Positions 1 to 64,000 of a stretch of 64,000 nt of DNA are shown piece by piece (within the stretch, counting starts at the first letter, position 1; each line of letters opens with the position of its first letter). The stretch is from NCBI RefSeq assembly GCF_032854445.1, contig NC_088299.1:11031608-11095607 (forward strand). The letters are read 5' to 3'. Both the position numbers and the translations under genes were made by a program. This DNA is from Liolophura sinensis. Taxonomy: Eukaryota > Mollusca > Polyplacophora > Chitonida > Chitonidae. The notes below the pieces were generated by a model. The model had not been told where the DNA came from. It did not search any database and saw only the letters and a program-made list of their open reading frames with translations.

Positions 1-210
1 TGCAACGACGCACGAGCCTCTCACGAATGCGGTCCCTGTGAGAGTACGCTAGCTTCCTTTCTGGCCGTGTATGGGAAAGTCTGCTAGCAGCCTGCGGTCG
101 TTGATTCCCCCCGGGCTCTGCCCAGCTTCCTCCCACCATTATGCTGGCCGCTGTTGTACAAGTGAAATATTCTTGAGTACGGCGTAAAGCACCAATCAAA
201 TAAATATACG
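1..210 (+). mobile_element. V-SINE-like tRNA-derived SINE, 5' end cut by window edge
   Basis: The copy reads through the shared body (cctcccaccattatgctgg, then gtgaaatattcttgagtacg) to the usual tail ending in caccaatcaaataaat. Its tRNA-like head is partly lost at the window start. The same body recurs about 20 times in this window in both orientations. The assignment to the V-SINE superfamily (RUDI-like elements of molluscs) is from memory. Confidence 0.85.
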
Positions 211-285
211 GCAGTTGGCAGCATTATGGTGAAAGTTAACTGGGCAGAGACCGAGGGAAGCCCACGACCATTCGAAGGCTGGAAA
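211..285 (-). mobile_element. V-SINE fragment, inverted next to the previous copy
   Basis: The stretch matches the inner body of the SINE in reverse orientation (ggcagcattatggtgaaagt, then cccacgaccattcgaaggct). It lies within a few bases of the tail of the preceding + copy, so the two form a tail-to-tail inverted pair. Confidence 0.6.
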
Positions 286-695
286 TTTAAATTGAAAATT
301 TATATTCATACAATAAACGTAGAAGATAATTGGATATACCTACAAATGCGGCGATTAAATTTAATAAAGCTATCCATAACGGCAATTTTATGTCGACCGA
401 AACTCGGCTGTTATAAACGAATCATTTTAGGTAGCGTGAAAATGGACGATTTCCTTTGCGATCCAGAGCAATGATTTCTAGCTATAAGCGTTTCACCTTT
501 AAGCCTACCAGGAAGGTGACCAAATACCTGGTGACTTGCAAGGGGTCCTTTTCCCTGTCCTTTATACATAAAACTAACCAGCGGTGTATTAGACAAGTAA
601 TTCACAGTAAACAGTAGGAAATTAGTAAATAAATTAATTTGGAGTTGTAAAGAGGGGTGTGGTTATGCACCATGCTTTAATTTTCAATTTTCCAG
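286..695. other. Non-coding stretch, probably intron of the MFS gene
   Basis: No convincing exon or repeat is visible. It ends in a pyrimidine-rich tract and ttttccag, the predicted 3' splice site of the first MFS exon seen here. One or more upstream exons of about 50 codons are expected but were not found. Confidence 0.4.
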
Positions 696-914
696 TTGCC
701 TCTCTGGCTTCCGCCACCATTCTTGGACACAACATTTTGCTACCAGCGGGGTTCTTTAACGACAGGTTCGGTTCCAAATGGTCCATGGTTCCTGCGGGGA
801 TCTTCAGTTGTGCTGGATGGCTAATATTGCTGATCAATACCCTTAAAAGAGACGACGACCCACCTAACCATGCCACCCATGTAGCTCTCCTAGTACTGGC
901 GCTGCTGTTTGCAG
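696..914 (+). CDS. MFS transporter (nodulin/NFD4-like), internal exon
   Basis: This exon encodes about 73 residues with the second to fourth membrane segments of a major facilitator transporter. The segments are a hydrophobic helix starting ASLASATILGHN, the MFS motif-A loop GFFNDRFGSK, a helix around WSMVPAGIFSCAGWLILL, a polar loop (KRDDDPPNH), and VALLVLALLFAG. The 3' splice site is ttttccag before 696, phase 1. The 5' splice site is gcag/gtgatg after 914, also phase 1, so the split Gly codon is completed by the exon at 3553 to read LLFAGHGRTYFF. The open frame continues past 914, but the residues after the junction lose transporter character. The start codon is not in this exon. The substrate is unknown. 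Confidence 0.8.
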
Positions 915-1140
915 GTGATGGCCTCTTTAATGCAATCTTTGCAGCCCCAACGGTCGCTGAACGGGGCATGCACTCTAATGTTATTAAGCTGACCGTATTA
1001 TGTGACTCGATATATAACATGTCCCACCCAGGGTACAGCTCCAGGCAGATCTGATACGTGTCTGTAAAGATGGTACATCACAACAACGTGTTTCCTTAAC
1101 GTTACAGTAACTCTGACTTCATATCACCTATATGTAGATA

Positions 1141-1330
1141 TTCCAAAATGGACGTTCCAAGTCAACTGGACCCCCAAATGCCGAAAGAGACGTTTAACAC
1201 AAACCACCGTAAAACTAACAAAGTATGTGAAGGACCAAATCATGCAAAGACAAGCAGTTAACAGTTTTCAGTGATGTTGGAAAGACGCGTGAGTGATCTA
1301 GGTGAATAAGTGAAACCAGTATTCAAATCT
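1141..1330 (-). repeat. Dispersed repeat family E
   Basis: In reverse complement it matches 2735..3020 and 16030..16360. Shared blocks include an aacataccttgcg-type block, catgattccgtcct and a tggtttgtgttaaacgtc-type block. Here they appear as acgtttaacacaaaccacc and caaatcatgcaaag. Confidence 0.6.
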
Positions 1331-2734
1331 TGTACCATGGCAGAACATAAGTTGTCGAAAATAATATAAATCTGTCCATATATCCAATGCGGCGATCACA
1401 AACCTGTCTCGTACATCGACAGCAAATCAAACTTTGCCTACTGCTATTTTCGATTTCTGTCGGTCGCGCTCGGTATCGCGTCCGGAAGAAAATAAATAAA
1501 TTCTTGGAATGTTTGGGTACAAACCAGGACCATTACACCATTAAAAGGATCTCGTTTGAGACTCTTGACTTTAATTTGTGTTTTAATACTCAACAGAAGG
1601 AACTATAAGGAAGTAATTCGAAAATCTGATGCTGTCAGAGTACATCTGTGTTACGTGCAACATTATTCTTTACATTACTGTATAATGAAGTGATATGATC
1701 TCAGGAATACTTTAAGGTCACGTAAAAACCTCTTTTCGTCGCACACGGCTTCGACACTTTGATGACAGCAAACTCGAAAATATTTTCAAATATACTTTTT
1801 TCCTGAAAAAAATCCAAAATATTAAAGGCCATGTTTGCAAATCTATTTTGGCGCTCTTTCATCTGATTTTGTCATAATTTTTATGTTTTCTTTACCTATA
1901 ATAGACTTATGTTCTCGGGAACAATGGCTAGAAAGTCACATATACACTGCTTCTGTAAACAATATATACACACAGGCAGTAGAAAAGAACAGCTATCCCA
2001 AGGAAATGTTTATATACATGATAAATTATAGACGTATACAAATATTATTACCGGTATGTACGTAAACACAGTTGCTGCACAGGGTTGTGGTGTAGTGTTA
2101 TTTGACAAAAATACTTTATTCACATCCTGTAAGTTTACGTTTAGATTCAAAAATTTTAATAATTTATTTTTGGAAAAAAGGCATTGTATACATTTGTTTT
2201 TCATATTTTTTTTGTTCTCAATCCCATCCTTTCCCTTTGTTTGAGCACAAATTTTATCATCCATGCCATTTGTACAAATGGAATATAAATAAAGCGGTGA
2301 ACTGATATCTTATGTCACATGTTTAAAGCTGCGACTAATTTCTGGTGATTTTCCTTAACATCGCCAACGTTAATTTAGAGGTCACATTTGGGCTATCCCA
2401 CAAATCATTAACGGAAATATTAAAGGGACTGTACCGGAGATTATTGGGAAAAAAAAAAACCGATCAGCCCAAATCCATTCGAATTTTTCCGATTATTTTA
2501 GAATATCACAAAAAATTACGTACCCTTCAAAAAATATCAGCCCCCTCTGAACATGTGTTTATAATCGGTATATGAAAATAGTATCGTATCACGTTACATG
2601 CCAGAAATTTTAGGCATAAACATGTCAGTTGTTTAAGAGAAAAAAAATTCACAAAAAGTTATTTAGAGTAGATGAATTCAGGAGCTGAGCCCTTGTGCAT
2701 TTTAGCGCTTCCTGGTGGAAAGAGGTGATGTTAT

Positions 2735-3020
2735 AAATGCCTCATTTTAGGGATAGTTTCAATTTTATATTCTTTCATTGTGCGCGATTTGAATTCTGAT
2801 TTCACTGATTAACATAGAACATACCTTGCGCCTTTCCAACACCTTTTCTCTCTTTGCATGATTCCGTCCTGATTTGTACTTTGCAGACTTTCTTTGTTCT
2901 TTGGTGGTTTGTGTTAAACGTCGTTATGCAAATTGGCCTTGCTATTATTGACTTTGAACGTCCATATTGGTTGACGGCTGTTATAGGAATGTCTGTTCCG
3001 ATGCATAGAGAAGTGATGCC
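2735..3020 (+). repeat. Dispersed repeat family E
   Basis: This is the clearest copy of an unnamed interspersed repeat. In order it holds gcgatttgaattctg, agaacataccttgcgcc, gcatgattccgtcctg, ggtttgtgttaaacgtcg and tgactttgaacgtcc. It has no coding potential and no recognised SINE head. Confidence 0.65.
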
Positions 3021-3164
3021 TTAGATGACATAGTGATGACATAGAAAAGCTGCCTAATATTTTGAGCAAGTCTGATTACAAAGAAGGACTTTTAGCAACA
3101 AAAGAGTTCGAACTCGAAACATTCCTGTTCGTCACAGGCCCTTCTGTTGTGAGACTGACTGATA

Positions 3165-3380
3165 GATTGTTTAAGTCGTGCTGCAGAATTTTTCACTAAT
3201 ATGATGGCTGTTAGGTTTGTGGATGGAGGAAGCCAGAATGTCTGGGGTAAACCACAGAACGAGCTTCATCTGGTGTACCTGACCAACCTCCTGACATAAC
3301 GCAGCAGCCGAAACAGCGAACGCTAGTTTCGAACACACAACCTCAATGATTTCTGTGGTGAGATGCACGCTTTGTGTACC
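3165..3380 (-). mobile_element. SINE family B (degenerate)
   Basis: It starts with the inverted SINE-type 3' tail (agtcgtgctgcagaatttt, then ttcactaatatgatgg). It continues into cagcgaacgctagtttcgaa and acctcaatgatttctgtggt, related to the copies at 20410, 30150, 38395 and 53085. Confidence 0.45.
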
Positions 3381-3381
3381 A

Positions 3382-3485
3382 ATATTTATTTTATTTATTT
3401 GATTGGTTATTTAAGCCGTACTCAAAAACATTTCACTTATACGACGGCGGCTAACATTATAGTGGGAGGAAACGGGGCAGACTTT
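3382..3485 (-). mobile_element. V-SINE 3' fragment
   Basis: The inverted SINE tail (atttatttgattggttattt, cacttatacgacggcggc, tatagtgggaggaaac) is cut off after about 100 bp. It lies just upstream of the 3' splice site of the MFS terminal exon. Confidence 0.8.
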
Positions 3486-3552
3486 GTATACCAATAACCC
3501 AGTGATGACCTCTTTCAGTATTGTGATCATTAAGTGTGTTTTTGTTTCACAG

Positions 3553-4613
3553 GCCATGGTCGTACCTATTTCTTTTTGTCAGCTCTGGCGACATGTGTTC
3601 TCAACGTACCCAAAAGAATGCAGCCTCTGGCACTGGTTGTCATGGAAATCGTTGTTGGTGCAATGCCCATGATTTTCCCGCTGGTTTTCGAAGGATTACT
3701 GGGACAAGCAGACACTCTTGCTTCCTGCATAAAATTCTTCTCCTGTCTGACTGGCATCAGTTTTCTAGGAGCCCTCACCGGATGTGCCTTCATGACGAAT
3801 TCTTTCACTTTGGAGCAAATCCGCTGTGGCAAAAAATTTTGTTTTTCGGGGAAGAACGATGGCGAAGAAGGGCGATTATTGCAAACATCGCCATCGAGCG
3901 GCAACGAAAACACAAAGGAATTCAACGAAGAAGCAGATAAGTCTTTGATGATGAATAATTCGACCACGCTTTTTGAGTTGATTGTTTCAGTGGATTATAA
4001 CTTGATTTTCTGGACGGCATCCGTCCTGACCGCCATATCTGTGTTTTACGACTACAACGTGGTATTCTTGCTGACAGCATACGGTCACCGTACAGACTCC
4101 GTCATGGTGATAACGATCTACCGTTTGGTGGTGATAAGCACCAGGATTGTATTGACGATCTTTTTATTTATCCTGCAAAATAGACCGTCATTCGTGTTCA
4201 TTCTTCCATTCCTATGTGGAATTCTCACAATAATATTCATTCTCCTGACGATGTTTTTCTCGAACCACCTCTGGTGTATTCGCTTGGCCTACATCGTCCT
4301 GGGGATCTGCTGTGGAATTGTATACGTCTTCCCACCCATACTTATCATCAACATCTTCGGACTGGCCAACTTTGGACGTAACGTTGGTATCTTAAACAGT
4401 GCAATCCCTATATTTATGCTGTTCATAAATATGGTATTCAGTCACTATTACGACAAACACACCTCAAAAGATGGAGAACTGTATTGCTATGGAGACCGAT
4501 GTTTTCTTTTGTCCTACATCTTGACCTTGGTTTTGGCAATATTTAGCTCATTTTTGGCAGCATTGCTGTATTTTAGGAAAGTAGATAGCAGGCTGCAGTC
4601 GGCAACTGTGTGA
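3553..4613 (+). CDS. MFS transporter (nodulin/NFD4-like), terminal exon
   Basis: This exon encodes the last 353 residues of the transporter begun at 696, and ends at TGA 4611..4613. It starts after tttgtttcacag; the codon split across the intron gives Gly, so the product reads LLFAG-HGRTYFFLSALATC. Visible features are ALATCVLNVPKRMQ and a helix ending PMIFPLVFEGLLG (compare the NFPKR and IF..IY region of NFD4-type proteins), then a polar central loop of about 55 residues rich in Gly, Glu and Ser. Six further hydrophobic segments follow, from LFELIVSVDYNLIFW to a last helix before YFRKVDSRLQ. The pre-terminal motif GELYCYGDRCFLLSYI matches the C.G..CF.LSFI signature of this family. With the 73 residues of 696..914 the visible product is about 426 residues; family members are usually 500-600. 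Expected location is a membrane; substrate unknown. Confidence 0.85.
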
Positions 4614-4710
4614 ATGTCGATGTAGTTAGGTTTCACAAGCAGTATGTAGTGTACCGTATATATCTATTACGGCGGCGTAAAACACTGACCGATATGAGAG
4701 TTAGATTCCT

Positions 4711-5035
4711 TCAATAGCGTATGCAAGTCGTGAAACGAACCTCAACTCTCTTTTTAGTCATTAATGAATTAAAATTCATTTAAATTCAGCATATTCGATA
4801 CAATTATTTATAAATTTGTCACAAAAAATTTGAATCATTCAAACTTGTGTTTATGTGTTGTATTTTCTCATACAACGCCTGCAATAATGTATGAAGTTCG
4901 TGAAACGAACCTCAAGTCCCTTGTTTAGTCAGTTATGTGTTAACACTGATTTAAATTCATTATATTCAATATAATAATTTATAAATTTGTCACAGAAATT
5001 GCTTCCCTTGTTGCTGTGTAAATGTGTGAAATAGT
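4711..5035 (+). repeat. 170-bp tandem duplication just 3' of the MFS stop
   Basis: The segments starting at 4721 and 4891 are diverged copies offset by 170 bp. Both hold cgtgaaacgaacctcaa, then tttagtca, an AT-rich block and tttataaatttgtcaca. The duplication begins about 100 bp after the stop codon and may lie in the 3' UTR. I found no canonical AATAAA close by. Confidence 0.65.
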
Positions 5036-5094
5036 ATAAGCATGGGTTTACACAATACGTCTGAGACCAATTCCACTAACCCATATCTGACTCG

Positions 5095-5345
5095 AGCAAC
5101 AATTTAAAACTTCGTCAAGGTGCTAAGCGAAATTGAAATACAGACACGTATAAGGCCGTTCCAGGTCAATAATCGTAAGGCCAATTCCCCCCCAAAACGT
5201 ACAACATAAACCACCAAAGAATTGAGAATGTACATAAAGCAGGAAAATAGGACGAAATCATGCAAAATCTAAAATCTCATTGAAAAATTTCATTTGAGTC
5301 AGAAAAGGCACTATATAATCGGTCCTTGACTCTGCCATTGACTGT
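5095..5345 (-). repeat. Dispersed repeat family E
   Basis: This is an inverted copy with ggtcaataatcgtaaggcca, acataaaccaccaaagaat and aggacgaaatcatgcaaa, matching 2735..3020 in reverse complement and 48385..48560 in the same orientation. Confidence 0.6.
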
Positions 5346-5749
5346 AAGGCCTAGATGATGGCGGCATTGTTTATAGTGTCCCTCCCTTATCATAAAGCCG
5401 TGTAACCTACGGGCAATTTGTACGTGTGAACATTTATCGCCTTTCTCTAATGGCTCTATTCAATTAACCTAAATTTTGGTTATGTACCGTAAAGTACGGT
5501 TCACGGTGTATTATTGTCTTGTTGTCCCCACCAGGAGATAAATGAGAAAAAATTCAGACTATCAACAAATGTAATGTGAATGTGTACAGAATGGTACAAA
5601 GATTCCCGTCCACAGTTCTCTTTTCCATACATAGATGGTTTAGTAGCCAAAAAACGGTATTCAATTCTTCTGGAAATCTCGCTAGCCCCGAGATGTTGTG
5701 AGAATGCTGGAAAGCCTGTCACTTAACTCTGGATTATATTCGGTTTGAC
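5346..5749. other. Unassigned intergenic stretch
   Basis: No gene or repeat was recognised. A 73-codon minus-strand frame (5501..5722) has no family features. Confidence 0.3.
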
Positions 5750-6055
5750 AAGAGTGAGTGAGTGCTTGGGGTTTAACGTTGTACTTAACAATTTTTCAGC
5801 CATACGACAACGAAGGAATCCTTAAGTGCATGTAATGTGCCTCCTTGTTGTAGGACGGATTTCCACCGCTCTTTTATCTAGTGCTGCTTCACTGAGACGA
5901 CTTACCGAAGGCAAGTAAGCCGCCCCGCCCGAGCCATTATACTGATACGGGTCAACCAGTCGTCACACTATCCCCTTCATGCTAAACGCCAAGCGAGGAA
6001 GTTACAAATTCCTCTTTTAAGGTTTTAGGTGTGACTCGACCCAGGATTGTGGTTT
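5750..6055 (-). mobile_element. SINE family C (tRNA-Pro-like head type)
   Basis: This is an inverted copy of the element at 10691..11055. It has a gtgagtgagtgcttggggtt-type end, tttaacgttgtacttaac, cttaccgaaggcaagtaag, tgatacgggtcaaccagtcg and ccccttcatgctaaacgcc, and it ends in the head side gtgactcgacccaggatt. Confidence 0.8.
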
Positions 6056-7144
6056 GACAAGAATATTCTCGCCAGTTATGGTCTGATATCAGTATATATG
6101 TCATACCTCTGCCTCACATGTTTGTCTACAAAGTATAACCGATGCTTTTTTTAAATGCTTTTGTAGGTAAGTGTCAAAATAAATAATGATCAAAAAATGA
6201 AACCGTTGTTCATTAGAATACAAAGTATGGTGACAAGCCTTGCCATAAGTTGTTACCCTTCCGGGCCAAATCCTTTGGCACTGGCGAGATTTTGAGGGAA
6301 GCTGAATATCGCTTGTTTGCTGAAGACCAGATCATCCAGCATTAACTGACACTAGAATGTTCCTCTGTGTCGAGGAAAAAAGCGCCCTTAAGGCCCCTTA
6401 ATGCTTGATTAGTGTTATCATCACCATAAGTTAAAATTTAATCTTCAGTCTGTTGGGAATACACTTCCCAGAAACGTCTTAAAGAGATTTGTCTGATGTT
6501 TATTCACATTTTATGTATTATAAATTTAATTTTAAGTATTCTAAGTTAAAGTATGAGTATTCAGCAAGTTCATAAATGCTTGTTGGTTACACTTCGCTGA
6601 GTACATGTGCTTGACCTGACATGAGAACTTTTAAACTCTGGCAGGTTTCGGTTTTTCATAAACCAACATGTTCATTCATTTGCTGCCTTACATTTGTTCG
6701 TTCTACATGCTCGTTGTGTTCTGTTTTCTTTTTTACTTTCAAGTGTTGGTGTTACAACATGAAAGTGTTAGCATATAAACAAGAAACTTTGGCAAATCTT
6801 TGGCCACCTCTTTTTTCATTTATCATTTAATGATCTGTGAACCGGAAAGGTTTTTTAATGGCATGCTCTATATGACGAAATGTGGCATTAAACTTTCATA
6901 TTACTGCCTTGTGCAGTGTGAAAAATAAGGTCGTTATTTTTTCCTTTTTTTCTGTGGATATTAACAATTGGTATCTTAATTGGACTATTTCTGACCACTT
7001 TGCATAAATTTTGGGTCAAACTGAGGTATCACTGCATACAGGCTTGTGCTGTTTGTCGGGCGATCAAAGCGAGGTTTTCCGCACACTCTTGGTGGTAGGA
7101 ACTTTCCAGCTCAAACTTTTTTGATTTGTATAAACTTGAATATA
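6056..7144. other. AT-rich stretch with no recognised feature
   Basis: Six-frame reading gives only short frames without domain character. No repeat shared with the rest of the window was noticed. Confidence 0.35.
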
Positions 7145-7504
7145 TTACACTGGACAAGGCATTACTTATGGATTTACAGCTTCTTGGTTTATTGTCAGGA
7201 CTTTTCGATGCAGATACTAGCATCGTTATCAAGTGAATGACATCATAAAAATTGGTAATGTGGTATAGTTGTCAACAGGTAAGAAACAATAGAGTTATGT
7301 AGAGAAGAAATAGTGCTCAGAGGATTGACGGTGGTGTGGGGAGGGGATTAAGGGGTAAGGCTCGGTAGGGTGTGGTAGGGGAAGTATACTAGCACATTAT
7401 GTCATGATGTCATTCACTTGAAAACGATGCTAGTATCTGCATCGAAACGTCGTGACCATAAACCAAGAATTTGTAAATCCATAATCAATGCCTTGTCCAG
7501 TGTA
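7145..7504. repeat. Inverted repeat: two 102-bp arms around a 156-bp loop
   Basis: The left arm (7145..7246) and right arm (7403..7504) are near-perfect reverse complements. The outer ends are tacactggacaaggc and gccttgtccagtgta; the inner ends are gaatgacatcat and atgatgtcattc. Each arm holds a small stem (gatgc...gcatc around tagtatct) followed by gaaa. The arrangement suggests a foldback/MITE-like element or two inverted copies of one retroelement terminus. No protein is encoded. Confidence 0.75.
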
Positions 7505-7725
7505 CTTCCGTGCCAACCTCTAAATGCCAATAAAACAAGTTGAATATACTAATTGTAGATCAGCGATGTCTACTAAATTGCATTTACATTTTTTTACCCA
7601 TTTCTGATGTAACAGGGTTATAAGTTGCTACTATATAAGCATTTACATGAACAGTTAGAACCAAATCCTAACTGAAGTAAACTGACAAGAGGTCGGGTTA
7701 AACACTTGTAGCGAGAAATCTTACA
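7505..7725 (+). repeat. Dispersed repeat family F (partial)
   Basis: It carries gcatttacatgaacagttag, cctaactgaagtaaactgac and ttgctactatataagcattt, shared with 8971..9400, 44700..44945 and 50735..51115. Confidence 0.6.
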
Positions 7726-7872
7726 AACGTTGCTGGATATGGTCACGGAAATTTCCACGAAAAGACCATACCTTGGGCTACAATTTGGTGCAAATTACGG
7801 TTTATAGACCAATGAAAATGTGTAACTTAGACACCCCAAAATCAGTTTTATTACTGTATCTCAAAACGTTAC

Positions 7873-8132
7873 AGGGGCCTCCGTGGTCGAGGTGGTTAGT
7901 GTGCCATGCTAAAGAAGACATGACTTTGGAACCTCTCTGCAGTGACGGTCGCTGTGAGTTCAAGTCTAGCTCATGCCGGCTTCCTCTCCCGTCGTACGTG
8001 GAAAAGTCTTTCAGCAGCCTGCGGATGGTTTTGGACGGTGTCCTTTTTCTCCCACTAAAATGCTGGTCGCCGTGGTATGGGTCAAATATTCTTGAGTACG
8101 GCGTAAAACCCCAATTAAATAAATAAATAAAA
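7873..8132 (+). mobile_element. V-SINE-like SINE, near full length
   Basis: It starts ggggcctccgtggtcgaggt, includes a B-box-like tgagttcaagtctagc and the shared body, and ends with ccaattaaataaataaataa. The tRNA-like head and the AT-rich tail are both present, about 260 bp in all. Confidence 0.9.
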
Positions 8133-8970
8133 TCAAAACGTTACAAACGTAGACGAAAGACATAAGCCGATTCGGAATCACCCACCCCAAATACATTGAA
8201 ATACACAGAAATCATGTCAAAATTAAAAACTTTTTGTCACGTCATATATTCTACCAATGGCAAGCTTCTAAAGTTTTAACGGATTTTAATGCCTTCTTCA
8301 AATTATATCCTGTTCATCCCGTCCAGATGTTTGAATCCAATATGGCTCCAAAATTAAGTGGCCTGAAAGAAGAAACTTCAAAAGCGTAATGACAAATTAC
8401 TGACAATAATTTCCTGTCTTAGAGCATCGGGATAGAGAAAGGTCAGTATGGCATCACTGACTACACACTACACTAAAGCCCACTTTGCAATCAAAACATC
8501 TGACATCATTTAGTCCGTTGATTTTACTGATGATTACTTCTTTTTTAATGTTTATTTTCCTTTACGCGTCAAGAGCCATCACGCTCTGTTGGTCTACTTA
8601 ACATACAGCGTTGAAATCGGTACAATAAAAAAAAACATGCCGACCTGATCACACCATCATCTCAACAGGTGTTTGAAGTTCCTATACTCAAGCACGATTT
8701 ATCCGCACCTGTCTTCAGGGCGCAAGGTGCCTCTTATGATATGAACGAACCCACACTTTTAAAGCTGGCTTTGTTTGCAAAGCGTACCACGAGATAGTGT
8801 CACATCACCATGAATGTTCCACACAATCACCTGGCGTGTGTAGGTAGTCACACAGAAAAAAAACGTATTTATGCACGGACAATTAATTTCTGCATTGGAA
8901 ATTATTCTTTGTAAACCTTATTTTCTTAATATAGCATCAGTTGGTCCACGATGTTTTAACTGTACATAAC
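8133..8970. other. Unassigned non-coding stretch
   Basis: There is no gene-like frame and no repeat recognised by eye. The composition is AT-rich. Confidence 0.3.
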
Positions 8971-9400
8971 TGTCACCAGTAAAACGTATGACAATTTATC
9001 AATTATCACACTGTCGTTACTACTCTGGTTTTACTCTCTGTGCTGTAGTTTTTATATTGTATTCTTAGGTAAACCAGGATTTTGATGGTGCGCTCAACAT
9101 TCCCCCAGACCTGAACCCTTTGCATTGTTTAATGTGTTTGTCTATCAAATGTTATTGACAATACAGCATATTTTTACCTAATTTTGCTTTTTAATCCATG
9201 GTGCTCAGGGGCCTGAAATTTACTCATGTAATCATTAACATGAACAGTCAGAAAGGAGCCCTAACTGAAGTAAATTGACAAGAAAGTAGCCGTATTTCAC
9301 GGGTTCACGTGAGACCATTTGTTCGCTATCACACTGTCGTCGCTGCTCTGGTTTTAATCCGTATACTCTAAACTTTTATATTAATTTGCGCTACAAATGG
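8971..9400 (+). repeat. Dispersed repeat family F, partly dimeric
   Basis: The block cacactgtcgt.actctggtttta occurs twice (around 9005 and 9330). In the second occurrence it follows taaaccaggattttgatgg and ccctaactgaagtaaattg. The order tail-head-body-tail suggests a head-to-tail dimer or two nested copies. Confidence 0.55.
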
Positions 9401-9744
9401 TGTTATTCTGAGCACACTAAGAGACGAACAATGTAAGATTTCCGAGTATCATACTCAAAGATGCAAGTAAGAAACGCGACAAAAAGCTTGCCCAATTTAC
9501 TTTTTAATTTCCAATGGAATAACACCCCAAATATGTAATGAACATTAAACCCCCCTGGGGGTAACGTAGCCTACGCCAATTTCGTCCCAAGCGAACAGAG
9601 GAACCCTTTAACAATCAAAAAACAAAAACGTGGTAAAGTCTTGAGAATATATTACCAAAGCGTTTCACAATCACGACTCAAGCGCTTCACCACCTTAGAG
9701 TCCATTGGTTTTCGACTAATCTCAGATCAACCTGAGGTTAGCAT
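9401..9744. other. Unassigned non-coding stretch
   Basis: No gene or repeat was recognised. Confidence 0.3.
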
Positions 9745-9956
9745 CCCAGCACGGCGCAATGACACATGAACCTCTCACCAGTGCGGTAGATGTGAGTTCA
9801 AGCCCAGCTCATGCTGGCTTCCTCTCCGGCCGAGTGAGTGGGATGTTGTGGGTACCCCCCAGGTTCTGTCCAGCTTACTTCTTCAACAATGCTTGCGGCT
9901 GCCGTATAAATGAACTATTCTTGCGTATGGCGTAAAACACCAATGAAATAAATAAT
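9745..9956 (+). mobile_element. V-SINE-like SINE
   Basis: It runs from the head region (gtgagttcaagcccagctca) through the body to the tail gcgtaaaacaccaatgaaat followed by aaataa. Confidence 0.85.
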
Positions 9957-10520
9957 TTTTTTTCATTGTTTTTTAAATTGTTACAATCGTCAAGATAATT
10001 GAATGCGGGACTCCATTGTTACGAATCCTTTGCTCAACAGCCCTGTTCCGCGTTGCGTGGATGTTTAATGACCATTACCGTTGACACATGTTCGCAGTAA
10101 ATGCACATCTATTACATGATTTCTCGTTCCAGGATGAGAATATAATCTAATTTTAACCATACTCTCGCATCGTTGCGCTTGGGTAGATTTAGCAAAGCGC
10201 TGCTAGCGTTAAATCTAATAAACTACATGTACCTGCAGGATCATTGAAGAAGATGTACCTGTAAACTGTTTTAGAGATGGTCTAAGCAAACTCCTGTCTC
10301 TTCTAGACATAAAGCAGTAAACACTATGGATACAATCTTTTTAACATTCAGAATGATGTGTACGTCGAATTTTACATCAAACAACTATCTTCCAAAGGTA
10401 AACAGCAAATTTTGCACGCTATTATAGTCAAAAATTTATTTCTTAGATTAACATTGTTTTAAGGGATTTTTACTGTCCAACAGTATTACTAACACATGGC
10501 TCTAAACATTACATGTACAT
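9957..10520. other. Unassigned non-coding stretch
   Basis: No coding frame, RNA gene or shared repeat was recognised. Confidence 0.3.
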
Positions 10521-10660
10521 CTGATTGGTGTTTTACGCCGCACTCAAGAATATTTCACTCATACGACGGCGGCCAGTTTTATGGTTAGAGGAAACCGGAC
10601 GGAGCCCGGTGGAAACCCACGGCCATCCGCAGGTTGCTGGCAGACCGTCCCACGTACTAC
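10521..10660 (-). mobile_element. V-SINE 3' half
   Basis: The inverted tail and body (gattggtgttttacgccgca, catacgacggcggccag, ccatccgcaggttgctggca) stop before the head. Confidence 0.85.
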
Positions 10661-10690
10661 ATGTATATAGCGCACCTTGATCAAGTTTAG

Positions 10691-11055
10691 GGGGACGGGC
10701 CGGATAGCACAGTTGGTAGAGCGTCCGCTTCGGGAGCGGTAGATCCAGGATGAATCCTTGGTCGAGTCACTTCCTCTTTAAAAGATGAAGTTGAAACTTC
10801 CTCGCTGGGCGTTCAGCATGAAGGGGATAGTGCAACGACTGGCTGACCCGTATCAGTATAATGGTTCGGGCGGGGAGCCTTACTTGCCTTCGGTAAGTCG
10901 TTTAAGTGAAGAAGCACTAGATAAAAGAGCGGTGGAAATTTGTCCTACTACAAGAAGGCGCACAACATATACCCTAAGAATTCCTTCGTCGTCATATGAC
11001 TGAAAAATTGTTGAGTACGACGTTAAGTCCCGAGCACTCACTCACTCACTCAGGT
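10691..11055 (+). mobile_element. SINE family C, full length, tRNA-Pro(CGG)-like head
   Basis: The head has an A-box, tagcacagttggtagagcg, then an anticodon-arm-like hairpin ccgc-ttcggga-gcgg that would present CGG (Pro), then a degenerate B-box (ggatgaatcc). The body follows (ccttcggtaagtcg, cttcgtcgtcatatgactg, gagtacgacgttaagtccc). It ends in a short (actc) repeat. A diverged B-box and a long non-tRNA body make it a SINE, not a tRNA gene. Inverted copies occur at 5750 and 49381. Confidence 0.85.
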
Positions 11056-11144
11056 TTAGAGTTTTACTGTGTCTGTGTGGGGTACCTTGCCTGCATTGGT
11101 GTCTTCTGCATGGACGTTCTGTTAGGCAGCACGTTAAACCCTCC

Positions 11145-11168
11145 AAAAAAAAAAAAAAAAAAAAAAAA
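11145..11168 (+). repeat. A24 homopolymer
   Basis: A run of 24 A follows gttaaaccctcc. It may be the A-rich tail of a retroposed sequence. Confidence 0.9.
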
Positions 11169-11320
11169 GAGACGAAATACGCGTAATGGCTGTATGAGCA
11201 AAAGAAAGAGTCATGAAATACCCTATTTCTTCTGAAATTTGGGACACCTGGTCTGCTCATATTAGCCAATATGTATGTAGTTCTAGCAGGAATATTAAGT
11301 TTCCCAAAGCGGTGGTAAAT

Positions 11321-11565
11321 TTATTTATTTGTTTTATTTGTCTTACGCCATACTCAAGAATATATCCCTTACCAGATTACCAGCGACAAGCATTATGGTG
11401 AGAAGAAACCACCCCTTCCCTTGCAGACCTTCCCACGTACAACTTTAGAGGAAGGAAGACATTAGCTGGGCTTGAACTCACAGCAACAGCATTGTTATGA
11501 GGCTACTGGGCCAATGGGCCGCGCTGACATGCTAATCAGTTAAGCTAAGGAGGCCCTTTCTTAAG
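11321..11565 (-). mobile_element. V-SINE-like SINE, diverged
   Basis: An inverted copy runs from the tail (tgtcttacgccatactcaag) through the body (caagcattatggtgagaag) to the head end taagctaaggaggccc. Confidence 0.75.
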
Positions 11566-11595
11566 GAGCCATGAGTGACCGATTTAATCTATTGA

Positions 11596-12416
11596 AACAT
11601 GGCGACCATACATGAAACCCAGCAATCGGTTTCCGAAGATGGTCATACATGAAACCTTAACCCTGCAACAGATTTCATAGAATGGTCACAAATTAAACCC
11701 TAACCCAGCAACAGGTTTCCCCAAGATGGTCATACATGATACCTAAACCCTACAACAGCTTTCCCAAGATGGTCAGACATAAAACCCTAACCCAGCAACA
11801 GGTTTCCCCAAGATGGTCATACATGATACCTGAACCCTACAACAGCTTTCCCAAGATGGTCAGAAATTAAACCCTAACCCAGCAACAGGTTTCCCCAAGA
11901 TGGTCATACATGATACCTAAACCCTACAACAGCTTTCCCAAGATGGTCATACATAAAACCCTAACCCGGCAACAGGTTTCCCCAAGATGGTCATGCATGA
12001 AACCTTCACCCAACAACAGGTTTCCCAAGATGGTCATACATGAAGCCTTAACACCGAAACAAGTTTCCCCAAGATGGTCATACACAAATCCATAACCCAG
12101 CAACAGGTTTCCACAAGATGGTCATACACGAAACCCTAACCAAGCAACAGGTTTCCCAAGATGGCCATACATAAAATCTTCACCCAACAACAGCTTTCCC
12201 AAGATGGTCATACATGAAAATCTAACCCAGCAACAGGTTTCCCCAAGATGGTCATACACGAAACCCCAACCAAGCAACAGGTTTTCCAAGATGGCCATAC
12301 ATGAAACCTTCACTAAACAACAGCTTTCCCGAGATGGTCATACATGAAAAACTAACCCAGCAACAGGTTTCCCCAAGATGGTTATACATGAAACCCTAAC
12401 CCAACAACGTGTTTCA
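11596..12416. repeat. Minisatellite, about 43-bp unit, about 19 copies
   Basis: The unit contains cagcaacaggtttccccaag, then atggtcatacatgaaacc, then ctaacc. Two unit types alternate in part of the array (caacaggtttcccc and caacagctttccc). Short frames on both strands (11910..12095 plus, 12122..12313 minus) are products of the periodicity. Confidence 0.9.
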
Positions 12417-13319
12417 GGTGGTCGGATAGGTAGGCTTAGGCACAAAATGGTCTCCCAAGAAGATGATATTGTCCTTGCCCAGGAATTGTTTTCTCAAAGT
12501 AATCGCAGCCCTGATCATTGAACTCCATGTATTTTTGCTCAGCGGACGGCGTTCTACCCTTGTTTACACAGATCAGCCTTGGATTGAGCCTTGGGGACGG
12601 TTTCTCAAAAGCAGGCGCAGCTCTTGCGATAAAACCGCTTATACAAAACGGTTTATAGCAAAAAGACCGTAGGCACTAGGGCCGGTATCCCTTTAGAAGC
12701 CTATGTTTTACGACCACATTGACAAATTAAAATAGTGATGTCGTTGACAGAAAAAGTTCCCCAAAATTCCCACCTTAAAATCCAAATATTTTAAAGCATT
12801 TAACTCAGTAAAAGGGTCTGAAAAAATTGGTATCCGGTAGTGTTACATATAATTTTAGTGGTCTCTCAGCTGAGGTCAACTTCGTGTTTTTGTTTGACCT
12901 CACCTTACGTAAACATTAAAACGGTGAAGACATCTTAATTTCTTTTATCGTCATCTATGATGTATATAGACGTATGGGACGTATGTCGGTAAAGGCCGAT
13001 CATGAGTCGTGTATGGCCGTAAGATAAAATTGAAACAAGTTAATGTTAAAAAAATCATTCTCCCTGTAAGAATCGAAAAAATCCCCCCCACGCTGCATAT
13101 AGCGATCATGCCTACTTGATATGTAAGCCTGCACAAAGGGGTGGACATCACATCGCACTTCGTAACCTTGGTGATCACGAGACCAGGCGTGCGCAGCGTT
13201 GTGTACACGTAAATGCAGTGAGAACTAAGGTAAAAATGTAGGCACATATGGGACGGGAGCAGGTTGAGGGGAATGACCTCTGGCTTACTCACAAAGGTAA
13301 TGTCTAATGTCATACGCCT
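12417..13319. other. Unassigned non-coding stretch
   Basis: A 120-codon minus frame (12951..13313) has no recognisable domain, signal or exon signature, and I do not call it a gene. Confidence 0.3.
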
Positions 13320-13995
13320 TATGGAGCACGTGCCACTCTCTTCGCTCGCTTTATCACGTATACTATGGTATAGGACGGAGATTTTCTCACATACACCATG
13401 GTATGGGAAGGATGATTCCTCAGGAGGCTTATGGTGTACACCATGCTGTTGGACAATTGTCTCATGGGCGTGTCACATAGACCATGGTATAGGAAGGATG
13501 GTTTCTTAGGGGGCGTGTCACATACATCATGGTGTAGAACGGAGGTATACTATGGTATAGGAAGCATCGTCCTTCAAGGGGCGTGTCGTGTATATTGTGG
13601 TATAGGACAGGGGTTTCTTCAGAGAGCCTGTCACATACATCATGGTGTAGGACGAATGTTTGCTCAGAGGGTCTGTCACCCACACCATGGTATAGGAAGG
13701 ATGGCTCCTCCTGGGGTGTGTCACGTATACTATGCGATATGACGGAGGTTTCCTCAGAGGGCCTGTCACATACACCATTGTATGAGACGGGTATGAGATG
13801 GTGTAGGACGGAGGTTTCCTCAGAGGGCGTGTCACATACACCATGGTGTAGGAGGGCGGTTTTCTCAGGGGACTTGTCACATACACCATGGTATAGGGCG
13901 GATGTTTCCTCAGGGGCGTTCACATACATCATGGTGTAGGAGGGAGGTTTCCTCAGAGGGCCTGTCACAAACATCACGGTGAAAGAATGATGTTT
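13320..13995 (-). repeat. Minisatellite A, 45-bp unit, about 15 copies
   Basis: Units carry ggaggtttcctcagaggg, cgtgtcacatacaccatgg and tgtaggac. The best-preserved units centre on the perfect 14-bp palindrome TACACCATGGTGTA (for example 13837..13850). The same unit occurs in opposite orientation at 17215..17770. The 45-bp length is a multiple of three, so 15-residue periodic frames appear on both strands. Confidence 0.9.
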
Positions 13996-14002
13996 CCTCA
14001 GG

Positions 14003-14820
14003 AAAAAATAGTAGCAAAAGCATTTTAGAGAAGGGAGTTCTCATTCGGCTGAATGTCTAGTATTTATATTCGTTACGATCTGACAGTTTAGGACAACTTG
14101 GCCGGACCTATAAATCCTAAGAGCACGTTCCTAAGAACACTGAATATATAATCTATTGAACAGAGCGCACGTCTTGGTGTGGGAAGGATAGTTCCTGGGA
14201 GGGCGTGTCACGCATACTATGGTATAGGACGAAGGTTTCCTCAGAGGGCATGTCACATGTACCATGGTGTAGGAAGGATGGTTTCTCAGGAGGCGTATAA
14301 AATACACCATGGTGTATCGATTTCTGATTGGCTGGTGGAGGAGACATTTATTCAAGCGTGACCAAGGCTGCAAGGTTTTAACCCAGGAGACCCTATCTCT
14401 ACTGTCAGTCATTCGGCGTTGATTCTGTATCCCTCTAAGTAATAAATAAATTTTAATGAAGTTAATGAATAAACTCTGCATTATCCGGGAACGCTTTATA
14501 AGACTAGACATAAAAAGTATTAACTTCATTTGCATAATCATATAAAAAAATACTTGTACCGGTAAAAAAAAAAATGGTGAATATATGTTGTCCATTAAGT
14601 GTGACGTTCTCGGTATAACGTTGATAGCACTCACCAGCCCTATATCTCAAACTGCATCTGTTTCCTCGTTGCTTTATGTGTCCTCACAATAGTGAACTAT
14701 GCTTTGTTAATCTATAAGAGTAGAATTTAATGCTTAGGTCTCTAATGTTCACAAAGGCTTCCCATATAACTTGACGTCTTGTTCCCGGAAAGTATTTACA
14801 CAACACCCCAACGCCACAGC
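14003..14820. repeat. Left inverted arm of the Foldback-like element
   Basis: The order is outer block 14003..14162, three to four 45-bp units 14163..14316, and inner block 14343..14820. It pairs in reverse complement with 16701..17113 and about 17935..18206. Confidence 0.75.
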
Positions 14821-15839
14821 AGCACCATTTTTACCTTCAACGACAAAAGAGTTCTAACTCGAAACTGCGCTATTCCTTCATATTTTACACAGGCGCAATT
14901 ACCAAATATACACCCTAACGAAAAAAAAAATATGAAAGCTTTCCGTTCGTTATGATTCCCAAGTACATGTAACTTTAAACTTTTTTGTCTTAACCTCTAC
15001 GAAATTTCAAAATCAGTAATACAGAGAAATTAAGGCATTTAAAGACTGGTAAATTTCTCGAATCTAGTGTGTGTATATGTACGTATATGTATTATACATA
15101 CAATATGCAGTCTGCTCGTCTTTCTTCTGGCACTTGTGGGTGACGTATGCTTGACGTCATACATAAGTGAGCTTAATACGTCACCAGTGTATTCCATGCG
15201 TTCATTTCGACAGAAGACGGTGAATGGGACAGGTCATCAGTTCTCGCTGAATATTTAATTTCCTTCCTCATCGTATAGTTCACAAATAAACCGTCATTTC
15301 ACTGAAGTGGCCTTTTCCAACAAACAAATATTGTTGTGGTTTTCTTAGTAGCAAACTAAGCCAAGCTGGTCCTTCTGTACTAAAATTTCATTGTCTTAAA
15401 ATGTATTACGGAGGCCAAGAAAAGCCGGGATAAAGCCTGCGGAGAAATGTCCACGGCTGTGTTGTTTAGAAATCTTTACGTCAGAGTTATCTCTCTTGAC
15501 GTAGGCCTGTAGGCATTAAAAATACACAGGGGAGGGTTCTTAGAAAACACACACATCAATGAAAGATATATAGATATTTACATCTGCTAGTAAACAGTAT
15601 GTGCCGGATACTAGACTTTCTTTAACCGAAATTTTGTGCAATCTAAACCCCTCTTTTTGTTAGGGGTTTAGTTTCTCGTTTTAATTAATCTTAAAGCGTT
15701 ATAATTACATGCGTGGCAGTGACACTCTGTGACAGCGACACTCTGAAACCGTATCAGCTTAGACTAATAGTTCATTAATGACACTGTATTTGGGATAAAG
15801 AATGGCGATGTCGATTTTAAGCTGCCACTGCCACAGATA

Positions 15840-15965
15840 GCATAAACCATAAACAAGAATTTTTCACTTATATACGATGGAGGTCAGTTTTATGGGTGGA
15901 AGAAATCGGTGTTCCCTGGGTAAACCAGTGACTTTTGGCAAATAACTGACGAACTTTTCTAAGTA
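15840..15965 (-). mobile_element. SINE fragment (family B type tail)
   Basis: Inverted tail and body (gaatttttcacttatatacg, cagttttatgggtggaagaa, gtaaaccagtgacttttgg) inside the loop of the Foldback-like element. Confidence 0.5.
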
Positions 15966-16029
15966 TGGCGCACAGCATAATGTTAAAGGACAAGCGGTGT
16001 TGAATTAGAATTGGATCGCCATTTTATAT

Positions 16030-16360
16030 ATATGAACAGCTGCAATCAAAGCGCAACTGAGATACATATTTTATTATCGACTTATATTAACTTATATTCT
16101 AGCATGGTTCACGATTTGAATACTGAATTCACTCAATCACCTAGAACATACCTTGCGTCTTTTCGACATCACTGAATAGTGTTGATTACTTCTCTTTGTA
16201 TGATTCCGTCCTATTTTCGTACTTTGTATACTTTCTTAGTTTTATGGTAGTTTGTGATACACGTCATTTTGGGAATTGGCCTTCGGATCATTGACCCCGA
16301 ACGTCGTTTTTGGTTGACGCCTGGCATACGAATGTCTTTTTCAATGCACAGATTTGACGA
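16030..16360 (+). repeat. Dispersed repeat family E in the Foldback loop
   Basis: It shares acgatttgaatactgaattc, agaacataccttgcgtct, tatgattccgtcctatttt and gaccccgaacgtcg with 2735..3020, at the same relative spacing apart from a short insertion near 16175. Confidence 0.65.
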
Positions 16361-16700
16361 CGGCCAGATTGTGTGAACAATTGAACAAGCGTTGTAGACT
16401 AATTATTGTCACCAAGGCCCCACTTAGAGTGAGAGCGGGGATCTGCTAAATTCCTGTTCCAGTACACTAATTACCATATGTAGCGATTGTAATTAACAAA
16501 TTAGTTCTCATTGTATTTGTATTTCGAGCAACAGAACATTTTTTCAAGATCAATGTAGTGCACAGATGTAAATTTTGCCTAGGCAAATCTCCACCACAGA
16601 TCTATGCTTGATTTCTTAAAGGTCGTGAAATTTCAGCGTTCATTTAGTGTGCTAAAGAATCCCTCTATCAAATCAGGAAACCTCGCTAGTGTCAGAGTAA

Positions 16701-18206
16701 GCTGTGGCGTTAGGGTGTTGTGTAAATACTTTCTGAGAACAAGACGTCAAGTTATATGGGAAGCCTTTGTGAACATTAGAGACCTGAGCATTAAACTCTA
16801 CTCTTATAGACTAACACAATTATAGTTCACAATTGTGAGGACACATAAAGCAACGAGGAAACAGATGCAGTTTGAGATATAGGGCTGGTGAGTGCTATCA
16901 ACGTTGTACTGAGAACGTCACACTTAATGGACAACATATATGCACCATTTTTTAAATTTATTTAACTTTTATTTATTTATTAACTTCATTAAAATTTATT
17001 TTTATTTATTACTTAGGGGAATACAGAATCGATGCCGAATGACTGGCAGTGGAGATAGGGTCTCCTGTGTTAAAACCTTGCAGCCTTGGTCACCCTTGAA
17101 CAAATCTGCGTAGGTAATAAATAATAATATATATATGGACTTGACTCTTAGAACACATAATATTAGTTGTCGGATATTGACTATTGTCTGTGGCTCACTC
17201 ACCCTGAAAAAAAACATTATGGTGTATATGAAAGACCCATGAGGAAACCTCTGTCCTCCACCATGATGCATATGACACGCACCCTGAGGAAACCTCCGTC
17301 CCACACCATGATGTATGTGTCACATTCCCTGAGGAAACCTCCGTCCTACACCATGATGTATGTGACACATTCCCTGAGGAAACCTCCGTCCTACACCATG
17401 ATGTATGTGACACATTCCCTGAGGAAACCTCCGTCCTACACCATGATGCATATGACACGCACCCTGAGGAAACCTCCGTCCTACACCATGATGTATGTGA
17501 CAAGCCCCCTGAGGAACCATCCTTCCTACACCACAGCGTACGTGACACGCCCTTTGAGGAAACCTATGCCGTTCACCATGGTGTATGTGACACGCCCTCT
17601 GAGGAAACCTCCGTTCTGTACCATAGTATACTTGACACACCCCTGAGGAAATCTCTGTCCTTCACCATGGTGTAAATGATGAGGAACCATCCTTCCTACA
17701 TCATAGCGTACGTGGCACGCCCTCTGAGGAAACCTCCGCCATTCACCATGGTGTACGTGAAACACCCTTAACATTGCCAAAGCTTAAATCAATACACCGC
17801 TATACGTTTACGGCAATGCCCAGACTGCAACTAACTAGGAACATCTGGAGGATCTGTCATCGTATTTTCTGCCATCGGAACACATTCCTCTGGTTTATTG
17901 ATTCGTGTTATTCCTATAAGAACTGCGACTGTGCGCTCTGTTCAATAGTTTATATATTCAGAAAAAGAGCGAAAGCAAGCTTTATGAGCATTGGTAGTAA
18001 ATTTGCAGGATATGAGCAATATGTTTTATTGAACAGTACACACCAATGGGGACTATTAGAAGGAACGTATTTGCGATTTTTTTTGACAGACCGCTCTTAG
18101 GATTTATAGATCCGGCCAAATTGTCCTAAACTGTCAGATCGTAATAAATATAAACATCAGCCGAACGAGAACACCCTTCACTAAAATGCTTTTTGCTTCC
18201 ATTTTG
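16701..18206. repeat. Right inverted arm of the Foldback-like element
   Basis: The inner block 16701..17113 pairs with 14343..14820; the outer block about 17935..18206 pairs with 14003..14162. A frame at 17774..18100 covers the outer block but shows no domain. Confidence 0.75.
17215..17770 (+). repeat. Minisatellite B, 45-bp unit, about 12 copies
   Basis: Units read ctgaggaaacctccgtccta, caccatgatgtatgtgac, and so on. At least three consecutive units are nearly identical (17290..17425). It is the same repeat as 13320..13995 in opposite orientation. Fifteen-residue periodic frames run on both strands. Confidence 0.9.
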
Positions 18207-18549
18207 ATTACTTTTCCATCGAAAAGAAGGCGTTTACAACTTTAATTCCTTTGGGAACGTACATTGCCACTCCATTATCATACACTGTCTTTCAGGGACA
18301 GTTGCCTCAAGGCCATCGAAATTCGTATTTTTATATATGAATGGGATTTCCATGTGCAATGATACGTGTATATGTCACTGAGTGTGATATAATGTGTGTG
18401 GCATCAACATGCATAAAGATGTCTGGAACAAATTATGAAACTCCTTGATCTAAAGAAACACACCCAACAAATCAAAAATTGAAGACAATGCTCTTTCGGA
18501 GATGTATGTTTTCTGTCATAATGTCTGTCTCTATGAATCGTGTCTAGTA

Positions 18550-18900
18550 ATCAAACATGTACGAGCTTCTGTTAAAAAAAAACTATGCCGGGAACTTTTT
18601 TAGTCAAAAAATCCACCAACAAATCAAATTGTCTATATTTACCAAAGATAGTTCAAATTATTGTCTTGCAGTAAATACCAGATTCCACCCAGTACTATTT
18701 ATTGCGTTAAAATGATTCTGTTCAAATAAAAGTTTTAGGAGTTTCATTACCGGTTTTGAACGGTAACATGTGCACAGACCAGGTTGATATTGTATAAAGG
18801 GTTATTATTTGGACAATTGTAAAATAGTAGCCAAAAATTCGGCTGCACATGCGCTGTTGGTTTTTTTTGTCAGGAAGTAATGGTACAGCCCGTTTAAAGT
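18550..18900 (+). repeat. Dispersed repeat family G
   Basis: It shares tttgaacggtaaca.gtgcacag, a ttttta.caaaaaatcca block and an internal order with 55510..55810. The similarity is patchy. Confidence 0.4.
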
Positions 18901-19017
18901 TAACTTAAATGTCTTCAAAACAATACGTAAAACGAAATGCACAAATAACGTTGTTCCGAGTCTATCCGACAGTTCTGCCAATCATCATACTTCATTTGCA
19001 CGTTTGTGTTAGGTTTT

Positions 19018-19165
19018 ATTTATTTATTTGATTGGTATTTTACGCCGTACTCAAGAATATTTCACTTATACGACGGCGGCCAGCACTATAGTGGGAGGAA
19101 AAGGGGCAGAGCCGGAGGGAAACCCAAGACCATCCGCAAATTACTGCAGACATTCCAGAGTACCA
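19018..19165 (-). mobile_element. V-SINE 3' half
   Basis: Inverted tail and body (atttatttgattggtatttt, acgccgtactcaagaatatt, acgacggcggccagcacta), truncated after accatccgcaaattactgca. Confidence 0.85.
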
Positions 19166-19373
19166 TTAGGTATTATCTTTAGGAGGTATCCGCCAATAAG
19201 AGTGCGTTAAGCAGAAAATTGAAATCGATATTGAACGATTACCACCAAGCAAAATAAAAATGATAACATGTTTATAAAGCCATTTTAATCAATATTCATT
19301 CATATATATTAGGTTGCCTGTGTAACCAAATGTTCTAGCCTAATCTGGGCTCTCACGAGGGATATATATTGTG

Positions 19374-19392
19374 CCCCCCCCCCCCCCCCCCC
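19374..19392. repeat. C19 homopolymer
   Basis: A run of 19 C; its length may be unreliable in an assembly. Confidence 0.9.
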
Positions 19393-19399
19393 AATTACA

Positions 19400-19755
19400 A
19401 AGGCATACTATGGCCTCACTTAACAATTTTTTCAGTCATATGATGACGAGTAGTGCGCATGTCTTCTTGTAGTAGGGCGAGAATACGCCGCCAAAGTGCT
19501 GCAGCCACAGAAATATCATACCGAAGACACTAGACATGACACCCCACCCAGTCACACTATATTGATACCTGGTCAACCAGCTCTATTTCCTTGCTCTCAC
19601 CTATTATTGCTGAGCGCCAAGCTTAGAGTACCTTTCTCTTATGCACCAACGTTTGCTAAGCTTATCTCTATTTAAAGCTTAGAACTGCGCTGTCGTGTAA
19701 GTGAAATATTGTTGGGTAGGGTGTAAACACCAATCAATTAAACAAATAAATAAAT
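19400..19755. mobile_element. SINE family D (minus) next to a V-SINE tail (plus)
   Basis: The first part matches 41305..41580 in reverse complement (ttttttcagtcatatgatga, ataccgaagacactagacat, gacaccccacccagtcacac, gatacctggtcaaccag). The last 65 bp (gtgtaagtgaaatattgttg, then caccaatcaattaaa) are a V-SINE tail in plus orientation. Confidence 0.6.
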
Positions 19756-20409
19756 TAGATAAAGAAAGTCTGAGTTGGTTTTGGTCTGTGCTTTGATGTT
19801 GACATTTATCCCTTGCTGAAGGGCACACAGCCTTAGGGTCTTACGTCCACCGTGGTCGGACGAAGGTGGGTTGTTTACTATTGGCTGCGCGGTCTCTTTC
19901 ACCCCAAACTTGACATAATCAAGTATGATAAGCAATCAATCATCCATCAGAGGAAAGAGATGACGAATTAGTTTTGCGTTGTATGTAATCTGTTATAGAT
20001 TTTTCTACCTATTGTGCAGAAGGGTGCGTGTGAAAATCCCCAACGTTGAGGAACTTCGTAGCGGAATGTCGTACTCATCATCTCTATCCACACCGTCTCA
20101 AGATGAGGACGGAAGTCGGCACATAGAACCTGGCTCGGCTTTCGCTTTTCATTCTCGAGCAGAGTATAATCTCATCCAAGCCTCGTTAATATCGCCTTAC
20201 CTGACTTGTTTCAGCATTCGTTCAGTATTTTCATTCCTAAGGCATCTTTATGTAAATGATCAAACATATTAAAAGTTATAGCTGATCTACATGTTAATTT
20301 ATTAAATTCAAATGCATAGTTATTTAAACCGACTACACCTCTTGACACAAAACTTGTCAGACTTCTTCCGGATAGGTCGATCTTTCACTACACGCCATTC
20401 ATATTTATA

Positions 20410-20655
20410 CGCATGGTTGGTAAACAGGCTTGTTTTGTGTCAGAGGTCGTCTTGCTGATTCGCTGCTTTCAGTGCTGCCTCGCTGGTACTATCAGGCATA
20501 CATCAGTGTGGCTGCACTTATGTCAGAGGAGATTTCTGTCGAAGATCGGTGGTGTACTCGGTGCACTCAAGTTTCTCTATCCATAAACCTGACCGCCGTC
20601 ATTTTAGTGAAAAATTCTTAAGGACGGCATTAAACACTGGTTAAATAAAATATGC
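20410..20655 (+). mobile_element. SINE family B
   Basis: It contains gatcggtggtgtactcggtg, tttctctatccataaacctg and the tail ttttagtgaaaaattcttaa ... ggcattaaacactggttaaa. Related degenerate copies lie at 30150, 38395 and 53085. Confidence 0.55.
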
Positions 20656-21136
20656 GTGTCCAACGTTGAAGGTGCTTTGCAGTTTTGAACAGTTTGTCGT
20701 TATGGGTAGTCATAGCCCTAGTCTTCATACAGCCTACCAAAGTCAAAGGTAAAGGTTTCCTTTCGAGAGTTTAGGCATACAAGCTAATTAAATAGAGTAA
20801 TATAACATTATTAGCATGTTTGAAAACATGGCGTGGAATAACGCTTACTATGGACGCGAAATGGAGGCGGACATCTCAGACCATGAAGGTCGTGTTACTA
20901 GCCACCCTGTGTATGCACTCAAGATCGGCTGGTGTGATGTGGCACCACTAACATCAATGAACTGTTTGAGATGGACTGATTGATTGATGATTGACTTGTG
21001 TGACAGCTGTCAGGTTGATGGGAAGGGGAAGCCGAAGTGAACAGATTTTGCAATAAGGACCCTCGTTAACAAAGCCATCTACAATGGCTTCCACCGGAAT
21101 CTCACCTCGTCTTGACCCGTGTTATTGCAAGCTCAG

Positions 21137-21382
21137 CTAATCCGGCTGAGGCTTTAAGTCAGAGACTTTGTCGGTTTCTAGCATGCTGCGGTGGTATTCT
21201 GCAGGCTCTGTTAAGTTTGCGTCACCTAGAAACCTGACAACCTTCATGTAAATGTCATGTTGTTCTTGAGTAGCGTCAGAAATACTGATCAAAACTGTAC
21301 ATATACTGTCCACTTTATGCATTGTTGAGCTTAGTGACAAACGTGAGACCGTAATACCTGCTGGTGGGATGCATTGATTTCG
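21137..21382 (-). CDS. Possible terminal exon of an unrecognised gene
   Basis: A minus-strand open frame runs from just after an upstream in-frame stop. Past a possible 3' splice site (ccaccagcag, near 21362) it reads a soluble, mixed-charge sequence with SLSSTMHKVDSICTVLI, DATQEQHDIYMKVVRFLG and AEYHRSMLETDKVSDLKPQPD before the stop. Composition is protein-like, unlike neighbouring random frames, but I cannot name a family. No partner exon was found and the polypyrimidine tract is weak. It could be a fortuitous frame. Confidence 0.3.
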   Translation of the reverse strand, partial: RNQCIPPAGITVSRLSLSSTMHKVDSICTVLISISDATQEQHDIYMKVVRFLGDANLTEPAEYHRSMLETDKVSDLKPQPD

Positions 21383-21479
21383 TTACTGTCAGACTAAAAG
21401 GACCGATGAAAATAATTTTTTTAATCTACTTACCAAGGTCAAAACTAGGTTGGAACGACGAATATCATTATTTAAGTGT

Positions 21480-21595
21480 CTTTCCGAAGAGTTCTTCACT
21501 TACTCGACGGCATCCAAGTTTATGTATGCCGGCTAATAGGTGCCCTTCGTAAACCAACGGCCATCGTATGTCATCTGGATCAATTCGTGACTTAA
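21480..21595 (-). mobile_element. SINE fragment
   Basis: An inverted, diverged SINE body (agagttcttcacttactcga, cgtaaaccaacggccatcgt) immediately before the 49-bp array. Confidence 0.4.
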
Positions 21596-21599
21596 CTCT

Positions 21600-22380
21600 A
21601 CACACAAACAATCGGCAGGTTTATACATCGGACATCGGACAACCGGCGTGTAAAGGCTTCACAAACAAGGCTTAACAAACACGAGGTATAACAAACACGG
21701 CATATAAGTGGTGAGTAAAGGCTACAGCCATAAGGCTTATCACACACTGAACATAATCGGTGAGTAGGCCAAAACGTTACACCCACCAGGCCTAACGAAC
21801 ACGGGACATAACCGGTGAATGCAGGCTAGACCCAGGACGTTTAACAAACACAGGATATAAATGGCGAGTAAAGACTAGGCCTACACTCACAAGGCTTAAC
21901 AAATACGTGACATAACCGGTGAATAAAGACAACACTCACAAGGAACAAATACGGGACATACTTGGCGAGTAAAGGCTATACCCACAAAGCTTAACAAACA
22001 CAGGGTATAACCGGTGAGTGCAAGTCAGACACAGGACGCTTAACAAACACGGCGAGGAAAGCTACACCCATAAAGCTAGACAGACACGGCACATAAGCGG
22101 CGAGTAAAGGATACACCCGCAAGGCTTAACAAATAGGGGACATAACCGGTGAGTAACGGCTACACGCGCAAGGCTTAACGTACACGGTGCATAATTGGTG
22201 AGTAAAGGCTGCACCCGCAAGGCTTAACAAATACGGGACATAACCGGTGAGTGAAGACTACACCCACAAAGCTTAACAAATACGGGACATAAACGATGAG
22301 TAAAAGCTACAACCACGAGGCTTAATAAACACGAAACATAAGCGGTGAGTATAAGGTCTACAACCACGAAGCTTAACCGA
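21600..22380. repeat. Minisatellite, about 49-bp unit, about 16 copies
   Basis: Units contain aaggcttaacaaatacggga, cataaccggtgagtaaagg and ctacaccca. Copies are diverged, with frequent small indels, unlike the homogeneous array at 56-60 kb. A related half unit (aggcgtaacaaacaccggac) lies at 22611. Confidence 0.85.
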
Positions 22381-22651
22381 ACGTGCAAAAGTTAACTGTA
22401 AATTTTAACTGAACGTTTGTTGTCGGAGTGTTGCTAGAACGTGTTCTGTCATTATAAAATAATACTGTATCAAATTTAACAAAGGATCTTGTTAGTGTAA
22501 TGAAGAGAACCTTTGCGTTGAATTAATAGGAAATCTGTGCTATATTTAACAGAATAATTTTCTGCAACATCAGAATACATTCTAGCATTCTACTTTCTAT
22601 TAAATTTAAAAGGCGTAACAAACACCGGACATAAAAATAAAGTGAAGTATT

Positions 22652-22657
22652 TTTATT
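22652..22657 (-). promoter_or_regulatory. Possible poly(A) signal of the neuropeptide gene
   Basis: AATAAA on the minus strand, about 555 bp past the stop of the neuropeptide CDS. It is the first canonical hexamer I saw downstream; an AT-rich region makes chance occurrence likely. Confidence 0.2.
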
Positions 22658-22916
22658 GTGAACATCTTTTTTTTTCAAAACTTTTCTCACAGATATAACA
22701 CTCACATTACGTGATATCGGGAAAAGCATCTGGTCAGAGACTAGCAACCGGATGGACAAGCAGAGTGGAACGTCGGGATAGATCGTACTTGGACCACACG
22801 TCTTCCCAGACCAAAACGCCCGGAAAATAAGGAAAACATTCGACACCACTGTTTATATCTGTTTTTTTTTTCATTTAACAGGGGTTTTTTTTTTACTAAA
22901 AGGACAGAAGGTGATC

Positions 22917-22949
<33 letters not shown>

Positions 22950-23210
22950 CTCAACAAAACAGTGTGAAAATTAAGGAAAATACTGTCTTTGACACTACAC
23001 TGAGCGTTAAATAATGTCGTCGGGGCGGAAACATGTAATTAAGAAGAACAGTTACGATTAAATTAAACCTAGTGCTGGGAAATTGTGAGAACAACAAAAA
23101 ATTCCACTGATGAGACTGAGATCTTCACGCATGTGTGTCTGCCGGCATTGCAGGCGAGTGTTTGGGGGTCTATTTGCAGTAGGCCACAGTTTGTGCCGGT
23201 GGGCACGTCC

Positions 23211-23287
23211 TTATTTCTCCCGGGGCCGTTTGGACATGAGCCATGGAGCTGCCGGACAAACCTTCCACAGACAAAGAGACATGCCAC
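23211..23287 (-). CDS. Neuropeptide exon 3: ring peptide, processing site, stop
   Basis: The exon follows the acceptor tttgtcttttcag and starts GTGGCATGTCTC. With the G from exon 2 it reads GGMSLCLWKVCPAAPWLMS, then KR, PREK and TAA (23213..23211). The two cysteines four residues apart are the only ones in the precursor, consistent with a single ring. No amidation Gly precedes KR, so the C terminus would be free acid. A longer minus-strand frame over the same bases (23069..23317) is out of phase with the upstream exons and shows no processing logic. Confidence 0.85.
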
Positions 23288-26200
23288 CTGAAAAGACAAA
23301 ACAGGCAAACCATTCATGTCAGATCATCTAATAATACATATACTTATTTAGTTAGGTATTTGACCAATCACATCCGCTGTTCGAATCCAGTTCTCGCTTT
23401 TCAACAACGGATTAACGAAAAAAGAGATTTGTCAGGTATCAAGCAAAGGTGGGAGGTTCACACAGGTTCCTTCTGCTTCTTCCACCCATGAACATCACTG
23501 CCATCATGAAATAAGTGAAAAACTCTCGAGTAAGCCTGTAAAGACAAATCCATCAATCACTGAGTATACCATGCCTACGACCAATAAAATGTTTTTATTG
23601 TATTCCTGCTATGTCATCGATATATCAGAAACACTATCATAATTAATTTTTTAATAATTTGACTGGACTTTAGCACTATATACCATATTTTATTTGCAGA
23701 AAAGCAGACCGATGCGTGCGTCATATCCCGTTATAAGCTATTTGGCAGAAAGCAATTTTTTATAATTCCTACAGATGTGTCTCTTATGTACATGTCAGTG
23801 CTGTTGGGACTACTGACTGCTGAGTCAGCTAACATAGTTACTGCGATGGATGAACATAATTTTTAATTCATCAAGCGTTAAGAACATGACAATGAAAAAA
23901 GCATCTTAAAATTCAAGCATTTTACTGCTTTTTATTCAAATAAAATCTAAAAATACGAGTAGAGATAGCTTTCCTCTGAAGCAGTTATTTTTGAACAGAG
24001 GCAGTACTCTGTTGAGTAAGGTTGGTGTGTTACGTTGCATATGGTATTCCTGGAACAATGAATGGCTGAAATTTTGCTACTGTAGCGTCAAACCTCAATC
24101 AATCATCCATTCTGGAACAGTTAGTTCTATTGCTTCACGTCATGTTCATCGCTTTATCACTCTTTCAGACATTAGCTTAATGATGTAGTTGATTAACATT
24201 TGTTGCATAACTGCTGATAACAGAAGCCTACTAGTGTGTGTACTGTAACGTCATGGACGAACTCAATTTCCTGAGCAGTACGGACATGAAACCATCATAA
24301 GGAGCGGGAAACGCTATGCAGGAACGCTTTTATTGGCAGCTCTGGTAACCTTTACGTAACCCAGGCCGTAACAAGATGTTACTCGTTGTTCGCCTTAGAT
24401 GGCAAAGCGCAACGCCCATGTACAAACAACAAACATTCTTTACTGATGGAAATTATAAACAAACTTAACCTTTGGCTTTCTTGCCTGTTTCCGGCATTTC
24501 GGTCCAAACATTCTACAAAGAAATCTGTGCCCCCCCCCCCATTTTCAGGCCATGTTAAAGCACAGGATTTATCTGAGGACAGGTGCCAACAATAAAGCTG
24601 CAATTTTGCCGAAGTGGGGTTAAGCCATAGTCATTATTTCTAATGTTAAGAAAATGTTAACAAGCTGAGAGATGATTGCTGATATAATTAATCCGCGACT
24701 AAAATTTAGGACCTTGTCACCTTTTAAATCCTTTTTATAAATGGAAAGATCATTGTGTACTGGTACTCTTGTTGTTGTTGTCATTGCCATTCCACACGTT
24801 TACATCAGGTGTATACTCAGAAATGACAGCCAAGATGTGTAGTTATCTGTTGAACTAATACAATAAGCTCTTACTTGAATATTAAAATTGTATGCCCAAA
24901 GTTATCCGCACAGTAAAATAGTTCCCCAGAACTTACAAATCGGCACTACATGACTTGTCCCTACATGGGAACTTGCATTGTCTGATTTTCGCAAAGTGTT
25001 GACCTCCAATTTCTGACTTGGTTCAATCATAGGAGACAGTCCAGCGTTTAAATATGTTCGTTTTTTAACGGCCATTCGGGATGTACTCAAACATATTTCA
25101 CTCATACGTCAGTGGCCGGCATTATGACGAGACGAAACCAAGAAGAGCCCGGGGGCTACCACTACCACCCGCAGGTTGCTGAAGGACTTTCCACGCACGA
25201 TCGGAGAGGAAGCCAGCATGAGCTGGACGTGAACTCACAGCGATCGTATTAGTAAGATGCCCCTGGGTCATTACATGATGGCTGTGGTGCACCGTAATTA
25301 TAACAACTTTCCACGTATATGCTGTCGATCAAGATTGTAATGGAGACAATCGGGCATACCTTGGTGAAAACCGCCGCACCGAGTCAGGTGCCTGACAAAC
25401 TCTGACATAAAGCCACAGCACTTTTCATCACCTCTTCCAAATGTAACCTTTTACTCTAGTGATCTCGATATTTAATCGTTGAGTATTTAATATTTACGAC
25501 ATGTTTTTTTTTCAGACTGAAATTAGTCTGCCCATCATTTTACTAACTTACATTTGAAGTTTGGCTGAAATTTATTGCCTAAGTGTGCTCAAGGATGATG
25601 GGGATTCGAAGGACTCCATTTCGTGAATGACTTCGGCCCAGCGTAAAGTTCCACTTTTTGCAACCGTTAATAATTTACCTTCTTCATTACAGCTTTCAGA
25701 TATTTATATGACTGGTGGGATAATAAATATTTTTATTATGAACAGATTTCTCTCGTTGCATGTAATAAAATCGACCGCTGATCTTTAGAAAATGAACAAA
25801 ATCTGCAAGGGATCTGTCTCCGTTATCGAATGTACGAAGTATTTGGTTTCCAAGGATAAATGTCAGCCAAAATTCCAATTTTTAACGAAAGTACTCATAA
25901 ATTATTTCACGTGTCATAAATTAAAGGGTCATAACCTTTGGACAAGGAAATTCTACATTCTACGCTCTTATTGGCCATTAGGACTTGGTGAAATTAATCG
26001 ATCAATGGCACTGATGGACCAGCTTGAGCGGGCTGACGTTCGCTGAAGACAACTTACATGTACACCAGTATGGCTGGTAAGTCTGTGGGTCACACATAGG
26101 AAAATCATCAGTAACTTGTTAGATTTTTACTCGTAATCATACACTGACACACGGTGTTCTCAAGAAGTAAATTTTAAAGAAAGTGCACTGGCCTTTGTCA

Positions 26201-29200
26201 CATTGATACACTGGCTAAACTTCGTTACAAGCCAAAAGTCGACTTTGTCATATTGATGTATTGGCTGAACTTCATTACAAGCCAAATTACACATTGTCAC
26301 ATTGGTGCGCTGGATGATCGTGATTAGAAGCCAAAGTACACATTGTAACACAACTGCACTGGATAAACGTGATAGCAAGCTATAGTACACATTACTACAC
26401 ATAACAGAAATGTGGCTTTCGTTGCGTTATAACTGAATATGCCTAATCAAGGACATTAACAGTTACAGAGGTTGCCATTGACATACCTTATTCAAAATGG
26501 AGTTCATTTTCTTGTCACAAACCGTTGTTTTCAATATATTTGGCACAACGTTTACTTATTCAAGAGTAGCACATCGTGGCAGGTGTTCTCTTAGGCGCCT
26601 CATAACATCATTTTGCAGAACTAAACGTATATTTTGAATATAGCTAGTCAGAAAACTGAATTGTGGGTCAAATCTTCATTTTGCCGAAATGTGCAGTTAG
26701 TACGTTTCTCTTGGCCTTCCGAGAAAAAAACATAAACTCCACATTTCAGTACTAAGGTCTCAAGAACTAAAAGCTATCATTGGGAAAAAACCCAAATTAT
26801 GACTGGTTTTGAGTACATTCAGCTAAACACCCGCAAGAATACACCATGGTTATGCCTTCCTGTTCTATTTATAAAGGAATAATACTCTCAAAAACTTGGG
26901 TTAAGCAATTGTACTTACAATTACTTTTAGCACGTAGCGTATGTTTGCTACACCGTCTTCTTGGCTGCTTTCTTGGCAAAAACTATTTTTTTTTTATTAG
27001 TTGTTATTCCCTACAGCTGACAGATTTGTTTTCGGCACGAGTACATTGTCATCGCTACAGGGACAGAAATGAATAATGTACTACAAATTTTGCTCCCGAT
27101 TTATCACCCCTCCCCCTCCACCGATCCAAACTTTAAAAATTTCTGAAAATTTCTGAAAATTGTTGGCCACAAAAATTCCAGAAAGGTGGCTGATAGCGAC
27201 CTAACCATGGCCGTTCACCTGAAATGAGATTTGGTAAAATTTCAATGAAAATTAGTTTCATCACACAGTTCCAACGTTGTTTGCCTACCACTTCGCTTTT
27301 GTGACCTGATCTCCATTGACAAAGATCAAATGAATTGCCCTACAAAGTTGTGTGACTTTCTTAACTATCGTTTCAAGCACTATTAACTGGATTAGAATAA
27401 ATACATTAGCAGTAAAATAAAGCAGTTGTCTTTTACAAAAAGTGGGTATATTTACCTGATCGTCCTTGGGGCAGGGGTTTAAATCTTTTCTCGGGTTCTC
27501 CTATTTCGTTCAAATCTCTTTCTTCGCCAAGTCCAAAATCCCGCTCTCTTAACCTCCTCTCGTAGTTAAATCTTTGCTGTACCAGAGACAAAAGGCGCGG
27601 TAAAATGTTGTCTCTCTGAAATCATGAAATCAAGAAAATGTCAGTTTCATCAGGACATGAGTAATTGGGAATGCCTTAATGCGGATAACTTCGGAAACAA
27701 TATCCACTAAGTTGTTTTTTTTGCAATGCTTAGTTTTTGGTACATATCTGTGTTAAAATAACGTGGTCAAACTTTTAATTTCTAGGCCACCAATAATAAG
27801 CATTAAAATCATGTTTCAAATTAACTTTGTGAAATCGGTCGCTATTATCTAAACTCACTATTAAAAAGACCGATTTTGCTCAATTGGTGAGCATTACAAT
27901 CATAATGCCTACACAAACTGAAATGTGAAATGTAATTTTAAGTTTATGTTCAAGTTCATTTATGATAAAGGCTTTTTGCCTTGAACAACTTTCGTACATC
28001 AATTTATAGAGCCATTTCAAACTGAAGGCACAAGGAACATCTATATGGAACAAAATTATTGATGCATCAAGCAAATCGAACCAAATAAGACACACTGATT
28101 AAAGGAACTACAAAAGAAAATGAAAGCTGGGAGATGTGCTCCCACAAGAGACCAATAGGCCCTATGAGGCCAGCTTTACAATCTATAGTTGATGTTCAAA
28201 TCCCACGGAAAAACAATGACATATAATTTATTCATAAATCGAATATTGCATTCACAAGATGTCAATATGCCTTCTAAAATACCCTTCCGAATTGCCAAGG
28301 GAACTTTTTGCGAATTCGCCTGTCATGTTCCAAGCTTGGAGGAGTTGTGGAATGGGTCTTTAGAAGTTCTGTGTTCAAATCTGCCACTCCCTCAATCAAG
28401 GCCATGTGCCTGGGTGCACTGAGGCAGAGTTGTTTGTTCACAGGCAGGGTTGTGTGTTTAGTGGGAATGATATATGCCTTATGGCTCTATGTCAGAGGCT
28501 TGAATCTATACCCGTAGCATTGTTTGACTGGCTGATCTGTGATTGGACGTATTTTTTAACATCATCAATAAAGCAGCTTAGTGAGCATTAATGGTGTCAA
28601 TGATATAACAGAGGCATGATTTGTCTCCCTGACTGTGTATTTCTACAATCGTAAAGTAGTTCCATGTTAACTGTTGCTCTGTATTTCTTATGTCACATTT
28701 TAAAGACATATTTCCCCTGATACCATTAACGATATTTCCGAAGTAAAACTCATGAGGATGTATGATCGTCACGACACAAAGCCTATGGATGGTCTGGCAG
28801 CTACAATTGGTTACAATATGTTACACATGTGTTTTAATATGTTATATGTTAACATAGGCTAAACAGCAGTGTGTTTTTGTTTGCGACCAATATTGAAGTT
28901 TTCTTGAATAGCAAGGAAACATATAATCAAGAAATTTTACTTCCACAAGTCAAAAACCTGCAAGTTTAAAGAAGACAACAGGGTTCTTTCCATGAAAAAG
29001 GTCTTGGCATTTTCGTTACTAGAACTGATAATTCACATTTTTAAACGACTTTAAATGCAATTCACCTGATACAGTGAATGCGACTTGCCAAAATATACTT
29101 CTAAGAACAAAGCTGTATTAATCTAGTTGTATTGGCCAAGTTAAAAGTGGCACTGGAGAAGACGAAATTTGTATTGCCCGAGTTGAAGGTCAGAAAGTTC

Positions 29201-32200
29201 AACAGTAAAGATTCAACCTAAATAGCATGATATCACGTGTGGCAGACGACAACAAAGTTTATGAGGAGGTTGCTCTGCCGTTATTTTACGGGATTAAGGG
29301 ATTAAGAAATTGATTACTATTTTTTTATTATTTATTTGATTGGTGTTTTACACCGTACTCAAGAATATTTCACTTATAGGACGGCTTCAACATTATGGTG
29401 GGAGGAAACCAGGCGGAGCCCATGGAAACTCCACAGATGGTTGACAGATCTTCCAACTTACGGCCGGAGAGGAAGGTAGCATGAGATGGGCTTGAACACA
29501 CAGCAAACGCATAGGTGAAAGGCACCTAGATTATTGCGCCCTGCTCGCGTGCTAACCCCCGAAGGCCCCCTAAATTGATTAGTTGATTTGAAGACAAAAC
29601 AAACGCTGATCAATCACACAAGGCATCTAACGAATTTATGAAAACACAAACTAATTAAAATATTTTTAGTTGAGTGTGATTGCATTGTCTCAGAGTTGAG
29701 TTTCACCGGATTGATCCCTCCCCCCCCCACGGACACACCGACTGAGGCCATACAAAAAACACTCTGTAAATAGCATAAAACATTATAAATGGTTTTCGCT
29801 GTTGTACAATATACAGTGGGAGAGTGACGGGCTATACAAAGAGGTTACACAGTCTTTTATGAGCACAGATACATCTACCTACGACAGAAAAGACATATTT
29901 AGGCTCCTCTGCACAGATTTGGACAGTTTTGTTAAAGGCGGGGGTTTTCTGTCCCTAGTGTTTGCTTCGGTATGCCAACCAGTTTACTTTGTGAACGACC
30001 AGAAGGCGATTATGAAATGAATCTACACTAATATCAATAGGACGAACTGGTTTAAAGGGAGCGTCAGTTAGCGGTTAAAGAGGCATAGCATTAATGGCAG
30101 GGGTTTAAATCCAGCTAAGGATATGGAATATGTAGATTTTTCCCAGCTCTAACTGCTTGTCGGACTTTGGTGACAATAAGCTACCAACGACGCTTTTGTT
30201 GCCGTGTGTGCGGTTCTGTTCGTTCGAGACCTTTTGTTTTCCACCAATATGGTGTGCATATTTGTTGTTCACGTGTCAAAAAGTTGCCGAAGGTCGGTGG
30301 TTTATGCCTGGAACTCTGTTTCCTCCACACATGAAAATAACCGCCATCATATCATAGAAAAATTCTCCAACAATAAAATAAATTCAGCTGACCTGTATCC
30401 TAGAGAAACACAGCCTATCAGCCTACACGTGAATGAGTTGCATAAAATGTGAACATTAAACCCTATGGTTTGAGTCTTATTTCTAAAATAAAATCGTTTG
30501 ATTTAACGTTGAAGTGCAAATGATTTTAACACCTGTTGTTTGATATTCAGATGAACGAGCAATACCGTTAACTATGTTTTATTGCCCCGAGAATGGGACA
30601 GCATGGTGGAAATGATCTCAAGGCTCAGGGGAAGTGCAATGCAACACCCACCTGACGTATTCAAATGTGCACAGGAGCATCGGTTGTCAGTTACAGTTGT
30701 AGATTTGGGCGCCTGATTTACGGCTTGGTGCTTGGGACACCTGAGTACCTAGTTGGCTTATTTCAGTGTTTAACGTCCACCGAGGAGATGAAAAGTAAAA
30801 AAAGAAGGCTCTGCAACTCATAAGTAACACTAGCTGGAGATGTTTTGACCCCGTGCTCACATCATACAAGTATATGCCATCATTCACATATGTCATTATG
30901 ATGTTATTCGAATAAATATCGCTCTCTGCGGAGAAGATCTGTTTTTGCCCATAACATCTGTGACTTTTGTCGTATTAATTCGACAGAAATTTCATTAATG
31001 TGCCCCAAGATTGCTATTTGCTTGTCAGGAGATTTGAATTTCACTGTCACGTTGTAGAAGTTATGACAGCCATGAATTTTGAGGTGAAACAATGTTCCGT
31101 ATGTTTTAAGTTCTTAAGTGCAGGTGCCAGGCATCTACTGAAACATTAAACGTCATATCAGTCATCCAAATAAACAAGTTGGTCTCCTGTTAAATGCACA
31201 GTACTACGTTCTTTCTGAGCGCAAAAGCAGAAAACGAAGTGTTGTATAGAGGTTTACTATGCGCTGAAGGCGAAAAAACTTTCCTGTGTCTTTACCACAC
31301 AAGGCATAGATCTCAATTTGGAAATCCGCCCATTTTAAGATTTCCTGGCAATACACGTCGCTACATAAACAGAAGAAACAATTGTTAACCTTTAACAGCT
31401 TCCTTAACCTGCACGCCGATTCTAGGCCTTGCACCTTTGAACATGAGGTAAAGGTTCGATATCCACTATGTTTCTGGATTTCTCAATATATTCACTGAAT
31501 TTTTCTGGGCTATATTTGATAGTACTCACAACTTTTTCCCGACAAAGGGTATGGCGTGGGTTAATTGCGGAAGTGTAAAATAAAATTTCCGAAAATTATT
31601 CATCGCTTAATAACGTTGTTACTTTCTTGAAATGCAGATATATAGGCAAAGCTATTTCAAGTATTCCTATATCAGTCGGCAGACAGATACGATATTATCG
31701 TCAGAACATACGATATGTTCTGACTTTGCTGTTTGTAATGGCTAGACGACATCCCCTTGGGGCTCCTAGCTCGACTGAATCCGGGCAACCACTCTACACG
31801 TTAAACGGTTATTTTCCGCTCAAAGCGCAACGCTATACATTTTACAGTAATATATGCGGTGCGAAAAAAGTATCAGATCCTTATGTAAAAGTGTTTTTTC
31901 ATTGTTTAGCAAACATAATAGGTAAATGGTGGTAATAAAGCGTACACATTTATTTTATGTATGCAACACGCATTATAACGCACCAGGTAAAATGTCAAAA
32001 ATAAGTCAAATGAATGCTTTTAGTGGTGTTCATACTACTACGCTTATGTGAAAAATGCCGGCAAAGGCAGGTTATATCATTTAAGGAAAATAACCCAGCA
32101 AACTGACAATCGAAAAAGATGTACGTCAGGTGATACGATTTAGGGTAGATTAAACCCAGCATGACAAACAAGTCTGTAAAATCCTAAGAATGAAGTTAAA

Positions 32201-32497
32201 AACCATACATTTTCCCTCCAACTTTGCTTTCAAGGGGTTAATCGGCGACTGGCATTGCATGGCGTAAGATTTCAACTAAATGTCAACTCCATATGTAAGG
32301 ACAAAAAGAAAGAGCAAAGAGAGAGGGAAAAATGGAAATCAGAAAATAACATTGCAATAATGTAAAATACACGGCTTAAATATACTTACTCTGAAATCAT
32401 CTTGTGACTCTATTGAGTTATCAAAAGATCTGGCTGATGTTGAAATGATGGCAAGAAGAACGAGGAAAAGAGCCTGAAACATGGTTGACGATTGCAT
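23211..32497 (-). CDS. Somatostatin/allatostatin-C-related neuropeptide precursor, three exons
   Basis: The CDS joins 32497..32390, 27615..27456 and 23287..23211 on the minus strand: 345 nt, 114 residues plus stop. Residues 1-22 are a signal peptide (core FQALFLVLLAII, likely cleavage after TSA). Residues 23-78 are an acidic/basic propeptide rich in Arg and Glu. Lys79-Arg80 is a dibasic site. Residues 81-108 form the predicted peptide with Cys95-Leu-Trp-Lys-Val-Cys100 followed by PAAPWLMS, and Lys109-Arg110 is a second dibasic site before PREK and the stop. Exon 1 ends in phase 0 (gtaagt donor), exon 2 in phase 1 (gtaaat donor); both acceptors are TTTCAG. The Trp-Lys in a short Cys ring is the core of the somatostatin/urotensin II fold. 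Mollusc peptides of this type belong to the somatostatin- and allatostatin-C-related group from which I recall cone-snail consomatins were recruited. Expected role: secreted ligand of a G-protein-coupled receptor. The assembly is inferred; transcript support is not available here. Confidence 0.85.
23370..23550 (+). mobile_element. SINE family B, degenerate
   Basis: gttcgaatccagttctcgct resembles a B-box, followed by ttctgcttcttccacccatg and a tail-like ataagtgaaaaactctcgag. Confidence 0.4.
25078..25276 (-). mobile_element. V-SINE-like SINE
   Basis: An inverted copy runs from the tail (ggatgtactcaaacatattt) through agaggaagccagcatgagct to gtcattacatga near the head. Confidence 0.85.
26190..26395. 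repeat. Short tandem array, 50-bp unit, 4 copies
   Basis: Units start at about 26194, 26244, 26293 and 26343 and share tttgtcacattgatacactg, gctaaacttcgttacaagcc. Divergence rises along the array. Confidence 0.75.
27456..27615 (-). CDS. Neuropeptide exon 2: propeptide and first dibasic site
   Basis: The 160-nt exon after the acceptor catgatttcag encodes RDNILPRLLSLVQQRF, a charged stretch NYERRLRERDFGLGEERDLN, then EIGEPEKR and FKPLPQGRS. The donor is CGATCAG/gtaaat. The KR ends 27 nt before the donor, so the first part of the mature peptide is encoded here and its ring in exon 3. Arg88 in PQGRS is a possible monobasic cleavage site that would give a 20-residue form. Confidence 0.82.
29325..29572 (-). 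mobile_element. V-SINE-like SINE, near full length
   Basis: An inverted copy from atttatttgattggtgtttt through acattatggtgggaggaaac to the head end gaaggcccccta. Confidence 0.85.
30150..30365 (+). mobile_element. SINE family B
   Basis: It has ggactttggtgacaataagc, ccaccaatatggtgtgcata, aaggtcggtggtttatgcct and the tail ccgccatcatatcatagaaa. The same order is seen at 38395..38580. Confidence 0.55.
32390..32497 (-). CDS. Neuropeptide exon 1: signal peptide
   Basis: It encodes MQSSTMFQALFLVLLAII, then STSARSFDN, and ends SIESQDDFR at a perfect gtaagt donor. Two in-frame ATGs exist: 32497 and 32482. Both have A at -3; I chose 32497 as the first ATG in a frame giving an n-region, but 32482 also gives a good signal peptide. 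A third in-frame ATG (32575) would add 26 polar residues before the hydrophobic core and is less likely. Confidence 0.82.
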
Positions 32498-32650
32498 ACT
32501 GTCGTCTGAAGTCTTTGAGGTGAAGAGAAATTTTCTAGCACTAATGTTCCAAACTCGATGATAAAGCAAAGCCAAACTTCCACGCTCAGAATTTCGACAA
32601 GGTTCTCCCCTCTTGAGCGTTCAAATAAAGTTCGCCTGGACCACACACGG

Positions 32651-32732
32651 CAAGTCTGATTTATCCTCGAACAACTTGGCCTTTATAGTGTCTAATTTGT
32701 CCCCGCAAATGAGAGGTGAAATATTGGCTGTG
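32651..32732 (-). promoter_or_regulatory. Core promoter of the neuropeptide gene: CCAAT, TATA, initiator
   Basis: On the minus strand, CTATAAAG (32688..32681) lies with its first T of TATAAA at 32687. Thirty bases downstream TCAGACT (32659..32653) fits the metazoan initiator YYANWYY, with the A at 32657. A CCAAT box (32727..32723) lies about 65-70 bp upstream of that A. The resulting 5' UTR is about 160 nt and unspliced. The spacing is what is expected of a TATA promoter; no transcript start data are available. Confidence 0.65.
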
Positions 32733-33555
32733 AGAAAGCAAGTTGCCTACGCCAATCGCTGTCGAATCACCAGGGAATTGACAGAGCGATTTTGCTTGGA
32801 CCGGTTAAAGCAGACGACACTGTCAAATCCATGCAGACGGTAAATCCCGCCAGGTGTCGAGTTACATCTGCCGGCGGAAGCCGATAATTGCCGAAGACTT
32901 TTCTGTGGCTTCCATCTGCGCAGCAAACACTGTGGTTTTCCTCTGCAATCAGCATCGTCACGTCTTGCCGTTTAGTAATAATTGGGTCATTTTTACCACA
33001 AATACCTTGCCCAGTACCTGCTATGTCTACGTAAAAGTTGCGGTCAGCGCGTCCGATGAAGACTTCACCGCCTGTGATAATGACGCCCACATCTGCGCGC
33101 AATCATCTAAGTGTCCAACGCACGATGAGCAAAATCGTTCACAGTAACGTCATTAAAGAATAAACACAAACAATTGTGCTTTTTTCCAGATATATAATTA
33201 CCCTGCAATTAGGCCACAGTTAATGCTGAAATCTGGGATAATGTCAGGTAATTGTATGCATTTTCTACATAAGTACTTACTTAAATGTAGAAGTTTCTAA
33301 TTAACTTTCAGTTGTGCAATATTTTGAATTTCGTATTGTAGATATGTGAGATATATATGATTATAACCAGTAACCAGGCATAAATCGATAGCATTTTATT
33401 TTTAAATGGAGCTTTAGTGCGTGAACGAATCTGGAGATTGCCTCCTGGAATATTTAAAGGCACAGCGTTTGAATCACACTTGTTCTCGACAGCATAAAGT
33501 CATATACATGTATGTCCGTACATTCGTGAATAGCACCAGCATCACGCGCGTAATG

Positions 33556-33580
33556 AAACAAACAAACAAACAAACAAACA

Positions 33581-33667
<87 letters not shown>
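33556..33667. repeat. Compound microsatellite (AAAC)n-(AC)n-(AT)n
   Basis: About six AAAC repeats pass into about 35 AC repeats, then a short AT run. Frames reading VCVCVC on the minus strand are artefacts of it. Confidence 0.95.
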
Positions 33668-33715
33668 GAAAGAAAAATCTAATAGAACATTTTAGAGGCA
33701 AGCAGAATAATTTCA

Positions 33716-33880
33716 TTTATTTATTTGTTTGATTGGTTTGTTTTTTACGCTGCGTTCAAGAATGTTTCACCTATGTGATATCGGCCAATGTTTTGGCGGG
33801 ATAGACCAAGCAAACCGGAAGACCATCCGAAAGTTGCTGCGGCACTTCCCACATATAAAACCAGAGAGAATAAAGTCGTA
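33716..33880 (-). mobile_element. V-SINE 3' fragment, diverged
   Basis: Inverted tail with an expanded T-rich end (tttgtttgattggtttgttt, ttttacgctgcgttcaagaa), body to cacttcccacatataaaacc. Confidence 0.75.
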
Positions 33881-35924
33881 TATCTAAGTACAGCTCGGTG
33901 ATACGGCCTATAATACTATATATACGCTTAAATATAAGAATAAAATATTCTTATATACAAAAATTATAATACACAATTCTCTTGTATAAAACAAAAAAAT
34001 ATATTAAATATTTATCTTATTGAGGATTGAGGCTTTTATTGTGTCCGTTCATCTAGGCACAGATGTAGTATTAAACATTGTTACGTTTTCCTGTTGCTGA
34101 AGCGGAAATATACACATACCAAAAAACTGATACCATCCTGACATTACAGATTTAAAATGATATTAAAAATTAATACTGTTGCTGAAGTAAAATTAATACT
34201 GTTGCTGAAGTAAAGAAATATAAATTTTGTAGAAATCAAATGCAAAGTGAATTTCCTGTAATGATGTTTCTGACATTGCAAACATGAGTTGAAATTAAAA
34301 GTAAGCCTGTTATTTTATATTACTCTTGAGTTATATTAAACTGAAGCAAATAAAACCTTATAGTTTATGGGTGACTTTACTTCGGTATAGCAATGTTTCG
34401 AAGCTACGCCTTTATACATGAGTACAAGATTTGCTCCGAACTGAAGAGTAAAGGAGCAAAGATTGGTTATAAATTCTGACACACAGACCGTTTTGCTTCT
34501 TGATATACTATGAATTTCTGCAGTGTTATTTTGCTTCTAGTTAAAATATATCAGAATTTTGTCTATTTTGATACAACTGAAAACGTTTTGCCCAGTGATA
34601 CTACCCATCCTACTGGAGGTTATACGAAGGTATAAAAAATTCTCTGACTTCACTTCAAGAAACAACATATAAAACAATGGAAATCTAGGTAACGTGATTT
34701 TTTTGATATGCTGTAAAAAAAAGTGCAAGTTGCATATGGTGGTATGGCATGACATCCAGCCAAACTTACAGGATATGTATTTTTGCGAGGTTGAAATTGA
34801 CAATTTTACTACCCAAATAGTTAAACGGAAGTAGATATCTACCCATAATGCTTCCTGACATTGAAAGACGAAAACAGAAATCTGAAAGTTAGTAATTAAG
34901 AAACATTAAACTGAGGCAAAGAAATACAAACCTGTGGATTATCTAACACATGTGTGATCAGAACTGTTTATTCTGTGAGCAACGTTTTGGTATAGGTGCT
35001 AATGCTGTTATGCTAATGTATACGAGGTAATGTAATATTATGCCTGATAACGGTATTAGTGCTTAAACACAAACGTCGCTCACTGAATAAAAACAGTTGT
35101 GATCCATAAATTTGTTATGTTATCCCACTCAACTTCTAAATGTTCTTGAAGGGTAATATTTAAGATGCAATATCTGAACCAGGACATATAACTTGATTTA
35201 ACATTGATCCAAACTTCACAACTTGAAGGCTCGTTTTATTTGCAGACCAGGACGTAATACAGTTATATTTCAGCTGCTTGAATTAAGTAGTTGAACGACC
35301 GCTGTGTTTTAGCCGCTGCCGATTCGGACTGCCCTTCATGGTTTTAGCTTCGCGGGTAAGGGTAATATGTACATACACAGTATCATAAACTGATCTTGAT
35401 ATCACAGCGGTTTATTGGACATTTATCGGTTATTCGTCTGCTACAGTAGACCATTTCTTTCTTTGGAAATAACTGAAACCAGCAATATTTCTCCCTTAGA
35501 GGTTTACCTTGGGCACTGTGGTTTTCTAAACTCAGAAATCTGAACGCCATCGTATATGTGAAACATTCTAAATTTATTTCGTTACACAACAATTAAATAA
35601 ATACTTAAATAAATACTTAAATAAATAAGTAGCAAAATTTCTTGGTTTCGAATGCTTTTCATGGAATGTGTGAAAAAATTGCTCCGATGGCTCCCCGTCG
35701 TTAGAAAAAACCCTTTAGAAAAATAATTACTGAAAATCAAAATACATGAATGAGGAAAAAAGAGACAATTATTTTCGATTAAAATACCTCCTCCACCACA
35801 AAAACAAGAAACAAAAAAAAAACAAAAAAAAAACAGCATACACAAAAAACAAAGAGAACAAATCAAAAAAGACCATAAACAATGAAAAAAGAGATATGAA
35901 ACATTGTAAGACTTAAAAAAACTC
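33881..35924. other. AT-rich stretch with no recognised feature
   Basis: No coding frame, RNA or shared repeat was recognised apart from a short (aaat) run at 35593..35632 and an A-rich tract near 35812..35835. A short direct repeat (ttaatactgttgctgaagta) occurs twice around 34170..34215. Confidence 0.35.
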
Positions 35925-36105
35925 GAGGGGCCTCCGTGGAAAATGCGGTGGCTGTGAGTTCAAATCCAGCTGGAAAGGAAGCCAGCAGCCCGTGGATTGG
36001 TGTGGATTTCCCCCATGCTCTGCCTGGTTCCAGCCATAATGCTGACCGCCGTTGTATAAGTGAATTATTCGTGAGTGTGTTGTGAAACACCTATAACATA
36101 AGTTA
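35925..36105 (+). mobile_element. V-SINE, internally deleted
   Basis: Head ggggcctccgtggaaaatgc, then gtgagttcaaatccagctgg, body, and tail gtataagtgaattattcgtg. Part of the head is missing. Confidence 0.8.
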
Positions 36106-36245
36106 AAAAATAAATTAAAATCCTAGAAGACTTGACATAACATATCAAATTAATAATTACTGAGTGGAATAAAAAATTTAAAACAAATTATAACAATACA
36201 CGTAACAAAAATACTTGCGATGGATTCAAAATTGCAAAGGAGTCG

Positions 36246-36407
36246 TATAGTATAGTATAGTATAGTATAGTATAGTATAGAGTCGTATAATAAGAGTCGT
36301 ATAGTACAGAGTCGTATAGTAGAGTCGTATAGTAGAGTAGTATAGTATAGTATAGTATAGTATAGTATAGTATAGTACAGTACAGTACAGTACAGTACAG
36401 TATACTA
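36246..36407. repeat. Pentamer array (TATAG)n with TACAG variant
   Basis: Runs of tatag are interrupted by agtcg blocks; the last five to six units are tacag. The inverse pentamer (tatac) array lies at 37194..37256. Confidence 0.9.
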
Positions 36408-37057
36408 ATTGGTGACTGGTCCTTTCCGCCAAAACGGACCAATTGTCGATGCGTATGTTCCCGCGCGAATTTCGTTGAGGTCAGCGTTGGTGAAAAGTCC
36501 AAAGTGTTTAGCTTGTGTCTGAGACGTATCTCCAATATAAAAGTAGTAAACGGCGAGTGGGGATTCACCTGTATTGTGCGCGCTAGAGTGGGTCTCTGAT
36601 ATACCAACCTTGTTGGCGGACACAAACCGAAGGCTTTAAAAAAACAAAAAACAAATACAAAGTCGGAAGGATCGGTCCTTTGGCGACGCGAACTCGTCCC
36701 TCTCTGAAGACTCTCCGTCAGACTCTCCATGTGCTTGGCGTTGATGCCGCAGTGAATTACCCCGGCGACCAAACTCGCGCTGGTATTGTGCACATGTGTG
36801 GGTCATGACTTTTTGACGAGAGATGCGTCCACTAAAACTTTCGAGCCGTTTTTTACAAAGCGCTTGGAGGGATCCACTACTTTGAAAAAGGTGCCCCCTT
36901 CCTTCTGACGTGAGAGAACGGCGAATGGGAGAAAATCCAACGGGCTGTACCTGAACGATCCCCCCCCCCCTTTTTCCCCAGCATCTGTCTTTCTTGATCT
37001 GCTCCTCAGTTTTGGCGCAACGGAGCTGTTCAACCCAACTTTTCGCTCAGCTGTCAC
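36405..37057 (-). pseudogene. GC-rich coding-like remnant, family not recognised
   Basis: Three minus-strand frames follow one another with protein-like composition. The first (37057..36803) contains GGTFFKVVDPSKRFVKNGSK and VLVDASLVKKS. The second (about 36790..36640) contains NTSASLVAGVIHCGINAKHM and ESLTESLQRG. The third (about 36650..36405) contains ESPLAVYYFYIGDTSQTQ, AKHFGLFTNADLNEI and STIGPFWRKGPVTN. One frameshift between each would join them, suggesting a broken ORF of about 200 codons. GC content is clearly above the flanks. Upstream on the minus strand three CCAAT motifs occur (37086, 37142 and 37149 on the plus strand as attgg). I cannot assign a function; it may be a retrocopy, a mobile element ORF, or exons. 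Confidence 0.35.
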
Positions 37058-37193
37058 TCATTAATCCGTCCGCATGGCCTCCCATTGGAGGACGCGGCGT
37101 GGACGTCAACGAAATCCAAGCTGGACAATCCAACCCACCCCATTGGCCATTGGCGAGCCACAGGTCAACACTCAACTCTACTAGCCGACCAGA

Positions 37194-37256
37194 CAGTATA
37201 CTATAGTATACTATATTATACTATACTATACTATGCTATACTATACTATAGCATAC
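37194..37256. repeat. Pentamer array (TATAC)n
   Basis: About eleven imperfect units (tatac with one tatat and one tatgc). Complementary to the 36246..36407 array. Confidence 0.85.
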
Positions 37257-38394
37257 AGAGCTCGAATTCAACGACACATCAAGTTTGACTCAATCCGACG
37301 CAATCCGACAGTATACTACTTACAGGTATGCAAGAAAATACATTATATTGCTCAGTGGAGTTACATAATACATTTAAATTATCCAGTTAAAGCAATAATT
37401 TACTATTAAATTTTGTGCAAATTAAAAAGTTCAGACAAGTTGAAATATATTAGAGTATCAATTATATGTAAGTACATGTATATAAAGCAGCCCCCTGCAT
37501 TGTTGTTTAAGCAGCACTTTTTTGTAAATATGTCGATGTCGGATGCTGTTTATTGTCAAACAGAAATTGACATCTGACAGTTATAAGGCATTTCCTAACC
37601 AAATGTGGGCAGGGTGGAGGATAAAACTGGTTTGGGTCTTGACGACTTGAAAGGTATTCGAAAGGAAAGCTGAGCAGCTAAATATACCGATATCTTGATC
37701 TTTTTACGCAGGTTTCAAAGATCTCTTAACTACATGCATGTGAATGAAAACGAAAAATTCGACCTGACGTCACCCAATATTTATACTCTGGCAATAAAGT
37801 TCCAATATCTGAATTATTAAATTTTTTTATTTACATTAGAGAACAATAAAGGTAGAGCAGTCAAGATATTTGTGAGGTACCTGTGACCAACCCCTTAAAG
37901 CGATTATTGAGTAAAAATTCAAAATCTACGTATTATTTTTAGTTTTCGGGCATTCGGTAAACATAGTTTGTTTCTCTATCACAACCACAAACCGAATACA
38001 TTGCAAATGAATAAAAAACATGCCTCTGTCTTGTTCCGTGTAGCGCTGTTTCTATAAGCAACCATAAAGACAGATCCCGCCTAATTGCCCCGAAGTCATA
38101 CGTCTTCCTTGTCTGTGAGTTATGTCAGAGCATAACTTTGTGGAAACATCCTTGGAGATTCACAATTAGAACGGAAAAAGAACAACATGAGCTATATGTT
38201 AGCCACTTGCGAAAACATACCGTTGTCTTTTCTTAAACTGGTACCAGTTATTTGTTATTTGCTTACTTTCAATCCATTCAATAATCACACAGTGGGCAAA
38301 ATGTTATAGTAAACACCATACACGTGATGCGGATATAGGAATGACACATTTAAACCATGTACTGATCACGCATATTGGATATGTTACCCAACTG
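37257..38394. other. Unassigned AT-rich stretch
   Basis: No gene or shared repeat was recognised. Confidence 0.3.
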
Positions 38395-38580
38395 TCGACG
38401 ACAATTCATGTGTGCAGTTTAACGCTCGTTGAGGACAGCTTTTCTTCACCAACATGGCGTGCGTCTCTATTCGTCACATGTGGGAAAATTCGTCAGTGAC
38501 ATGCCAAAGACCCGTGGTTTACTCTGGCTTTCTCCACCCATAAAACTTACCGTCATCGTACATGTATAAGTCCATTATAT
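38395..38580 (+). mobile_element. SINE family B
   Basis: tgcagtttaacgctcgttga, tcaccaacatggcgtgcgtc, gacccgtggtttactctggc and tctccacccataaaactta, in the same order as the copy at 30150..30365. Confidence 0.5.
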
Positions 38581-40215
38581 GCTGTTCACCATTGCTTATA
38601 TTCTCAAGTTTAACAGGATACCTTTTTCAGCGGAATGATGACTTTGATCCGAGTCAGTTTTTTACCAAAATGTTACACATTTGCTCACAAATCGTCATTG
38701 CCATAAAAAGAGGAGAGTAATAACGGAGTAAGCAACATGCGCCCAAAATGCTGTTGGTGAGAAAGGCTCATATTTGCTTTTGTTGTTCTTGGGGTCTTGG
38801 AGCAACTAAGCTGCGCCCTTTCGTGTATTTTTACATGTTCGCTGGCAACCACTTGCTACCACCAATAAAATAGATGTCATAAGGGGTCGGAATCAGACGA
38901 CCTTTGCTGTATTTTGATTTTTTTCTCAGGGGTATGCTGTCGCGACGGCTTCGCCACATGTGTGGTAATATGCACTGTATTAACTGTGCTAACTTATGAA
39001 CGTTGAAAACTGTTTCTCAGCGTCGTAAACTGGCTGGTATTAAACTGCGATTTTCTAAGGTCACAGCGGTCAGTCAGGAAATTAAATTATGACGTCTACA
39101 AAGATAGCTGTCAAATTGACTCTGTGAACCCGAATGGGTTGTGCTAGTCCTGCCTTTCCAATAAATATGATAGTTATTTCCGAAAATATCTGTCCATTGG
39201 CAGAAGTGTGCATAAAATAAAGGGTTGTTAAGAGATATAAAATATGCCTCAAAATAACTCTCTACATTTTATAACCTGGTGTTTAAGTTTGTGCGTACTT
39301 AATAATATTTGACTATATATGACGTCGACCAGGTTCATGGGTGGCTGAAACAAAACGCCTGAATCAGGGCACAAGTTTGTATCGGCATCAGGTGATATCT
39401 GACTGTCGACATTTAAGTCTAGTTACCGGGCGTAAGGATAGAAACTTAATATTAACAGACTAGGATGAGGGAGGACAAATTAAGATGTGATGTGAGGTCA
39501 TTTTGAATAATTTATTGGTTTGTTTGATTGGTTATTGTTTAAGAAGCTGTTAGACAGATTATTCCAATGTATAGGATGTGTTTTCCATAAAACTTATCTG
39601 CGATTCTGCCTAGAACCCCGACAGTTATCTACTGAGGAAAGTATCTTAGTATTCTTCGTAAAAATTGGTATCTAATGAATAAATCCACAGAAGTATAAAT
39701 TCCACAAATAAAGTTTCAAAGGTCTCGTCTTTGCGAAAGGTCCATAAATAGGTGGGTCAATTTAAGATGGACTATCACGAACCCAGATCTACTAGACTTT
39801 TAAAGTGGCACTTTTTTTCTTACTCTTAGGGGCTTGACGCTGTACTAAAATATTTCACTTAACCGGCGGCAGTCCGCCATATGACAGGAGAAAGCAGAAG
39901 CATTAGGAATATAGTTGGCTGCTTAATATTGTCACAATGACTTTGAAAGCTGCATTAGGAGAACTCTTTAGCATTTCTCTTTCCAAGGTAAGTAGTGTGC
40001 GTGCGATGTGAAACGTGTTGACAACTGCTAAATGTGGCCATAACACGCCATTCCCACAAATATTTTGCCAAATTCACCTGCCAGGGTAAAAATCAGAAGC
40101 TAAGGATTATACAAGATGAAAGTACGTCCAGTTAAATGCAAAATCCAGACTGGTAGGCTTACAACCCGTGGATACTTAGACTGGTAATAAGTATTTAGTA
40201 TTCTGTGAGGCCTTA
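38581..40215. other. Mostly unassigned stretch with one SINE scrap
   Basis: A weak inverted V-SINE fragment lies at 39826..39905 (gcttgacgctgtactaaaat, atttcacttaaccggcggc). Otherwise nothing was recognised. Confidence 0.3.
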
Positions 40216-40351
40216 AGAGGGAAGGTCTGTCAGCAACCTGCGGATGGTCGTGGGTTTCCCCCGGGCTCTGCCCGGTTTCCTCCCACCATAATAATGGGCG
40301 CCGTCGTATAAGTGAAATATTCTTGAGCACAGTCAAATAATTAAATAAATA
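40216..40351 (+). mobile_element. V-SINE 3' half
   Basis: ggtctgtcagcaacctgcgg, cgtgggtttcccccgggctc and gtcgtataagtgaaatattc are well preserved; the head is absent. Confidence 0.9.
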
Positions 40352-41304
40352 ATATCTTGTGATAGTACGTATTAAAAATTGATTTCCAGTTCATTTTTTT
40401 CTTTTGACTTTTTTAACATTAACATCAACCTTGCATAGGCCCACACTTACAGACAGTACGAAACCGCAGACTGTCTGGTCAGATTTATTGCGGGAAAACC
40501 AGTCGTAAACTGTCACTTAGCCCACGCTGTTCACTTTGTTCATCATTTGAAGGTAAAAAATAACACTCTTTTTTTTCTTCTCTATATAATTTCTGCATCT
40601 TGGTTTACCTTGGAAATCTGGTGCGAACAAACAATGGCAAGACAGGTAAGGCTTGTTGGCTAGTCCGAGAGATGATCGATCTTGGGGAGAAGCCTGAGGA
40701 ATCCCCAGGGGAGGGGAGCCATCTGGTTTGTGCTAACATCGCTAAATAAGCAATTATAATTACCCACCTTGTACTAATGGCAAAACCTCGACGTGGCGAC
40801 CAGAATTCTCAGAGAGAAGAAATATGACAGATGTGTGTTATAATCATATACAGCAGATGGTCACTCACCTTGGCTGTGTGAGCAAAAGTGTCTCTCACTA
40901 GAGATCATTAGTCCATTACCGAGGAGGTATTTACTTTTTTCAAATTATGCCGTCGGTTGTTGAGCTGTGGTGCAAAGCCTGTAGATTTTGCCATACACTG
41001 GCGAGGCGCGGTGATTTCGCTCAAGTTCTGCATGATGTCCTGGGACCGGTTGCACAAACGTATCGTAATCCTAAGTTGATTGTAAATCAGTAGGATCAGG
41101 ATCGTAGCCTTAGCTTACATTCGACACACTCTTACACGAAGGGATTTAAGCTAGGATAATCTAACAATCAGAAATTTCAAATGGGTAAACCCTGTTGTAA
41201 ACCTTTACAATCGCCCCCAAATTAACATTAAGTATAAATACTTGTCTTAGATAAATTGTTAGTTAGTACTTTCGGACTGCTGAATTATTATGATGATTAC
41301 GTAT
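40352..41304. other. Unassigned non-coding stretch
   Basis: No coding frame or shared repeat was recognised. Confidence 0.3.
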
Positions 41305-41580
41305 GATGTAGCTTTGGCCGCCCAATGCTGAGAGCCTTCAGCCTGGAAGTCGGGAGAAATTAAACCACCGTCGGGTCATACCGAAGACTTTAAAAATTGT
41401 ACTTGTTACTGCCTCGCTTGGTGCTCAGCACGGAGAGCTTAGAACAATGAAACAGGACTGGTTGGCCGGGTGTCAGTATAATGTGACTGGTTGGGGTGTC
41501 ATGTCTGGTGTCTTCGGCATGTTACTTCAGTAGCGTCATGGGCTGAAAAATTGTTAAGTACAACGTAAAGCCCAAGGCAT
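41305..41580 (+). mobile_element. SINE family D
   Basis: It contains gtcataccgaagactttaaa, ctggttggccgggtgtcagt, tgtcatgtctggtgtcttcg and a tail atgggctgaaaaattgttaa, gtacaacgtaaagcccaagg. The tail is related to that of family C. Inverted copies lie at 19400 and about 49890. Confidence 0.6.
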
Positions 41581-41837
41581 ATGTACGTACACATACATAC
41601 AAACATACTTACATACACTATGATGTAGAACTCTTTTGAAAATGAAGGCAAAAAAATTTGTTAACTGGTACATTTTCCATTAATACAGTTCACCATTATG
41701 TACGAGTCAAAGTTACAATCACCTAACAAGCGGCGTAATTTAATTACTTTTACAATCGATTATTTTATTGTAGCTGCGATGTTTCTGTGCATGTGGGACC
41801 TGAACCGGTAAACATGTGGGTTATGTAATTCGCTTAC

Positions 41838-42335
41838 TGTCATATAAGAGAAATATTCTTGAATCCGTAAACCTGACAATCTTGTAAGTGAAAAACTCTT
41901 GAATCAATAAATCTTTCCGTCATATAAGTGAAATATTCCTGAATCCATAAACCTGACTCTCATGTAAGTGAAAAATTCCTGAATCCAAAAACCTGTCCGT
42001 AATGTAAGTGAAATTTTCCTGATTCCATAAACCTGACTGTCATATAAGTGAAATATTCCTAAATCCATAAACCTGTCCGTAATGTAAGTGAAATATTCCT
42101 GAATGCATAAACCCGACTGTCATGTAAGTGAGATATTCCTGAATTCATCAACCTGACACCCTTGTAAGTGAAATATTCCTGAATTCATCAACCTGACACC
42201 CTTGTAAGTGAAATATTCTTGAATCCATAAATCTTTCCGTTGTGTAAGTGAAATATTCCTGAATCCATAAACCTGAATGTCATGTAAGTGAAATATTCCT
42301 GAATCCATAAACCTGTCCGCTATGTAACTGAAATA
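41838..42335. repeat. Tandem array, 40-bp unit, about 12 copies, resembling the V-SINE tail
   Basis: Units read catgtaagtgaaatattcct, then gaatccataaacctgactgt. The first half matches the V-SINE 3' region (cgtcgtataagtgaaatattcttgagta) at most positions, and the first unit is the closest. This suggests amplification of a SINE 3' end. Confidence 0.85.
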
Positions 42336-43239
42336 TAGCGTTTAAAATATAGCATAAAATGTTAATAATAAAATAAAGAGGTTAAAACATGTTCACTTTA
42401 GCCTTGTATTGACTTTAGTCTGCACGGATAGCTGGTGTGTTGTACTATGTTATGATAGCACTGAGTACGACTTAAAGCACGTCTAGGGTGTACCGTGCAA
42501 ATTATAACAAACCTGCCATCTTTTTCACTTCAGCTTCGTTTCACCACAGAAAGGATTTTTTAGTGGCAGGTCCGTGCTTGGATCATGCTTATGTTCTTAT
42601 ACCGAATGACCTATTGGCTGTTTGTGTTGATTATCGATTCAAAGTATTTATTGTCTGTGTAAGAAAATGTAGGGCTGTTCAACGGATGTGAAAGTCGGCA
42701 AATTAATGGGAAGCGCTGGCGACAGTGTTGTATTTGTGATATAGTACGGACAAAGTGATTGATTACTTCTAATAGTTACGTCGCCTTCATCATTATGTCG
42801 GTGTTATCATGTCGATCTCTAATTGTAGTACGACAATCCCGGAATGGGAATATTCACCCTGCATAGACGCACTTGGGCATCGCCTTGAAGTTCCCCTGTC
42901 ACTTGACAACAAACAAGGTCAACTCAAGTATAATTTGTCAAATGCTGTTGTCAAGATTTAGACTGAATTGTGACAGCTTCACGTGGTGTTAAGTGCCTCT
43001 CCTATTATCGTACAAATAAGATAGGTACCAATGTTGAAAAAAAAAATAAAAGGCTTGTTTTCATTTTATTTAGAACAGTTCGGATGTTTGAAACATGGTT
43101 CTTCCTTTTTTTGGTTTCACGTTGGTTAGAAATTCATAAACATGTACTATTCTTTCTAACAATGAAGGAGCCGATCATTTCTATGCACCTCTTTCTTATA
43201 ACAAAGGTACCTAAAAAAGGTATCTCGATTTATGCCACC
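42336..43239. other. Unassigned non-coding stretch
   Basis: Two short plus frames (42488..42691, 42970..43242) have no family features. Confidence 0.3.
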
Positions 43240-43830
43240 TAAGTCATTGATTTGCCCCACACCTTGATTCACGTCAGCGTATGACTTCATTCACGTCGGC
43301 CCCCAGTTTGACTCACCGTCACCCAAGGCCTTTATTTATGCGACCCTTAGCCTCGATGTGCTTTATCCCACGACTTCACTGGCGCCATCCCAGTCGCTAA
43401 TTCACGCTACCCAATACCTGCTTACGCAGCCATCAGGCGCCTTGATTCACGTCTCCAAACACCTTAATTTATTTCTCCCAACGTCCTGCTACGAACGTCT
43501 AGATTCACACAACCTAACGCCTTGGATCACGCAACCTTCGCCAAGATTCATACAACCTAACCTCTTAAATCACACTATCTGTGCCTAAATTCACACCACC
43601 TAACGCCTTAAATCACGCCACCCGAGCCAATATTCACACCATAGAACGGCTTTAATAAAGCCACCTCCGTCTAGATGCAAGTCATCTTTGTCTAGATTCA
43701 CACGACCTCAGGAATTCAACCACACACCCCTACGTATATATACACATTACCTAACACCTTGAATCACACCACCTGCACCTTGCATCACAGCACCGAATGC
43801 ATGGAATCACGCCACCTGCGCCTAGATTCT
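43240..43830. repeat. Irregular tandem array, about 20/43-bp periodicity
   Basis: Alternating phrases of the type cctaacgccttaaatcacgc and gcctagattcacaccacc recur with changing spacing. The most regular part is 43500..43640. Confidence 0.7.
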
Positions 43831-44422
43831 GCTGAGTCTTCCTATTTTCTGCCTCGTCAAGTTAAACAGTCACTGAGGAATTTTTGTGTACAGATTTGTA
43901 CAGATATGAACAAAACAGATGCATAAACCTTGCCTTTTAAAATGCTGGTAAATCAGCAATAACGACTTTCAGTTTAAATGCAAAGACAGGCGGGCCCATA
44001 AAAACAAGGCTATAACCATAGAATCGGAGTGGCTTTGTTCTAGCACAGAGTTTATTTCCTCTCTGTTTTAGAATAATGGTCAACATGCCGCTGACAGACT
44101 GATATCGTCCACAGTTATAAGGCTAAAGGGCAGTCCTCAAGCCGCCCACTTCGATCTACTCCGTCATGGAAATTTCTGTTTATGCTTCAAGGCAGGCGAT
44201 AATCATCCGCTAACAAAACCATGCAGGCGTGCCAAGGAAAACCAATAGGCAAGCATTCAAAAACACAGTCGCGGCCAAATCAGTTGATTTTGTTTTCATG
44301 TGTACGTTTTTCTATGTTTAGCGTCAAAAATGTGTAAAAAGTCTTCTTTTTCTCTATTACATACTTATACATAGTGAACAGTGAACGGGTAGACTGGTGA
44401 CGCCAAAAATAAAATGCTAAGA
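43831..44422. other. Unassigned non-coding stretch
   Basis: No gene or shared repeat was recognised. Confidence 0.3.
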
Positions 44423-44688
44423 TTTATTTATTTATTTGATTGGTGTTTTACGCCGAACTCAAGAATATTTCACTTATACGACGGCGGCCAGCATTATGGT
44501 GGGTGGAAACCGGGCACAGCCCGGGGGAAACCCACGACCATCCGCAGGTTGCTGGCAGACCTTCCCACTTACGGCCGGAGAGGAAGGCAGCATGAGCTGG
44601 ACTTGAACTCACAGCGACCGCATTGGTGAGAGGCTCCTGGGTCATTACGCTGCGCTAGCGCGCTAACCGACTGAGTCACGGAGGCCCC
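44423..44688 (-). mobile_element. V-SINE, full length, best-preserved copy
   Basis: In reverse complement it starts ggggcctccgtgactcagtc, with A-box-like cagtcggttagcgcgc and B-box-like tgagttcaagtccagc. It continues through the body and ends in caccaatcaaataaataa. It serves here as the reference for the other copies. Frames over it (for example 44414..44629) are not genes. Confidence 0.95.
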
Positions 44689-44699
44689 TAAAATGCTAA

Positions 44700-44945
44700 G
44701 AACGTCACTGCATTTTTTGACCCAATTCTGAATAATCCATGGTACGCAGGAGCGTGTAAATCGCTCACATGTAAGCCTTTACACGAATTGTAGATAGAAT
44801 GAAACCGTAACTGAGTTAAAGTGACAAAGAGGCCGGATTTTATCCCTTACGTGTAACCATTTGCCAGCTACAGGCTTACATCACCCTGTCGTCTATGCTA
44901 TGGCGTTGTTCGTCATGTTGTAGTCTTTTGTACTAACATTTCGGC
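44700..44945 (+). repeat. Dispersed repeat family F
   Basis: It shares cactgcattttttgaccca, gcctttacacgaattgtaga, accgtaactgagttaaagtg and caccctgtcgtctatgct with 50735..51115. Confidence 0.6.
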
Positions 44946-45069
44946 AAGTGTCATGTATTGTCTTAAGATTTCCTTTATCTCCGATGACTTTCTTCCCTTG
45001 CAGATTGACATAAGAACCGAGACAAATCCGTGACATTTGTAAATTAACTTTACATTATCACATGTGGGA

Positions 45070-45215
45070 GTCCTCCATGGGAAGGTTTGCCAGCAACGTA
45101 TGGATGGTCTTGGGTTTTCCCCAGACCCGTTTTCTCCCACCATAATGCTGGCCTTCATGTTATAAGTAAAATATTCTTCAGTGCGGCGTGAAACTCCAGT
45201 AAAACAAAGAAAGAA
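45070..45215 (+). mobile_element. V-SINE 3' half
   Basis: gaaggtttgccagcaacgta, cccaccataatgctggcctt and a tail gcggcgtgaaactccagtaa. Confidence 0.8.
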
Positions 45216-46369
45216 ATAACATTTGGGGAAAGTAGCTGTTAACAACAATTGCTTTACCGTAAATGATATGAACATTTTTTCTCCGAATTAAGTGTCGGTT
45301 ATTTCTGAGAAAATGCCTGAAATTTAACATTTCCACGCCCATGACCCTGTTGCCGCGATGATGTTGTAGGAATAACAACTTGAAGAAATAGTTATGTAAT
45401 CTGTCGACAGGCCATGGTTTTGCTACATGAGTACATATTGCAATATTTTCATATGTGATATGTTATCTTAGTTTCATTAGATGACTGCTGACAACATGGT
45501 TTGAACGCTTTTGTATTTTCGCCATAGTATTAGGTGTAGGCTACCTTTCTTCATCGCGTCGAAATGACTAATCTTTCTCTGGCTGACAGGCCAATTTTTG
45601 CAATTTTTCGGCAAATGAATGCCGCATCTGGATGGTAAATACTGTATAATTTAGGCTGAAGTGGCATTTTAGACGCATGGTGTAAACCCCATTTTGTTAG
45701 ACATTATAACTAGACACTCTCACGCCACCTGCGTAGCGGCCAGTTATGTTCGGTGACAACATGTCATATTCTGCGAAATACCCTGTCCACAGTGATAACG
45801 GATGGGACGATTCAAAAATTCCATTACCTTTTAAGTTTTCAAGCTCTTAATAAAACATGGGGGACTGGGCGGAGACGTGTCAGTGAAAGAGCCCAAGGTC
45901 GTTACGTCTGCTATGGCATCAACCCTTCTCCCTCTGGTGACGTCCTACAGTCTTCCAGTTCTCGTATTCAGGCATTTATAGGTACTGTCCAGTTGCCATA
46001 AATTCTTTTATAAATGGATTCTGTAGTCCCCAGCCACGTGTACACGTCGACTTGAAAAGCAAGGAATAAATAAAGCAGTGGAGCATCACCTGCCCGATGG
46101 CGTAAATATATCATGCGTGGAGCAGATAAAAAAACCCGGCCGTATACCTTTAAGTGAATCGGCGAAGGCATAGCCTAAGAATGAAGGTTTAAGACAAGGA
46201 GTTTTCAAGTAGGAGTCGTTGTAGATTGCATAAATGCCGGCGAAATGTTCACTAAGTCAGTCATCGTGTGACATAAATATCCTTAACTGTATTTATGCTT
46301 TACCGTCATACTAAGATTTCTTATGCTCTACTCGGCGTCTGCTTGCCCGTGGTGATTAGCGTGCCAGCC
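45216..46369. other. Unassigned non-coding stretch
   Basis: Short frames on both strands without domain features; no shared repeat recognised. Confidence 0.3.
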
Positions 46370-46637
46370 AGAGCCGGCTGTGCGTGGGAATGTCTGCCAG
46401 CAACCTGCGGCACAATGACACAGGAGCCTCTTATGAATGCGACCGCCGTGAGTTCAAGTCGAGCTCACGTTGGCTTCCTCTCCAGTCATACGTGGGAAGG
46501 TCTGCCACCAACCTTCGGATTGTCGTTGGTTTCCCAAAGCTCTGCCCAGTTTTCTCCCTCTATATTGCTTGCCGCCGTAGTATATTAGTGAAATATTCTA
46601 GAGTATGGCGTAAAACACCAATCAGTTAAATAAATAA
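46370..46637 (+). mobile_element. V-SINE, with a duplicated or rearranged 5' segment
   Basis: A copy of gtgcgtgggaatgtctgcca, gcaacctgcgg precedes the head-type sequence (cacaatgacacaggagcctc). The normal order then follows, including a second cgtgggaaggtctgccacca, to the tail caccaatcagttaaataaat. This is either two nested copies or an internal duplication. Confidence 0.8.
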
Positions 46638-47984
46638 TTATTCCCTACTTTTGTTTTGATTATTCGCTGGACTTTTCACTCTACATATGTAATTTATTTT
46701 TTCTCCCATTTCATGTCCGCTCGGAATACAGAGCCAAGTCCTAGTTACTTTATTTCTGTCAGTTGAAATTCTTCCCAACGTGGGTTTGTCAAACTCTCTG
46801 TCCTTGATAAATAAAAGTAAATAAATAAAAGCATTTAAAACGTCACACTAAGTCTGCAAACATATTCCAGATCAGAATACCGTTGGTTTAACTGTGGTAA
46901 CAGAACACGGGCCAAACCCACAAAGCCATTTCCGACTTAAGTCAAAGTTTGAAATACGATCTCAAAACTTTATTTTTAATTTTTAGCAATTAAAATATTA
47001 GCAACTTACTCACCAGAGACATGTCTGAGTTTTTGAAAACAAAATAACATTGCTTTTGACAATAACGGAGGGTCATAAAAAAGTCGGTTTCATAATGGCA
47101 TGAACTGACACCATTTGTAATTAAAAATAAAATTGAACTTAGTTTAATATCTGTAGAAGCGAGAACACCTGTAGGCTCGCAGGCTTTAAAATATTGTATT
47201 CAGCAAAGACTATCCATCACGGGTATAAAAGGCCGAATGCTCTTCAGTTCTTAAAATTTTATCAGTGGCAGAAGCATGATACGTTTTAAAGCGATCAGTT
47301 CCGTAAAACGGACACAAAATCACTATTAGATCATAATTGTTCTAATTTTACGGACGCTTGGCCTGCACTTTTTAGCCATACACATATAATTGTAACAATG
47401 ATAAAAGTTCCTCTTTTTTACATTGATAGTCACGCCATTGAAGAACATATCGAATTCTTTTCATTTCCGAAAAAAACTGGACGAGAAATGTAGTTCTTGT
47501 CTTTTAGCACTTACTTATATCTGTCCTAAAATAACAAGAATCACAGTATATCTTTATACACCATCATTATATACTGGTTTGTTGACGGGCAGATTGACTG
47601 CATAGCTGACTAATAAAGTTCATGAATTGATGACCGGTTATATACCTGCATAAGTGAGTAAGAATGAATGATTAGGCTTTGAGAAGATGCTTTGGTTGAA
47701 TCTCAGCGATATCGTGTTGACAAGTGCATGGAGAATAATCGTAAACGCATCTAAACCACTCATGCAGTGACCTCTTCAAACAATTAACACATGCTTGGCC
47801 TGAACTCAGATCCCTTAATCTGAACACAGATAACTCTTACTTGAAACCGCGGACATTCCGGACATTCGCCGCTCTGTACGCTTTAGCCTTCTCTCGAAAA
47901 CAGCTGGGTGAAACAGATCTGTGCGTCGATACAGGCCTCGTATACCATTGGTTAACGAAGATGGACGTTCCAGGGGCCGGTTCC
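46638..47984. other. Unassigned AT-rich stretch
   Basis: No gene-like frame was found. The phrase cacaaagccatttccgactt (near 46920) resembles the start of the array at 47985. Confidence 0.3.
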
Positions 47985-48275
47985 GCATACAAAAGCCTTT
48001 TCTGACTCAAGTCAAAATTTAAAAACCGCCTCCTCAAAACTTACTAGAAAATTCCGCGTACAAAACCTTTTCTGACTCAAAACTTACTAAAAATTCCGCG
48101 TACAAAGCCTTTTCTCACTCAAGTCGAAATTTAAAAACCGCCTCCTCAAAACTTACTAGAAAATTCCGCGTACAAAACCTTTTCTGACTCAAAACTTACT
48201 AGAAAATTCCGCGTGCAAAGCCTTTTCTCACTCAAATTTAAAAACCGCCTCCTCAAAACTTACTAGAAAATGAAA
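47985..48275. repeat. Composite tandem array with long and short units
   Basis: Long units (ccttttctgactcaagtcaa, aaccgcctcctcaaaactta, ctagaaaattccgcgtac) alternate with short units lacking the middle block. This gives a two-unit period of about 120 bp repeated about 2.5 times. Confidence 0.8.
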
Positions 48276-48384
48276 TTTATACATATTTGCTACATTTATC
48301 TGGTGGTTACAGTTTTAATTTATACAATTTTAATCTATACGAAATAAGCTCTAATACAACATTTAAAAACTTTGGCTTAAGTCA

Positions 48385-48560
48385 GGAATGGTTATGTTGA
48401 ATCGGTCACTGGTCAATAATCGCAAAGCTAATTCCCACAACGACGTCAAACACAAAGTACCCCAAAGAACAAAGAAAGTATAGGCTATAAAGTACGAAAT
48501 TTTACCGCGCATATCGGGCCATTCGCCGTTTTACTACACCTTGTACTCGTTCAAACGAGG
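48385..48560 (-). repeat. Dispersed repeat family E
   Basis: ggtcaataatcgcaaagcta, attcccacaacgacgtcaaa and accccaaagaacaaagaaag align with 5095..5345. Confidence 0.55.
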
Positions 48561-49380
48561 GGTGAAAATGTTGTCCAAAGCTAAGTGTTTTTGAACTTCA
48601 CAGTTAAGTTTACACCAAGTTTGGGCAGATTGGTCTGTTGTCTAACATATTAAATTTCCAGTCTTCACCATAATAGAGTCGATTATTATCCATCAGAGTA
48701 GTTTGTTTGCTTTCTAATTGGTCAATTGCCATCCGATAGGGACTCGTATTGGGTGCCTTATTCACCCGATACAGCAAAACCTCCTTTCCACACACCTGAT
48801 ACGGTAGTTACTATGGGAAAGCGCGATATCTGACGTATAGGTCTAGGCCTACTTCTTTTTGGTGTAGCAAAGAACAAGAACATACATGTAGTTAACACTC
48901 TATCAATGTATTTAGAAAGATATCTAAAAAATAAGCATGGGAAACGTTATAGCACGCTCTGGCCCGTCTGGGTTATCAGTACTGGCCAGTCATCTTGAGA
49001 TCCACTGCTCTCGACAGCTATCACCCAAGTCGACACCCGTACTTCGCCAGTCCTTTGATGTACCCTCGCCTTCTCAGCTTTAACAATTAAATTGAAACAG
49101 GCATCTCTCGAACTCTCTATCGAGAAATAATCAAACCGCTGAACTCTGAGCATTTTCGTTGAAAATATTTCCTATCGAATGCTACTTGGCACATGTTTTT
49201 TGGCAACAGTATAACTACTAATCAACTTGTTTTCTGCTCTACATTCCTTCACAAGTTCGCCCGCCAGTGAACGGTCTATATGCAGAAGAGGATGGTTGTC
49301 ATATTGTGATGTCACAACTTGCGGAACACATAAATAGACGTGATTCGTATAGGGCTAGTGTGAGACATCGGAGCGGTATA
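48561..49380. other. Unassigned non-coding stretch
   Basis: No gene or repeat was recognised. Confidence 0.3.
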
Positions 49381-49605
49381 GAGTGAGTGAGCGCGTGAGT
49401 GATTCTAATGTCCTACTTCACAATTTTTCAGTGATATGACCACGAAGGAATCCTTAGAGTGCATGTAATGTGCCTCCTTGTTGCAGAAGCGCTTTTTTTT
49501 TTATCTAGTGCTACTTCACTTACCGAAGGCAAGTAAGTCGCCCCACTCAAACCATTGCACTGATATGGGTCAACGAGTCGTTGCACTATCCCCTTCGGTA
49601 TAGAA
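49381..49605 (-). mobile_element. SINE family C, 5' truncated
   Basis: gagtgagtgagcgcgtgagt, acttcacaatttttcagtga, cttaccgaaggcaagtaagt and atatgggtcaacgagtcgtt match 10691..11055 in reverse complement. The tRNA-like head is missing. Confidence 0.8.
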
Positions 49606-49889
49606 AAACACCAACTACCATCTCTCCGGGATAATACATTCGTTATCATGGTTGGTTGAGGGGGAACACGAAGTGATAATATACCATGATATTTCTGCTT
49701 CCCATTGCTTCAGTCGAGTGATGTGCCCGGATATATGCTGTCTCGAATAAAACACGATGGTTATGGTACGTTAAATGACCTTTAAATCCTTAGTTTTTTA
49801 GTATTTGAAGGACCTCGTGTGGGTAAATGTCTTCAAAACCGTAGCGTGGATAGTATATAAAGACCAGAAGTCATTAGGTATCCATACAT

Positions 49890-50000
49890 ATTATCTTCTT
49901 GTGGCAGAGCGAATCCATGCCAACAAAGTGCTGCCGCCAATGAAGTGTCATGTAGAAGACACTAAACATGACACCCCACTCAGTCACATTATACTGGCTA
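49890..50000 (-). mobile_element. SINE family D fragment
   Basis: caacaaagtgctgccgccaa, agaagacactaaacatgaca and ccccactcagtcacattata match the copy at 19400..19690. Confidence 0.5.
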
Positions 50001-50289
50001 TCATCTAACATTGCTTCGTACTGAATTTGTCCACTGATATGACCTTTAAAGTTGTAGATTGTGTAGTCGACTTTTATGTAAAGACAGGAAAGAAATATGT
50101 TTGTCCATTTTCAGTAAAAGAGCTATTTTGTAACGCATTCGTGTATACTGTAGCAGCGATTAGCCGGAAATCAACCACAGTGTCCATGAAAGACACAGTA
50201 TTTGATATAAGCGCCATTCAATGGTCGCGTAGTTTTTGTGGATTGGCTTAAATCGGGCTGTATTCCAGAATGTATTTAAAAAATTCTAC

Positions 50290-50653
50290 ACCGCTTATCA
50301 ACAAATCGCAAACAATTTCCACCTATTGGAGTATCTGTACACTGTTGGTATATGGTTTAACCGAATTTCACATAGATCTTATTAATGAGAAATTCCAGCA
50401 ACTCGATGAAGAACGCAAGATCCCTTGAATGGTGACCCTTGTAAGTAGTGGAACTGAAGAAGGCTTTGCTGTTTTTGACGTTTATATAGCCAATATTATT
50501 AAACACCGTAACAGTTAGTGATGAAATTCTATCAATTAAATCTTTGTGAGGAATAGTAGTACAGAGAGTAGGAGAAATCCCAAGTATTGCAGGACGACAC
50601 GAAAAGTCATGTACGAGGACGTCTCTCTGATTTATTGGGAATTGTTTTTCCAC
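50290..50653 (-). pseudogene. Penelope-like retroelement, reverse transcriptase relic
   Basis: The minus frame from 50653 reads LCTTIPHKDLIDRISSL (compare the LYTT-PH motif before RT palm motif A in Penelope-like elements), then KAFFSSTTYKG and LLEFLINKIYVKFG, and stops. In a shifted frame just after it continues IYQQ....TPIGGNC, the expected FQQ..GIPMG-NC motif with substitutions. At least one frameshift and the absence of the YADD region show a dead fragment. The family call is from recalled motif patterns. Confidence 0.7.
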
Positions 50654-50734
50654 AACTACATATATTGTAAGAAAGGCTTACAAACCTTTTGTGTTGGACG
50701 TTAGTTTTTTGTTTTACATTCCTTTCTCTCTCTT

Positions 50735-51115
50735 TTAAATGGAGTTTGTAATTATATTGTATTCCTGTATAAACCAGGATTCTGCTGGTGGATTAAACAT
50801 CTCCGAGGCCTTTTCCCTTTGCATTTAGTGGTATTGCATGTTAAATGTGATGACAACAGTGACAACAGTAGACCAGTCACGTCTGCTAAATTGCAATTAA
50901 CATTACTGCATTTTTTAAATCCAATTCTGCTTCGTGTAATTGCTACTATTTATGCATTTACATGAACAGTTAGAAAAACCCTAACTGATGTAAATAAGAG
51001 GACGTGTTTCGCCGGTTACGTGGGTCCATTTGCCAACTACCACACTGTCGTCGCTGCGCTGGCTTTTCTCTCTATGCTATACGTCTTAGTTATATTATTT
51101 GCACTAACACAAATA
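50735..51115 (+). repeat. Dispersed repeat family F, longest copy
   Basis: In order: ttgtattcctgtataaacca, ggattctgctggtggattaa, tgctactatttatgcattta, catgaacagttagaaaaacc, ccacactgtcgtcgctgcgc. It begins just beyond the RT relic. Confidence 0.65.
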
Positions 51116-51694
51116 AATGTGTAGGCTAGCATGATGTTGGGCGCTTTAGTTCCCTAAGCATCATGTCTTGCAAGAAGAACTAGAGAATATTTGTCATGTC
51201 ATTGGCTGTTCCGACGTCTACAAGTTATTACCATGCCGGGGCCGTTTGGATCAACGAGAAGCGCGGAACCAATGTTATACCGCTGAACAATTAACAAGCA
51301 AGTAAGGTAGCGTTTAACTGCACGCTTGTCACAGGGAAACCGTATGCTGTGATCTTGAGTTGTGTGAGGTATAACTACTCCCCCACCTTCACAAATAACT
51401 TCATCTCTCCCAGTATCGATAATTGTGGGTTGACCCCGGTAGTTATCAGAACCTCTACACAATATCCCGGTCGGTACGGTAAAACATTTACATGGTTTCG
51501 TTTGTAAACACTCATAAGCGTAATCGATTTCCTTATATAGCTCACTGCGTCTATAAATACTATCTCATCCTAAAATAAAACAGTTAACCATCTCTTCCAA
51601 CCCTCGGGGATTAAACCCCACTCGTCCGCAACAATGTCCGCATGGCTTAGTCCAGGAAAAGGGCACATTGTGAAGAACTGAAGTATTTCACAGA

Positions 51695-51696
<2 letters not shown>
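51116..51696. other. Unassigned non-coding stretch
   Basis: A minus frame of 87 codons (51199..51462) shows no family features. Confidence 0.3.
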
Positions 51697-51743
<47 letters not shown>

Positions 51744-51800
51744 ACCTTATACCGTCTTTCTGATTGACCAGAAGGTTTGCATCTTTTTTTCAGAATAGAA

Positions 51801-51866
<66 letters not shown>
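51697..51866. repeat. Twin (TA)n arrays, 51697..51740 and 51804..51866
   Basis: Two pure TA runs (22 and about 31 repeats) are separated by 63 bp of unique sequence. Each is self-complementary and could extrude as a cruciform. Confidence 0.95.
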
Positions 51867-51870
<4 letters not shown>

Positions 51871-52669
51871 CGATTTTATAATATACATATTCATTAAATA
51901 AGTAATTAGGTTTTACAGAGTAAATGTTGGTGTGAACGAGGATTGTGGATAGTAGACGTGGAAAAAAATTGAAAGGCAAGAGACAATCCATGTGGAAAAT
52001 GACCTAACAGGTGCTCCAGAAAGAGAATGAGATTTATTAAAAGCCGTATAATTATATTTCCTGTTTGTTGTCTTTCACAAACTTTAAAAACTGTTACCGC
52101 TATTCAGATTATAAAGTGGTCATCTAACCAGGTAGAGCCATTCACCTACCGAAATGGGGTCTACGAAAGTGACAGTCTAACAAAGTTCTGTGTGAAAGTT
52201 AGATCAAAAGCATCTTTGGCGTGTGAAAAAGTTGAAAGCGATTTAAACTATATATACCACAAGGACATACTGTTTGAGTAAAAGACAACAGTATAAGTGG
52301 GACCAATAGTAAACTAACATATATCACGGCAAAAATTTTTTATTTCTATTCTAACGTATCATATATGCTGCATATGTATAGGACCTTAAGCTTATGTAAC
52401 GCGATGTTATGCCCATGTAAACTCACAACGTACCATAAAAGATAATACCATAAAACTGTTCTACTGGACAATGTAGGCCTATATTATTTACTGACGTTGC
52501 GGCGACAACCTATCGCCTTCAACAGAGTAAGATGTTATTAAATAATTCCTATTTATATTGAAGATAAAGACCAAAACAAAGTGCACAAACCAGTATGTAC
52601 AAGTTTCATGTTGAACACAGTTAATTAACATATTTTCAACGCTGTGTCCCAGGTGTGTGATAAGTTAAA
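51867..52669. other. Unassigned non-coding stretch
   Basis: An 84-codon plus frame (52027..52281) has no recognised domain. Confidence 0.3.
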
Positions 52670-52990
52670 CCTGATTTCTCCATTGCAATTGAGAGTGGGA
52701 TTTTTTAACCTTTACAGAAATGGCTTCCTTAACCCCTCTCTCAAACTATTGGGACTCCTTGGATAAAATATTTACGTTATCCCCATGAAAACTGTGACCT
52801 GAATTACATATATGTTGGAACACAGCGGAATCATAGCCACTAGATGCGGGTTTTTTGGTGTTGTTTAACACGGTTACTTAGTGGCTGCGGTGTTTCACCA
52901 ATATATGAATCCTTGCATGTGACAATGTACCAGTTAATGTATGAGTTGTGGTGGTCTCCTAGTAGGTGCAACTTGCCTGTCGATACATGG
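52670..52990 (-). pseudogene. Penelope-like retroelement, GIY-YIG endonuclease relic
   Basis: The minus frame reads YINWYIVTCKDSYIGETPQP, then LSNRVKQHQKTRI and a stop: the GIY-YIG core with YIGET and the R..H helix. After a frameshift it continues SAVFQHICNSGHSF, then NVNILSKE, an in-frame TAG, and FERGVKEAISVKVKK. The order (SGHSF, then ..RGVKEAI) is that of the C-terminal domain of Penelope-like proteins. One frameshift and one nonsense codon mark it as dead. Confidence 0.75.
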
Positions 52991-53084
52991 CGTGGGTTTA
53001 TAGCTGACCTTAAATCCCCCCCCCCCCCCAACACACACACACATATCACCACCCCCTTTCCCAATTCTTAGTTCATTTGGGACC

Positions 53085-53290
53085 TTGGTGACATAAAATA
53101 ATCGCCGACGTTTCTGTCAAACGTTCTTTGAAGACCACATGACTTCCGACAATTTACGAAGTCCGTCGTTTACTTTAGGAGGTTGGCGGTAGTATACTCC
53201 ATGCACTCTGCTTCCCTCCTCTCGGTTTCCATTCATGTGAAGACAGTTTGCCTAACATCTTTGACAAATCAGAAGCTACAGTTTTTTTTA
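53085..53290 (+). mobile_element. SINE family B
   Basis: gaccttggtgacataaaata, cgtcgtttactttaggaggt, atgcactctgcttccctcct in the same order as 30150..30365. Confidence 0.45.
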
Positions 53291-54047
53291 ACCTTTTTTT
53301 ACCTTTGTAGACAAGAGAGTTCTATCTCAAAGCTCTCCTATTGCCGAGGATTCCCCTGGTTTTGACAAAATTCCTGAAACTCACTTACATTATTTCAGAA
53401 CCAATTGCAGAAGCCTTTGTTAAATTATTGCATTATTTGCCATGATATATCACTGATTTGTAAAACATGAGTAAATGTCGCTGATAATTGTTTTCATCTT
53501 TACCCAAGTTATAGGATATTGTTGATGAGTTGTTTGTGAGGAAGAACGAATATATTATCTTCCTGAGATCAATTATTTTATCACCTCAGAAACAGAGGAG
53601 AGATCAGGTGGTTTTATATGTAGCTTAATCTATCTTTTGTAGTACTTACACTTTATTACAGCCATACGCTGTGCGCAATGCAGAATCCGACTTTTTAATT
53701 GATCTTTTTTTAAAAATTATTTTTGTTGAAGACCCTCAAATGCAGTATTGAGATTTACAATTGGTCTCTATGATATCAAATACATTGTGATTCCAGCAGG
53801 CGAGTTACAGAGTTTATTACCTTTCCAACAAAACATTCTGCCATTACAAAGTTCATATTGGAAGCAGTTTATTCCTGGCTTTCCACACATCATCGCTTTT
53901 ATTATCCATGCAAACACTTTTGAGGTTAGTCACGTATATAGACGGTCCAACAAAATCGGTTTAGCATGCAATTCATAACGTTAAGTTCAAATGTTCTTGC
54001 TTGGTTATTGAACAGTTTCAAATGCCTTAGTCATCATGTATGACCAG
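53291..54047. other. Unassigned AT-rich stretch
   Basis: No gene or shared repeat was recognised. Confidence 0.3.
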
Positions 54048-54245
54048 TTTATTTGATTGATGTTTTACGTCGTTCTCAAGTACTCAAGAATAGTTCACTT
54101 ATACGACAACCAACGATCATGCGCAGGCTTGCTGGCAGACCTTCCCACTTACGGAAGAGGAGAGGAAGCCAGCATTAGCATTGGTGAGAGCCTTGTGGGC
54201 CCTGCTCCTGCAGAGAACATTAACTACCTCTGCCAAGGAGGCCCC
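54048..54245 (-). mobile_element. V-SINE with internal deletion
   Basis: Inverted tail (gattgatgttttacgtcgtt), a direct ctcaag duplication, loss of most of the gtgggaggaaacc block, and head end gccaaggaggcccc. Confidence 0.8.
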
Positions 54246-54940
54246 ACGACCATTTTAAGCCTGCCGTTCAAGGTTCGGCTGAAGCTAGTCTAGGCGCCTT
54301 GATTTAGGAGATTGTTGTAATAAACTGGTCAGGGAGCAGGTGACTTCAAATACGTTTTCATTTCTGTCAGAAGCTTGCGTTAATCATTCTCTCTGTTGAC
54401 TAAAGTATCGATTACATTTCAGCATAGTGAAAAAGACGGAGTGTAAAGGCCTGTAGCATTTCAGCTGTATGCACTGGTCACTGTAGAACTCACATCAGAG
54501 TTACCCTAGGCTCATGCAAACATTTTAAGTTCTGTATGTAGCTTATACATGTCAGATCCCGGTTCAAACCCCGCATTAGTCATGTATAAAAGACTATTAA
54601 TATTAGCTTCGCATTATGCGTTCATTATACAACTTGGCTTTTTCGGTGTTTAACGCTTTACCAGAGATCATATCACCTATACCACGACGGCCAGCATTAT
54701 GGCGGAAGGAAGCATTTATATTGTTAAAATAACACTTTCTAAAGTGCTAAGAACTGAAACCCTGAAATGGGCGTAATTTAACACTTAATGTCATCTTAAC
54801 ACTTATAGGTGTTGTGTTCTGTTATTGTGTTTTACAATAGGCCTAAATATCGTAATAAAGTCTCGCAATCTAATTTGCAAATAATCATTACTAGGCCTGA
54901 CAATGTTCGGATTACGTCCTTCACAATAAACATCATTTAA
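54246..54940. other. Mostly unassigned stretch
   Basis: A weak inverted SINE body (cgacggccagcattatggcg) lies at 54640..54715; nothing else was recognised. Confidence 0.3.
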
Positions 54941-55020
54941 TATTGTTGTAACATTTTACCACTGTTGTAAGATTTTAACATTGATGTAACATTTTAAAAT
55001 TGTTATAACATTTTAACACT
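54941..55020. repeat. Short tandem array, about 21-bp unit, 4 copies
   Basis: Units of the type attgttgtaacattttacca recur with substitutions. Confidence 0.65.
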
Positions 55021-55509
55021 TGGAAAATAATAACATTTTTACATTTAGAAAATGAAAACATTTGAACTTTTGTATTTTATCAGCTCATGAACATATCGTC
55101 GTTAGTTCAGCGTCTGAAAAATGGGATTTTTTCGAGTGTAAACACTAAGATATTTTCAAGGTCAAATGTCTCATATTGGCATTTGTCTCGTTACATGTCG
55201 ATGACCGTATAGTCAGATGTTTATGTTCTGTAAAATTAAGATATGTAAAGATGCTTAGCCTTTTGCCAATTCACAACAAAGCAAATCCCAACACTTTAAA
55301 TTTCGAAATCAGACATGTCAGGCAGTGGCCTCCACTTCATCCACAATGACCCACGGCTGTTTTATTTTTAGATATCTTTGCTAATTTTTCCCAAAATGTA
55401 ACACATTGAGGGGGCATACAGTGTCCTTAATAACATATCTTAACTAATGCAGTGACTTTAATTTTAAGCCCTTTGCCCCATGTATGTAAACCAGGTGGCT
55501 TCTGCACGT

Positions 55510-55810
55510 ATAGGACTACCGACGATATTAAAGAGGCCACACCGGAGTTTTTTTTTAGCAAAAAAATCCATATGCGAACATTAAATCAAATTTTCTGTAC
55601 TCACTAAAAACAGCTTCAGTTATTGTCTTTCCGTAAAAATGAAACTCGGACCTGAAATTCATATAATGTTCGAAAAAGTTAAAGCGTTATAAATTTTAAG
55701 AATTTTATTATGAATTTTGAACGGTAACACTTGCACAGGCGAGGCGCATATTTAATCTTTGTTTGGGTTATTCTCAAAGAGCAGCAAAAATTCGATTAGA
55801 TCTGCGCTGA
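55510..55810 (+). repeat. Dispersed repeat family G
   Basis: tttttagcaaaaaaatccat, gttattgtctttccgtaaa and tttgaacggtaacacttgca share order and sequence with 18550..18900. Confidence 0.4.
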
Positions 55811-55964
55811 TCTACTTTTTGCTAAATATCTTGAATATAGGCTCTTAAAATGTACAGGCTAGTCTCATTAAGATTGAGTTTATGGAGGTTTAGGGATGGT
55901 TGTATCAGTCCTGAGGCATCTTGCAGCATCTGACGGGAATCACCTTATGTGACGGATGTAGAAT

Positions 55965-58900
55965 AAACTGATGTTGTAGATAACACCCATGTGTTCGATG
56001 GATGAGCGAAGATACCTGAGTGTTGTAGATAACACCCATGTGTTCGATGGGTGAGCGATGATACCTGAGTGTTGTAGATAACACACATGTGTTAGATGGA
56101 TGAGCGAGGAAACCTGAGAGTTGTAGATAACACCCATGTGTTCGATGGATGAGCGAGGATACCTAAGTGTTGTAGATAACACCCATGTGTTCAATGGATG
56201 AGCGAGGATACCTGAGTGTTGTAGATAACACCCATGTGTTCGATGGATGAGCCAGGATACCTGAGTGTTGTAGATAACACCTATGTGTTCGATGGGTGAG
56301 CGAGGATACCTAAGAGTTGTAGATAACACCCATGTGTTCGATGGATGAGCGAGGATACCTGAGTGTTGTGGATAACACCCATGCGTTCGATGGATGAGCG
56401 AAGATACCTGAGTGTTGTAGATAACACCCATGTGTTCGATGGATGAGCGAGGATACCTGAGTGTTGTAGATAACACCCATGTGTTCGATGGATGAGCGAG
56501 GATACCTGAGTGTTGTAGATAACACACATGTGTTAGATGGATGAGCAAGGAAACCTGAGAGTTGTAGATAACACCCATGTGTTCAATGGATGAGCGAGGA
56601 TACCTAAGTGTTGTAGATAACACCCATGTGTTCAATGGATGAGCGAAGATACCTGAATGTTGTAGATAACACCAATGTGTTCGATGGATGAGCCAGGATA
56701 CCTGAGTGTTGTAGATAACACCCATGTGTTCGATAGGTGAGCGAGGGTACCTGAGAGTTGTAGATAACACCCATGTGTTCGATGGATGAGCGACGATACC
56801 TGAGTGTTGTGGATAACACCCATGCGTTCGATGGATGATCGAAGATACCTGGGTGTTGCAGATAACACCCATGTGTTCGATGGATGAGCGAGGATACCTG
56901 AGAGTTGTAGATAACACCCATGTGTTCGATGGACGAGCGACGATACCTGAGTGTTGTAAATAACACCCATGTGTTCGATGGATGAGCGAAGATACCTGGG
57001 TGTTGTAGATAACACCCATGTGTTCGATGGATGAGCGAAGATACCTGGGTGTTGTAGATAACACCAATGTGTTCGATGGATGAGTGAGGATACCTGAGTG
57101 TTGTAGATAACACCCATGTGTTCAATGGATGAGCGAAGATACCTGGGTGTTGTAGATAACACCCATGTGTTCGATGGATGAGCGAAGATACCTGGGTGTT
57201 GTAGATAACACCAATGTGTTCGATGGATGAGCGACGATACCTGAGTGTTGTGGATAACACCCATGTGTCCGATGGATGAGCGAAGATACCTGGGTGTTGT
57301 AGATAACCCCCATGTGTTCGATGGATGAGTGAGGATACCTGAGTGTTGTAGGTAACACCAATGTGTTCGATGGATGAGCCAGGATACCTGGGTGTTGTAG
57401 ATAACACCCATGTGTCCGATGGATGAGCGAAGATACCTGGGTGTTGTAGATAACCCCCATGTGTTGGATGGATGAGTGAGGATACCTTAGTGTTGTAGGT
57501 AACACCAATGTGTTCGATGGATGAGCCAGGATACCTGGGTGTTGTAGATAACACCCATGTGTTCGATGGATGAGCGAAGATACCTGAGTGTTGTAGATAA
57601 CACCCATGTGTTCGATGGATGAGCGAAGATACCTGAGTGTTGTAGATAACACCCATGTGTTCGATGGATGAGCGAGGATACCTGAGTGTTGTGGATAACA
57701 CCCATGCGTTCGATGGATGATCGAAGATACCTGGGTGTTGCAGATAACACCCATGTGTTCGATGGATGAGCGAGGATACCTGAGAGTTGTAGATAACACC
57801 CATGTGTTCGATGGACGAGCGACGATACCTGAGTGTTGTAAATAACACCCATGTGTTCGATGGATGAGCGAAGATACCTGGGTGTTGTAGATAACACCCA
57901 TGTGTTCGATGGATGAGCGAAGATACCTGGGTGTTGTAGATAACACCAATGTGTTCGATGGATGAGCCAGGATACCTGAGTGTTGTAGATAACACCCATG
58001 TGTTCAATGGATGAGCGAAGATACCTGGGTGTTGTAGATAACACCCATGTGTTCGATGGATGAGCGAAGATACCTGGGTGTTGTAGATAACACCAATGTG
58101 TTCGATGGATGAGCGACGATACCTGAGTGTTGTGGATAACACCCATGTGTCCGATGGATGAGCGAAGATACCTGGGTGTTGTAGATAACCCCCATGTGTT
58201 GGATGGATGAGTGAGGATACCTGAGTGTTGTAGGTAACACCAATGTGTTCGATGGATGAGCCAGGATACCTGGGTGTTGTAGATAACAGCCATGTGTCCG
58301 ATGGATGAGCGAAGATACCTGGGTGTTGTAGATAACCCCCATGTGTTGGATGGATGAGTGAGGATACCTTAGTGTTGTAGGTAACACCAATGTGTTCGAT
58401 GGATGAGCCAGGATACCTGGGTGTTGTAGATAACACCCATGTGTTCGATGGATGAGCGAAGATACCTGAGTGTTGTAGATAACACCCATGTGTTCGATGG
58501 ATGAGCGAAGATACCTGAGTGTTGTAGATAACACCCATGTGTTCGATGGATGAGCGAGGATACCTGAGTGTTGTGGATAACACCCATGTGTTCGATGGGT
58601 GAGCGAGGATACCTGAGTGTTGTAGGTAACACCAATGTGTTCGATGGATGAGCGAAGATACCTGAGTGTTGTAGATAACACCCATGTGTTCGATGGATGA
58701 GCCAGGATACCTGAGTGTTGTAGATAACACCTATGTGTTCGATGGGTGAGCGAGGATACCTAAGAGTTGTAGATAACACCCATGTGTTCGATGGATGAGC
58801 GAGGATACCTGAGTGTTGTGGATAACACCCATGCGTTCGATGGATGAGCGAAGATACCTGAGTGTTGTAGATAACACCCATGTGTTCGATGGATGAGCGA

Positions 58901-60362
58901 GGATACCTGAGTGTTGTAGATAACACCCATGTGTTCGATGGATGAGCGAGGATACCTGAGTGTTGTAGATAACACACATGTGTTAGATGGATGAGCAAGG
59001 AAACCTGAGAGTTGTAGATAACACCCATGTGTTCAATGGATGAGCGAGGATACCTAAGTGTTGTAGATAACACCCATGTGTTCAATGGATGAGCGAAGAT
59101 ACCTGAATGTTGTAGATAACACCAATGTGTTCGATGGATGAGCCAGGATACCTGAGTGTTGTAGATAACACCCATGTGTTCGATAGGTGAGCGAGGGTAC
59201 CTGAGAGTTGTAGATAACACCCATGTGTTCGATGGATGAGCGACGATACCTGAGTGTTGTGGATAACACCCATGCGTTCGATGGATGATCGAAGATACCT
59301 GGGTGTTGCAGATAACACCCATGTGTTCGATGGATGAGCGAGGATACCTGAGAGTTGTAGATAACACCCATGTGTTCGATGGACGAGCGACGATACCTGA
59401 GTGTTGTAAATAACACCCATGTGTTCGATGGATGAGCGAAGATACCTGGGTGTTGTAGATAACACCCATGTGTTCGATGGATGAGCGAAGATACCTGGGT
59501 GTTGTAGATAACACCAATGTGTTCGATGGATGAGTGAGGATACCTGAGTGTTGTAGATAACACCCATGTGTTCAATGGATGAGCGAAGATACCTGGGTGT
59601 TGTAGATAACACCCATGTGTTCGATGGATGAGCGAAGATACCTGGGTGTTGTAGATAACACCAATGTGTTCGATGGATGAGCGACGATACCTGAGTGTTG
59701 TGGATAACACCCATGTGTCCGATGGATGAGCGAAGATACCTGGGTGTTGTAGATAACCCCCATGTGTTCGATGGATGAGTGAGGATACCTGAGTGTTGTA
59801 GGTAACACCAATGTGTTCGATGGATGAGCCAGGATACCTGGGTGTTGTAGATAACACCCATGTGTCCGATGGATGAGCGAAGATACCTGGGTGTTGTAGA
59901 TAACCCCCATGTGTTGGATGGATGAGTGAGGATACCTTAGTGTTGTAGGTAACACCAATGTGTTCGATGGATGAGCCAGGATACCTGGGTGTTGTAGATA
60001 ACACCCATGTGTTCGATGGATGAGCGAAGATACCTGAGTGTTGTAGATAACACCCATGTGTTCGATGGATGAGCGAAGATACCTGAGTGTTGTAGATAAC
60101 ACCCATGTGTTCGATGGATGAGCGACGATATCTGAGTGTTGTGGATAACACCCATGTGTTCGATGGGTGAGCGAGGATACCTGAGTGTTGTAGGTAACAC
60201 CAATGTGTTCGATGGATGAGCGAAGATACCTGAGTGTTGTAGATAACACCCATGTGTTCGATGGATGAGCGAGGATACCTGAGTGTTGTGGATAACACCC
60301 ATGTGTTCGATGGATGAGCGAGGATACCTGAGTGTTGTAGATAACACCTATGTGTTAGATGG
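55965..60362. repeat. 4.4-kb satellite, 49-bp unit, about 90 copies, with higher-order structure
   Basis: The unit reads gtgttgtagataacacccat, gtgttcgatggatgagcgag, gatacctga. Units differ by a few substitutions and almost no indels. Specific variant strings recur exactly 2,450 bp apart (50 units; about 56200..57675 against 58650..60125). Others recur 882 bp apart (18 units; about 56780..57700 against 57662..58582). The minus-strand unit has no stop codon in any frame. Since 49 is 1 modulo 3, long open frames with a 49-residue period (up to 708 codons, 56604..58730) arise automatically. I see no sign that they are genes. Confidence 0.97.
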
Positions 60363-60544
60363 ATGTTGGATAAAAGGACAATTGCGGATATCACCTATGT
60401 GTAATGGTTGTATGATGGCGAGTGTTGATTGTAAATCTCGTCATTACGATAAACGGAACATGAAGTCGTCATCAATGCATTGTGACCATAAAATGCCTCC
60501 ACGATGGGAGAAAATTCTCGCGAGGTATTTGATATCCTCCTGAC

Positions 60545-60625
60545 ATGATGCAACAGCGAAACCAGCGAGAGCTGGATTACAGTCTGCAACTTCATTGGTG
60601 AAGGACTGACTGACTGTGACGAATG
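60545..60625. repeat. SINE family B fragment between the two arrays
   Basis: tgacatgatgcaacagcgaa, accagcgagagctggattac and ttcattggtgaaggactgac resemble 3290..3365. Confidence 0.4.
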
Positions 60626-60639
60626 TTCGAGTTTCGCCT

Positions 60640-60930
60640 CCATCACAAGACTGAGGTGAATAAGCGAATCTCGTCTCGTCAACAAAAGAACTGATCGATG
60701 CGGATGAAGGAGTTTAATCTCGTCAACAATAAGACTCTGGCGGATGAGCGAGTTTCGCCTCGTCAACAAAAAACTGTCGCGGATGAGTGAGTTTAGTCTC
60801 GTTAATAAAAAGCCTGTGGCGGATGGGCGATTTTAGTCTCGTTAACAAAAAGACATGTGGCGGATGAGCGATTTTAGTCTCGCTGACAAAAGACTGTGAC
60901 GGATGAGCGAGTGTAGTCTCGTGCACAACA
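60640..60930. repeat. Second tandem array, about 38-41-bp unit, about 7 copies
   Basis: Units contain ggcggatgagcgattttagt, ctcgttaacaaaaagac. The segment ggatgagcga is also part of the 49-bp unit of the adjacent satellite. Minus frames (60395..60769, 60723..60926) are periodic artefacts. Confidence 0.8.
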
Positions 60931-62382
60931 CAACATTAGAGGTGCCACACATCGCATTCTATCTTACCTATATGTGTAGTCTTCAACGCGCTTAACTGCG
61001 AGTACTAGGCAGTTCCTTGGCACAGAAGAGTCGAACAGGGATGTGTAAATGTAGACAGATGTCCACATTAGCCCACACAGGGGTGCGTACTGCAGTGTTA
61101 CACATTTCCGTCGCTGGTCTTTCTACTAAATTAGGTTAGAAATGGGCTTGGACGGGCGATCCAAAATTCCCTGTGGCATCTTAAACAAATACTAACTTCC
61201 TCTAGTCTCACTGCTGTGTGAATAGAGCAGTCAAATTCTAGTACCCAGCATATGCCCCACAGTTTGAGGTGTATGCCCTGCTATTTGTAACGTAGTGCTG
61301 ATGTCTGACATTGTTGACAGATTTACTTTCCCGATGTTATAGCGTACATGTGTACATATGCATTGAGCACTTCTACGTATATGGCGCTCGGCGCTTGATG
61401 TAATGTGTTTATGTCACTGTTGCTGGACGACCCTAATGAGATGCCTAGTTATGATTAAAGAGAGCTTATTAACTAGCGTTATGCTCAGTTTGGGTACTGA
61501 TTAAATTTATGCGCCTGGAACATTCCTTGCGTCTTTGAGGCATAGTTGAAACTTGTTGACTGATTCCCTTTAAATGTGTTATGCAATCATTTTTCTTGAG
61601 CATTTATTGATTTTTTTCTGCTATTTTAAACAAAAAAACTAGAATAATAATTTTGAAAAAATACTATAATGTTAGCTATTTCCGACGATCAGTGTGAACA
61701 CACGCAGCTGAACAATCACCACCTTTTTCTGACATGTTTGGTAACGCTTTAAATCAATTTTAATAAAGAATTCTTAAGTCCATGGGATGCGCCTTGCCAG
61801 AGAAACCGGAAACACGACGTTGCATCACCCCTAACCCACGCCTTTTTTAGTCTCAATGGCAAAAGGCATGGCGGGGTTCACGTGACGGCACGCCGTAAAT
61901 AAGTGATAAATTAATAAAATGGCGGCTCTTCGATTTTGCTCACTTTAAACTCGAATAATATATATATGTACAACATCATAAAAAATAGAAAGCTACACTT
62001 TTAAAACTTTGGGTAGGATGTTTTATCGATCCATATATACATCTGATTTAGACTTGTGTGTCCTTTTAAATACCAAATGACCTAAAGTCCACCAATCCCC
62101 TTGAGAGATATTTTGCGTGGTCGACCAGTCAGTCTGTATATTAGGGTGCTTTATGGTTCAGCTATGGATAGCCATGTCTCTCGCCCCAACCAAACCTAAT
62201 TAGAACAAAAGCTCAGCATAGCTACGTTACACCGAAAAACGAACGAGTTTAGACCTCTTTGTTCAGCTCAGCGGAGTTTGCTAGTGTTTTCATGCAATGT
62301 AACTAAAAGTATCAAAGTTACACAAAGAACAAGTTGAGCAGAACGCTTGATGTTCGAATGAGGATTCCGTTGTTTCGATGAT
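60931..62382. other. Mostly unassigned stretch with a family-E scrap
   Basis: 61495..61600 (gcctggaacattccttgcgt, ctttgaggcatagttgaaac) resembles family E. No gene was recognised. Confidence 0.35.
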
Positions 62383-62625
62383 TTTATTTATTTGTTTGAT
62401 TAGTGTTTTACACCGTACTCAAGAAAATTTCACTTATGCGACGGTAGCCAGCATCATGGTGGGAGGAAAACCGGGGAGAGCCCGGGAAAAATCATCCACA
62501 GGTTACTGCCGGACCTTCCCACGTACGGTCTCAGAGGAAGCCGGCATGAGCTGGACTTGAACTCACAGCGACCGCACTGGTACGTGAGAGGCTCTTGGGT
62601 CATTGCGCCGCGCTGGCACATAACC
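62383..62625 (-). mobile_element. V-SINE, near full length
   Basis: Inverted copy from atttatttgtttgattagtg through cagcatcatggtgggaggaa to the head near gcgccgcgctggcacataac, where a C-rich simple repeat interrupts it. Confidence 0.88.
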
Positions 62626-62692
62626 ACCACCCCACCGCACCCCACCCCACCGCACCCCACCGCACCGCACCCCACCGCACCGCACCCCACCC
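62626..62692. repeat. C-rich pentamer array (CACCC/CACCG)n
   Basis: Alternating caccc and caccg units at the head end of the SINE; low complexity. Confidence 0.9.
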
Positions 62693-62816
62693 GCCCTGAT
62701 TTTAAGGCCTTACTGTAGGGAATTTGATTAGTGCAAATAACTGAGGGCATTTCTATTTGCATAAATTCATCCATCCATAAATCTGACACAAATAAATAAA
62801 TAAATATGTATGTTTG

Positions 62817-62865
62817 TGTATGCTTGGGGTTTGACGTCGTATTTAACATTTTCTTCAGCCATAAT
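62817..62865 (-). mobile_element. SINE family C tail fragment
   Basis: tatgcttggggtttgacgtc, gtatttaacattttcttcag matches the tail of the copy at 5750. Confidence 0.5.
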
Positions 62866-64000
62866 AAAGAAATAAAATAAATACATAAATATTTTCTGGG
62901 ATTTCACGCACATACAGGCTACCCCTGTTGACGTAAATAGTCGACACACTCATCTGAAGTAATAACTTAAACTTTTTAAGTGTTTTTTTTATAGAAAACC
63001 GCCAGACAGTGTCGTTAAGCCTACATAATATTGCACACGATTCTCATTTTTTGCAATATTATACACAGTTCTTTGGCATTTTCATCAATGAAGAACCGAT
63101 TATTACTCTTTTAAGCACCCGTGTTGTTTTTTTAGTACAACATTGACTTGCCATACAATTTCTGAATTCTGTATAGAGATACATTTTAAGTTGAGCCTTT
63201 CAGCGCGACGGGCAATATGCGCGAAGGAGTTGCGTCCCTTTGACTAAGCGATCACCGTTCACACAAGGCATAAATCATTAAGAACTGAAGTTTTACCAAA
63301 GTTGACTGAATGAATTATTACGGACGCCACACTGGGTATTTCAGCCATGAATTTGGTACATGACTTTACCTATATATGTTGCAAGACAATTTCTGGTTTC
63401 CTAGCTTTACCTCCCATTTGGACGAGATTATAATTGTCCAAATTGTCTTACGGACGTTTTCTGAAAATGGTTCATCGCAATGAGCTCAAACTGGATATGA
63501 GGATTTTCAATATCTAGTTACATTCCATTTTCTAGTTTTTAATCCCCGCGTCTGTATGGTCGTATAAGCGTCCACTGATTGGCGATTGATCAGGTTTGCT
63601 TTAGATTCATCAACATTTGCCATGTTCCCCCACACCGTATCGTGCGATCAGTCCAAGATTTATGACGATTACTCGCGATTTTTGGGTCGCGGGTTGTCTT
63701 AACTAGTACTGGGACTCTAGATGTGACTGCCTAGTCTGCTTTCTACATGTAGACAAAGGCCAACCAGCTGATAGAATTGATCATCTCTGAGGACTGGTGA
63801 ATTCATAAGCAGGTCAGTCAGCGAATTGAGACAACAATCTCTTTGAGTTCCAGAAACATTTTACCGTTTGTAAAAAACCTTGAGCTTTTCATGTTTTCTT
63901 TTGATTCCAGACACTCTAGTATTTAGGCGTAAATAATGAAAACAGACAAGAAATGACTTATTTGTCAAGAGAGGGAGTGGCAGACAAGAAAACATAGAGA
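62866..64000. other. Unassigned AT-rich stretch to the window end
   Basis: No coding frame, RNA gene or shared repeat was recognised. Confidence 0.3.

Follow-up and report, generated by a model that had tools for sequence, protein, structure and literature searches.

A three-exon gene of the chiton Liolophura sinensis, very probably orthologous to the molluscan urotensin-II-like neuropeptide gene

The minus strand of the 64-kb stretch of Liolophura sinensis DNA analysed here (hereafter the window) carries a complete gene for a small disulphide-ring peptide, which we regard with high confidence as orthologous to the urotensin-II-like gene of molluscs (Aplysia apUII), the lineage named SSRP-like in work on cone snails. 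Judged by sequence, the gene model is no chance reading; the decisive evidence is the identity at 19 of 20 positions between the predicted short peptide, SGGMSLCLWKVCPAAPWLMS, and apUII' from Aplysia, SGGMSLCLWKVCPAAPWLIS, which Romanova et al. (2012) sequenced by tandem mass spectrometry (PMC3493602). The gene is a real but ordinary, well-defined addition to a known hormone family. With it, a hormone studied for its actions in Aplysia now has a complete gene from a chiton. The Liolophura genome was published under the name L. japonica (PMC11068029), and a subsequent correction gives the species as L. sinensis (PMC12441733). Among the matches listed from the open-access literature, Koch et al. 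2022 being outside it, none deals with a UII or SSRP gene of a chiton, a weak sign that the gene is unpublished.

Gene structure and precursor

The coding sequence is distributed over three short exons, given below in window positions together with two motifs from the flanking DNA.

32390..32497, minus strand: coding exon 1 (108 nt, 36 codons), ATG at 32497, followed by gtaagt in phase 0; start Met, hydrophobic signal-peptide-like segment and first propeptide residues
27456..27615, minus strand: coding exon 2 (160 nt), between ttcag and gtaaat; propeptide, Lys79-Arg80 cleavage site, and FKPLPQGRS of the mature peptide with the first base of a Gly codon
23211..23287, minus strand: coding exon 3 (77 nt), after the pyrimidine-rich ttttcag and with TAA at its end; GMSLCLWKVCPAAPWLMS with the disulphide ring, Lys109-Arg110, PREK and stop
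32682..32687, minus strand: TATAAA, 190 bases 5' of the ATG; possible core promoter, named from the motif alone (scan of 32498-33100)
22652..22657, minus strand: AATAAA, about 0.55 kb 3' of the stop; possible polyadenylation signal, likewise a motif match alone (scan of 22600-23210)

Joined in frame, the exons give 345 nt (108 + 160 + 77), i.e. 114 amino acids and a stop codon. The two introns measure 4.2 and 4.8 kb and lie in phases 0 and 1, and their splice sites agree with the consensus. The preliminary description, which proposed three exons in these phases with a 114-residue product, is thus exact in every coordinate, and the propeptide Lys-Arg, the CLWKVC ring and the terminal Lys-Arg with stop that it reported are all present in the joined frame. 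From its N-terminus, the precursor consists of a hydrophobic segment, an Arg- and Glu-rich propeptide, the dibasic pair Lys79-Arg80, a peptide of 28 residues, Lys-Arg at 109-110, and the tetrapeptide PREK. Lys-Arg occurs at these two sites only, and the peptide flanked by them is FKPLPQGRSGGMSLCLWKVCPAAPWLMS. The Kyte-Doolittle mean of the N-terminal hydrophobic core reaches up to 3.67 in a 9-residue window.

Assignment to the urotensin-II-like family

The sequence features by which molluscan UII-like/SSRP-like genes can be recognized recur in the chiton gene. It encodes a putative signal peptide, as judged by hydropathy, and dibasic sites on both flanks of the mature peptide. This C-terminal peptide contains the six-residue ring C-x-W-K-x-C, in the form CLWKVC, as does apUII. 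The likeness to a family member extends beyond the ring: there, the 20-mer agrees with apUII' at 13 of 14 positions. Furthermore, the gene has three exons, with the mature peptide encoded on exons 2 and 3.

SSRP (somatostatin and related peptide) is a term that was reportedly defined by Koch et al. in 2022. For endogenous SSRP-like genes, three exons are described, the second and third of which encode the mature peptide (PMC11336141, following Koch et al. 2022). The Aplysia peptide is called a urotensin II homologue by Romanova et al. (PMC3493602), and SSRP-like peptides are called somatostatin orthologues in the cone-snail work (PMC11336141); in the passages of the literature examined, we found none that equates apUII and SSRP by name. 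From their common ring, processing and gene layout, we infer that the two represent one lineage. According to an earlier view, somatostatin-type peptides were lost in protostomes; the passages concerned do not discuss the molluscan UII-like peptides (PMC8851493). The preliminary description had proposed that this is the gene of an endogenous hormone of the source animal; both the match to apUII' and the published three-exon layout of SSRP-like genes bear this out for a molluscan hormone of the somatostatin superfamily. It had also named in advance, as a point of refutation, a lack of similarity to lophotrochozoan neuropeptides; such similarity is present in the 19 of 20 residues shared with Aplysia.

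An allatostatin-C precursor proper would belong to the same superfamily, and allatostatin-C precursors, too, typically contain one disulphide peptide at the C-terminus (PMC8786951). Molluscan allatostatin-C thus resembles the chiton gene in its single disulphide peptide and its small precursor, but it differs in sequence and in its ring, which encloses six residues between the cysteines, e.g. in SHYSSMCMFNVVACY of Aplysia (PMC8786951), whereas the chiton peptide has four and carries the sequence of apUII'. We therefore consider this assignment very unlikely. A search of the Liolophura genome for an allatostatin-C gene with a degenerate pattern gave one match, against one in the reversed control, and this match has no gene-like context; the Aplysia allatostatin-C peptide used as query against the same genome yielded no candidates. 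Neither result weighs for or against the presence of such a gene. Of the initial label "somatostatin/allatostatin-C-related", the somatostatin superfamily is retained on the strength of the match to apUII', but allatostatin-C proper is not, given the four rather than six residues inside the ring.

Features of vertebrate-type somatostatin are likewise lacking: four residues separate the cysteines of the chiton peptide, and there is no match to the Pfam Somatostatin family. In mammalian somatostatins, ten residues lie between the cysteines (PMC8786951). No Pfam family matches the precursor at E up to 10, which is uninformative because the peptide is so short. A profile search of the Liolophura genome with PF03002 returned no match, and this family is also silent in all control genomes. 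Two PDB matches over the propeptide, Sc-apCC-2-MCL-1-3 and Sc-apCC-2-BCL-xL-2, are weak (E 0.078 and 0.24) and were set aside.

Chance occurrence and copy number

The motif C.WK.C occurs once when the window is translated in all six frames. Shuffled windows contain it with a mean of 0.067 per window (300 shuffles), and the ring followed by Lys-Arg and a stop occurs in none of the 300; the shuffle works on dinucleotide blocks and is a crude control that is not truly dinucleotide-preserving. A six-frame search of the precursor against the whole assembly (609,464,459 bases in 632 contigs; E up to 10) found three places, namely its own three exons, with E-values of 5e-14 for exon 1 and 5.4e-31 for exon 2. 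At the sensitivity of this search, a loose first pass from which distant copies may escape, nothing points to a further copy of the gene in the genome.

When the ring plus a following Pro is searched for across the genome as a DNA pattern, 12 places match, compared with 5 in the control. Read in frame, these are the gene's own ring, seven copies of one repeat-like sequence, and four others; in the 11 places other than the gene itself, no Lys-Arg appears in the stretch of up to 30 residues past the ring. The repeat-like sequence, dispersed over its seven places, reads C-M/I-W-K-M-C-P-S-N-T in one frame and looks like a hormone ring; most copies have an Arg-Arg just beyond. One of the four others reads CFWKFCP and then a stop, with Lys-Arg upstream; its DNA was read too and shows no recognizable gene context.

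The exons are short and are separated by introns of several kilobases, as might be expected if they were remnants of a dead gene, or if exon 3 were a chance look-alike that had been joined to the others in the preliminary description. Against this, the frame, the splice sites and the dibasic sites are all intact, the peptide agrees with a sequenced Aplysia peptide at 19 of 20 positions, and none of the other 11 ring-pattern places shows a Lys-Arg in the up to 30 residues read downstream of the ring. A remnant or a fortuitous join is thus highly improbable.

Chitons are grazing animals, and no venom is known from them. That the gene encodes a secreted somatostatin mimic aimed at other animals, in the manner of the consomatins, would accord with the derivation of consomatins from this gene family and with the three exons of canonical consomatin genes (PMC11336141), but it can practically be dismissed, since the source is a chiton, only one gene was found at the sensitivity used, and the peptide, instead of being diversified, almost equals the one in Aplysia neurons. 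Consomatins are marked by expression in the venom gland and by diversified copies in cone snails; here, the animal is a chiton, and one gene was found. The ancestry of consomatins had been brought into play from the start. In this point, it holds that the gene belongs to the stock from which consomatins arose; because the source is a chiton, however, it is a cousin of the cone-snail gene and not its direct ancestor. As such, it supplies an outgroup for the conversion of the gene into venom peptides in cone snails.

Processing, action and conservation

For the chiton orthologue of apUII, we propose that the precursor would enter the secretory pathway by means of its signal peptide and would be cut at Lys79-Arg80, at Lys109-Arg110 and, as in Aplysia, probably at Arg88, releasing peptides of 28 and 20 residues. 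The two cysteines would close a ring around Leu-Trp-Lys-Val, and this ring may offer its Trp-Lys pair to a somatostatin/urotensin-type G-protein-coupled receptor. Buccal sensory neurons and neurons of the cerebral A cluster produce the peptide in Aplysia, where synthetic apUII' lowers motoneuron firing and the frequency of the feeding motor program, and the mRNA, the peptide and the inhibition of feeding programs have all been published (PMC3493602). Because the peptides are nearly identical, the chiton gene most likely encodes a neuromodulator of the same kind as in Aplysia, acting via a somatostatin/urotensin-type receptor. By analogy, the chiton peptide might act as a neuromodulator in the ganglia and damp the motor output for feeding; we give the feeding role itself perhaps an even chance.

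That the peptide is almost the same in chiton and sea hare is a modestly interesting point that seems worth keeping, on a comparison of two species. That 13 of 14 positions outside the ring are unchanged between the two hints that the tail, like the ring, matters to the receptor. We lean slightly towards the view that the 20-mer, including its tail PAAPWL, was fixed before the split between chitons and gastropods and has stayed almost constant afterwards, in contrast to the octapeptide before it, which has changed. If this is true, the tail as well as the Trp-Lys ring would contact a conserved receptor, and the molluscan hormone would be set apart from vertebrate somatostatin and urotensin II. 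The comparison tells conserved and changed parts of the peptide apart over the divide between Aculifera (chitons and their relatives) and all remaining molluscs, which is so named in a published abstract.

Other features of the window and the assembly

On the plus strand of the window, open frames at 638-1054 and 3534-4613 match Pfam MFS_1, the former with an E-value of 2.4e-4 (below the family cut-off) and the latter with 2.4e-8 (just above it); both are probably exons of one major facilitator superfamily transporter gene. At 10698-10769, the plus strand matches the Rfam tRNA family with 35.6 bits (cut-off 29), which may reflect either a tRNA gene or a repeat derived from a tRNA. Separate 45-bp minisatellite arrays of similar unit occupy 13598-14001, 14192-14289 and 17235-17674, and those at 13.6-14.3 kb look like reverse complements of the one at 17.2-17.7 kb. 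Towards the other end, 55968-60365 is occupied by a tandem array with a 49-bp unit, repeated about 90 times (91% matches). It holds open several long, overlapping frames on the minus strand, one of which has Pfam matches that fall below the cut-off and look spurious.

Elsewhere in the assembly, a contig of 108,685 bp (C99) contains seven head-to-tail copies of COX1 spaced about 15.4-15.6 kb apart, and the single mitochondrial contig (C632) has 15,209 bp. C99 is either an assembly concatemer of a slightly longer form of the mitogenome or a nuclear array. In C632, the run cox3-K-A-R-N-I-nad3-S-nad2 lies on the strand opposite to nad5-nad4-cob (tRNAs predicted by ARAGORN, cox1 by Pfam, other protein genes named from their translations). 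A Liolophura mitogenome is reported with 15,209 bp, and the run cox3-K-A-R-N-I-nad3-S-nad2 is listed for Liolophura (PMC12111177). The gene order speaks for a chiton source and against a gastropod, which the peptide had suggested.

Comparison with known systems

The closest counterpart is apUII of Aplysia. Its long form, F85-S112, has 28 residues, and the short form results from a cut at R92 (PMC3493602); the chiton peptide likewise has 28 residues from Lys-Arg to Ser, begins with Phe, and carries Arg at place 8. The ring peptide stands at the C-terminal end of the precursor in both animals (PMC3493602), and the two 20-mers differ by one change from Ile to Met. The octapeptide before the 20-mer is different, as compared by mass: 923.5 in the chiton against 962.1 in Aplysia, the latter being the difference between the published masses of the long and the short form, 3080.7 and 2118.6 (PMC3493602). 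For the chiton, the calculated [M+H]+ of the disulphide-closed peptides is 3058.53 (long form) and 2134.99 (short form). The Aplysia precursor has a further Lys-Arg at 43-44 (PMC3493602), for which the chiton precursor has no Lys-Arg counterpart.

Lophotrochozoan UII precursors have already been characterized, and the C-terminal ring peptide of the UII-type precursor of Crassostrea gigas was detected in forms of 27 and 19 residues (PMC8398477); compared by length, each is one residue shorter than the corresponding long or short form of the chiton. With the endogenous SSRP-like genes of cone snails, compared by their published description, the chiton gene shares the three exons, the distribution of the peptide over exons 2 and 3, and the Trp-Lys disulphide ring. 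Vertebrate urotensin II and somatostatin have in common with the chiton peptide the Trp-Lys turn held in a disulphide ring. The core of urotensin II is CFWKYC, with six residues of which four lie inside the ring (PMC3493602), and the chiton tail PAAPWLMS stands outside this vertebrate core.
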